From the IMG/VR virus record IMGVR_UViG_3300009431_000080, positions 1-32,494 of that record: a DNA stretch of 32,494 nt, one strand, 5' to 3'. Shown in pieces: positions 1 through 32,494 of this stretch. The notes beneath the pieces were generated by a model. The model was given only the letters and a program-made list of their open reading frames with translations, searched no databases and was not told the origin of the DNA. How positions within the stretch are numbered: the first letter of the stretch is position 1; each line of letters opens with the position of its first letter. The stretch is from a virus. The position numbers were made by a program, and so were the translations under genes.

Positions 1-202
1 TTTTGATAATTGGTGGTTTTTTCTTAAACGAAACATTTGGATACTCATTTTTTCCATATTGATTCCACCAAGAAGTTAGCGTTGGAATCCCTTTTACCTT
101 TGGGTCACTAGGGTCTTTTGCTTTTCCAGTTTTAAAATCGTATAACGCTTTTAAATCAACTCTGTTTTTGATTGTGTTCATTATTTGTGCAGATAATGCC
201 AT
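1..202 (-). CDS. Hypothetical protein, 3' end outside window
   Basis: An open frame starts at an ATG whose complement is at 200-202 and runs off the left edge, giving at least 67 residues. The N-terminus reads MALSAQIMNTIKNRVDLKAL, followed by a lysine-rich segment containing TLTSWWNQYG. I recognise no family. It starts 5 bases after the stop of the next upstream gene, so it is probably the continuing end of the late structural operon. There is no Shine-Dalgarno site; the leader is AT-rich like those of its neighbours. In podoviruses this position after the tail genes often holds tail or internal virion genes, but nothing here proves that. Confidence 0.6.
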   Translation of the reverse strand, partial: MALSAQIMNTIKNRVDLKALYDFKTGKAKDPSDPKVKGIPTLTSWWNQYGKNEYPNVSFKKKPPIIK

Positions 203-206
203 ATAA

Positions 207-584
207 TTATATTAAATCTTTAATTATTTCTTGTATTTCGTTATTATTTAAGTTGCCATTGTTAGCTTTCTCTTTCAGCTCATCCTGTCGTTCCTTCTTC
301 TGCTTTTGCTCAATCATCTTTTGCTTGTGTTCTTCCGTTTCTTTTATATTGATTAGCTTTTTTGTTTTCAATGACACCTTTGCCGTGTGGCTTCCGTTAT
401 GCACTTTCATTGCATCATCCGTGAACCCGTTTATCTTAACAAAATCCACATCTTCCCTAGGAACATGCACATCTAAGCATGGTTCAATGTTCCATGACCA
501 TTCTATTTCTGGAACAAAAGCAGCTTTGCGAATACCGCTTTTACCAACTATTTCCCCATTAGATTTTTTATAAAAAATTAACAT
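207..584 (-). CDS. Hypothetical phage protein, 125 aa
   Basis: No family is recognised. The first 70 residues look like a small beta-rich domain (MLIFYKKSNGEIVGKSG, then aromatic and proline-containing strands). Residues about 72-125 form a charged Lys/Glu/Gln-rich helix, probably coiled coil. The gene begins two bases after the stop of the tail protein at 587 and ends just before the gene at 1-202, so it is co-transcribed. The leader is AAATAAAT-ATG with no Shine-Dalgarno site. It could be a small tail accessory or chaperone protein; that is only a guess from position. Confidence 0.7.
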   Translation of the reverse strand: MLIFYKKSNGEIVGKSGIRKAAFVPEIEWSWNIEPCLDVHVPREDVDFVKINGFTDDAMKVHNGSHTAKVSLKTKKLINIKETEEHKQKMIEQKQKKERQDELKEKANNGNLNNNEIQEIIKDLI

Positions 585-586
585 AT

Positions 587-2857
587 TTATTTAAAAGCAT
601 ACCAAGTAAACCCAATTGTATCAGACACGGTTGCACCAGCTATTACTACATATTCCAAAACAAAACCCAAATCTAAAACATCGCTCACCTTAATGCCCCA
701 ATCATTAGCCCCCCCTTCTATTTCAAATATGTATGATGTACTTATTACCCATTCATTTGCTGCCCCGTTGTCCTTAATACCTATATGTTCGCCACTTGTC
801 CATACAGCATTATTTTTCCACTGTGTAGCCCCAATGAATTGCAAAGCCTTGGGGTCAGTATATACTCCTGGGTTAGTATTTATTTCAAACATTATCATTC
901 TTGGCTTAAATCCGCAGACAAAAAATCGTGGTGTATTTTCTGCCATAACAACATTACTCTCATATCCCATTGCAGAAATGGTGTCTTCTCGTTGAATGGC
1001 TATATCAGTTGTACTTGTTGCAATACCACACTCTCTCTGAAAAGTTCCAGGTGTAATATCAATACTGCCCGCTGTGTCAGATAAATAGTATTTGTATCCA
1101 GCCACTAATCCAGATAAACTGTCATAAATACCACCAATCTGTCCCTGAAAATTATTTCCGCTAGTAACATCTTCGGTTACAAAACCTCTAAAATTAATTG
1201 CTTTTTCATAATCATCTGCATCGGCTTTATATGCTTTACCTGAATTTGAACTTACACCAAACACAAATAATTGTGGTCTGAATGCTGCGGTTCCATGGTC
1301 ATCTGAATTTAATCTCCCAGAACCATAAGTATCATTATAAAAAACTAAACCATAATTAGTATAAGTCCCCGCTTTCCATTGATTATACACGGTCGTAATA
1401 TCAATATAAACATATTGTCCATTACCAGCGGGATTAATATCAACAACTTCAGCAACCCCAGAATCTGTTGGTTTATTATTCCATGTAAGGGTAGCTTCAT
1501 CCCATGTTGATGTAACACGCCAAATATCTCCTCTAAATCCATGAGCAGCAGGAACATATACTCGTAAATAAGCTCTTTCGGCCGCTGCTGGCGTACTACT
1601 TATGTCAAATTCAATGTAAGCATATTTGTTTACTCCAACCCCTATTGCTATGTCAAGAAAAGTTATTCCGTCATAATTAGTATCTGGATTACCCTCCTGA
1701 ACATAACTAGACTTGGCACACTCAACTTGATATTGTTCCTGCCCCAAAATACAATAAGCGTCTCCTGCTGTCATGTTCTCACCAGCTTCTAATACTTCTG
1801 TTGGCACTAACGCCCCCTGAATATCTACTCCACCTGCTCCAGTATATTTTTTCAATGTAATACTTCCAGTAGAGGCATCTAAATTAAATGTTTCATCATT
1901 ATTTGTATCATATCCTTTCAAACTCGTAGAAATCATTTTAATACCCGTAGAAGCAGCGACATCTGTCTGAACAATTGCACCAGTAATCGTTCCTGCTGTA
2001 ATTGTTCCCATGTCAGCCGCAATAGCTGATAATTGAGACACATTTATCTGTGTGGCAGTAACAGTGTTTGTATAAATATCTCCTCCATCAATTTTAGTAA
2101 CATCTGTTGCGTGCCTCCATGTATACGCTTTACTAGCGCCCTCCTCAACTGTTGCAGCTGCAACCGCATTCACTAACGCTGTATCAGCAGACGTATGTCC
2201 GCTAGTAACATCTGCCCCTGCCTCCGCTGGCGCATTAGTCAAAGCTAAAGCATCAACATTCGCTTCATCAACAGTAACCAAATCTCCTCCATCACTAAAA
2301 TTTGCTATACCCGAACTTGTTGCTCCTACTGTAAATACCCCACTAATAATAGCTCCTGCTGCCGTTAATATCCCTGCTGCTGTCCATCTCATTGGTGCAG
2401 TTGCACGATTTGTTTCAGTAGCACCAACCCATCCAGCCCCCGTAGTATCAACATGAAAACTGTTGGCAGTCGTATCTTCGTCAGGGATATGAATACTGCT
2501 CGCTATCAAGGTTCCAGCAATTGTTAATCCTGTCCCTGTCCAGTTCAAATAGCTTGTTGTGTTCCCAATATAAAATTTAACCAAACTGTCGCTTTCGTCC
2601 ACACCAATAATGTACCCTGTTTCAGTGTTGTCATACTTAGCTTTGCCTGATCGAATACTGCCCGCGTCCCACGTAACCGTTGCGTCAGTGCTCCCCGATA
2701 ATAACAGTCCAGGACTGATACTGTCCGTAATTGGATTGCCAACCGAGCTACTTGATTCCGCGCCAATATTAGAATAATTCAAAAGCCCGTCCTTATACAA
2801 GAACTGGTCATACCCACTCTGGGCTAATAGACTGTCACTAAAACTAACTTCTGGCAT
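587..2857 (-). CDS. Tail/appendage protein with DNRLRE-like domain
   Basis: The preferred start is ATG at 2857 (MPEVSFSDSL), giving 756 residues; a TTG five codons upstream also keeps the frame open. Residues about 265-300 carry the alternating Ile/Ala/Gly/Thr pattern (MGTITAGTITGA) common in phage tail proteins. Residues about 380-535 match the DNRLRE/CBM96-type domain: the signature TSTWDEATLTWNNKP (449-463) sits between a Tyr/Ile/Glu strand and a GLVFYN strand. That fold occurs in secreted and surface adhesins. The C-terminal about 200 residues look like a virion-tip domain of unknown type. The likely role is a tail fibre or receptor-binding protein. The gene follows the nozzle candidate, as expected for the distal tail. 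Structural role is fairly sure; ligand unknown. Confidence 0.8.
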   Translation of the reverse strand: MPEVSFSDSLLAQSGYDQFLYKDGLLNYSNIGAESSSSVGNPITDSISPGLLLSGSTDATVTWDAGSIRSGKAKYDNTETGYIIGVDESDSLVKFYIGNTTSYLNWTGTGLTIAGTLIASSIHIPDEDTTANSFHVDTTGAGWVGATETNRATAPMRWTAAGILTAAGAIISGVFTVGATSSGIANFSDGGDLVTVDEANVDALALTNAPAEAGADVTSGHTSADTALVNAVAAATVEEGASKAYTWRHATDVTKIDGGDIYTNTVTATQINVSQLSAIAADMGTITAGTITGAIVQTDVAASTGIKMISTSLKGYDTNNDETFNLDASTGSITLKKYTGAGGVDIQGALVPTEVLEAGENMTAGDAYCILGQEQYQVECAKSSYVQEGNPDTNYDGITFLDIAIGVGVNKYAYIEFDISSTPAAAERAYLRVYVPAAHGFRGDIWRVTSTWDEATLTWNNKPTDSGVAEVVDINPAGNGQYVYIDITTVYNQWKAGTYTNYGLVFYNDTYGSGRLNSDDHGTAAFRPQLFVFGVSSNSGKAYKADADDYEKAINFRGFVTEDVTSGNNFQGQIGGIYDSLSGLVAGYKYYLSDTAGSIDITPGTFQRECGIATSTTDIAIQREDTISAMGYESNVVMAENTPRFFVCGFKPRMIMFEINTNPGVYTDPKALQFIGATQWKNNAVWTSGEHIGIKDNGAANEWVISTSYIFEIEGGANDWGIKVSDVLDLGFVLEYVVIAGATVSDTIGFTWYAFK

Positions 2858-2865
2858 ATAATTTA

Positions 2866-2888
2866 ATTCCAAACTTTTAGTTTGGAAT
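2866..2888. other. Perfect stem-loop at a tail-gene junction
   Basis: ATTCCAAACT at 2866-2875 and its exact complement at 2879-2888 form a 10-bp stem with a 3-base loop. It covers the stop codon of the 481-residue gene and ends 9 bases before the ATG at 2857. No U-run follows on the minus strand, so a translational or RNA-processing role is as likely as termination. Confidence 0.6.
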
Positions 2889-4322
2889 ATCTTTTTGGTC
2901 GCTTACTTTGTCACGTGTGCCCTTTAATACTTCCAACCCCTCAAACACACACGGTGCAGTTATGGACATGCCCATTAACTTGAACCGTGCTCGTTTACCC
3001 GAAATATTAACATCTTTACTAAACACGTTTACGTATTCCTTAATCTGTCCAATATCCTTCCATTCAGATGAATCATCAACCTGGTATTTTAAGAAACTTC
3101 CTGCACCCTGTTTCAAGTATGCTGCCACTTCCGTGATTATAAACTCATGTGCCAATGACCCAAACTCAAAGTATTTTGTAACTAACGAAAACTCAATAGC
3201 CGTTCCGTTATCACTGTTACCAGAATTTAGTGTGTATACATACCCATCTGATCCACCCACTATTTGCGTCACGTCAGTCCCGCTAACATACTGTGCACCA
3301 ACCTTTATCTCGTCCACATATGAATATACTGTCCATACTTGTGACGATATAGTGAACCTCAAACACATGTTCGTGTGCGCCACACTATCTTTTGTAACGT
3401 CTCCAACAAAAAAGTATACATGATCAGAATCAGTTGCCGCATTAACATCTGCATAGTTGGCAGAACTAATTGCTCGTATCCAGCCATCAATTGGCTTACT
3501 GATTTCTTTAGGATACCCACCAGCATATACAAATATACCTTTGGGATGATGAAAATAAACTCCTCCCTTACCTTCAACTACCGACTCCTGTGAATGTGTA
3601 CCCACGTTGATAATTGGATCAGGTTCCACAGCAGAACCATTCCAACGGTAAAGATAGTTCTTTTTAAAAATAAGTAAATGTGTTGCATATCGTTTAAGTG
3701 CGGTTATGTTATCACCATCGTTTGGTGATATATCTAAATAGTCCGAAGCAGTAGTCCATGAAATTACTCCCGCGCTACTTGGCAAACTTGAAAAGTATAA
3801 TCTGTCAGGGTATGTAGATGTTCCAGCAATGTACAGTCGCGCCTTTAGAGTTTCAATGAACTTGCCCACTGGAGCATCAGCCACGTCAATCGGACCACCG
3901 CTTGATTCCCATGCACCTGTACCGCTCCATGCCCGGACAGCGTCTGTGCCATTTACACGCACAACACGGTCAAGAAACGTTGCGAACCGTGTCTTCAAAT
4001 CAACCGTGTCAGTACCAAGCGTCTGTGTCCATGTTGCACCAGACAAATAATAAATGTTATTGTTCGCACCATCGCTACATACAGCAAGCACCTGATTATT
4101 AGACGAATCCGAACTAATAAAATTATACAATCCTAGGATTGAGTTACTTGCTGTCATTTGGTTGCCTAGCGTTGCTATACCCAACCTGCGTGTCACGTTC
4201 CCAATTTCATCAAAGTGTACGTTAATGGCCTCTGTTACTTGTGTGTCAGGCATGAGATAATTAGACACTTCCGTATTAAGCCCACTGTTAAAGTTACGTA
4301 TAGGAGTTATTGGTAATGGCAT
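2877..4322 (-). CDS. Tail nozzle/stabilisation protein candidate, beta-propeller-like
   Basis: This 481-residue protein opens with NFNSGLNTEVSNYLMPDTQV and then VTRRLGI. That pattern (gain of beta blades after an N-terminal loop, repeated YLSG, YVYTLNSG and VYFHHPKGIF strands) is typical of P22 gp10-like or T7 gp12-like tail nozzle and DNA-stabilisation proteins. Short repeated strands with W/Y at their ends suggest a beta propeller. It lies directly downstream of the head-tail adaptor candidate and upstream of the fibre-like protein, the order seen in podoviruses. The call rests on pattern and synteny, not on a diagnostic motif. ATG at 4322, AT-rich leader, no Shine-Dalgarno site. Confidence 0.6.
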   Translation of the reverse strand: MPLPITPIRNFNSGLNTEVSNYLMPDTQVTEAINVHFDEIGNVTRRLGIATLGNQMTASNSILGLYNFISSDSSNNQVLAVCSDGANNNIYYLSGATWTQTLGTDTVDLKTRFATFLDRVVRVNGTDAVRAWSGTGAWESSGGPIDVADAPVGKFIETLKARLYIAGTSTYPDRLYFSSLPSSAGVISWTTASDYLDISPNDGDNITALKRYATHLLIFKKNYLYRWNGSAVEPDPIINVGTHSQESVVEGKGGVYFHHPKGIFVYAGGYPKEISKPIDGWIRAISSANYADVNAATDSDHVYFFVGDVTKDSVAHTNMCLRFTISSQVWTVYSYVDEIKVGAQYVSGTDVTQIVGGSDGYVYTLNSGNSDNGTAIEFSLVTKYFEFGSLAHEFIITEVAAYLKQGAGSFLKYQVDDSSEWKDIGQIKEYVNVFSKDVNISGKRARFKLMGMSITAPCVFEGLEVLKGTRDKVSDQKDIPN

Positions 4323-4335
4323 ATATGTTTAAACT

Positions 4336-5709
4336 TTAATAAGATGATAAATGATCTATCTGGGGCATGATTTGGATACGTTGTCCTGATATTTCTTTAT
4401 CAATCATTTGTTGTTTGAGCCGAGAATACTCTATATAATCACCGTCCTTCATGTCAACTCTTGAATCTTTCTTTTTCTTAATTGCCCATGCCAAATAGTG
4501 TACATACATATCGTAATTCAACTCATCAAAAGTATCAGCATCTGAATTAACTACTACAACAGTTTTATAATAGTCCAACCATATGTTCCGACCATCGTAA
4601 TCCGAACTAAGCGCAGGCCAGAAATATAGTATACTCTCAAATACCGTATAAAACTGTGGTGTACCTAAACTAACTCCCTGAAAGATATTATCGCCAGCGG
4701 TGTGGTCATCAGAACCATCGGTTGAAATTGTTAGCACTCCTGTTGCGCGCGTATTTGCACTGTATACGATTGTATCAGTGCTAATTTGAATACTGCCACT
4801 ATCATCAAAATCGCGACTATCAGTTAGGGTTATATTGGCGTCACCAACAGTATAATTAGACGCAAGCGTTGTAATTGGAACGCCTTGTTTATAACTGTCC
4901 CATTGCGCTTTTGTCATTGGATCAATATTGTCCTCATTTTCAATTCGCACACCCAGGATATTCTTGTTAGTGTACGGATCCTGTAAATCAGTTGGCAGAG
5001 CAATATAATAGTCACCAGTGGACAGATTGCCAGCGTCGTAATCAAACTGCTCACGAAAACTCCAGCGTTTCAAAGAGTTATGCACATCACGACGTGCCTG
5101 AAAAAGCATGGTATTCAGGAACTCGTTTGTAATAACATTACCAATTGTTTCGTTTGCCATCTCCAACGCGCGCGTCTTCACTGCACGCACAGTATTATCT
5201 GCATACCCAGTAATAGCAATAGCATCACTGTAACCGCCGTAATAAGTGGCAGCGACCAAAGAATTATAATAACGCACAAAATAATAAGCGTAGGTTGTGC
5301 CCGTAACCACATATGTTGTTTCTGGGGCATCAACTTGTAAATCAACTGTTGCAATAACTGTTTTTGAACCCGTTGCTGTTGTTGCGCCACTAATTTCCAC
5401 TTGATCGAACAATAACTTTGACACGGGCGTATCTACTGCATGCGCGAAATCTGATGCTGCGACAGTAATAGCTGTCACTGATCCCGGCGCACCGCTCTCT
5501 TGTTTAAATTCAGTTTGTTCATGTCCAAGTTTCCCGATTAACAAAATATCTTTATCAGCAAATCCTGTGCTATTGAGCACAGTTAATGCTGTTCCGTTTG
5601 CAACAAGTGCAGCTGACAAATATGTTGACGGTTGATCAGACGTTGTTGGATGAACGATTTTAATTACATTCCCCTTAATTGAGAGAATTTTAGCACTTTC
5701 GTAAGCCAT
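4336..5709 (-). CDS. Head-tail adaptor candidate
   Basis: This 457-residue protein has two parts. Residues about 1-175 are beta-rich and Ala/Thr/Val-rich. Residues about 185-457 contain helices (VKTRALEMANETIGNVITNEFLNTMLFQARRDV is the first) and the pattern FYTVFESILYFWPALSSDY, then LDYYK and LNYDMYVHYLAWAIKKKK. The second part resembles tail adaptor proteins of podoviruses (gp4/tail tubular A-like), in which an alpha-helical bundle binds the portal ring. It ends 14 bases before the nozzle candidate. Assignment is by pattern and gene order; the N-terminal extension is larger than usual for an adaptor. Confidence 0.5.
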   Translation of the reverse strand: MAYESAKILSIKGNVIKIVHPTTSDQPSTYLSAALVANGTALTVLNSTGFADKDILLIGKLGHEQTEFKQESGAPGSVTAITVAASDFAHAVDTPVSKLLFDQVEISGATTATGSKTVIATVDLQVDAPETTYVVTGTTYAYYFVRYYNSLVAATYYGGYSDAIAITGYADNTVRAVKTRALEMANETIGNVITNEFLNTMLFQARRDVHNSLKRWSFREQFDYDAGNLSTGDYYIALPTDLQDPYTNKNILGVRIENEDNIDPMTKAQWDSYKQGVPITTLASNYTVGDANITLTDSRDFDDSGSIQISTDTIVYSANTRATGVLTISTDGSDDHTAGDNIFQGVSLGTPQFYTVFESILYFWPALSSDYDGRNIWLDYYKTVVVVNSDADTFDELNYDMYVHYLAWAIKKKKDSRVDMKDGDYIEYSRLKQQMIDKEISGQRIQIMPQIDHLSSY

Positions 5710-5731
5710 AGAATTAATAATTTAGTTAATG

Positions 5732-5756
5732 GAACCCATTAGTTACTAATGGGTTC
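5732..5756. terminator. Perfect 11-bp stem-loop between lysis and tail genes
   Basis: GAACCCATTAG at 5732-5742 pairs with CTAATGGGTTC at 5746-5756 around a 3-base loop. It overlaps the stop codon of the 82-residue gene and lies 23 bases upstream of the adaptor start. The minus-strand sequence after it is AT-rich but has no clean U-run, so termination or partial attenuation is possible and not certain. Confidence 0.5.
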
Positions 5757-5987
5757 TATGCCCAAACTATTCTTTCTTATTTTTTTTGGTTTCTTTGGTT
5801 TAACAAACCGCAACTTCTTTTTATCAAGATTCAATTTAGCTGCTTGTTCAGTAGAATAAATTCCACCTTTTATTTTCTTGCTCTTTTTTGTTTGATCAGG
5901 AACCAAATAAACTGTACTTTGTTTTGTGTTCAAATACTTTTTTGTTAGCTCGGGCAACAGTGATCGTTTGATTTTATAAATCAACAT
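5739..5987 (-). CDS. Small basic hypothetical protein, 82 aa
   Basis: A short protein rich in lysine (KKSKKIKGGIYSTEQAAKLN, then KKKLRFVKPKKPKKIRKNS). The central part looks like a short helix-containing domain and the C-terminus is a basic tail. I recognise no family. It begins one base after the stop of the next upstream membrane protein, so it is translated as part of the lysis-like cassette. Its last codons form the left arm of the stem-loop at 5732-5756. Leader AAACAAATAGT-ATG, without a Shine-Dalgarno site. Confidence 0.6.
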   Translation of the reverse strand: MLIYKIKRSLLPELTKKYLNTKQSTVYLVPDQTKKSKKIKGGIYSTEQAAKLNLDKKKLRFVKPKKPKKIRKNSLGIEPISN

Positions 5988-5988
5988 A

Positions 5989-6201
5989 CTATTTGTTTCG
6001 ATCGTATTTTAGGTATCCACGCACAAACTTTTGTAGACCCATTAAAAATCCAGTTAACATTGCAATTCTTAATGTATACCAATAATTCTTGCCATTTTCT
6101 AAATTAATAGGAATAATAGCAAACGCAGAAATAGCCCCTACTATTCCCGCAGTTCTCACTCGTATTAAAGAGCGTTTAATTGTTTCTAACGACGGTTTCA
6201 T
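5989..6201 (-). CDS. Small membrane protein, holin-like, 70 aa
   Basis: Two hydrophobic segments are visible, about residues 18-34 (AGIVGAISAFAIIPINL) and 43-60 (TLRIAMLTGFLMGLQKFV), with a basic N-terminus (KRSLIRVR) and basic C-terminus (KYDRNK). Such two-pass small proteins next to a peptidase are often holins or antiholins, but no family motif is recognised. It starts 4 bases after the peptidase stop. Together with the small membrane proteins at 7555-8182 it gives this cassette at least three membrane proteins. Confidence 0.6.
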   Translation of the reverse strand: MKPSLETIKRSLIRVRTAGIVGAISAFAIIPINLENGKNYWYTLRIAMLTGFLMGLQKFVRGYLKYDRNK

Positions 6202-6205
6202 ACTT

Positions 6206-7231
6206 TTATTCTTTAATTATTTTAATTGCTTTTTTCTTGCCATACAATCCGACCAATCTATTCCATTCTGGCTTCGTGACATATAACCAGAGATCTTTAA
6301 CTCTTTTGTGATATACAGCATCAAAGTCCCAATATCCATGTGCCAATCCAGAAATTTCTCGGTTGCTTGGCAACCTTTTTATTTTTCCAAATAACCACGG
6401 ATTGAAAGCTACTGCTTGTTCTAGCAAAAAACAATTCCAAGTTCTTTTTTGCCCATAATATTTATCAACAGGTAAATGTTTAGGTAAATCTATATGTATC
6501 CATCCAAAATATGCGTGTTTATTAAACCATTCCTTTGTCAAATACATCACTCCGTTATCACCCCATTTATCACTGAAACTGTTTATTGCTACTAACACTG
6601 GCACATTATTAATTCGTTTCCAACCGTTTATGCACCAGGCGTGTCCTCCTAGATAATCGTCGTAAGGATCAGTCATAATATATGGAGATTTTAACTTGTT
6701 ATAACTCTTATACCAGTTACATCCACACACTACCCTTGCCTTAAATTGAAACATTGCCTGTCTAACAGTTTCAAAATAATCAGGATGAAGAACCTTTTTG
6801 CCAATTGAATAATAACTTTTGTTGCGGTGTTCTTTGGCATTTTCAATTTGTTTCTGGTTTCTATCAAAGAACAGATACTCAAATAGCTTCAAACTAGAAT
6901 TACTTGGCATTAACGATTCCTCTGCTACGCCCTGTTTTTGCATTACCTGTTGTGCTGTTCTAAAGGAAGTTCCCCATTTTGTGTTACCGTCAAATTGTTT
7001 GCATCTTGAATACAAGTCCCGACTAGATAACCGTTTTCCTTCCTGCGGTTCTTTTGTTATTGTTGTAGTTTCAGCTACACAAGTAGGCAGTTTTTTCTGA
7101 CTTTTAATCCATTCTATTTCTGCAACTGAATACTCTAGTGGAAGCGATTTTGCTCCACCCAGAATATCCTCAACCATATAGTCGTGCCTGTCGCGCTTAT
7201 CCTTGACCGCACCGAGTCCATAGTTTTGCAT
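6206..7231 (-). CDS. Papain-like (peptidase C1) cysteine peptidase
   Basis: This 341-residue protein has the complete papain-type catalytic set in the right order. The nucleophile is Cys51 in LPTCVAETT, with Gln45 in SQKK as a possible oxyanion residue. His197 is in LGGHAWCINGW, and Asn217 is in VAINSFSDKWGDNGVMYL, which matches the NSWG..WG.nG motif of C1A peptidases. The N-terminal GLGAVKDKRDRHDY and LPLEYSV segments are typical of bacterial and phage C1 proteins. No signal peptide or classical cell-wall-binding domain is seen; the last about 100 residues (KHLPVDKYYGQKRTWNCF onward) are of unknown function. The gene is flanked by small membrane proteins, so it may be the lysis enzyme; a virion or host-targeting protease is the alternative. 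No other lysin is present in the window. Confidence 0.85.
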   Translation of the reverse strand: MQNYGLGAVKDKRDRHDYMVEDILGGAKSLPLEYSVAEIEWIKSQKKLPTCVAETTTITKEPQEGKRLSSRDLYSRCKQFDGNTKWGTSFRTAQQVMQKQGVAEESLMPSNSSLKLFEYLFFDRNQKQIENAKEHRNKSYYSIGKKVLHPDYFETVRQAMFQFKARVVCGCNWYKSYNKLKSPYIMTDPYDDYLGGHAWCINGWKRINNVPVLVAINSFSDKWGDNGVMYLTKEWFNKHAYFGWIHIDLPKHLPVDKYYGQKRTWNCFLLEQAVAFNPWLFGKIKRLPSNREISGLAHGYWDFDAVYHKRVKDLWLYVTKPEWNRLVGLYGKKKAIKIIKE

Positions 7232-7242
7232 ATAGTTATAAT

Positions 7243-7269
7243 GCTTGTTTTTTTATGAAGAAAACAAGC
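7243..7269. terminator. Stem-loop upstream of the peptidase gene
   Basis: GCTTGTTTT at 7243-7251 pairs with AAAACAAGC at 7261-7269 (9 bp). On the minus strand it lies 12 bases upstream of the peptidase ATG and contains the stop codon of the tiny reading frame at 7253-7291. There is no U-run on its 3' side in the minus direction, so attenuation, start-site control or RNA processing are all possible. Confidence 0.45.
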
Positions 7270-7291
7270 TAAAAACTCCCTGCAATGACAT
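7253..7291 (-). CDS. Tiny ORF (12 aa) behind a perfect Shine-Dalgarno site
   Basis: The frame reads MSLQGVFSLFSS and stops. It is preceded by AGGAGGTGAT, a full complement of the 16S rRNA 3' end, at 7296-7305, four bases from the ATG. That site overlaps the stop of the zinc-ribbon gene. The frame ends inside the stem-loop at 7243-7269, so it could be a leader peptide that controls the peptidase gene or a leftover of a removed gene. I have no direct evidence that it is translated. Confidence 0.3.
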   Translation of the reverse strand: MSLQGVFSLFSS

Positions 7292-7295
7292 AGGT

Positions 7296-7305
7296 ATCAC
7301 CTCCT
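7296..7305 (-). promoter_or_regulatory. Ten-base perfect Shine-Dalgarno sequence
   Basis: The minus strand reads AGGAGGTGAT here, complementary to all ten bases of the canonical anti-Shine-Dalgarno tail. This is exceptional, since almost every other minus-strand gene has no Shine-Dalgarno site. It serves the 12-codon frame at 7253-7291. Confidence 0.6.
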
Positions 7306-7496
7306 CATAGTCCTTTCAAGCTACGTATCACACATTCATCACAGCTTAACTTGTTAGGAAAAATGACCATTTGGCTTGTGCCACATGAACATCTCAGCAT
7401 GACACCGCAATCATTACTTGTCCTTCGTGTACATTTCACTACTTTGTAGCTCAGTTCCTGGCACTTTTCACACCATCTGATACTTCGCGCTTTCAT
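7305..7496 (-). CDS. Zinc-ribbon small protein, 63 aa
   Basis: Eight cysteines are arranged as WCEKC (9, 12), KC (22), DC (30), RCSCG (36, 38) and SCDEC (52, 55), fitting one or two zinc-binding knuckles. The family is not recognised; such proteins bind nucleic acid or protein. It has a classic AGGAGG Shine-Dalgarno site six bases before the ATG, unlike its neighbours. Its 5' end shares a 21-bp repeat with 7924-7944. These points suggest it was acquired separately (a moron-type gene) inside the lysis cassette. Position gives no firm clue to function. Confidence 0.7.
   Translation of the reverse strand: MKARSIRWCEKCQELSYKVVKCTRRTSNDCGVMLRCSCGTSQMVIFPNKLSCDECVIRSLKGL
7469..7489 (-). repeat. 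21-bp direct repeat, copy 1
   Basis: Identical to 7924-7944, in the same orientation, 455 bases apart. In this copy it encodes the ARSIRWCE segment near the start of the zinc-ribbon protein. Confidence 0.85.
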
Positions 7497-7554
7497 TTTC
7501 TTCCTCCTATAATTTGTCTCGTAGAAATTCTTTGAATTCTGCCATCATTCATAG

Positions 7555-7758
7555 TTATTTAATTGTTATTCTTTCACCTTTAGTTTTAATGCGGCCACAA
7601 ATAGCCATGCCTATACCGACTAAAATAAAAATGGCACTAACCGCCGATTCACCTTCGCTTTGTAAAATCGGCAAATTAAGCCAGTTTATTAACAGCCCAA
7701 GAGTTGTGATAATTTGTCCCTGTAAAGTTGTTGATTTGAACCAAACTTTTTTTTCCAT
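7555..7758 (-). CDS. Two-pass membrane protein, probable holin, 67 aa
   Basis: Hydrophobic segments at about residues 12-32 (LQGQIITTLGLLINWLNLPIL) and 39-55 (AVSAIFILVGIGMAICG) are followed by a charged tail beginning GRIKTKGE. The layout of a short N-terminus with WFKST, two membrane spans and GR plus basic tail is common in small phage proteins annotated as holins. It starts one base before the stop of the adjacent 51-residue gene, so the two are tightly coupled. No Shine-Dalgarno site. Holin role is inferred from size, topology and the XhlA-like and peptidase neighbours. Confidence 0.6.
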   Translation of the reverse strand: MEKKVWFKSTTLQGQIITTLGLLINWLNLPILQSEGESAVSAIFILVGIGMAICGRIKTKGERITIK

Positions 7759-7759
7759 A

Positions 7760-7915
7760 CTATTTTATCTTATTGAATAAGTAAGTTCGTTTATCTAAAT
7801 ATTCTTTTTGTGTTTCTAGTTTTTTAAATTCTTCAGAAAATTCGTCTACCATTTTTTTAGTATTACTAGTAAAAAGAAAAATACAAACAATGATTAGCCC
7901 TGCCACAAAAACCAT
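7760..7915 (-). CDS. Small membrane-anchored protein, 51 aa
   Basis: The frame encodes MVFVAGLIIVCIFLFTSNTK then a charged helix rich in Glu/Lys. One N-terminal membrane span (about 2-15) followed by a coiled-coil-like tail is the layout of a miniature inner-membrane spanin or holin accessory. AGGAG lies only two bases before this ATG, so a slightly different start is possible. An alternative frame (7866-7964) overlaps its 5' half. It ends one base before the ATG of the 67-residue gene. Confidence 0.5.
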   Translation of the reverse strand: MVFVAGLIIVCIFLFTSNTKKMVDEFSEEFKKLETQKEYLDKRTYLFNKIK

Positions 7916-7964
7916 TGCTCCTATCACACCATCTGATACTTCGCATCTTCCTTCGCTTGTTCAT
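7866..7964 (-). CDS. Overlapping 32-aa ORF, possible zinc-ribbon gene remnant
   Basis: Starts at an ATG sharing ATGA with the stop of the XhlA-like gene and preceded by a G-rich run. It reads MNKRRKMRSIRWCDRSNG and continues with two more cysteines. RSIRWC matches the zinc-ribbon protein at 7305-7496 because the 21-bp repeat lies here. It overlaps the 51-residue frame, so either it is a decayed duplicate 5' end or both frames are used. Expression is unproven. Confidence 0.3.
   Translation of the reverse strand: MNKRRKMRSIRWCDRSNGFCGRANHCLYFSFY
7924..7944 (-). repeat. 21-bp direct repeat, copy 2
   Basis: Identical to 7469-7489. Here it lies between the XhlA-like gene and the 51-residue membrane gene and is followed by unrelated sequence, so the homology ends abruptly. 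Confidence 0.85.
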
Positions 7965-8182
7965 TTGCCCCCCTTATTGTTTTTGTGTGTTTTATATAAA
8001 GTCCAAACTGATGTGATAAAAGTAGCCGCAATTAACCAAAAGAATCGCATTAACCATGCTACATCTGTTCTTATCTCTCGTATATCAGCCGCCAACTGTC
8101 CCGTCTCTCCATTAAGAATAGCAATATGTTTAGCGTTTTCTTGTGCCATTTGTAAAATAAGTTGTGTAAATTCTTGTTCCAT
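7961..8182 (-). CDS. XhlA-like lysis membrane protein, 73 aa
   Basis: An N-terminal amphipathic helix (MEQEFTQLILQMAQENAKHI ... ADIREIRTDVAWLMR) leads into one membrane span at about residues 46-62 (FFWLIAATFITSVWTLY) and a basic tail (KTHKNNKGGK). This architecture matches haemolysin XhlA and related phage lysis proteins, which work with a holin to release the lysin. It starts two bases before the stop of the 1120-residue fibre-like gene. The family call is by architecture only. Confidence 0.6.
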   Translation of the reverse strand: MEQEFTQLILQMAQENAKHIAILNGETGQLAADIREIRTDVAWLMRFFWLIAATFITSVWTLYKTHKNNKGGK

Positions 8183-8183
8183 A

Positions 8184-11100
8184 TTATGCGATTTGAGCTG
8201 GGACTATCATGTATTCAACAACTACAAGTGCTTTGCCTGCTGCGGCATCGCCATTTGTTCCTGTTACATATACTTCCAATGCCCTGCTTGTAGCGTTAAA
8301 AAGCCAATCATCACCCTCCGAAGCATGACCCTCAACTATTGTTATGTCTGTTCCCGCTACAATACCATCCAAATTTAAGGATTTTAAAAGTGAATCACTA
8401 TCAGCATCATAACCAACAGTAACGGCATCATCATTCGCTGTATCAGTAAATTCTTCTATAACATCAACATGAATCGCTGTGACACATGAATTTGCTGGTA
8501 ATGTTCCAAGTGATGCATTCTTATTATCATCAGCTACCCATACCGCAAGATACCCCTTTACTCCAACTATTGCGCTTAGCGCGCCGCTTCCAATTTCTGC
8601 CATGGTTGTTGATGACCCACCTATTGAAGTTATGAACTGAAGATTAGCTGTTTCTGTTCCATTAGTCGCACTTCCTAAAACTGACCTAATTGTTCCATAG
8701 GTAGTATCTGCATCAGTTGAATCTTGTCCGTTAAAATTAATTGCACCCAAAATATCTCCTTGCGCAGGAGTAGCTTTTAGATGTTCAAGCGTAATAAGCG
8801 GACCAACAGTTCCCGAACTATCTGCATCTGAATTTGTGATTCTTATACCACCACCAGAATCATTGTCAAACCCAACATGAATTTGATAATTAGTATCGGG
8901 CGTAATACTGTATGTCGCCAAATCGCCAGCTTGCAACTGTCCATCAAGCCGAGTAACACCTGCATCTACCCAAATACCCAAATTAGAAGTAGTCGCTCCA
9001 CTAGCACTAAAATATCCAGCAATATTATGACCACTTGTAACATTAGTATTAGTTACGACTGAACTAATACCATAAGCACTATGAAGAAGTTGAGCATTCG
9101 CTCCACTTCTTGTTATTTTCAATACATAACTATTGCTTCCATTGGAGCCCGCAGTAGAAATTGAATCTAGCAACATTCCTGCACCAGACGTCAAAGCATC
9201 TGCACTTATATCTACTACATTACTTGTAGTTACAGAATCACCCACAACCGTTAAAGAGGTAGATGTTGAACCACTTGTTGCCGATAGTGTAGTAAAATCT
9301 CCTGTTCCAGGTGTTCCAGCTCCGATATTAACAACATCAATTGCTCCACTATCAATATCAACATTTGTCATTTCATGATTATTGAAATCAATCTCAACTG
9401 CACCGTCTCCGCCAAAGGTTAGTTTAGCCGCAGAATGTGTCAAAGTTATATCGCCACCATCCCAGTTTATAATTCCACCTGACCCAAAATGTAAATCATT
9501 CAACCCAACTGTTCCAGTTCCAATATCAACTGTTTCATCACCGAACACAATCGCTCCATCAAATCTATTTAATCCAGCATCAGACCAAATTGCATAACTA
9601 GCAGTAAGCGTTGCATTTGCACCAGCTTGAGGAGCATTATCAATATACAATGTTGCAGCAGCAGTAATTGTTGAAGCTCCAACAAAAGCATAAGTAGGGG
9701 CAAGTATTTTTACTTCTCGTTGTGCAGCAATTGCACCAGTTGAAAACTGTTTCGTAGCAGAAAAATCTAGTAATGTTCCAACATGTTCTGTGCCAGTTGT
9801 TAAAATTAAATGGGCACCACCTGTTACAGATAACGCTGAACCTGGCGAAACACCGCCAATTGTCTGTGTAATCGTAGTTGACCCCAATTCACCAACTGAC
9901 ATTACTGTTGCAGCCGCTAATCCAGGATGTGTTCCTCCTAACGTTCCTCCGCCATCAATTATGCAATTTGTTAATCCTTCAGTAAACACAATTGCATTAC
10001 CAGCAGCTCCTTTAGTCAACCATTCAATCACAACTGTATCACCAGCTCCTGCATATGCATGTGCATTCGTGCTTTCACTACCTTCGTTGATAGTCGTTAC
10101 AATATTATCGCAAGTTTCATCCGCATCTGCGCCAATAGTAAAGTGGTCAAGATCGCCAGAACCATCTGCTTTAGCTGTAATAGTTGTTGCATTTAAAACA
10201 AATGTTTCATCTGCTGTTGGAAGACCAGACAAAGTCATTGTCCCTCGTGCTGGTTGATCAACAATAGTAAAATCATAACCACCAAGTCCTACTGCAAGCG
10301 TCATATCTCCGCTATCATGGGTAACTGACCAAAATTCTGAATTAGATTTATCAGGATCTAAATCTGAATGTCCAAATAAAGTTGGACTAGACAACATTGT
10401 ATCGTGGTCAAAATCTTTTCCTGAATTAGCTGCTGAGACAATTACAATACTGTTATTACCATTGCCACTTGTGCCTGTAACAAAATGTAATCCATCATCA
10501 GTTTCTATTCTAAATGCTCCATATTCGTTACCACCTCCAAAAAAGAGACCCTTATTATCTGTTGCGCCAAATACCAATCTATCATCTGCCCAAATTTCAC
10601 CATCTACTTCTAATGCCCCCCCAACCAACAAACTATCTGTTGCTTTAGTTGTGCTATGGCCAGGAGTTGCAGAACTGCCAATTCTTACTGGTCTATCATC
10701 TCCTGAACCTGATTTAGCGCCACCAATTAGATTTAAAAATCCGCCGTTAGTATCGCCTGCTCCTGCGGCATCAGATGCAACAGTTAATCCTACGCCTGCG
10801 CCTGAAGCTGTTGGCACACTAATAGTTAATGCTGTATCTTGTGTGCCAGTAATTTCATCAAACACATTCACAGCATCATCAAAAAAGGAATTTCCATCAA
10901 CTTCTAAAATACCAGTAACCATTAAATCATCACTTGCTGCTAGTGTATGTGAAGTTGTGCCAGCATCACCAATTCGCAAATAATCTCCTGTCGCAGGAAG
11001 GATTGTCGTTTTAGTGCCATCATTTGTAATGCTAAACGCGCGTCTGCCATTGGAGGACACGCCCAACACTCCGTCAGACGCAAGATAAAATCCTGTATCC

Positions 11101-11546
11101 AAATCATTTGTAAATGTAATCGATGGATTATTTACTGTGCCTGCACTAAATTTTACTATGCCAAGAATATCTCCGCTCAAAGTAGTGTCGCCAGTTACGC
11201 TCAAATCACCTCCAACAGTTAAATCTCCCGTTAACGCTTCATCAATCACGATTGTTACGGAACCACTCACACTTAAATCTCCACTTAATGTTGTATCGCC
11301 CGTTACCGCTAATGCGCCACCTACCGACAATGCACCCGTAGTCGTTATGCTGGGGAATGTAGGTGCGCCAACAGAATCAATATATGACAATACCGTGCCA
11401 GCTGAATTCTGCCATTCGGATAAATTCCCCGTTTGACCAGTGTATCCCTGTGCAGTAAACGGTACATGTGTAGTTGATCGTGCGATAAAATCGTATTCAC
11501 CACGACCTATGCCGCCCGACCGCCAGTTATCATGAAATTTTCCCAT
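8184..11546 (-). CDS. Large fibre-like structural protein, 1120 aa
   Basis: The N-terminus (QGYTGQTGNLSEWQNSAGTV, then YIDSVGAPTF) is the short virion-attachment segment widely seen in phage fibre or baseplate proteins. Residues about 70-130 contain repeated units LSVGGALAVTGDTTLSGD and LTVGGDLSVTGDTTLSGD, forming a beta-helix-like repeat. The long middle is Gly/Ala/Thr/Ser-rich. The C-terminal 130 residues (from about MAEIGSGALSAIVGVKGYLA) look like a separate tip or assembly domain. No enzymatic motif is seen. Likely a tail fibre or capsid appendage; it is immediately upstream of the lysis-like cassette. Composition is low-complexity and similar to the 905-residue protein. Confidence 0.75.
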   Translation of the reverse strand: MGKFHDNWRSGGIGRGEYDFIARSTTHVPFTAQGYTGQTGNLSEWQNSAGTVLSYIDSVGAPTFPSITTTGALSVGGALAVTGDTTLSGDLSVSGSVTIVIDEALTGDLTVGGDLSVTGDTTLSGDILGIVKFSAGTVNNPSITFTNDLDTGFYLASDGVLGVSSNGRRAFSITNDGTKTTILPATGDYLRIGDAGTTSHTLAASDDLMVTGILEVDGNSFFDDAVNVFDEITGTQDTALTISVPTASGAGVGLTVASDAAGAGDTNGGFLNLIGGAKSGSGDDRPVRIGSSATPGHSTTKATDSLLVGGALEVDGEIWADDRLVFGATDNKGLFFGGGNEYGAFRIETDDGLHFVTGTSGNGNNSIVIVSAANSGKDFDHDTMLSSPTLFGHSDLDPDKSNSEFWSVTHDSGDMTLAVGLGGYDFTIVDQPARGTMTLSGLPTADETFVLNATTITAKADGSGDLDHFTIGADADETCDNIVTTINEGSESTNAHAYAGAGDTVVIEWLTKGAAGNAIVFTEGLTNCIIDGGGTLGGTHPGLAAATVMSVGELGSTTITQTIGGVSPGSALSVTGGAHLILTTGTEHVGTLLDFSATKQFSTGAIAAQREVKILAPTYAFVGASTITAAATLYIDNAPQAGANATLTASYAIWSDAGLNRFDGAIVFGDETVDIGTGTVGLNDLHFGSGGIINWDGGDITLTHSAAKLTFGGDGAVEIDFNNHEMTNVDIDSGAIDVVNIGAGTPGTGDFTTLSATSGSTSTSLTVVGDSVTTSNVVDISADALTSGAGMLLDSISTAGSNGSNSYVLKITRSGANAQLLHSAYGISSVVTNTNVTSGHNIAGYFSASGATTSNLGIWVDAGVTRLDGQLQAGDLATYSITPDTNYQIHVGFDNDSGGGIRITNSDADSSGTVGPLITLEHLKATPAQGDILGAINFNGQDSTDADTTYGTIRSVLGSATNGTETANLQFITSIGGSSTTMAEIGSGALSAIVGVKGYLAVWVADDNKNASLGTLPANSCVTAIHVDVIEEFTDTANDDAVTVGYDADSDSLLKSLNLDGIVAGTDITIVEGHASEGDDWLFNATSRALEVYVTGTNGDAAAGKALVVVEYMIVPAQIA

Positions 11547-11557
11547 AAAATTAATAA

Positions 11558-12109
11558 TTATTTCTCAAACGTAATGATCACTTTGCCAGTTATTTCAGTT
11601 GCGCTAATATCACACCATATTGAACGCAAGTTACTCACTTGAAAATCCTGTGATTGATTAGCATAAAGCGGAACAGCCACGTCTGTATCAGACGCATTAG
11701 TTGCTGAGTTTGCCAAATAAACCAAGTCATTATTATCTGGATGCGCACGCACGCTAACAATAACTCCGTTGTCAATTTCTTGTCCCATTGCACGTGCAAT
11801 TGCGTCTACTGTTACTGTTGAACCAACTACTTCAGTTGTTAGAACCACGCCTGACCCCAAGGTTAACGTACCTGCCGCAACCGTAACAACTGTATAATCA
11901 CCATCATTATCAGACGATCCTGAGATAGTAATTAAGTCGCCATTCTTAAATCCCTTAGTAATAAAACCCAATCCTGAATCACTAATTACATTAGTGGCAA
12001 ACGAAATTGTTGTAGCGACCATATATCCGCCCAAATGTTCTGGCGTAGCTGCTGTTGTAATTGTATGCACTCGTGAATCAAATGATCCTTTATTTGTCAT
12101 TCTTCCCAT
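11558..12109 (-). CDS. Small structural protein, 183 aa
   Basis: Beta-rich protein with a central motif GFKNGDLITISGSSDNDGDY followed by TVVTVAAGTLTL, a pattern seen in phage virion proteins of unknown exact role. The C-terminal half (VSVRAHPDNNDLVYLANS ... SQDFQVSNLRSIWCDIS) looks like a small beta-sandwich domain, as in fibre or capsid accessory proteins. It sits between two large repeat-rich virion proteins. Starts at ATG 12109 (MGRMTNKGSF); a second in-frame ATG lies three codons later with no better leader. Specific role unknown. Confidence 0.65.
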   Translation of the reverse strand: MGRMTNKGSFDSRVHTITTAATPEHLGGYMVATTISFATNVISDSGLGFITKGFKNGDLITISGSSDNDGDYTVVTVAAGTLTLGSGVVLTTEVVGSTVTVDAIARAMGQEIDNGVIVSVRAHPDNNDLVYLANSATNASDTDVAVPLYANQSQDFQVSNLRSIWCDISATEITGKVIITFEK

Positions 12110-12123
12110 ATTATTTATAATTT

Positions 12124-12196
12124 GTCCCTCTATCCTCCCCCCCAGCAGCGTTGAGCGTGAGACACGCCACTGCTGAGGAGAGAGAAGGGGAAATTA
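12124..12196. other. Long imperfect hairpin between structural genes
   Basis: The core is GCGTG at 12155-12159 with CACGC at 12163-12167, enclosed by CAGCAG at 12143-12148 and CTGCTG at 12170-12175. The flanks are a pyrimidine-rich tract on the left and a purine-rich tract on the right that are largely complementary, extending the stem to about 12124-12196. It fills the gap between the 905- and 183-residue genes. Termination, attenuation or RNA processing is plausible. Confidence 0.6.
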
Positions 12197-12205
12197 GTTA
12201 ATTCC

Positions 12206-14923
12206 CTATGCAACTGTTACGCCGTTCTGACCAACAATATACCAAGCTGCTGCTGTGTACAGTAATGTTACTGCATCGCCAACATCATCAAAAGTAATGT
12301 TTGTTCCGCCAGCCAGGCTTGTTGGAGTTAATGTTCCGTTTCCACCATCCGCTACCATAACAACATATAACACCTGCCCCTCTGTTCCGTTAGCAAGAGT
12401 TAAAGCATCAGCGCCAGTTGTAGTAATCTCATGAATACCGCCTGTCACTGCTACTGCACCTGCGCCACTTGAAACTGTTGTTTCTGAATGTAACACTTTG
12501 CCAACCAGATCAATTGCCCCACTACCGTTCGGAGTTAATGTAATTGCACCATTTGCGCCATCTTCAATAGTAATATTGCCTGTTGTAGTTCCCTGATTAG
12601 TATCAAGAATCAAGTTGTATGCACCGTTACTGGTTACATAGGTGTGTCCACCACCAGACCCAATAACTGCCTCAGCCAATGCTCCGCCCGCTCGCGGATT
12701 AAGCGCCAACATCTGCGTCATTGTGCTATCATGTGCAGCCGCTGAGAAAATCCATCTACCGTCTTCTTGTCCAGCTGTTGCATCCTGAATCTCTGCTTCC
12801 AATCTTGTATATTCAGTTGCTCCATCACCAGCGTCTAAACCGTCGCAAGAAACAAGCAAAATTGCATCGCCAGCTGCTGCACTACCAGTTGATGTATGAG
12901 TAGTGTTAATCTTTACGCCAGTTGCACCAGTGTTTGTGCTATAAAGATCAAGCAAATTAGCTGCTGTTCCAGCAGTAGTCGCCTGAATCACTGCGCCTGT
13001 ACCATCATCGTGGTTAATTCTTACACATACTGGATTGTTTGATGAATCCATGCCTGAATTATCAATCTCAAATGTGTAAGATGTGGCTGCTGCTGGAGTA
13101 CCTGTGTTAACTAATCTCAAAATAGAACTTCCAGCTGCCATGGCGCCCGCTGAATCAAGTGCAAGAACAGCCATATTGTCTGCAATTACTGCGTCAGTAT
13201 GAACAGACGCCACACTTGTTGTAGTCGGATCTGAATCAATTTCTAATGATTTACAATCCTTGCCACCACCAATAATTTCAACCAATGTTGGTTTGTTAGT
13301 ATCAGTACCAGCAAACTCTACTCTCAAAATATTTGAACCAGTAGCAGCTGGTTCACCAGCGTCATGCAAACTCAAAACTGCTTTATTGTCAGCAATTGCA
13401 GCATCTGTATGAAAATATGCTACATCATTTGTTACTGGATCAGCATCAATATGTAATGCTCGAACTTTTTTGCCACCTGCATCAATAAAGATGCCATATG
13501 GCTCATTAGTATCAGTAACAGCCGCAAGATCAAATTCTAACATTCGTGCATCTGCATCAGGTGTGCCAGTGACATCAATTCGCATTACTGTGCCGCCTGC
13601 CGCAATATCACCAGCTGAGGTCAATTGCAATACACCTTTATCAGCTGCAATAACTGCGTCTGAATGGAATAATACAACATCGTATGCTGTTGGATCCGCG
13701 TCAACTTTTAATCCTTCGCGAGTGTCTACGCCACCACAATTAATAAATTGACCAACTGATCCTGCATCTGCTACAACATTCACCACAGTCGCGCCAGCTG
13801 CTGCTGCGCCAGTGAACCGAACATCAAGACCAAATCCAGCTGCGTTAACAACACCGCCAGCATCAATACTCAATACTGCTTCACCTGCCCCAATTGCACC
13901 ACCTGCGTTATCCAAAGTAAGTAAAGTAGCAGTGCCATTAACAGATGAAATAGTTGAAGTATCAGAATCTACGATTACCAAATCACCTAAGCTAATCGTA
14001 ACTGCAGTTGTGCCTGCCGCCTTACCTGCAATTGTGGTTGCACCATCTTCGCCAATTGTAAACACTGACGCGCCAGCGTCTTGTTCCCAACATCTTAGGT
14101 AAGAACCACCATTCAACTCAGAAGCGTCTAATGACAAAGTCACCAAATGACCCGTGCTTAATGTTGCAGAAGTAAAATGAATCGGGCCTTCGTCTGTCGC
14201 ATTACCAAAAGTTGTTACAGTATCATTAGTGAAATTCAACCCGTTTGCCGCATTACTGTTGTCAGTAATTGAAACGGGCCCATCCGAACTAACAAAACCC
14301 AAACTACCAGTAACTATGCCCGCTACTGTCAAAAAACCACTCATTGTAATACCCTCTGCTGCAGTAGACGTATCAACTACCAATAAACCTGACTTGCCAG
14401 CAACATCAATTTCTAATGCTGCACTATCATTGTCTTTCAAGTCCCAATCAATTGCAGTTGCAGTTGATGTAATGTCACCACCTGGCGTAATACCCACACA
14501 AGTAATTGCGCCCGCGCTTGATACATGCCAAGTGTCGCCAGTTCCAATTATATCGTAACCAGCTGTTCCAGTCGTGCTGTTCTCAATGTCAATCATGTTA
14601 CCCGTGCCTGACCCAGTAAGAGTCAATGCAAAAACGTTGTTGGTCGCATGAGAACCAGCTAGCGTTACAGCAGAACCGTCGACTGTAACTGTTGAACCAT
14701 CGTCATACGCATCATTCAACGAATAATTCACAATCGATCCCGCGCTCCCAAGAACGGTCTCAGAACTTCCGTCCCAATACGTTAACTGATCACTTGAATT
14801 TACGTATAATAGATACTCGCTTGAAGATGAGGGTGTATCATTTGTCGTACCAAATCTAAATAATCCTTCCCTCGAGTTTACGTTTCGAGGAGAGGCATAA
14901 TTATAACTATTTATCCATGCCAT
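12206..14923 (-). CDS. Repeat-rich structural protein, 905 aa
   Basis: Virion-like protein directly downstream of the major capsid gene. Residues 1-60 form an attachment-like segment (SSSEYLLYVNSSDQLTYWDG). About residues 404-636 contain three tandem units of 70-85 residues, each starting with L-x-(V/I)-D-(A/S)-D-P and containing (D/H)TDA-I-AD and an ILR or VMRID strand. The C-terminus (from about TEGQVLYVVMVADGGNG to AAWYIVGQNG) matches the small beta domain that ends many phage head-fibre or tail-fibre proteins. No enzyme motif. Probably a head fibre or tail fibre; position beside the capsid gene slightly favours a head appendage. ATG at 14923, no Shine-Dalgarno site. Confidence 0.75.
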   Translation of the reverse strand: MAWINSYNYASPRNVNSREGLFRFGTTNDTPSSSSEYLLYVNSSDQLTYWDGSSETVLGSAGSIVNYSLNDAYDDGSTVTVDGSAVTLAGSHATNNVFALTLTGSGTGNMIDIENSTTGTAGYDIIGTGDTWHVSSAGAITCVGITPGGDITSTATAIDWDLKDNDSAALEIDVAGKSGLLVVDTSTAAEGITMSGFLTVAGIVTGSLGFVSSDGPVSITDNSNAANGLNFTNDTVTTFGNATDEGPIHFTSATLSTGHLVTLSLDASELNGGSYLRCWEQDAGASVFTIGEDGATTIAGKAAGTTAVTISLGDLVIVDSDTSTISSVNGTATLLTLDNAGGAIGAGEAVLSIDAGGVVNAAGFGLDVRFTGAAAAGATVVNVVADAGSVGQFINCGGVDTREGLKVDADPTAYDVVLFHSDAVIAADKGVLQLTSAGDIAAGGTVMRIDVTGTPDADARMLEFDLAAVTDTNEPYGIFIDAGGKKVRALHIDADPVTNDVAYFHTDAAIADNKAVLSLHDAGEPAATGSNILRVEFAGTDTNKPTLVEIIGGGKDCKSLEIDSDPTTTSVASVHTDAVIADNMAVLALDSAGAMAAGSSILRLVNTGTPAAATSYTFEIDNSGMDSSNNPVCVRINHDDGTGAVIQATTAGTAANLLDLYSTNTGATGVKINTTHTSTGSAAAGDAILLVSCDGLDAGDGATEYTRLEAEIQDATAGQEDGRWIFSAAAHDSTMTQMLALNPRAGGALAEAVIGSGGGHTYVTSNGAYNLILDTNQGTTTGNITIEDGANGAITLTPNGSGAIDLVGKVLHSETTVSSGAGAVAVTGGIHEITTTGADALTLANGTEGQVLYVVMVADGGNGTLTPTSLAGGTNITFDDVGDAVTLLYTAAAWYIVGQNGVTVA

Positions 14924-14932
14924 AAATTTCGA

Positions 14933-14988
14933 GCGGGTAACAGGACTCCATATTGGACTATTATAATCCTCAGATACAAGCTACCCGC
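14933..14988. other. Stem-loop upstream of the 905-aa gene
   Basis: GCGGGTA at 14933-14939 pairs with TACCCGC at 14982-14988, and the inner sequence has a further short AGGA/TCCT pairing. On the minus strand it lies 10 bases upstream of the 905-residue gene's ATG. The loop contains TATAAT in the minus direction, but no matching -35 was found. Confidence 0.5.
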
Positions 14989-15002
14989 ACAATTAAAACT
15001 AA

Positions 15003-15029
15003 CTTAATAAATCAGCACCGTTTATTAAG
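15003..15029 (-). terminator. Stem-loop at the capsid gene stop codon
   Basis: CTTAATAAA at 15003-15011 pairs perfectly with TTTATTAAG at 15021-15029. The stem includes the stop codon of the major capsid gene, and on the minus strand it is followed by TTAGTTTTAATT. This could reduce transcription beyond the capsid gene, which must be the most abundant product. Confidence 0.5.
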
Positions 15030-16017
15030 CGTTTGTACCATCTGAACCAAACCATCCTCGATAATCATTATGTCCGAAATCCGCCATTAAACTTGACTTG
15101 TATTGGATTTCATCAGTTTTGTAAACGACGTTAGCCGGAGATAACATAATTGGTTGTGATTCCTTCCATTGTGGTCCGTATGTTAAATTCTTCATTGAAC
15201 TGTCAAACGCATACCAATAAGCATCGTTTGCTAGATACGGAAGCTCAATCAATTTATAACCACCAATTGCTGTGCCGTCATTATCATTACCGCCTGGCAA
15301 TTGATTTCGACTCATCGCACCTGCAATTTCTTTGTATCGGAAAGCAGCGGTGCTACCACGCTTTACAATAATTGTGTCCGGTTTAATATTCATTAAGTTG
15401 CCTTTTGGATCACGTACTAATGACGCTGTGCGTTCTAACGCTTTCAGTGCATCATATTCCATATCCATATTGTAAGTTGTGCCATCATAAACAATATTAT
15501 TATTGTCCGTACCCCCGTCTTCACGGGTTTGTGACGCACTAAATAAAGCAACTGAATTTCCACCAGAAATTGTTTTGGAGTAATTACCTGAATCATCGGT
15601 CACAGTCATGCTTGTTGACCACGCACTGTCCAAGTAAAGCGCGCCCAACGCTTCTCTTTTGCGAACACATGCTAACCGCAATTCTCCAGTAATTTTCTCT
15701 AAGTCACGTTTTTTGATCCCAAATTTCCACATCTGCTCAGTTACAGCAAGCAATTTACTAAACTTTACTTGCGTATAGGTCTTATCAAAATTTTGAATCG
15801 GACTTTCTGACGTAATAACAGCATTCTCAAGTTGTCGAGCTGCTTGCCCCAAACCTGAGATTGAGCTATCTTTCAGATAATAATCCACGACACCACTTTC
15901 AGTGTTAAAGTAGAGTTTATAATCTTCGTCATCAAGATTAGAACTCTTTAACCATAACCTCTGAATCGAAACATCGATCAGATCAGCAGCATCGCCTAAA
16001 GCGAATGGAATACTCAT
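15025..16017 (-). CDS. Major capsid protein, HK97-like
   Basis: A 330-residue protein placed directly after scaffold and decoration candidates, as expected for the major capsid protein. The N-terminal SIQRLWLKSSNLDDEDYK and the long helix-rich segment around residues 95-130 (MWKFGIKKRDLEKITGELRL) are consistent with an HK97 spine helix. A P-domain-like region follows (YDALKALERTASLVRDPKGN, then PDTIIVKRGSTAAFRYKEI), and the C-terminus contains strands ending in YRGWFGSD. Length fits the family's usual range of 300-400 residues. Exact subfamily is not recognised. ATG at 16017; the leader AACAAGAT-ATG has no Shine-Dalgarno site. Confidence 0.8.
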   Translation of the reverse strand: MSIPFALGDAADLIDVSIQRLWLKSSNLDDEDYKLYFNTESGVVDYYLKDSSISGLGQAARQLENAVITSESPIQNFDKTYTQVKFSKLLAVTEQMWKFGIKKRDLEKITGELRLACVRKREALGALYLDSAWSTSMTVTDDSGNYSKTISGGNSVALFSASQTREDGGTDNNNIVYDGTTYNMDMEYDALKALERTASLVRDPKGNLMNIKPDTIIVKRGSTAAFRYKEIAGAMSRNQLPGGNDNDGTAIGGYKLIELPYLANDAYWYAFDSSMKNLTYGPQWKESQPIMLSPANVVYKTDEIQYKSSLMADFGHNDYRGWFGSDGTNA

Positions 16018-16036
16018 ATCTTGTTATGGTTAATTA

Positions 16037-16483
16037 TTAAGCGGCATCAGGGTTGATACCATCACACGTTCCCGCGAATCTAACTAAAATTCTTTTATCA
16101 GCAGCCGCACCAGCTACTCCAACCTGCATAACACACGCTTCTTCAGCCGTGCTATCAGTACCGGAGTTGTTAACTGTGTTTTTGTCAGTCAACACCATCC
16201 GGTCACCATTATGTGAACTATTAGAGTTGTTTGCTGATTCTACTTCCCAAAGCTGTGTATACGGATTTACTGGAATTGCCAAAACAGTCGTATCGCTAGA
16301 TGTTGCAGCTGCAATACAAACGTATTTGCGTTGCCAATGTTCAGAAGCAGAATCTGCTTCTGTCATTGTTGCTACACCAACATCTTGTTCCAATAAATCT
16401 CCAGCTGCTAATGTTAAAGAACTAATAGTTACTTCTTCAGCAGGGGTGTTCAGAATATCTTGAACTAAATTAAACCCAGTCAT
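16037..16483 (-). CDS. Probable capsid decoration protein, 148 aa
   Basis: Small, Ala/Thr/Ser/Val-rich beta protein, located between the scaffold and major capsid genes. This is the classic place for a head decoration (cementing) protein. The opening GFNLVQDILNTPAEEVTISS and the strands around VYGF-like VAIPVNPYTQLWEVE fit a small beta-tulip or beta-barrel fold, but no diagnostic motif is visible. It starts 4 bases after the scaffold stop (TTAATGGGTTAA). Function is inferred from size, composition and synteny. Confidence 0.65.
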   Translation of the reverse strand: MTGFNLVQDILNTPAEEVTISSLTLAAGDLLEQDVGVATMTEADSASEHWQRKYVCIAAATSSDTTVLAIPVNPYTQLWEVESANNSNSSHNGDRMVLTDKNTVNNSGTDSTAEEACVMQVGVAGAAADKRILVRFAGTCDGINPDAA

Positions 16484-16487
16484 AAAA

Positions 16488-17264
16488 TTAACCCATTAAT
16501 TCTTTTATGTCCTCCTCTGACCAACCGCCTCTGCGGTACGCATCAATTTGCTCAGTAGTAAACTGACGCTTGGCTGCGGGAGTACCTGTTGACCCTTTGC
16601 CTTCTCCACCCAGAGTCGCAGTCTTTGCTTTCTGAATCTTAGCCAAGGTTTTATTCTCAGCTTTTTCAAGTTCAGATGGAGCACGCAAACTATTGTGTAC
16701 CTTTTCCAAAAGAGTTTTTACATCTTTTGGATTGGCTGGCATTTTATAAAAAGAGTTAACTTCACCAATTAATTGGTTCCAACGAAGATTATTTGGATCG
16801 TTCTCAAGATTATATTCAGGAAACCCCTTAATGAACTCTTTGACCTGTGAGTCTTTCTCCTGCTCATAAGTAGTCCTCTGAATTTCCTCTAACGGAACAA
16901 GCCCTTTTTTCTTGGCCCATTGATTCAGAATCTTTTCAGTGTCTGTATCAATGGCTACTTCCTCGTCAGTAATTATTGGTTGCTGAACTTCTTTTTTGTC
17001 GCCCAATGTTTTCTTGTACTCTGACAACTCCTGCGTTTTGCGAGTGTAATCTGGCAAAAGATCATCGTATTTGCCCGCTTTCGCAAGCAAATCAGTTAAT
17101 TGATCAGCGTCATACTCGTCATCGCCGATTTTAACTGTTTCAGTTTCAGTGCCTTCCTGCTGTTCGACATCAGTTTCGGGCACCTCAACTTCTTCTTCTT
17201 GTTTCTCCACGTCAACTTGCTCTTCTTGAGTGTCTTCAGGAGTTAAACGTTTGTCTTCTTCCAT
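16488..17264 (-). CDS. Scaffolding protein
   Basis: Acidic 258-residue protein. The first 60 residues are a Glu/Asp/Gln/Val-rich disordered stretch (EEQVDVEKQEEEVEVPETDV). The next segment holds the pattern IGDDEYDADQLTDLLAKAGK, and then long charged helices. The C-terminus (AAKRQFTTEQIDAYRRGGWS, ending EEDIKELMG) is a short conserved helix-turn segment such as those that bind the capsid inner face. These features, and its position just upstream of the decoration and capsid genes, match phage scaffolds. No protease domain is visible, so no fused maturation protease is expected here. Confidence 0.8.
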   Translation of the reverse strand: MEEDKRLTPEDTQEEQVDVEKQEEEVEVPETDVEQQEGTETETVKIGDDEYDADQLTDLLAKAGKYDDLLPDYTRKTQELSEYKKTLGDKKEVQQPIITDEEVAIDTDTEKILNQWAKKKGLVPLEEIQRTTYEQEKDSQVKEFIKGFPEYNLENDPNNLRWNQLIGEVNSFYKMPANPKDVKTLLEKVHNSLRAPSELEKAENKTLAKIQKAKTATLGGEGKGSTGTPAAKRQFTTEQIDAYRRGGWSEEDIKELMG

Positions 17265-17360
17265 ACATTATAAAGGACTGCTAGTATCACTTGGTCAAAT
17301 ATCAAATCAAATTTGCTATTGACTGCAACACATTGCTTGATCCAATTAAATAATTAAGGA

Positions 17361-17376
17361 CTTCTCCTGTGAGAAG
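17361..17376. other. Short stem-loop upstream of scaffold gene
   Basis: CTTCTC at 17361-17366 pairs with GAGAAG at 17371-17376 (4-base loop), with outer ATTA...TAAT pairing. It is part of a 224-base gap that also holds the larger structure at 17404-17471. Confidence 0.5.
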
Positions 17377-17403
17377 CCCCTAATGAGCCACCTTCATAGA
17401 TGG

Positions 17404-17471
17404 AAAACGGTGACGAAAACCACCTTTGAAGATGAGCTCAATAACAGCTCCCCAAAGGACGTCACCGTTTT
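17404..17471. other. Nested stem structure upstream of scaffold/capsid genes
   Basis: AAAACGGTGACG at 17404-17415 is perfectly complementary to 17460-17471 (12 bp). Inside it, CCTTTG at 17423-17428 pairs with 17453-17458, and GAGCT at 17434-17438 pairs with 17446-17450. On the minus strand this folds as one long, three-step hairpin ending in ACGGTTTT-type sequence. It lies between the 170-residue gene and the scaffold gene, so it may terminate the early part of the late transcript or be a cleavage site that sets capsid-gene mRNA levels. Confidence 0.7.
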
Positions 17472-17488
17472 GTTTAACTACGAATTTA

Positions 17489-18001
17489 TTACTTCAATAC
17501 ATTAACAATTTCTTCAACCTTATCATCGTCTCCAAGAATAAAACCACTTTTTTCACCAAATTCATCAAAATATTTTTTTAATACCGCCAAAGTCTTATCA
17601 GTCAATTTCAGCTCTACTTCAATTTTACTTAATTCCATTGTGCTGTCATTTGCTTCCTCAGATAATTTCTGCACCTCTTTATTATTATTAAGTAATTGAT
17701 CGATTCTGAAATCATACACTTTCTTCTCTTCATCTTTCTTTTTTGGGTTTTTCTTTTCTAATAATTTACGAAACTCGTCTGCCTGTTCTCTAAACTTATC
17801 GATAATTGCTTTCCCGTCTTCCTGGAATTTTGTGAATGGCATCTCCATTGCCTTAACAAAATGTCTGCGTTGGGATGCCTCCTCGCCATTCAGTCTTCGT
17901 GGAGAAAAAATCTCCTGCCCCGACTCATTGATTTCTTTTTCGCCAGTTGTTGTCATGACATGGCGTAATAATACCCATGCACCGTTTGATAATTTTGTCA
18001 T
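17489..18001 (-). CDS. Hypothetical helical protein, 170 aa
   Basis: After an N-terminal beta-like segment (MTKLSNGAWVLLRHVMTTTG) with an N-terminal WVLLRH motif, the rest is Lys/Glu-rich helix with probable coiled coil at about residues 60-150 (EQADEFRKLLEKKNPKKKDE, then KTLAVLKKYFDEFGEKSGFI). No family is recognised. It lies in the portal-to-scaffold gap where phages keep assembly chaperones and head-completion proteins. Leader contains GGG but no full Shine-Dalgarno site. Confidence 0.65.
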   Translation of the reverse strand: MTKLSNGAWVLLRHVMTTTGEKEINESGQEIFSPRRLNGEEASQRRHFVKAMEMPFTKFQEDGKAIIDKFREQADEFRKLLEKKNPKKKDEEKKVYDFRIDQLLNNNKEVQKLSEEANDSTMELSKIEVELKLTDKTLAVLKKYFDEFGEKSGFILGDDDKVEEIVNVLK

Positions 18002-18026
18002 AAATTTTTCCCGTTAATTATTTATT

Positions 18027-18179
18027 TTATTTACGCGCAAACTCTTCTAATTGTCGCGCGTTCATTGAATTATACATATCTCGAGCCGCGCCCTTTAGTT
18101 TACTTGGGCTGACTTGTCCCCTCTTGGCTGACAATGCGAGGCCCGCTGCTCGGCGCTGTCGGTTGCTTTCTGCTGGCAT
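18027..18179 (-). CDS. Small DUF3008-like basic protein, 50 aa, overlapping
   Basis: This short frame overlaps the 3' end of the neighbouring gene by about 80 bases in another frame. It starts MPAESNRQRRAAGLALSAKR, has SPSKLKGAARDM in the middle and ends NSMNARQLEEFARK. That pattern (MPAxSxxQRRAxGxALxAKRG ... AAxxMxxxMxxxxLxxFA) is well known for small phage and bacterial DUF3008-type proteins. The match is strong enough to call it real although the overlap and the leader AAACAAAAAAAC-ATG (no Shine-Dalgarno) are unusual. Function in that family is unknown; it is usually found near portal or head genes, as here. Confidence 0.75.
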   Translation of the reverse strand: MPAESNRQRRAAGLALSAKRGQVSPSKLKGAARDMYNSMNARQLEEFARK

Positions 18180-18615
18180 GTTTTTTTGTTTTAATTATTG
18201 GCATTGGCTCGCCACGACGCTGAAAATCTTTATAGATATTCTGCTTAATCAATTCTAACCGTTCTCGCACCTTGCCAGGTCCCTCGTGCGGCAAATATGC
18301 AAACGATCGCTTGTCTTCTGGCGCCTTGGCCAATTGCGACTCTGTACTCGCGTGTTGTGGCGGAACAATTATTGTTAACATCCACGTGTCACCCGACCTA
18401 GTGAACGCTACTTTATACCCGTCTCCCAACATCTCTGACACCATTCTCTTAATATCAGGTGGAACTAACATTCCCTGCGTTGTTACTCTTGTTCCATCTG
18501 AAAGCTCCTCTTCCTCTGGTCTCTCTTCTTCGAGTTTTACAACCCGATCCGATAATGTATCAACCTTTTGTTTTACACCATGCAAAAGATCTAACACCTC
18601 ATCAATTTTTGGCAT
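18100..18615 (-). CDS. Hypothetical coiled-coil protein, 171 aa
   Basis: I prefer ATG at 18615 (MPKIDEVLDLLHGVKQKVDT) because its leader AAAAGAAAT-ATG resembles the other genes; a GTG at 18675 would give 191 residues and closer spacing to the previous gene. Residues 1-45 form a coiled coil. A central segment (VAFTRSGDTWMLTIIVPPQH) looks like a small alpha-beta domain, and the C-terminus is basic and Ser/Pro-rich. No family is recognised. Its 3' end overlaps the DUF3008-like gene. Located between portal and scaffold, so it may help capsid assembly. Confidence 0.6.
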   Translation of the reverse strand: MPKIDEVLDLLHGVKQKVDTLSDRVVKLEEERPEEEELSDGTRVTTQGMLVPPDIKRMVSEMLGDGYKVAFTRSGDTWMLTIIVPPQHASTESQLAKAPEDKRSFAYLPHEGPGKVRERLELIKQNIYKDFQRRGEPMPIIKTKKHASRKQPTAPSSGPRIVSQEGTSQPK

Positions 18616-18689
18616 ATTTCTTTTGACTGCCCTCTGTGTATCCTTGATCGAAGACACCTGTCTTTGACTGGTCACAGCTGCTTGGTCAA

Positions 18690-19091
18690 TTATTTTGGTA
18701 TTAATATACCCGAATCTTTAGTCTGTTGTACAAACATCTCTTCCGGAATACTGAACTCTATTCGTGTTCGAATTTTATCGCCCTTCTTAATATCGTTCTG
18801 TGCCTCTATCTCCACCATCTTTTCAATCATCCTAACGCGACCAGTTTGTACTGGAATCAAATTAACCTGCTCTTCCTCTCGGCTAATCAAAAAGACCAAA
18901 CTCCATAAATGATTATAATCCACAAGCGCCTCCTTGTCCCCCATCTTTATCCGTATCATTCTGTCTGTAACATCATCTTTATGATTCCAGTCACTTGTCA
19001 ATTTTAAATGGTTCCGACCTCGCTGATCCTTTAAATCGTATTCACGATAATTATCATCGCGTTTTGATTCGCCCAAGTTTTTTTCACTCAT
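18690..19091 (-). CDS. Hypothetical protein, 133 aa
   Basis: Preferred start ATG at 19091 (MSEKNLGESKRDDNYREYDL), sharing an 8-base overlap with the stop of the next upstream gene; AGGAC lies four bases before it. An upstream ATG four codons earlier is possible. The sequence is charged, beta-like, with IEAQNDIKKGDKIRTRIEFS near the C-terminus. No family recognised. It is part of the closely packed run of small genes after the portal. Confidence 0.6.
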   Translation of the reverse strand: MSEKNLGESKRDDNYREYDLKDQRGRNHLKLTSDWNHKDDVTDRMIRIKMGDKEALVDYNHLWSLVFLISREEEQVNLIPVQTGRVRMIEKMVEIEAQNDIKKGDKIRTRIEFSIPEEMFVQQTKDSGILIPK

Positions 19092-19311
19092 AGTCCTGTG
19101 CAAATTTATTTATTGTCTGCACTAACTCGTTTGTGCCAACTACCATACCGTCATACTTAGCCAAACCAGTTAACGTTTTCCACGACGTCTCCTGCACTTT
19201 CTTGCGACCGTTCCATTCCCCTTGCTTTTCTCTAATTAAATTCTTTAACGAACCAAACATCTCATGTCGCGCAAACTGTTTTAAATTCTCTATGTCCCGT
19301 TTATCTAACAT
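19084..19311 (-). CDS. Hypothetical small protein, 75 aa
   Basis: Helical and basic (KRDIENLKQFARHEMFGSLK, then REKQGEWNGRKKVQETSWKT). No family recognised. It starts two bases before the stop of the next upstream gene (19313) and overlaps the following gene by 8 bases, which shows translational coupling. The overlap with MSEKN... supports that both frames are real. Confidence 0.6.
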   Translation of the reverse strand: MLDKRDIENLKQFARHEMFGSLKNLIREKQGEWNGRKKVQETSWKTLTGLAKYDGMVVGTNELVQTINKFAQDYE

Positions 19312-19312
19312 A

Positions 19313-19609
19313 TTATTTTTTCTTTCTTTTCTTTTTCTTCGGTGCTGTTGATTCTTTTTTGTCTTTCGGTTTCTTGCTCACACTTTTCTTCGACTTTACC
19401 TTACTCATCGGCAAATAAGCGTCCACTATCCGTTTAATAAAATCTGCATTCTTCTCGCCTTTCTTCAGAGTAAACTTGTCAGCCTTCCATTCACCGCTCG
19501 CTCGGTGATTAACCTGCACAGTGTTTGGAAACACTAACATTAAACTCATTGCATACCCTAGCTTTTTAGCTCTTAACGCTTTTGTTAGATCTTTAATTAG
19601 CTTGTTCAT
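19313..19609 (-). CDS. Hypothetical protein with lysine-rich tail, 98 aa
   Basis: Residues 1-65 form a small globular part (LIKDLTKALRAKKLGYAMSL, then QVNHRASGEWKADKFTLKKG). The last 30 residues are an almost pure Lys/Ser/Pro tail (KVKSKKSVSKKPKDKKESTA, ending KKKKRKKK), likely to bind DNA. No family recognised. It lies 15 bases after the portal stop. Might be a small head protein interacting with packaged DNA; this is an inference only. Confidence 0.6.
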   Translation of the reverse strand: MNKLIKDLTKALRAKKLGYAMSLMLVFPNTVQVNHRASGEWKADKFTLKKGEKNADFIKRIVDAYLPMSKVKSKKSVSKKPKDKKESTAPKKKKRKKK

Positions 19610-19623
19610 AAATATTATGTTAA

Positions 19624-21648
19624 TTATCTTGCAAATGGATTGATTGCTTTCATTGCTTTCGCTACCGTACTCTTGATCCCCCCCGTCTTTGTTGTCGGGA
19701 CTACTCTTCCTGGTTGGTTTACGCCTTTTTGTAACGTTTTCTTGCCTGGGACTACTTGTTCACCGCCCTGTGGTTGTCCACCACGCGACACAAACAAATC
19801 TGGCCGCTCAGGTTCACCCCCCCCCTGTAACCACAGGTCTGGCAACCAATCCTTGGGGTTCTCATTGTATATCTTCAATATCTGTTTCACTGATTTCATC
19901 ACTAATTCCACTGGTTGCGCCAGTAACGGTACAATTAAGTTCGCCATCTCTAATTTCTGCGCTTTTTCAATTTCTCGACTAGACGAAATGATGCTCATTG
20001 GCTTAATCCTGATCTGACCCTTCCATCGCAACCCTTTTGGCAATATTCTAAAGAAATTCTTGCCATCAGTTGGAATATACTGCTCAAATTCATTCTTTTC
20101 CAACGTTAATTGCACTTCCCGGTACCGTTTAGCATAAAAATCCTCTTGATCAACAAAATAAAAGGCCGGATCAGCATCAACTTCTTGTATATACTCTGCA
20201 ATCTTGTCGTCATCAACTAAATGTTCCACCTTTGGGATACTATACACCTGTTGAATCAATGAAATTGTCATCTCTCCATCAGCTTGCAACGCCTGTTCAA
20301 CGTTCCATAACGGCGTTTTCAATCGTTTCAAACTGCTCTCTTTTGCCTGTGCTACCTCAAACGCTGTCTTCCCTGTCACCTCGCCCTCCAGCGTCTTACT
20401 TATTGCGCTGTCCTCGTCCAATTTCTTCTGTAGAAACTCAATTCCTTTCCAACTCTCTGCCCCTGGACCCGGCACGTCTAACCACGTTATCTTTGGATCC
20501 AATACCTGTTTACCAACACCTGGCTGAATCTTTATCTTTCCGTCCCCGTCTAGCTGATCTGTGCCAGTATAAAAAAACATCTTGTAAATTGATAATACCA
20601 ACTGATCCATTGTCATATTTAATACCTTCTCCAACATCATCTTGTTCTGTCGCATGATTTCCGGTAACCCAACACCATATACCGTCTCCTGATGCCGTAA
20701 ATTCCAATGCGTGTACCAACAACTTAACTGTTTATGATCGTATGGCAACGGTTCGTCCATAATCAACACTCTGTTCGCCATCACCATAAACTTGTCGCGT
20801 GGCCGATTTTCGTAGAATATTACTTCTATAAGCTTCTTCTCCTGCATCTCCTTCTTTGCAACATTGTCATTCTTCACCATCTCTATCCCCCCTTTCGCCT
20901 GCACATACTTGCTGTTTGCCATGTCACCGAACCGAGCATCAAACTCATCCTTACTCATCACCTTCCGCCACATCCAGTCCCGACAACTTAAATCATCGTA
21001 CGGTCGCGCCATGTCGTCCACCCATACATTCCATGGATCCAAACACTCACGGTACACGTCATCGTAATCTGTAATCATCTTCTTCTTATACTTGCTTTTC
21101 CCACCTGGATTGTATTCCACTAAGTCCCGCACCTCTCTCTCAACTAACCTGTGGTACGTCCGACCTACCGCAAAACCATATTTCGCCAAATTATAAACAA
21201 ACAGTTTCAACTGACTCTTACTCTTTGCCTCGCCCCAATTGTTCTGTACTAACGCTTTCATCAACTGCGTCTGCGCCTCATACTTCTCGTTCTGCGACCA
21301 TAACTCGTGATCCGGAATCCTGTCCACCAAAATACTTAACGCTGTCTGAATCTTTACAAATGGATTAGTCGCACTGTTACGGTTCTGCCAACCCGCTGAC
21401 CCTATATCCACCTTGCCAATAGTCGTACGCCATCCTAACTCATCATCAAAATACTTCTTGCCCGGCGACCGAATCTCCTCTAACCTGTAATCTCTGTCCG
21501 CCCACCTCCATAACTTCTCTATATCATACCCATACACACTTTTCCGACTCTTCATTAACTCCTTTGCACGATTTGTTAGAAAATTAAAACTCTCCAGCTC
21601 CTCTCCCATTGGCTGATACCCTCCCTTTTGCTCCTCTTTAACTTCCAT
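19624..21648 (-). CDS. Portal protein
   Basis: A 674-residue protein directly after the large terminase. It has the long helical N-terminal part (WRWADRDYRLEEIRSPGKKY), a clip/stem-like core with CWYTHWNLRHQETVYGVGLP and EIMRQNKMMLEKVLNMTMDQ, and a region ITWLDVPGPGAESWKGIEFL before a helix ending in KTLEGEVTGKTAFEVAQAKE. These are hallmarks of large podovirus-type portals, which form the dodecameric DNA channel. Length is at the upper end, as in short-tailed phages. The C-terminus is Gly/Pro/Lys-rich. Leader TTTAAAAAAAAAT-ATG, without a Shine-Dalgarno site. Confidence 0.85.
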   Translation of the reverse strand: MEVKEEQKGGYQPMGEELESFNFLTNRAKELMKSRKSVYGYDIEKLWRWADRDYRLEEIRSPGKKYFDDELGWRTTIGKVDIGSAGWQNRNSATNPFVKIQTALSILVDRIPDHELWSQNEKYEAQTQLMKALVQNNWGEAKSKSQLKLFVYNLAKYGFAVGRTYHRLVEREVRDLVEYNPGGKSKYKKKMITDYDDVYRECLDPWNVWVDDMARPYDDLSCRDWMWRKVMSKDEFDARFGDMANSKYVQAKGGIEMVKNDNVAKKEMQEKKLIEVIFYENRPRDKFMVMANRVLIMDEPLPYDHKQLSCWYTHWNLRHQETVYGVGLPEIMRQNKMMLEKVLNMTMDQLVLSIYKMFFYTGTDQLDGDGKIKIQPGVGKQVLDPKITWLDVPGPGAESWKGIEFLQKKLDEDSAISKTLEGEVTGKTAFEVAQAKESSLKRLKTPLWNVEQALQADGEMTISLIQQVYSIPKVEHLVDDDKIAEYIQEVDADPAFYFVDQEDFYAKRYREVQLTLEKNEFEQYIPTDGKNFFRILPKGLRWKGQIRIKPMSIISSSREIEKAQKLEMANLIVPLLAQPVELVMKSVKQILKIYNENPKDWLPDLWLQGGGEPERPDLFVSRGGQPQGGEQVVPGKKTLQKGVNQPGRVVPTTKTGGIKSTVAKAMKAINPFAR

Positions 21649-21656
21649 ATTTTTTT

Positions 21657-23051
21657 TTAAATATAATTCTGATCGTACCGGAAACTCATGTCCCCTGACT
21701 CAGCCGCCTCCCTCATCTTCTGTAACTCTAACTCCACTCCCGTCTTTGGGACAACACTTCGCCGATGGCGAAGTGTTTGTAAAAAATACCTCAAGTCGTC
21801 TGCACCATGATCCTCACCCCTAGTATCTAAATCGTCCATCCGATGCTCGTCATACTGCAATTCCGGTACCGTCCGCACCATGTTCCGACACACATCAAAT
21901 ATACATATGTTCGCATACCTGTCTCCCCTACCATCCTTCCTAACCCTCAAATACTCCCGCACACTGTTCCATCCTCCTATCCGATCATTGTCCGCCTTCA
22001 CCAAATTCGCCACCCCCTCTCTCATCAACACCTCCGCTATACTCTCACCAGTGTGACTCCGACTAAAACAACTCGGATCAATTGTCGTATACTGATAATT
22101 CTCACCCTCGCTCATCTCCAGTATCTTCCGCGCATTCTCCACCGCTGTCCTCTCCGTCTCATACAACTCCCTGTAACACCACACCTTCCCATCATAGTCC
22201 ACCGCATACCAATGACAACTAAATGGCGCCCGATACCCATAATCTATACTCCTGTACCTTAACCACCCCACCGGTATCTCAAATGGACCGCATACATGCA
22301 CATCCCTTCTCCATTCACCGAAAAACTGACCCTCAAATATGTCCCAATCTCCATGTAATAACGCACGACGCTGATGCTCTGGTAACGCCTCTAACCTCTT
22401 CACATAATCCGGGTCTCGCTCCATCAAAATCTTGTTGTCATATACCTTTGCCGGTATAAATACATACTCGTCCTTCTCCGCCATCTCCTCCGGCTCAAAC
22501 TTCCGATCAACAAATATCCTCTTCACCCACGCGTGCCCAACCCCCCCCGGATTACTCGCCAATATCATGTTCGCAAATATACCCTTGCCCACTGTCCTTA
22601 ATCTACTACGCAAATACTTAAACTGGAATTCCGTGAAATGCGTCAACTCATCAATCGCTATCAAATCATACTCAGCACTCTGATATTTATAAACATCATT
22701 GTCACTCGCACAATGCGCAAACGTTAACTGACTACCCCCCAAAAACTTTGCCTTGTGTACACTATAATTATACCTGCATACCCTGTTCCTTCCCATCGTC
22801 GGCACTATGTCTAAAAACTCCTTGATTGCACTACTCTCTAACTCCGGAAACGTCTTACGGAAATATACCGCGTTCAATTTCACTCCCGCATTCTCCGCCT
22901 CCGCTATCTGGGCCAATGTCTCTTCAAGTAGGGCTCTCGTCTTACCCCCTCCCGCCGCTCCACCGTAAAACCTGTACCTGTGCGGCGCAGTGTGAAACTC
23001 CCTCTGACGTGGATTGGGATCGTATCCCGTACTTACTTCTTTTGGTTCCAT
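21657..23051 (-). CDS. terL: Terminase large subunit
   Basis: A 464-residue protein with both required domains. The ATPase has Walker A GGAAGGGKT (residues 30-38), Walker B LIAIDE (130-135) and coupling motif ASNPGG (165-170). The RNase-H-like nuclease has Asp270 in SIDYGY, Asp325 in TIDPSC and Asp418/419 in HGADDLRY. The length matches the usual 450-550. It cuts and translocates DNA into the prohead through the portal encoded next. The first residues (PNPRQREFHTAPHRYRFYGG) are typical of terminase_6/3-type large subunits. Leader AAAAAAT-ATG without a Shine-Dalgarno site; a duplicated leader motif with a DnaA box lies upstream. Confidence 0.95.
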   Translation of the reverse strand: MEPKEVSTGYDPNPRQREFHTAPHRYRFYGGAAGGGKTRALLEETLAQIAEAENAGVKLNAVYFRKTFPELESSAIKEFLDIVPTMGRNRVCRYNYSVHKAKFLGGSQLTFAHCASDNDVYKYQSAEYDLIAIDELTHFTEFQFKYLRSRLRTVGKGIFANMILASNPGGVGHAWVKRIFVDRKFEPEEMAEKDEYVFIPAKVYDNKILMERDPDYVKRLEALPEHQRRALLHGDWDIFEGQFFGEWRRDVHVCGPFEIPVGWLRYRSIDYGYRAPFSCHWYAVDYDGKVWCYRELYETERTAVENARKILEMSEGENYQYTTIDPSCFSRSHTGESIAEVLMREGVANLVKADNDRIGGWNSVREYLRVRKDGRGDRYANICIFDVCRNMVRTVPELQYDEHRMDDLDTRGEDHGADDLRYFLQTLRHRRSVVPKTGVELELQKMREAAESGDMSFRYDQNYI

Positions 23052-23317
23052 ATTTTTTGCCTAAATTTACATAAACCCGTTTTGTTATCCACAGTATATT
23101 TTTGAGAGACCCCTAGTAAATTGCTCTAAGGGAAATTGTCAATAACCTCATTGATTTGTCAATCCATTGTGTGCGTGGTTGCGTTATATACATATAAATC
23201 TTCACTGACATCTCGCGCTCGGATTGATAGCCTCATGTCCTTTATAAAGGTCTTCGCATAATACACAATAATAGACGGCGTCCAAATAATGCCCAAATTT
23301 ACACTAAAATCAAAACG
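23052..23317. other. Intergenic region between terminase subunits
   Basis: No convincing gene is found. It holds a DnaA box (23085-23093), two TGTCAA (TTGACA on the minus strand) motifs at 23137-23142 and 23157-23162, a weak minus-strand promoter candidate (TTTACT, 16-base spacer, TATACT at 23093-23120), and an imperfect CCCCTAG/CTAAGGG inverted repeat at about 23110-23132. The frame of the small terminase stays open for about 50 codons beyond its TAG stop here. Confidence 0.5.
23085..23093 (+). promoter_or_regulatory. DnaA box upstream of terL
   Basis: Perfect TTATCCACA. It lies at the predicted start of the weak minus-strand promoter and upstream of the terL leader. The sequence around it resembles that around 23825-23833. 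Confidence 0.7.
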
Positions 23318-23791
23318 CTACTCCGACCCCTTGACATCATCCCCCTTTTTGTTGCTGTCGTCCTCGCGCACTGGTCGCGGCACACCCACAACGAATACCT
23401 GACCACCTGCCTGCCCCTCATCATTCAAATATCGTCCAGTTTTAGCCAATAACTCATAGCCCTTCATTTTGTCGCGCGCGTAATCTGCCCCCGTAATGAC
23501 CTCCTGAATGCCTTTTTCAATCCAATCCTTGTCAATTACCTTAGTTTTTTGTGTAATCAGCTTTTTTACGCGCTTTTTAATGTCGTCCCGCGCCATTAAG
23601 TTTGATGCTTGCACGCCAGCACTCGGACGCGACCCTTGATAACCAAACGCTTGAATATAAGACTCAGTCTGATTATAAAAAGTTGATGTATTCTCGCATA
23701 AATAAAAATTGACAAAGTCCAATTCACACTTTGTCAATCCTTTACTTTTTCTTGTCCTTTTGTGAGATTTTTTTTGTGCTACTGTCGCCAT
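23318..23791 (-). CDS. terS: Terminase small subunit
   Basis: Preferred start ATG at 23791 (MATVAQKKSHKRTRKSKGLT), 157 residues; an upstream TTG-type start gives 168. The N-terminal basic segment followed by LTKCELDFVNFYLCENTSTF, AFGYQGSRPSAGVQASNLM and ARDDIKKRVKKLI is the DNA-binding pattern of terminase_2-type small subunits (a Lys/Leu-x-x-x-E-F-V helix, then a helix-turn-helix). The C-terminus is charged. It recognises the packaging site and activates the large subunit encoded downstream. Leader AAAACAAAAAAAT-ATG. The cos/pac site is not visible. Confidence 0.85.
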   Translation of the reverse strand: MATVAQKKSHKRTRKSKGLTKCELDFVNFYLCENTSTFYNQTESYIQAFGYQGSRPSAGVQASNLMARDDIKKRVKKLITQKTKVIDKDWIEKGIQEVITGADYARDKMKGYELLAKTGRYLNDEGQAGGQVFVVGVPRPVREDDSNKKGDDVKGSE

Positions 23792-23824
23792 ATTTTTTTG
23801 TTTTAATTTACATAATAAACACAC

Positions 23825-23833
23825 TTATCCACA
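23825..23833 (+). promoter_or_regulatory. DnaA box in the divergent promoter region
   Basis: Perfect TTATCCACA between the terS start and the rightward promoter at 23852. Its surroundings on the minus strand (CTGTGGATAA, then GTTTAT and GTAAATT) echo the terL leader at 23070-23093. Confidence 0.7.
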
Positions 23834-23851
23834 GTTTTATTGTCCAGCCCC

Positions 23852-23881
23852 TTGACATGTTGTTTGAATGTATGATACAAT
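23852..23881 (+). promoter_or_regulatory. Rightward sigma-70-type promoter
   Basis: TTGACA at 23852-23857, an 18-base spacer and TACAAT at 23876-23881. It starts the plus-strand transcript for the accessory genes from 23960. A 12-bp dyad directly overlaps the expected start of the transcript. Confidence 0.75.
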
Positions 23882-23884
23882 TAA

Positions 23885-23926
23885 AATAGAGAGACAGGAA
23901 CTACCAATCATCAATGTCTCTCTATT
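23885..23926. promoter_or_regulatory. 12-bp dyad at the transcript start, operator or leader hairpin
   Basis: AATAGAGAGACA at 23885-23896 and its exact complement at 23915-23926 are separated by an 18-base loop. It begins about 4 bases after the -10 box. A repressor operator or a 5' stabilising stem of the mRNA are the two best readings. Confidence 0.65.
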
Positions 23927-23959
23927 ATAGCATACTTTAACAAATAATGCAAAAAACCT

Positions 23960-24076
23960 ATGCAAAAGTATTCAAAGCGCTATGGTTGGCGTTGGGCAAA
24001 GTCCAAAACAGCCAAACAAAACAAGGAAAGTGTCAAGAGGTCGATTGACGCGGGAAATATTAAGAAAGGAAAATAA
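23960..24076 (+). CDS. Small basic protein, 38 aa
   Basis: First frame after the rightward promoter. It starts MQKYSKRYGWRWAKSKTAKQ and ends AGNIKKGK. It is strongly basic and has no recognised family. The leader AAAACCT-ATG is shared by the genes at 25048 and the tiny frame at 24594. The stop lies 4 bases before the next ATG, with AAAGGA for the next gene inside its last codons, so translational coupling is likely. A longer frame in another phase (from 23982) is not favoured because its internal ATG at 24081 has the better leader. Confidence 0.5.
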   Translation: MQKYSKRYGWRWAKSKTAKQNKESVKRSIDAGNIKKGK

Positions 24077-24080
24077 TCAT

Positions 24081-24536
24081 ATGAATTTAGCAAAAATCAA
24101 CAAAAATGCGCGCAAACTTGCGCCAGCATTTACTACGACAAGGGAAGAGCGCGGCAAAATTTACACAATTATTGAATCATCCAATTCTGATATTAAAATG
24201 GGAGCATATGATTTAATTACTTACATTCAGAAATTTGTAGATGCAGATGATAATTTTATTCGCAAAACTGTGCGTCGCGCGTTAGAGGATTTTAAAGATT
24301 GGCAAGCCAAAGATGAGGAGGAACTGGATAATTATTTGACAGAGATTAAGCCCGAGCTCTACACTGCAAATCTTACCAAATGGCTTGCAGAAAGCATTTA
24401 TCATTGTGCTTATATCACCCAAGTTTTAGATGATTTTGGTGCTGACTGCAAAGACGGCATCCAGCTTTTAGGCATGGCGCACCACAGCGCAATTGAAGAG
24501 ATTTACCGCCTTGTTATTGACTGGCTAGACAAATAA
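24081..24536 (+). CDS. Hypothetical protein, 151 aa
   Basis: Preferred start ATG at 24081 (MNLAKINKNARKLAPAFTTT). The protein is helical and slightly acidic, with a segment AYDLITYIQKFVDADDNFIR, then charged helices, then CAYITQVLDDFGADCKDGIQ and an EEIYRLVIDWLDK end. No family recognised. It lies in the early accessory cluster with small zinc-ribbon genes; it may be a host-takeover or anti-defence protein, without evidence for either. Confidence 0.6.
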   Translation: MNLAKINKNARKLAPAFTTTREERGKIYTIIESSNSDIKMGAYDLITYIQKFVDADDNFIRKTVRRALEDFKDWQAKDEEELDNYLTEIKPELYTANLTKWLAESIYHCAYITQVLDDFGADCKDGIQLLGMAHHSAIEEIYRLVIDWLDK

Positions 24537-24628
24537 CCAATAACAAGCCCACGCTCTGGACATCTAGGGCGCGAGCGGAAAATATAAAAACCTATGACAA
24601 AAAAAGATTATGAAAGGAAACTAAACTT

Positions 24629-24982
24629 ATGAAACTTTACTATCACAAGACAACGGGCGGTGCGGAATATCTTTTTGACACCTTTATTGAATGCGAGAAC
24701 GGACACGAGGAGGGTGCTATCAACGATAAAACAAAATATATCGTCCGAATTGACGGAGACATAGAAAAGGACGCAGAACTAACTGTTAAAAAAGAACCTA
24801 TGTCTAAAATCACCCACGACTACAAATGCGACAAGTGCGGGAAGCCCGCTACTTACAATGTGCAGGCGCAGTGGCACAAGTATTCAATCATGGAAGATGG
24901 AGAATTTGACGAAAGGGATAGCTGGGAGAGCATGGAGAACGACAACGAGTTTTATTGCGACGAGTGTTTAGAAAAAGAATAA
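24629..24982 (+). CDS. Zinc-ribbon protein, 117 aa
   Basis: The first 55 residues look like a small beta domain with acidic charge (KTTGGAEYLFDTFIECENGH). A zinc ribbon follows: CDKCGKPATYN (about residues 68-78) and CDECLEKE at the C-terminus. The ribbon suggests nucleic acid or protein binding. AAAGGA lies 11 bases before the ATG. A 12-codon frame (24594-24632) overlaps its start with TTATGA. No family recognised. Confidence 0.65.
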   Translation: MKLYYHKTTGGAEYLFDTFIECENGHEEGAINDKTKYIVRIDGDIEKDAELTVKKEPMSKITHDYKCDKCGKPATYNVQAQWHKYSIMEDGEFDERDSWESMENDNEFYCDECLEKE

Positions 24983-24985
24983 CAC

Positions 24986-25024
24986 CCCACGCGCAGTGGG
25001 CAATAGGCAACAATGCTTGTTGCC
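24986..25024. other. Two adjacent small stem-loops
   Basis: CCCAC at 24986-24990 pairs with GTGGG at 24996-25000, and GGCAAC at 25006-25011 pairs with GTTGCC at 25019-25024. They separate the two zinc-ribbon genes. Short intergenic stem-loops are found at several gene boundaries of the plus arm. Confidence 0.5.
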
Positions 25025-25047
25025 CGCATGCGACAGGGAGCAAACCT

Positions 25048-25284
25048 ATGAAATGCACAAATTGCGAAAAAGAATTAAAATCAATCGTAGAATGGCAAAC
25101 AGTGTCTAATGCTTACGAATACAGCGCAGAAAATCCAGACGGCGTGGCAATTGATACGATAGGGGGCGACATTGAATCATATGCTTGCCCGCATTGTGGG
25201 GAAGATTTGCCACCCTATGAGTCAAGAGCATTCATCAACGATTTACATCAGTTAGACACCAAAAAACCCTTAGAAACGATTTAA
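25048..25284 (+). CDS. Zinc-ribbon protein, 78 aa
   Basis: Preferred start ATG at 25048 (MKCTNCEKELKSIVEWQTVS), with GGGAG nine bases upstream; a longer frame reaching back to 24955 is less likely. The zinc ribbon is formed by CTNC (3-6) and CPHC in YACPHCGEDLPPYES. The short charged middle may bind nucleic acid. No family recognised. Follows the hairpins at 24986-25024. Confidence 0.7.
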   Translation: MKCTNCEKELKSIVEWQTVSNAYEYSAENPDGVAIDTIGGDIESYACPHCGEDLPPYESRAFINDLHQLDTKKPLETI

Positions 25285-25356
25285 ACGCCTCTGACGGCAC
25301 GCTATCAAGTGGTTAGTGTGCCAGATTGAGGAATTTAAAGCCCGCTCATTGACAAT

Positions 25357-26091
25357 ATGACTATTAAACAAGCGCAAAAGATTGCTAAAAAATGGCAAGA
25401 TGACTATCTTGATAACCGGCGAAATTATAATAACAAAAAGTATCATTGTGTAAATGTAAAGCGTTATAATGATTATGTTGATACGGAAGCCCTTTTCAAA
25501 AAATACTACAAAGACAAAAAGCACGCTCAACCAATCAAGGAAGTGCTATCAAACATTGATGGACTTTACGAGATGTTTTTAAATGATGGTTGGGAATTGA
25601 TAAACGATTTTGTCAACGGTTACACTGAGCAAGAATTTCACTGCGTCGGCAATATTTATCAAATGGGTAGAGGGGGTGGTTGGGCATGTTTTGAAACTTC
25701 TGCCGATAGCTATGCGAATGATATTGGCGCGGCACTAAACATTTACGAGCAAACAGAAATGACAAAAGATGAAATATGCTATTATGCAGAAGGAATAGAT
25801 CAAGCAATGCAAGAAATAGACATCTTGAAAAATGAAATTCAGGCCATAAATGCTAACATGGATTTTGAAAGATGGGTCAAAGGTTATTTAAATCATAATA
25901 TTTTGCAGGTTGAATATGAAAAAGAGAATGACAAGAGATTCTTATTTACCGTAATCAGCGACAAGATGACCGATATTGAGCTATTATTAAAGCAATACAG
26001 CACAGACAAGACATACAATACAGCAATCAAGCGCAACATCAAATCAATCAGAGCAATTATTAAGAAGTTTTTAACTGGAAGCCAACAATAG
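25357..26091 (+). CDS. Hypothetical protein with GRGGGW motif, 244 aa
   Basis: Contains GNIYQMGRGGGWACFETS at about residues 98-115. A similar GR-S/G-GGW motif is known to me from widespread phage proteins of unknown function, so this is a tentative match. The rest is charged helix (QEIDILKNEIQAINANMDFE, then TAIKRNIKSIRAIIKKFL). An intergenic stem (GGCAC at 25296-25300, GTGCC at 25318-25322) lies upstream. Leader CATTGACAAT-ATG without a Shine-Dalgarno site. Possible role in early host interaction or DNA metabolism is not supported by specific residues. Confidence 0.6.
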   Translation: MTIKQAQKIAKKWQDDYLDNRRNYNNKKYHCVNVKRYNDYVDTEALFKKYYKDKKHAQPIKEVLSNIDGLYEMFLNDGWELINDFVNGYTEQEFHCVGNIYQMGRGGGWACFETSADSYANDIGAALNIYEQTEMTKDEICYYAEGIDQAMQEIDILKNEIQAINANMDFERWVKGYLNHNILQVEYEKENDKRFLFTVISDKMTDIELLLKQYSTDKTYNTAIKRNIKSIRAIIKKFLTGSQQ

Positions 26092-26110
26092 CAACACTTC
26101 CACAACAAAG

Positions 26111-26149
26111 GCACAAACTCTACGCGGGCAGGGTCAATGTGCTTTTTTT
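26111..26149 (+). terminator. Weak terminator candidate after 244-aa gene
   Basis: GCACA at 26111-26115 pairs with TGTGC at 26138-26142, followed directly by seven T. The stem is short with a long loop. CTACGC and GCGTAG further out could extend a larger fold. Confidence 0.4.
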
Positions 26150-26213
26150 GATTGGTGAGCGTAGGGATGTGAGGACATGTAAAAATAATCATTAACCAAG
26201 TAAACGCGTCGGC

Positions 26214-26240
26214 AATCCAAATTCGCAACGAATTTGGATT
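26214..26240. other. Stem-loop, 12-bp stem, CAA loop
   Basis: AATCCAAATTCG at 26214-26225, loop CAA at 26226-26228 and the perfect complement at 26229-26240. It is the first member of a tri-loop hairpin family found through the replication arm. Confidence 0.7.
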
Positions 26241-26268
26241 AATAGAGAGTGCGTAAGGAATCAAAATA

Positions 26269-26296
26269 AAAAGCACGGGGAAGATCCCGTGCTTTT
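26269..26296. terminator. Strong bidirectional Rho-independent terminator
   Basis: AAAAGCACGGG at 26269-26279, loop of six, and CCCGTGCTTTT at 26286-26296 form an 11-bp GC-rich perfect stem with T and A tails in both directions. It closes the accessory operon before the origin region. Confidence 0.85.
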
Positions 26297-26494
26297 CGCA
26301 TGCGTGTTGCAAACCAGCTTGTCGTCATGACAGAGCAAGTCAGTTGCGAGTTTATACAATCAAGCAAAATCTTTTGAAGATATAAAGCGCGATAGAATAA
26401 TTTGCCCGCTAGTCTAAAAAGTTTTGTTTGACAATTGCGACATCTAGTCAAATTCATCATACAACACGGACGCGAATTTGCCAACCACACAAAC

Positions 26495-26503
26495 TGTGGA
26501 TAA
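26495..26503 (-). promoter_or_regulatory. DnaA box at left edge of the origin candidate
   Basis: TGTGGATAA on the plus strand, i.e. TTATCCACA on the minus strand. Its minus-strand neighbour is TTTGAC, close to a -35-like hexamer. Confidence 0.7.
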
Positions 26504-26561
26504 GTCAAAGTATGAATTCATTGTGAATCCATGCTCGCTCTTTTTCAACCAACAAAGGAAT

Positions 26562-26571
26562 GGGGGGGGGG
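26562..26571. repeat. Homopolymer of ten G
   Basis: A run of ten G residues in the non-coding origin region. It may be a sequencing-sensitive site or a G-quadruplex-type element; nothing else in the window has such a run. Confidence 0.6.
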
Positions 26572-26618
26572 AATCAAAACAGTTGACAAGAATCCAAGAA
26601 TGTTGAAAGGGGGTGGCA

Positions 26619-26631
26619 GGTGGTAGATGAA
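26619..26631 (+). repeat. Origin iteron, copy 1
   Basis: GGTGGTAGATGAA, preceded by a related GGTGGCA. Its inverted partner ATCTACCACC (26691-26700) lies across the AT-rich tract. Confidence 0.75.
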
Positions 26632-26640
26632 TTCCATACC

Positions 26641-26690
26641 TATACTATATTATCTTTTTTCTTATAAATATTATATATATATATATATAC
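26641..26690. other. AT-rich tract, likely duplex-unwinding element
   Basis: Fifty bases almost entirely A/T, with alternating TA at 26671-26689, flanked by inverted GGTGGTAGAT/ATCTACCACC repeats. Suits strand separation at an origin. Confidence 0.6.
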
Positions 26691-26717
26691 ATCTACCACC
26701 TACCACCACTACCATGT
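26691..26717 (-). repeat. Inverted iteron with TACCACC units
   Basis: ATCTACCACC at 26691-26700 is the complement of copy 1, followed by TACCACCACTACC, partial tandem units of the same motif. Confidence 0.65.
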
Positions 26718-26746
26718 CTATGTTGTAAATTTACACAAAAAAAGAC

Positions 26747-26793
26747 GGTGGTAGATGAAAATTCATCTACCACCCACCTACCACCTACCACCC
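26747..26793. repeat. Iteron palindrome 2
   Basis: GGTGGTAGATGAA at 26747-26759, two A residues, and its exact complement at 26762-26774, then CACCTACCACCTACCACC tandem units up to 26793. A 13-bp inverted repeat. Confidence 0.8.
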
Positions 26794-26799
26794 TAAAAA

Positions 26800-26828
26800 T
26801 TGACTTTTAATTTATTTATGGCTATTTT
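26800..26828 (+). promoter_or_regulatory. Promoter candidate inside the origin
   Basis: TTGACT at 26800-26805, 17-base spacer, TATTTT at 26823-26828. Reads rightward through iteron palindrome 3; could make an RNA for origin activation. Moderate match only. Confidence 0.4.
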
Positions 26829-26861
26829 TTGACAATTTGCGCAAGTGCTGGTGGCAGGTGA

Positions 26862-26888
26862 GGTGGTAGATGAAATTCATCTACCACC
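26862..26888. repeat. Iteron palindrome 3
   Basis: GGTGGTAGATGAA at 26862-26874, one A, and its exact complement at 26876-26888. Preceded by GGTGGCAGGTGA, as copy 1 is by GGTGGCA. Confidence 0.8.
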
Positions 26889-26928
26889 AATTAGCTTGTC
26901 AATATAATAAATTTGTTGTAAGAATAAC

Positions 26929-26950
26929 GAGCTTGCAACAAGCTCATTTT
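26929..26950 (+). terminator. Stem-loop, CAA loop, with T-run
   Basis: GAGCTTG at 26929-26935, CAA loop, CAAGCTC at 26939-26945, then ATTTTT. It would end a transcript coming out of the origin before the helicase promoter. Member of the CAA/TTG-loop hairpin family. Confidence 0.6.
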
Positions 26951-26959
26951 TGTGGATAA
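26951..26959 (-). promoter_or_regulatory. DnaA box beside the helicase promoter
   Basis: TGTGGATAA (TTATCCACA on the minus strand), eight bases before the -35 of the helicase promoter. Confidence 0.7.
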
Positions 26960-26967
26960 CTCAACGT

Positions 26968-26996
26968 TTGACGGCTTCAAAAACATCAATTATAAT
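26968..26996 (+). promoter_or_regulatory. Strong sigma-70-type promoter for the helicase operon
   Basis: TTGACG at 26968-26973, 17-base spacer, perfect TATAAT at 26991-26996. The transcript would start at about 27002-27004, exactly where segment A of the structured leader begins, giving a 5' leader of about 118 bases. Confidence 0.8.
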
Positions 26997-27001
26997 GAAG
27001 A

Positions 27002-27092
27002 TATATGATGATCAAAAGACCACCAGCAACAAAAAAACGACAACTTACGGGTTGGCTTTTTTTCATCATATAGTTGTTGGTGGTCTTTTGAT
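27002..27092 (+). promoter_or_regulatory. Structured 5' leader of the helicase gene (pseudoknot/switch)
   Basis: Segment A (TATATGATG, 27002-27010) is followed directly by B (27011-27030). A' (CATCATATA, 27064-27072) is followed by B' (27073-27092). A pairs perfectly with A' (9 bp) and B pairs with B' over 20 positions with one G-U. The order A-B-A'-B' means both can form only as a pseudoknot, or they exclude each other. Between them A7...CAAC/GTTG...T7 looks like a weak terminator (27031-27063). This suggests attenuation or copy-number control of the helicase. Confidence 0.7.
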
Positions 27093-27093
27093 T

Positions 27094-27110
27094 GAGCTCG
27101 CAACAAGCTC
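27094..27110 (+). other. Stem-loop just before helicase start
   Basis: GAGCTCG-CAA-CAAGCTC, nearly the same as 26929-26945. It ends 11 bases before the ATG at 27122, so it can influence translation. Confidence 0.55.
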
Positions 27111-27121
27111 AATATAATGAT

Positions 27122-28555
27122 ATGACAGATAAATTAACAAAATTAAAACGCAAAAACGCAGAAATTAAAGCTCGCCAAAAGGTTGTTCAGACCACTGAAT
27201 TATATGTTAAGGAGGTTGGCAAAACCCTTATATATTGCCGGAGTTGGGGGCGGTTTTTGTATTATAATGATAAGTATTTTGAGCTTTTGCAGACGCACAG
27301 ATTACAGAAGATGTTATGGGATTTTCTCAAAGATTTTGACATAAAATTTGACATTACGCCAGCATTTTTGTCGTCTGTAATTGATGCAATCAAAATAAAC
27401 ACGGAATATAATATCTCAGATCACGAGTTAGCGCACAACTATTTCGCGTTCAATGATACACTTCTTAATACAGACACATTTAAATGCGAGGATTTTTCAC
27501 TCGATATTCCATGTTTCAAATATATAGATATTGACCTTAAATCTACGCCCAACAAACCAATGCCAGTATTTGACAAGTATATTGAGTCGTCGCTTGTTTA
27601 TGAAGAAGACAACATGTCTCCGGATCAAGGACTCATAGATCTTTATCAAGAAATGTGGGGCATGTTATTTTCAGCGCATAGGGACGCAAGTAAAGTGTTC
27701 TTTTTGAAAGGCACAGGAGACAATGGCAAATCAATTACTACCGAATTGATGATACGCGCGCTAGGCGAACAGTATGTCAGTGCGTCGTCATTGCAAAAAC
27801 TCACCTCTGACAATTTTGGCAGGCAGGCTCTGGTAGGCAAGATTCTAAATGTGTGTTCAGAAGAAGAATCAACCAAAATTAAGAATGACGCGTTTAAAGC
27901 ACTCGTGACAGGCGAACTCATCACTGCGGAACGGAAGTTTGAGAACGCGTTCGACTTCCATCCACGTGCGAAATTCGTATTCGCAACAAACGACGCACCG
28001 AACTTCATGAACCTCGAATACGCAATGAAAAAACGAATGACCATAATTCCGTGGTATGCACAGTTCCCCAAAGGAGACCCACAACGCGTCGACGGACTAC
28101 TAGAAAAACTCATCAAAGAGCTCCCACAAATCGTCGTGTGGGCACTCAAAGGACTCAAACGCCTCCAACAAAACCACTTCATATTCACCGAATCAGAATC
28201 AACGCAATACGAAATGCGAGAACTCATGACAGCATCCACATCAGCACGACCGTATATATACGAAAATTATGATATTCTCACAAAAGACGAAATCAAAAAC
28301 GACACTGAACCGCTTAATATTAGCACAGACATTTACCCAAATTACAAAAATTGGTGCATATCAAATGGATTCCAAGCAATGAGCGTTATAACACTCGGCA
28401 AACGAATAACACAGATCGAAGGAATGAGGAAAGCCAAACGGAAAAATAATACATATTATTATTTAAGACCAAAGGAAACACGGGTAAATATGAACGAGAA
28501 CGAGGTAATACCGTCCGAAGAGTTTCAGGACGCCAATACTCAAATTCCGTTTTAG
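27122..28555 (+). CDS. SF3 replicative helicase (D5/P4-type)
   Basis: Preferred start ATG at 27122 (MTDKLTKLKR, 477 residues); a TTG ten codons upstream lies inside the stem-loop and is not used. The SF3 helicase core is complete: Walker A GTGDNGKS (197-204), Walker B ILNVCSEEE (about 241-249), sensor FATND (287-291) and an arginine finger region KKRMTIIPW (303-311). The N-terminal 150 residues resemble the D5_N segment seen before phage/plasmid helicases, but no AEP-type primase motifs are seen. The C-terminal 100 residues look like a winged-helix domain (TLGKRITQIEGMRKAKRKNN). It would unwind the origin directly to its left. Codon use changes about halfway (see findings). Confidence 0.92.
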   Translation: MTDKLTKLKRKNAEIKARQKVVQTTELYVKEVGKTLIYCRSWGRFLYYNDKYFELLQTHRLQKMLWDFLKDFDIKFDITPAFLSSVIDAIKINTEYNISDHELAHNYFAFNDTLLNTDTFKCEDFSLDIPCFKYIDIDLKSTPNKPMPVFDKYIESSLVYEEDNMSPDQGLIDLYQEMWGMLFSAHRDASKVFFLKGTGDNGKSITTELMIRALGEQYVSASSLQKLTSDNFGRQALVGKILNVCSEEESTKIKNDAFKALVTGELITAERKFENAFDFHPRAKFVFATNDAPNFMNLEYAMKKRMTIIPWYAQFPKGDPQRVDGLLEKLIKELPQIVVWALKGLKRLQQNHFIFTESESTQYEMRELMTASTSARPYIYENYDILTKDEIKNDTEPLNISTDIYPNYKNWCISNGFQAMSVITLGKRITQIEGMRKAKRKNNTYYYLRPKETRVNMNENEVIPSEEFQDANTQIPF

Positions 28556-28562
28556 GTTAAAA

Positions 28563-28583
28563 TTTAGCTCGCAACGAGCTAAA
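28563..28583 (+). other. Perfect stem-loop, CAA loop
   Basis: TTTAGCTCG at 28563-28571, CAA at 28572-28574 and CGAGCTAAA at 28575-28583, 9 bases before the ATG of the zinc-finger gene. Member of the CAA/TTG-loop family. Confidence 0.7.
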
Positions 28584-28592
28584 TACAATCCC

Positions 28593-29129
28593 ATGAACAA
28601 ACAAACACGAAACCAAATACGCGCGTTCATTGAAGAATTCCCATCATCAGAACGCAAAAAGATGCGAAAAAGGTATCTCAATGAACAGACAGTTGAGCTA
28701 AACGTTGTAATTGATGGCATATTTGCGCTTGTAGACAATGTTAAACAACATTGTGATTGGCTGGCGGACGTAACCATTGAATTATACGAGCTCGAACAGA
28801 AGATGCGATTACGAGACCGATACAAGCGCGAGTTAAACATGATAATGGCTAACAAACCATACAATCATATAACGGATTACGATATTGAACTTGCACGGCA
28901 GATAGATGTTGCGTCATTGGATCTGATTGATGGGCAGTTCCCGTCGTCAGGTGGGCGATACATGGCGCCGTGTTTATGGCACAAGGAAAAGCATCCAAGT
29001 TTAGTGATGTATCCGAATGGAGGGTTCTTCTGTTTTGGATGTCAAAAATATGGGAATGCGATTGATGTTGTGATGGAGACAATGGAGCTAGACTTTATTA
29101 AAGCAATTAAATATTTATTAAATATATGA
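28593..29129 (+). CDS. Stand-alone DnaG-type CHC2 zinc-finger protein
   Basis: Residues about 120-178 match the zinc-binding domain of DnaG-type primases: Cys127-x2-His130, then Cys147-x2-Cys150 in FFCFGCQKYGNAIDVV, followed by METMELDFIKAIKYL, the usual helix after this ribbon. The N-terminal 115 residues are helical and charged (FIEEFPSSERKKMRKRYLNE, then ELEQKMRLRDRYKRELNM). No TOPRIM or catalytic primase domain is present. It would recognise primer start sites as a partner of a separate enzyme, or of the host primase. The neighbour 29126 begins at a 4-base ATGA overlap. Confidence 0.85.
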   Translation: MNKQTRNQIRAFIEEFPSSERKKMRKRYLNEQTVELNVVIDGIFALVDNVKQHCDWLADVTIELYELEQKMRLRDRYKRELNMIMANKPYNHITDYDIELARQIDVASLDLIDGQFPSSGGRYMAPCLWHKEKHPSLVMYPNGGFFCFGCQKYGNAIDVVMETMELDFIKAIKYLLNI

Positions 29130-29482
29130 CAATCCCAACCCAAAAAATTTATTTCTTTATTGTTACGGATCCCATGAAGATAGAGAAACCGCAGTTGCGT
29201 GCTGCGCGTGCGAACAACTTAAAACACGCAGCCGATTTGATGGTGCAGTCAATTAAAGGTATATACCATGTTACGGGCGTGGGCGACATGGATCCGGCAG
29301 TGTTGCAACAGTTGCTAGGCGGCGCGCGTCCGCAGGAGACCGAATCGCTACCGCCAATCCAGCCGAGACGGCTGGGCAAGAAACAGTTCATCTACAATTT
29401 AAAGTATGCCATGGACAAGTTTGGCGACAAACTTACGAAGACGGACAAGAAGATACTGGACGGGATTATTAAGAAGTTATGA
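29126..29482 (+). CDS. Hypothetical protein, 118 aa
   Basis: Starts with an ATGA overlap of the zinc-finger gene and ends with one of the Dam methylase gene, so all three are translationally linked. A beta-like start (TQKIYFFIVTDPM) leads to a helix (RAARANNLKHAADLMVQSIK) and a segment VTGVGDMDPAVLQQLLGGAR, then basic C-terminal helices. No family recognised. It could be a primase-associated or replication accessory protein by context only. Richer in GC than the following gene. Confidence 0.6.
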   Translation: MTIPTQKIYFFIVTDPMKIEKPQLRAARANNLKHAADLMVQSIKGIYHVTGVGDMDPAVLQQLLGGARPQETESLPPIQPRRLGKKQFIYNLKYAMDKFGDKLTKTDKKILDGIIKKL

Positions 29483-29913
29483 TGAATTTAAAAATAATGT
29501 TAAGTAGCCAAGATACAACATGGGAAACTCCACAAAGTTTTTTTGATGAATTAAATAAAGAATTTAATTTTACCCTTGATCCGTGTGCTACGTCAGAAAC
29601 AGCAAAATGTAAAAAATTTTATACGAAAAAAGATAATGGACTTATACAAGATTGGGGTGGGGAAACAGTATTTTATAATCCTCCTTATGGAACAGCTATA
29701 AAACACTGGGTTAAAAAATGTTATGAAGAAGCAAAGAAACCCAATACAACTGTTGTGATGTTAATGCCAGCAAGAACAGACACAATTTATTTTCATGAAT
29801 ACATTTATCATAAAGCAGAGATACGATTTATTAAGGGAAGATTGAAGTTTGGTGGAAAACAAAAAGGTAGTGGCTCTGCTCCATTTCCCAGCATGGTAGT
29901 TATCCACAGGTGA
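29479..29913 (+). CDS. dam: Phage-type DNA adenine methyltransferase
   Basis: A 144-residue protein matching the phage DNA N6-adenine methyltransferase family (PF05869-type): ETPQSFFDELNKEFNFTLDP, CKKFYTKKDNGL, the catalytic NPPY (67-70) in VFYNPPYGTAIKHW, MLMPARTDT, and RFIKGRLKFGG, then APFPSMVVIH. It transfers a methyl group from AdoMet to adenine, usually in GATC, and may protect against restriction or regulate replication. It is more AT-rich than its neighbours, suggesting separate acquisition. No partner restriction enzyme is seen. ATG overlap with the previous gene. Confidence 0.92.
   Translation: MMNLKIMLSSQDTTWETPQSFFDELNKEFNFTLDPCATSETAKCKKFYTKKDNGLIQDWGGETVFYNPPYGTAIKHWVKKCYEEAKKPNTTVVMLMPARTDTIYFHEYIYHKAEIRFIKGRLKFGGKQKGSGSAPFPSMVVIHR
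29900..29908 (+). promoter_or_regulatory. DnaA box in regulator promoter region, 1
   Basis: Perfect TTATCCACA overlapping the end of the methylase gene, 17 bases before the second box. Confidence 0.7.
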
Positions 29914-29916
29914 AAG

Positions 29917-29925
29917 TTATCCACA
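29917..29925 (+). promoter_or_regulatory. DnaA box in regulator promoter region, 2
   Basis: Perfect TTATCCACA directly adjoining the -35 hexamer of the promoter at 29926. Bound DnaA would contact or block RNA polymerase. Confidence 0.7.
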
Positions 29926-29953
29926 TTGACACGCTAAATGGCTATGCTACTAT
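29926..29953 (+). promoter_or_regulatory. Promoter of the HTH regulator
   Basis: TTGACA at 29926-29931, 16-base spacer, TACTAT at 29948-29953, 27 bases before the ATG at 29981. It gives the small regulator its own promoter within the replication operon. Confidence 0.7.
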
Positions 29954-29980
29954 GACAATAGTAATAATTAAAAAAATAAT

Positions 29981-30196
29981 ATGCCAAAAGTAATTCCGCA
30001 ACACAAAAAGACACGGTTCAGAAAGTATTTGGATCGGAACAAGATTTCGGTAGCGTTTTTAACGTATAAGTCAGGGTTAGCGTATTCGACGATATACAAG
30101 ATCGTGCAGGGGTATTCGCATGGGACAAGTATGTTCACGATCAGGAAGCTCCTGCGTGCATTAAATTGTAAGTTTGAGGATATTTTTGATGTTTAA
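29981..30196 (+). CDS. Cro/CI-type HTH transcriptional regulator, 71 aa
   Basis: The segment KISVAFLTYKSGLAYSTIYK (residues 21-40) followed by IVQGYSHG fits the HTH_XRE/Cro motif: helix 2, turn, recognition helix, then FTIRKLLRALNCKFEDIFDV typical of the helix 4-5 end (LLRALNC..EDIFD). No C-terminal dimerisation domain, so it is Cro-like in size. It has its own promoter with two DnaA boxes. It may bind the dyads at the divergent promoter or the origin repeats; target not shown. Confidence 0.85.
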   Translation: MPKVIPQHKKTRFRKYLDRNKISVAFLTYKSGLAYSTIYKIVQGYSHGTSMFTIRKLLRALNCKFEDIFDV

Positions 30197-30201
30197 TTTA
30201 G

Positions 30202-30217
30202 AACTCGTCTACGAGTT
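30202..30217. other. Stem-loop after the regulator
   Basis: AACTCGT-CT-ACGAGTT, a variant of the replication-arm hairpin family with a shorter loop. It lies after the regulator stop codon, with outer TTTA/TAAA pairing. Confidence 0.6.
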
Positions 30218-30251
30218 TTAAATAAATAATTAAGCCACAGAGCAATTAGCA

Positions 30252-30272
30252 ATAATGGATTTGATCCATTAT
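30252..30272. other. Stem-loop, TTG loop
   Basis: ATAATGGAT at 30252-30260, TTG loop, ATCCATTAT at 30264-30272: 9-bp perfect stem, different stem sequence but tri-loop TTG, the complement of CAA. Confidence 0.6.
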
Positions 30273-30301
30273 CGCAAATAGCGCTAAGGCACAGCAAAAG
30301 T

Positions 30302-30706
30302 ATGGCAGATGAAAAGAACCCGTTTGGGGAGGGGTTTGAGGAGGCGATTCCGTCAGCGTTCATTAAATGGACAGAGGTGGGGCAGCAGTTTAAGGGCATT
30401 TTCATGGACATGGAGGAACGCGAGAGTACGATTAATGGTGAGATGCAGAAGATTTATACGTTTGAGGATGAGAACGGTGACGAGTTCAGGGTAGGGTCAC
30501 GTGGCAAGGTTTTTGATTCAGCGTTAAAAAAGGTTGTTAAGGGTCAGTGGGTCGGGTTCTTGTATGCGAAGGATATTCCGAGTAAGAAGAAGGGGTATAG
30601 CGCGTTCAAGAACATTAAAGTTTATCCTGGACAAGTTGATCCTGGGTATGCGACAAGTATTCCAGAAGACGCATCGTCTTCTGATAGTGCGCCGTTTGAG
30701 GAATAG
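30302..30706 (+). CDS. SSB-like single-strand DNA-binding protein
   Basis: 134 residues. The core (AIPSAFIKWTEVGQQFKGIF, then IYTFEDENGDEFRVGSRGKV and KGQWVGFLYAKDIPSKKKGY) fits an OB-fold, and the C-terminus is acidic and ends DASSSDSAPFEE, like the DDDIPF-type tail by which SSB proteins recruit partners. It would protect single strands during replication and recombination. Located upstream of the nuclease gene. The assignment is by composition and tail, not by a diagnostic motif. Confidence 0.65.
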   Translation: MADEKNPFGEGFEEAIPSAFIKWTEVGQQFKGIFMDMEERESTINGEMQKIYTFEDENGDEFRVGSRGKVFDSALKKVVKGQWVGFLYAKDIPSKKKGYSAFKNIKVYPGQVDPGYATSIPEDASSSDSAPFEE

Positions 30707-30709
30707 GAA

Positions 30710-30730
30710 TTAAGCTCGCAACAAGTTTAA
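30710..30730. other. Stem-loop, CAA loop
   Basis: TTAAGCTCG at 30710-30718, CAA loop, CAAGTTTAA at 30722-30730; one mismatch and one G-U pair. It directly follows the SSB-like gene. Confidence 0.55.
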
Positions 30731-30747
30731 TAAGTGTTCAAGTGTCT

Positions 30748-30830
30748 CCTGCACCCAGTCAGGTAGCCATAACATAACATAAAACGAATCATTGCATAGG
30801 GTTTTACTTCGTTACTTGGCTGGATGTAGG
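30748..30830 (+). other. Long-range RNA stem before the 81-aa gene
   Basis: CCTGCACCCAGTC at 30748-30760 pairs with GGCTGGATGTAGG at 30818-30830 over 13 positions with one mismatch and G-U pairs, enclosing 57 bases. The fold sits in a 165-base gene-free gap between the SSB-like and the 81-residue genes. Confidence 0.5.
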
Positions 30831-30837
30831 AATTAAT

Positions 30838-30864
30838 ATACTGAACTCGTTGCGAGTTTAGTAT
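30838..30864. other. Stem-loop, TTG loop
   Basis: ATACTGAACTCG at 30838-30849, TTG loop, CGAGTTTAGTAT at 30853-30864 with one G-U-type pair. It ends 7 bases before the ATG at 30872, so it is close enough to affect translation. Confidence 0.6.
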
Positions 30865-30871
30865 CACAAAT

Positions 30872-31117
30872 ATGAAGACAACAAAAATTACACAATCAAT
30901 TGGACGTACAATTCAGCTGAACGAGAACGACTACATTAAACTCCATATTAGCCGTGAAGCGGAGATTGGGTTCATATACGATGCTGTGACAGACGCAGTC
31001 ACTGAGGAAGATCCAGTGCACTGTCAGCAAGATTTATTCAAGCAAATTAAAAAAGAATTAAACCAGCAGGCGAAAGATTTGCTTGCAAAAGCGTATGATA
31101 AAACCCACAATCACTAA
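30872..31117 (+). CDS. Hypothetical protein, 81 aa
   Basis: An alpha/beta small protein: MKTTKITQSIGRTIQLNEND, then YIKLHISREAEIGFIYDAVT and a charged helix KKELNQQAKDLLAKAYDKTH. The family is not recognised. It overlaps the nuclease gene start by 23 bases, so it is coupled with it. May be a partner of the nuclease, on position only. Confidence 0.6.
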   Translation: MKTTKITQSIGRTIQLNENDYIKLHISREAEIGFIYDAVTDAVTEEDPVHCQQDLFKQIKKELNQQAKDLLAKAYDKTHNH

Positions 31118-31910
31118 ATTAAACTACTACGACGACACGACGTATATTAGCAACAGCATGATCGGCGACTATCTAAAGAGTCCAGAGTATTACAAGAAAA
31201 AACATGTTGACAAACTTATACCTCCACACGAGACCTCGCAGATGCAGTTGGGTAGCGCGGTGGACTGTATAGTGACAGAGGGAATGTCAGAGTTCAACAA
31301 GAGGTATGCGTTAAAAGTACTGAAGCGTGACGCGCCAGAATTGTTTGAGGAGAACAAGTCGTCGAACAAGGTCATTTTGAGTGAGGAGAACTGGTTGAAA
31401 GCGGGGAAGATGGCAGAGGTGGCGATGCGTCAGCCTGCGTATCAATGGTTGGTGAAGAATAAGTGTGTTATGCAACCGATATTGCAGGGCGAGATTGACG
31501 GCATTAAAGTTAAGGGCCGACCGGATTTCTTGACAGTTATTGGCGACACAGCGTATATAGACGATTTAAAGACTACGAGTTCGGTGAATGAGAAGAAGTA
31601 TATGTTTCATAGCTTTGAGTTCGGATACTTTCGGCAGGCGTGCATGTATAAGGAGCTTGTGTTACAGAGTTATCCTGCTGTGCGGTTAGTTGTTAATCGG
31701 CACTTGGTAATTACGCGGGGCACGGATATTTATGATGTGGAGGTATTCTTACTGGATGGCAACCGTGTGAACAAGGAGATGATTACGATTAAGTTGGTGC
31801 TGGAGCAGATTAAACGAGAGAATTTTGAGCCAAAGCTAAGGAAGTGGGAGGACGCGCGGGTAATTGGCACAGAGAAACAATTTGGAGAGTATGAGTTATT
31901 AGAACTTTAA
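31095..31910 (+). CDS. PD-(D/E)XK exonuclease, RecE/DUF3799-like
   Basis: Preferred start ATG at 31095 (MIKPTITKLNYYDDTTYISN), 271 residues; a TTG start four codons earlier is also open. Residues about 51-61 LGSAVDCIVTE are the usual N-terminal motif of RecB/RecE-like nucleases. GEIDGIKVKGRPDF (132-145) holds Asp144, and YIDDLKTT (154-161) gives the Asp-x-Lys catalytic pair. FRQACMYKE (179-187) matches the conserved Gln/Tyr motif. It would resect DNA ends for phage recombination, next to an SSB-like protein. No single-strand annealing protein is seen in the window. Confidence 0.88.
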   Translation: MIKPTITKLNYYDDTTYISNSMIGDYLKSPEYYKKKHVDKLIPPHETSQMQLGSAVDCIVTEGMSEFNKRYALKVLKRDAPELFEENKSSNKVILSEENWLKAGKMAEVAMRQPAYQWLVKNKCVMQPILQGEIDGIKVKGRPDFLTVIGDTAYIDDLKTTSSVNEKKYMFHSFEFGYFRQACMYKELVLQSYPAVRLVVNRHLVITRGTDIYDVEVFLLDGNRVNKEMITIKLVLEQIKRENFEPKLRKWEDARVIGTEKQFGEYELLEL

Positions 31911-31944
31911 TAAACAACATAAAAACGTATGAAAAAAGTTATTT
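31905..31944 (+). repeat. 40-bp direct repeat, copy 1
   Basis: Matches 32376-32415 with one mismatch. It includes the leader AAAAACGT-ATG and the first MKKVI codons of the 31-residue gene. Confidence 0.85.
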
Positions 31945-32024
31945 GTAGAGACAAAGTGGTTGAGGCAATAATACAAGTAGCTAAGAAAAGGGCTGCTTTA
32001 AGGGAGGGAGATTATGTAGTATGA
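31929..32024 (+). CDS. Small basic protein, 31 aa
   Basis: Reads MKKVICRDKVVEAIIQVAKK and ends RAALREGDYVV. It overlaps the next gene by ATGA. GGGAGGGAG lies inside its last codons at a good distance from the next ATG. Its 5' end lies in the 40-bp repeat shared with the lipoprotein gene. No family recognised. Confidence 0.5.
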   Translation: MKKVICRDKVVEAIIQVAKKRAALREGDYVV

Positions 32025-32242
32025 CAAAAAAAGATTTATTAAAGAGGATTGATGTTTTGAATACACGCATGGGAAAAGTAGAAGATGCTGTTTTTAGCAC
32101 ATATTCTTTGTTTGATAGTGTTACTCCTATAAAAAAATCTAAATTTGAGAAACTATTTGACGAACTATACGATTATCTAGGCATTGAAAGAAAACACATT
32201 GAAGAGGGACATAAATTAATTAAAAAGAGTGGTAAAAAATAA
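32021..32242 (+). CDS. Hypothetical protein, 73 aa
   Basis: Charged helical protein (MTKKDLLKRIDVLNTRMGKV, then SKFEKLFDELYDYLGIERKH). No family recognised. Strong GGGAGGGAG upstream and ATGA overlap with the preceding small gene. Confidence 0.6.
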   Translation: MTKKDLLKRIDVLNTRMGKVEDAVFSTYSLFDSVTPIKKSKFEKLFDELYDYLGIERKHIEEGHKLIKKSGKK

Positions 32243-32399
32243 CTACTGGTTCAAATACTTAAGGGGTAGTTATCTGTATGCAGGTTGCATACTCCCTGAC
32301 AGGTTCGTTATCATTCAATCCCTTGCCTGACGGCAAAGACAATCGTTGGAGGGGGTGATGACGGCTTGTTGGGGGCTTTAATAAATAACATAAAAACGT
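32243..32399. other. Gene-free stretch with a GTATGCA stem-loop
   Basis: GTATGCA at 32276-32282 pairs with TGCATAC at 32286-32292 around GGT, and TTGCC/GGCAA at about 32323-32335 forms another short stem. The rest has G-rich runs. No gene is seen. The right side merges into the second copy of the 40-bp repeat. Confidence 0.5.
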
Positions 32400-32415
32400 A
32401 TGAAAAAAGTTATTT
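32376..32415 (+). repeat. 40-bp direct repeat, copy 2
   Basis: One mismatch to 31905-31944. Here it forms the leader and start of the lipoprotein gene. Confidence 0.85.
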
Positions 32416-32494
32416 TATGTGTGGTTGTATTGGCATTAGTGCTAATTTCAAGTGGGTGTGCTATAAAAGGATCATCAGATAATGTAATGGAAAA
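32400..32494 (+). CDS. Lipoprotein, 3' end outside window
   Basis: The protein starts MKKVILCVVVLALVLISSGC, a typical lipoprotein signal peptide: Lys-Lys, a hydrophobic segment and a lipobox ending in Cys20. The leader AAAAACGT-ATG and first codons come from the 40-bp repeat. A phage-encoded lipoprotein could act in superinfection exclusion or be an outer-membrane spanin partner, but only 31 residues are visible. It continues past the window. Confidence 0.7.
   Translation, partial: MKKVILCVVVLALVLISSGCAIKGSSDNVME

Follow-up and report, generated by a model that had tools for sequence, protein, structure and literature searches.

A probable iteron-type replication origin beside the P4-family/D5 helicase gene of an uncultured phage

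The DNA analyzed here (the window) is the whole of IMG/VR record IMGVR_UViG_3300009431_000080, which is 32,494 bases long. The terminase, the putative portal, and the structural genes occupy the minus strand as far as about 23.8 kb, and the early genes are on the plus strand from position 23,982 (Table 1). The phage is uncultured and belongs to an unclassified group, and since it has its own terminase it is not a satellite. Between 26,091 and the start codon of a helicase gene at 27,122 there is a gap of about 1 kb without a plausible gene, and a cluster of repeats is located inside this gap. A change of GC skew at this site had been suggested as a check, but the skew minimum is near 23.5–24 kb, where the gene orientation switches, and not at 26.6 kb.

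Table 1. Positions of repeats, nearby motifs, and genes in the window; the last row gives the repeats of the related contig L007 (see text)
Feature	Position	Strand	Remarks
Putative portal	19624-21648		assigned by position and size
Large terminase	21657-23051		similar to large terminases annotated in phages
Exact DnaA box TTATCCACA, upstream of iterons	26495-26503	-	
G10 tract	26562-26571	+	41 bp before first iteron half-site
Iteron pair 1, left arm	26612-26631	+	half-site GGTGGCA and GGTGGTAGATGAA
AT tract	26632-26687		56 bp, 87.5% A+T; between the arms of pair 1; putative melting site
Iteron pair 1, right arm, and half-site	26688-26707	-	1 mismatch
Iteron pair 2	26747-26774		palindrome, 13-bp arms, 2-bp spacer
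Extra GGTGGTA half-sites	26775-26792	-	following pair 2
Half-site and iteron pair 3	26850-26888		palindrome at 26862-26888, 1-bp spacer
Exact DnaA box TTATCCACA, downstream of iterons	26951-26959	-	
P4-family/D5 SF3 helicase	27122-28555	+	profile matches; probable initiator
CHC2 zinc-finger protein	28593-29129	+	profile match; probable primase component
Cro/C1-type HTH protein	29981-30196		71 aa
GGGTGCAGTA in L007	5241, 5330, 5375, 5396, 5414, 5493, 5510	+, -, +, -, -, +, -	

The repeat GGTGGTAGATGAA has five exact copies at 26619(+), 26747(+), 26762(-), 26862(+), and 26876(-), and a sixth copy with one mismatch at 26688(-), which contains the shorter sequence ATCTACCACC at 26691. With at most one mismatch allowed, all six copies are within 26619–26888 and none was found elsewhere in the 32,494-bp record, while the mean in shuffled sequences was 0.02 and none of 100 shuffles reached six. 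The copies form three inverted pairs (26619/26688, 26747/26762, and 26862/26876), and a 7-bp unit underlies the repeat (GGTGGYA, followed by GGTGGTA and GATGAA), with 11 GGTGGYA half-sites within 26612–26888. Along the cluster the strand order is +, -, +, -, extra minus half-sites, +, -. Repeated 10-mers occupied 125 bases of the best 350-bp stretch; the maxima in shuffles were 55 for the whole record (n = 15) and 50 for the region (n = 200). The repeats are confined to one non-coding stretch of 277 bp (26612–26888). In the preliminary description, the positions of the repeats, their complements, the shorter complement at 26691, and the DnaA boxes at 26495 and 26951 were all correct, and its two perfect palindromes with 13-bp arms (26747–26774 and 26862–26888) are real. 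The AT tract that it described between the first copy and 26691 was confirmed as well, with a length of 56 bp (26632–26687) instead of 50 bases. This tract is probably the melting site.

The only relative of the whole replication block that we found is a diverged phage on IMG/VR contig IMGVR_UViG_3300031965_000118 (L007, a 29-kb record), which carries most of the comparative weight. Its helicase is 38% identical to that of the window, and the order of the genes for the helicase, the CHC2 protein, the HTH protein (kept in L007, 46%), a 134-aa protein, and an exonuclease is the same in both. Directly upstream of the L007 helicase, another repeat, GGGTGCAGTA, is present in six exact copies and one near copy within 279 bp, with one more near match elsewhere in the record, and the 13-mer GGTGGTAGATGAA of the window is absent from the L007 record. 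The strand order, the span of about 280 bp, and a first inverted pair around a TATATA-rich tract are common to the window and L007, and exact or near DnaA boxes are beside or after the iterons in L007 as in the window. Judging from these two sequences, a layout that was kept while the repeat changed is what coevolution of initiator and site would give, and it would be hard to reconcile with chance. L007 also contains a TnpB-like gene (judged by eye) within the replication block at 8597–9769 and a palindrome with 20-bp arms between the origin and the helicase at 5592–5635; these are perhaps remnants of mobile elements.

The window helicase has 477 aa and no primase domain, and the CHC2 protein comes from a separate gene. 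The helicase matched TIGR01613 ("phage/plasmid primase, P4 family") with E = 7e-39 and 133.5 bits (curated cut-off 108.7) and DUF5906 with 74 bits (cut-off 27.6). Its C-terminal match to Pox_D5 (22.7 bits) was barely above the cut-off of 21.4, and the L007 homolog was below it. A profile made from two sequences, the window and L007 helicases, matched PDB 7OLA with 5e-15 over the helicase core and reaching into the C-terminal part. This structure is listed as "DNA primase" and we take it to be SaPI5 Rep. The AlphaFold model of the helicase had a pLDDT of 31 and was unusable. Between the window and L007 helicases, identity is 47% in residues 191–320 and 32% in residues 381–450, and the lower value at the C-terminal end would fit a changing DNA-binding end but is no proof of it. 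Iteron binding by SaPI Rep and Cch2 resides in the C-terminal domain (PMC7581432), the winged-helix domain of P4 alpha binds origin repeats (PMC4234260), and in the literature the studied members of this helicase family load themselves. By analogy, the adjacent P4-family/D5 helicase is most likely the protein that recognizes the iterons. The suggestion that the initiator might be a new one found no support, and no additional, new initiator for GGTGGTAGATGAA is needed, since the adjacent gene encodes a P4-family/D5 helicase whose relatives recognize iterons by the C-terminal domain.

The exact DnaA box TTATCCACA occurs six times in the record (23085, 23825, 26495, 26951, 29900, and 29917), while 0.52 occurrences are expected and none of 100 shuffles reached six. 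It is possible that these boxes use or titrate host DnaA. All six fall between 23 and 30 kb. Similar to the G10 tract of the window, there is a G8 tract in L007 at 5196–5203, 38 bp upstream of its first iteron, and a C8 tract in Phocaeicola phage PV4-TP1 (L024) at 1575–1582, about 130 bp upstream of the iterons. The sequence TGAATTC is found where the inner side of the first iteron adjoins the AT tract in the window (26628–26634), L007 (5264–5270), and Lactobacillus phage A2 (L023, 3958–3964), and the iterons of the three differ. Long hairpins are located just upstream of the helicase in the window (27011–27092) and L007 (5702–5798), with z of about -7.7 each and no obvious shared sequence. 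The hairpin may belong to the conserved elements of the origin, but the L007 hairpin interval also holds other palindromes and may contain ends of mobile elements. Rfam gave sub-threshold matches to microRNA models only, an artifact of the inverted repeats.

We compared 14 other phages with related helicases, all from one hit list and not a random sample, and in about nine of these 14 the strongest repeat cluster was beside the helicase gene. In A2, PY4, CR28, PSA, AmM-1, Javan633, and GMA4 the cluster immediately followed the gene, and in PV4-TP1 and Salete it was upstream of it; that of PY4 was just modestly above its own shuffles, and that of Salete was a two-copy repeat. No clear helicase-adjacent cluster was found in the other five (9NA, Vash, Zion, 159E36-2b, and NatCom_29429). 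Exact or near DnaA boxes were beside the iterons in Gordonia phage GMA4, and in A2, PV4-TP1, PSA, CR28, and AmM-1, where iterons are also next to the helicase gene, none of the DnaA box sequences used in the search was present. A nucleotide search with the whole gap gave no match in phages, a search with the repeat cluster gave only chance-level matches in plasmids (E = 0.9), and searches of IMG/VR with the exact palindrome and 20-mers gave no match. The layout of the cluster is like those of the A2 and PICI origins. Helicase searches in genome_contigs gave no confirmed relative. The contigs L036–L041 share the putative portal and the terminase (35–49%). No match to the window helicase was found on them within the stretches compared, so they are uninformative on the conservation of the origin. 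From the sequences, the head and replication modules appear to be exchanged separately.

PICI origins have an AT-rich region between two iteron sets (PMC6092414). The rep-ori modules of SaPIs and other PICIs (SaPI5, SaPIbov1, and EcCICFT073) have this arrangement beside an initiator helicase, and those of the SaPI5 type encode a D5/Primase_Cterm helicase like the window (PMC6092414, PMC7581432). The window has the same layout, with 26612–26631 and 26688–26707 around the AT tract. However, SaPI and PICI origins are directly 3' of rep, while the window cluster is 5' of the helicase, and the window differs further in a helicase that is not fused to a primase, in two extra palindromic pairs, and in its DnaA boxes. 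Moreover, SaPIs and PICIs are satellites, while the window, which encodes a large terminase and a putative portal, is a phage. The record of Lactobacillus phage A2 (AJ251789) has a rep_origin annotated directly after the homologous gene ORF35. Its sequence reads ACGGGAGGATGAATTC, AT tract, ATCCTCCCGT, with inverted ACGGGAGGAT iterons. Like the window, A2 is a tailed phage and has an AT tract enclosed by inverted iterons, with TATATATA, the TGAATTC edge, and an adjoining homologous helicase gene; unlike the window, its origin is downstream of a larger primase-helicase gene, the iteron is different, and the stretch read contains none of the searched DnaA boxes. Phage P4 alpha is of the same family as the window helicase by TIGR01613, but it carries its own TOPRIM primase and unites the functions of primase, helicase, and origin binding in a single polypeptide, while the CHC2 protein of the window is separate. 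P4 replication requires ori and the distant crr. The archaeal plasmid pRN1 also encodes an SF3 helicase, which has a winged-helix end, and has a stem-loop of about 100 nt beside the gene (PMC4234260), comparable to the hairpin of the window; unlike the window, pRN1 is without iterons and its stem-loop is downstream of the gene. Strictly, the window origin is neither a PICI nor a P4 replicon, since it lies 5' of the gene, the primase is encoded apart from the helicase, and the element, having a terminase, is a phage; by analogy, however, it would work like them.

We consider it very likely, from the sequence evidence, that 26612–26888 is the replication origin of the phage and that it is recognized by the adjacent P4-family/D5 SF3 helicase. 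There is good support for the proposed iteron-type origin with its AT-rich core next to the helicase, since the layout is common to L007, the annotated A2 origin, and other helicase-adjacent clusters. We infer that the helicase product would bind the GGTGGTAGATGAA iterons, most likely via its C-terminal domain, and that assemblies on the inverted iterons flanking the AT tract would melt the tract and load themselves as the replicative helicase. Priming and extension would follow, carried out by the separately encoded CHC2 protein and by enzymes of the host. Host DnaA may contribute through the boxes on either side of the iterons. As such, this origin is of a known kind and a clear new example of it, comparable to those of the staphylococcal islands and the lactobacillus phage. 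It is doubtful that it represents a distinct subtype of D5-helicase origins, characterized by an unfused helicase with three inverted iteron pairs on its 5' side, a G-tract at a constant distance of about 40 bp upstream of the first iteron, and surrounding DnaA boxes. In such a subtype, the phage initiator and host DnaA would act jointly, and the G-tract would serve a defined purpose (e.g., as a priming or loading boundary).

Other functions of the repeats were also considered. Two palindromes of 27–28 bp upstream of an operon could be operators through which a repressor, such as the 71-aa HTH protein conserved in L007, controls the helicase operon while the origin is elsewhere, and a promoter-like site (TTGACG-17-TATAAT, 26968–26996) is indeed between the repeats and the helicase. 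But the repeats are at least 80 bp upstream of this site, the spacers of 2, 1, and 56 bp vary more than a dimeric repressor would readily accept, and an AT tract and tandem 7-bp half-sites are not features of operators. Moreover, the HTH homologs stay similar although the repeats changed completely. We regard this explanation as distinctly improbable, although operator and origin roles of the repeats could coexist.

The excess of exact DnaA boxes, two of which flank the iterons, and the exact or near boxes beside the iterons in L007 and GMA4 would also fit an origin driven by host DnaA, with the iterons as accessory or copy-control sites for another protein and the helicase loaded secondarily. 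This too is distinctly improbable, since the six boxes are spread across 7 kb, unlike a clustered oriC, five phages have helicase-adjacent iterons without the searched boxes, and the studied helicases of this family are self-loading. It is highly improbable that the repeats serve partition, packaging, or recombination instead of the start of replication. Palindromic repeats in general can be partition or recombination sites, and the exact repeat was in no other record searched, but the scan of the proteins encoded around the repeats revealed neither a partition gene nor an integrase, and the helicase-adjacent position is common to many phages and the annotated A2 origin.

The layout of two iteron sets around an AT-rich region has been stated to be common to no replicon outside PICIs (PMC6092414). 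A2, the window, and L007 show a PICI-type layout, which counts against this exclusivity. The analysis names a probable origin and a probable initiator for an unclassified phage group. With the same layout and completely changed iterons, the window and L007 are a natural pair for testing how DNA specificity changes in initiator helicases.

Follow-up and report, generated by a model that had tools for sequence, protein, structure and literature searches.

Which fold does the mRNA leader of a phage replication helicase adopt when four complementary segments in the order A-B-A'-B' lie between its promoter and its start codon, and what might such a leader do beside a replication origin? In the window, which is the entire virus record of 32,494 bases, the late genes occupy the minus strand as far as about position 23,824, and the plus strand carries the early and replication genes. 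The helicase gene (27122-28555, plus strand) starts with ATG and encodes a P4/D5-type (SF3) replication helicase of 477 amino acids with DUF5906 and a C-terminal Pox_D5 domain; it is followed by genes for a small Zn-ribbon primase protein, a Dam methylase, an HTH regulator, a 134-aa ORF and an exonuclease. Upstream of the helicase gene lie 1.03 kb of non-coding DNA, which contain a terminator-like hairpin (26269-26297), a putative replication origin (26612-26889, no strand assigned) in which inverted arrays of palindromic GGTGGYA iterons lie on either side of an AT-rich tract, a TTATCCACA box (26951), the promoter and the leader. Palindromic repeats of other sequence are also present upstream of P4/D5 helicase genes in Paenibacillus phage LincolnB, Phocaeicola phage PV4-TP1 and a relative designated L006, which is described below. 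The sigma-70-type promoter of the leader (26968-26996, plus strand), described as perfect in the original prediction, was confirmed in its location by a consensus scan, but it matches at 11 of 12 positions (TTGACG, 17 nt, TATAAT) and is near-perfect; the expected transcription start is about position 27003. Exact TTATCCACA boxes, the DnaA-box consensus, occur six times in the window compared with 0.44 expected (23085, 23825, 26495, 26951, 29900 and 29917), and three of the six are situated at, or not more than 30 bp upstream of, -35 boxes.

All four segments are located on the plus strand, and their coordinates and complementarity turned out to be exactly as predicted. Segment A (TATATGATG, 27002-27010) lies at the expected transcript start and forms nine of nine Watson-Crick pairs with A' (CATCATATA, 27064-27072), which directly adjoins B' (27073-27092). 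Segment B (27011-27030) forms 20 of 20 pairs with B', comprising 19 Watson-Crick pairs and one G-U pair (27026:27077), and the loop of this stem has 42 nt. The weak terminator that had been noticed in the loop is likewise present: between B and A' (27031-27063) there are A7 (27031-27037), a small hairpin CAACU/GGUUG of about -3 kcal/mol and T7 (27057-27063), a tail ranking in the top 0.07% among the window positions. The arrangement as a whole is significant, as it is found in the native window and in none of 20 whole-window dinucleotide shuffles when at least 8 is demanded for A and at least 12 for B. A search of the window with Rfam 15 gave no match at gathering score, and the C4 antisense RNA family (RF01695) gave none on 26090-27200 even at E-values up to 5; sub-threshold matches to microRNA families reflect the long stems only. 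An open frame of 22 codons (MMIKRPPATKKRQLTGWLFFII) begins with the ATG at 27005, at or just after the transcription start, and has its stop codon at the A'/B' junction (27071-27073). We rejected it as a leader peptide, because a frame of this length is likely by chance, lacks a Shine-Dalgarno sequence and is absent in L006.

Folding of the leader revealed that the pairing of A extends beyond the nine base pairs noted before. It forms the base of a 20-pair hairpin of -18 kcal/mol, here called state 1, which borrows part of B by pairing 27014-27024 with 27050-27060. State 2 consists of B:B' together with the A7/T7 hairpin and reaches about -36 kcal/mol. Both are more stable than expected (state 1, z -5.4, 0 of 1000 randomizations; state 2, z -8.4, 0 of 500), and the native energy of state 1 was reached in 1 of 2000 trials when the nine bases of A alone were permuted and in none of 2000 when the loop alone was shuffled. 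In a growing transcript, state 1 is the best fold as long as the RNA ends between about 27066 and 27082, and state 2 takes over from 27084 on. Computation supports A:A' and B:B' as mutually exclusive folds that would succeed each other in an order set by synthesis. This is in line with one of the two options originally considered, alternation as a switch, with which both the energetics and the order of synthesis agree and whose segment order recurs in L006. The other option, a pseudoknot in which A:A' and B:B' exist simultaneously, does account for the complementarity of all four segments, but A and B as well as A' and B' follow each other with linkers of 0 nt, and by geometry two helices of very different length (9 and 20 bp) would be forced to share both ends. 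Moreover, the loss of 8-10 pairs from B:B', which would be cut to 10-12 pairs (from -30 to about -13 to -17 kcal/mol), outweighs the gain from A:A' (about -6 to -7 kcal/mol). Because of the missing linkers and the net energy loss we treat the two pairings as alternatives and give the pseudoknot a negligible chance. State 1 leaves bases 27025-27048 unpaired and thereby provides B' with a toehold for strand displacement. Both states leave most of the helicase AUG unpaired, so that translational control is not implied, and sequestration of the helicase start was rejected for this reason.

To find relatives, IMG/VR and GTDB genomes were scanned with the helicase, alignments and fragments, and L006 was the only close relative obtained from these scans (helicase 38% identical); its primase, 134-aa-ORF and exonuclease genes match as well. 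No matches were obtained when the DNA patterns of leader and iterons were used for scanning, nor with phage blastn. In front of the L006 helicase gene we found, in this order, palindromic iterons (GGGTGCAGTAA), TTATCCACA, a short palindrome, a TATAAT element without a well-spaced -35 box and a 29-bp stem enclosing a loop of 39 nt (B and B', 5702-5730/5770-5798). Six T's follow this stem, as in an intrinsic terminator. These elements and the leader segments come in the same order as in the window, and the leader sequence is unrelated: CAGGT (A, 5693-5697) lies just 5' of B, ACCTG (A', 5765-5769) directly adjoins B', and there is no U-tract between B and A'. The 5-bp A:A' pairing has a probability of 0.97 at RNA end 5770 and of 0 after the synthesis of B'. 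Tested as a prediction, the abutting 5-mer has a chance of 0.005 by permutation and of 0.03-0.06 in looser duplex tests. As the test was devised after the window had been seen and the pairing comprises only 5 bp, the segment order in L006 supports conservation of the arrangement without proving it. Each of the two phages has two imperfect inverted repeats of the size of the leader stem, one located in the iterons and the other in the leader; control loci from the terminase region, 44 kb in total, have none. Furthermore, the two stems contain three transition-type non-Watson-Crick pairs, and all three are G-U when read in the helicase mRNA sense.

The L006 leader also contains a 3' scaffold resembling that of TnpB guide RNAs (omegaRNA; 5796-5905), which lies 13 nt before the helicase start codon. 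Positions 5796-5897, directly 3' of the stem, align with the region 3' of archaeal tnpB genes and end in GGTAGTTCAC, as do TnpB guide RNAs. The TnpB gene of L006 (8606-9766) is located downstream and separately and does not have this scaffold at its own 3' end; the putative guide would correspond to the beginning of the helicase gene. We rejected the L006 stem as a part of the omegaRNA, because the match to the tnpB flank begins at about 5796-5798 and the stem lies outside.

What could the two successive folds be used for? The leader has the appearance of an RNA control switch next to the phage replication origin, and we tentatively favor a helicase mRNA leader that acts in cis, folds in two successive steps and serves as a transcription attenuator. 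Attenuation appears the most likely use because the GC-rich part of B:B' immediately precedes a U-tract, TTTTGATT in the 3' part of B' in the window (27086-27093) and TTTTTTATT in L006, and, in the manner of intrinsic terminators, this U-tract pairs with an A-tract in the 5' arm. RNA polymerase would start at about 27003, and state 1 (A:A' and part of B) would fold behind it. Emerging B' would then invade via the free loop bases 27025-27030 to form the long B:B' stem, a putative terminator just upstream of the helicase gene, and state 1 would serve as an early antiterminator that holds B during the passage of the polymerase. Read-through might be set by the speed of the polymerase or by a protein or RNA binding to A or A'. 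The element may thus set the level of the helicase, as originally proposed. The flip from state 1 to state 2 takes place at RNA ends 27082-27084, and with the polymerase at 27087-27093, most assumed lengths of the exit channel leave state 1 as the preferred fold of the emerged RNA. As state 1 is favored under most of these assumptions while the polymerase is located at the U-tract, an attenuator with state 1 as antiterminator seems to be the most economical reading. It also speaks for an attenuator that state 1 begins at the predicted start of an 11/12 promoter and that an earlier, exclusive stem shares an arm with the putative terminator stem, with a parallel in L006. On the other side, the terminator-type score of B:B' in the window is borderline (d 0.1) with a loop of 42 nt, compared with a clearly positive score of the L006 stem (d 20-28), and there is one relative only, whose A:A' has 5 bp, whose promoter has no well-spaced -35 box and whose leader carries the omegaRNA-like scaffold. 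The likeness to classical transcription attenuators lies in an early alternative stem that shares the 5' arm of a later stem with a U-tract; the window differs in that its putative terminator is borderline by score, and control by a ligand or leader peptide would be hypothetical here. A plausible stop site is the U-tract of the stem itself (27086-27093). Termination at 27063, where read-through was originally to be measured, cannot be controlled by A' and B', because both are synthesized later, and read-through after 27063 would accordingly not report on them.

Part of these observations would also fit other functions. It is a somewhat doubtful but serious possibility that B:B' is a 5'-terminal stem which shields the 5' end of the helicase mRNA or is cut by RNase III, with A:A' merely pairing the 5' end early. 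Such a role would be in agreement with a near-perfect 20-bp duplex close to the 5' end, with the 29-bp stem in L006 and with the start codon remaining open, and the other strong early promoter of the window, which is directed rightward (TTGACA-18-TACAAT, 23852-23881), is predicted to produce a transcript opening with a 12-bp stem-loop at about +1 (23885-23896/23915-23926, z -3 to -4.4). However, a protective stem leaves unexplained why A' abuts B' in both phages and why state 1 is unexpectedly strong. We consider it rather unlikely that the inverted repeat acts as DNA, that is, as an extruded stem-loop origin for assembly of the SF3 helicase, of the kind found in plasmid pRN1 and phage BIP-1. 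Plasmid pRN1 requires a stem-loop adjoining its SF3 helicase gene, with a 21-nt stem and a 58-nt loop at 75°C, of which the structure is conserved and the sequence is not (PMC4234260). The same combination of a stem of about 20 bp, a loop of 40-60 nt and an adjacent SF3 helicase gene is encountered here, with a 20-bp stem and 42-nt loop in the window and 29 bp and 39 nt in L006, and GGTGGT, which the stem has in common with the iterons, is present in both arms. In contrast to pRN1, the element is located 5' and not 3' of the gene, in a predicted transcribed leader with iterons nearby, and the helicase is not fused to an archaeal-type primase. A putative conventional origin, the iteron/AT-rich array, is already present 120 bp upstream, and the position of A at +1, state 1 and the polarity of the G-U pairs point to RNA.

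An RNA acting in trans is unlikely as well. Transcription would stop at T7 (27057-27063), and the short A-B RNA would pair with A' or B' of the read-through mRNA. The IsrK-orf45 leader of the Salmonella prophage Gifsy-1 offers a precedent, in which a promoter-proximal RNA is complementary to its own downstream leader in the read-through mRNA of a phage regulatory operon and two alternative structures exist (PMC4825925). IsrK differs from the window in that its terminator is a real one and translation is gated by a leader ORF, and its target is an antirepressor and not a helicase. As cited in the same source, the CI RNA of phage P4 pairs with two sites, seqA and seqC, in the leader of a replication operon; there, too, a P4/D5-class helicase and complementary segments within one transcript are involved (PMC4825925). 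CI is a processed immunity RNA acting in trans; the loop terminator of the window is weak. A segment of the CI type would be complementary to one site upstream and one site downstream in the leader of the replication operon. The pairing partners of B, namely B' and in part 27050-27060, are both located downstream of B, and there is no upstream target. The T7 tail is exceptionally T-rich, but the terminator hairpin has only about -3 kcal/mol, L006 is devoid of a U-tract between B and A', and neither C4 nor any other Rfam family matched. The C4 antisense RNA of phages P1 and P7 resembles the leader in having two complementary pairs inside a single phage transcript and differs from it in the downstream gene as well as in the missing covariance-model match. 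Finally, the repeats could have arisen without function, through template switching or iteron turnover close to the origin, since the right arm, when reversed, corresponds to the left arm in circularly permuted form (B then A), which a rearranged duplication might produce; that L006 shows the same order in an unrelated sequence makes this very improbable.

Returning to the attenuator, the leader is new in its details and belongs to a kind of element that is already known. It is conceivable, although we regard it as doubtful, that it represents an undescribed class of helicase leaders in phages that combine a P4/D5-type helicase with an iteron origin, characterized by the A-B-A'-B' order, A at +1 and A' abutting B', with the order kept and the sequence changing. 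The timing of co-transcriptional strand displacement would then meter the synthesis of the helicase and hence replication. If true, a compact timer consisting of RNA only would be placed between the phage origin and the gene of the initiator helicase, with its structure kept and its sequence not. Leaders of this type would escape sequence searches, and the segment order alone may be sufficient to locate similar leaders upstream of many SF3 helicase genes.

In addition to the leader stem, a small hairpin (GAGCTCG-CAA-CAAGCTC, 27094-27110, plus strand) ends 11 nt before the helicase ATG. It belongs to a short palindrome (approximately AGCTCG-CAA-CGAGCT) that is repeated in the early region, with eight pattern matches compared with about one expected and copies at 26929-26945, 27094-27110, 28565-28581, 30201-30217, 30712-30728 and 30843-30859. 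Three copies end 11-12 nt 5' of start codons, those of the helicase, the Zn-ribbon primase and the gene at 30872, all of which are without a Shine-Dalgarno sequence. The repeated palindrome could be a common RNA or DNA operator. Amid the late genes, the phage also encodes a papain-family cysteine protease domain (6206-7231, minus strand).
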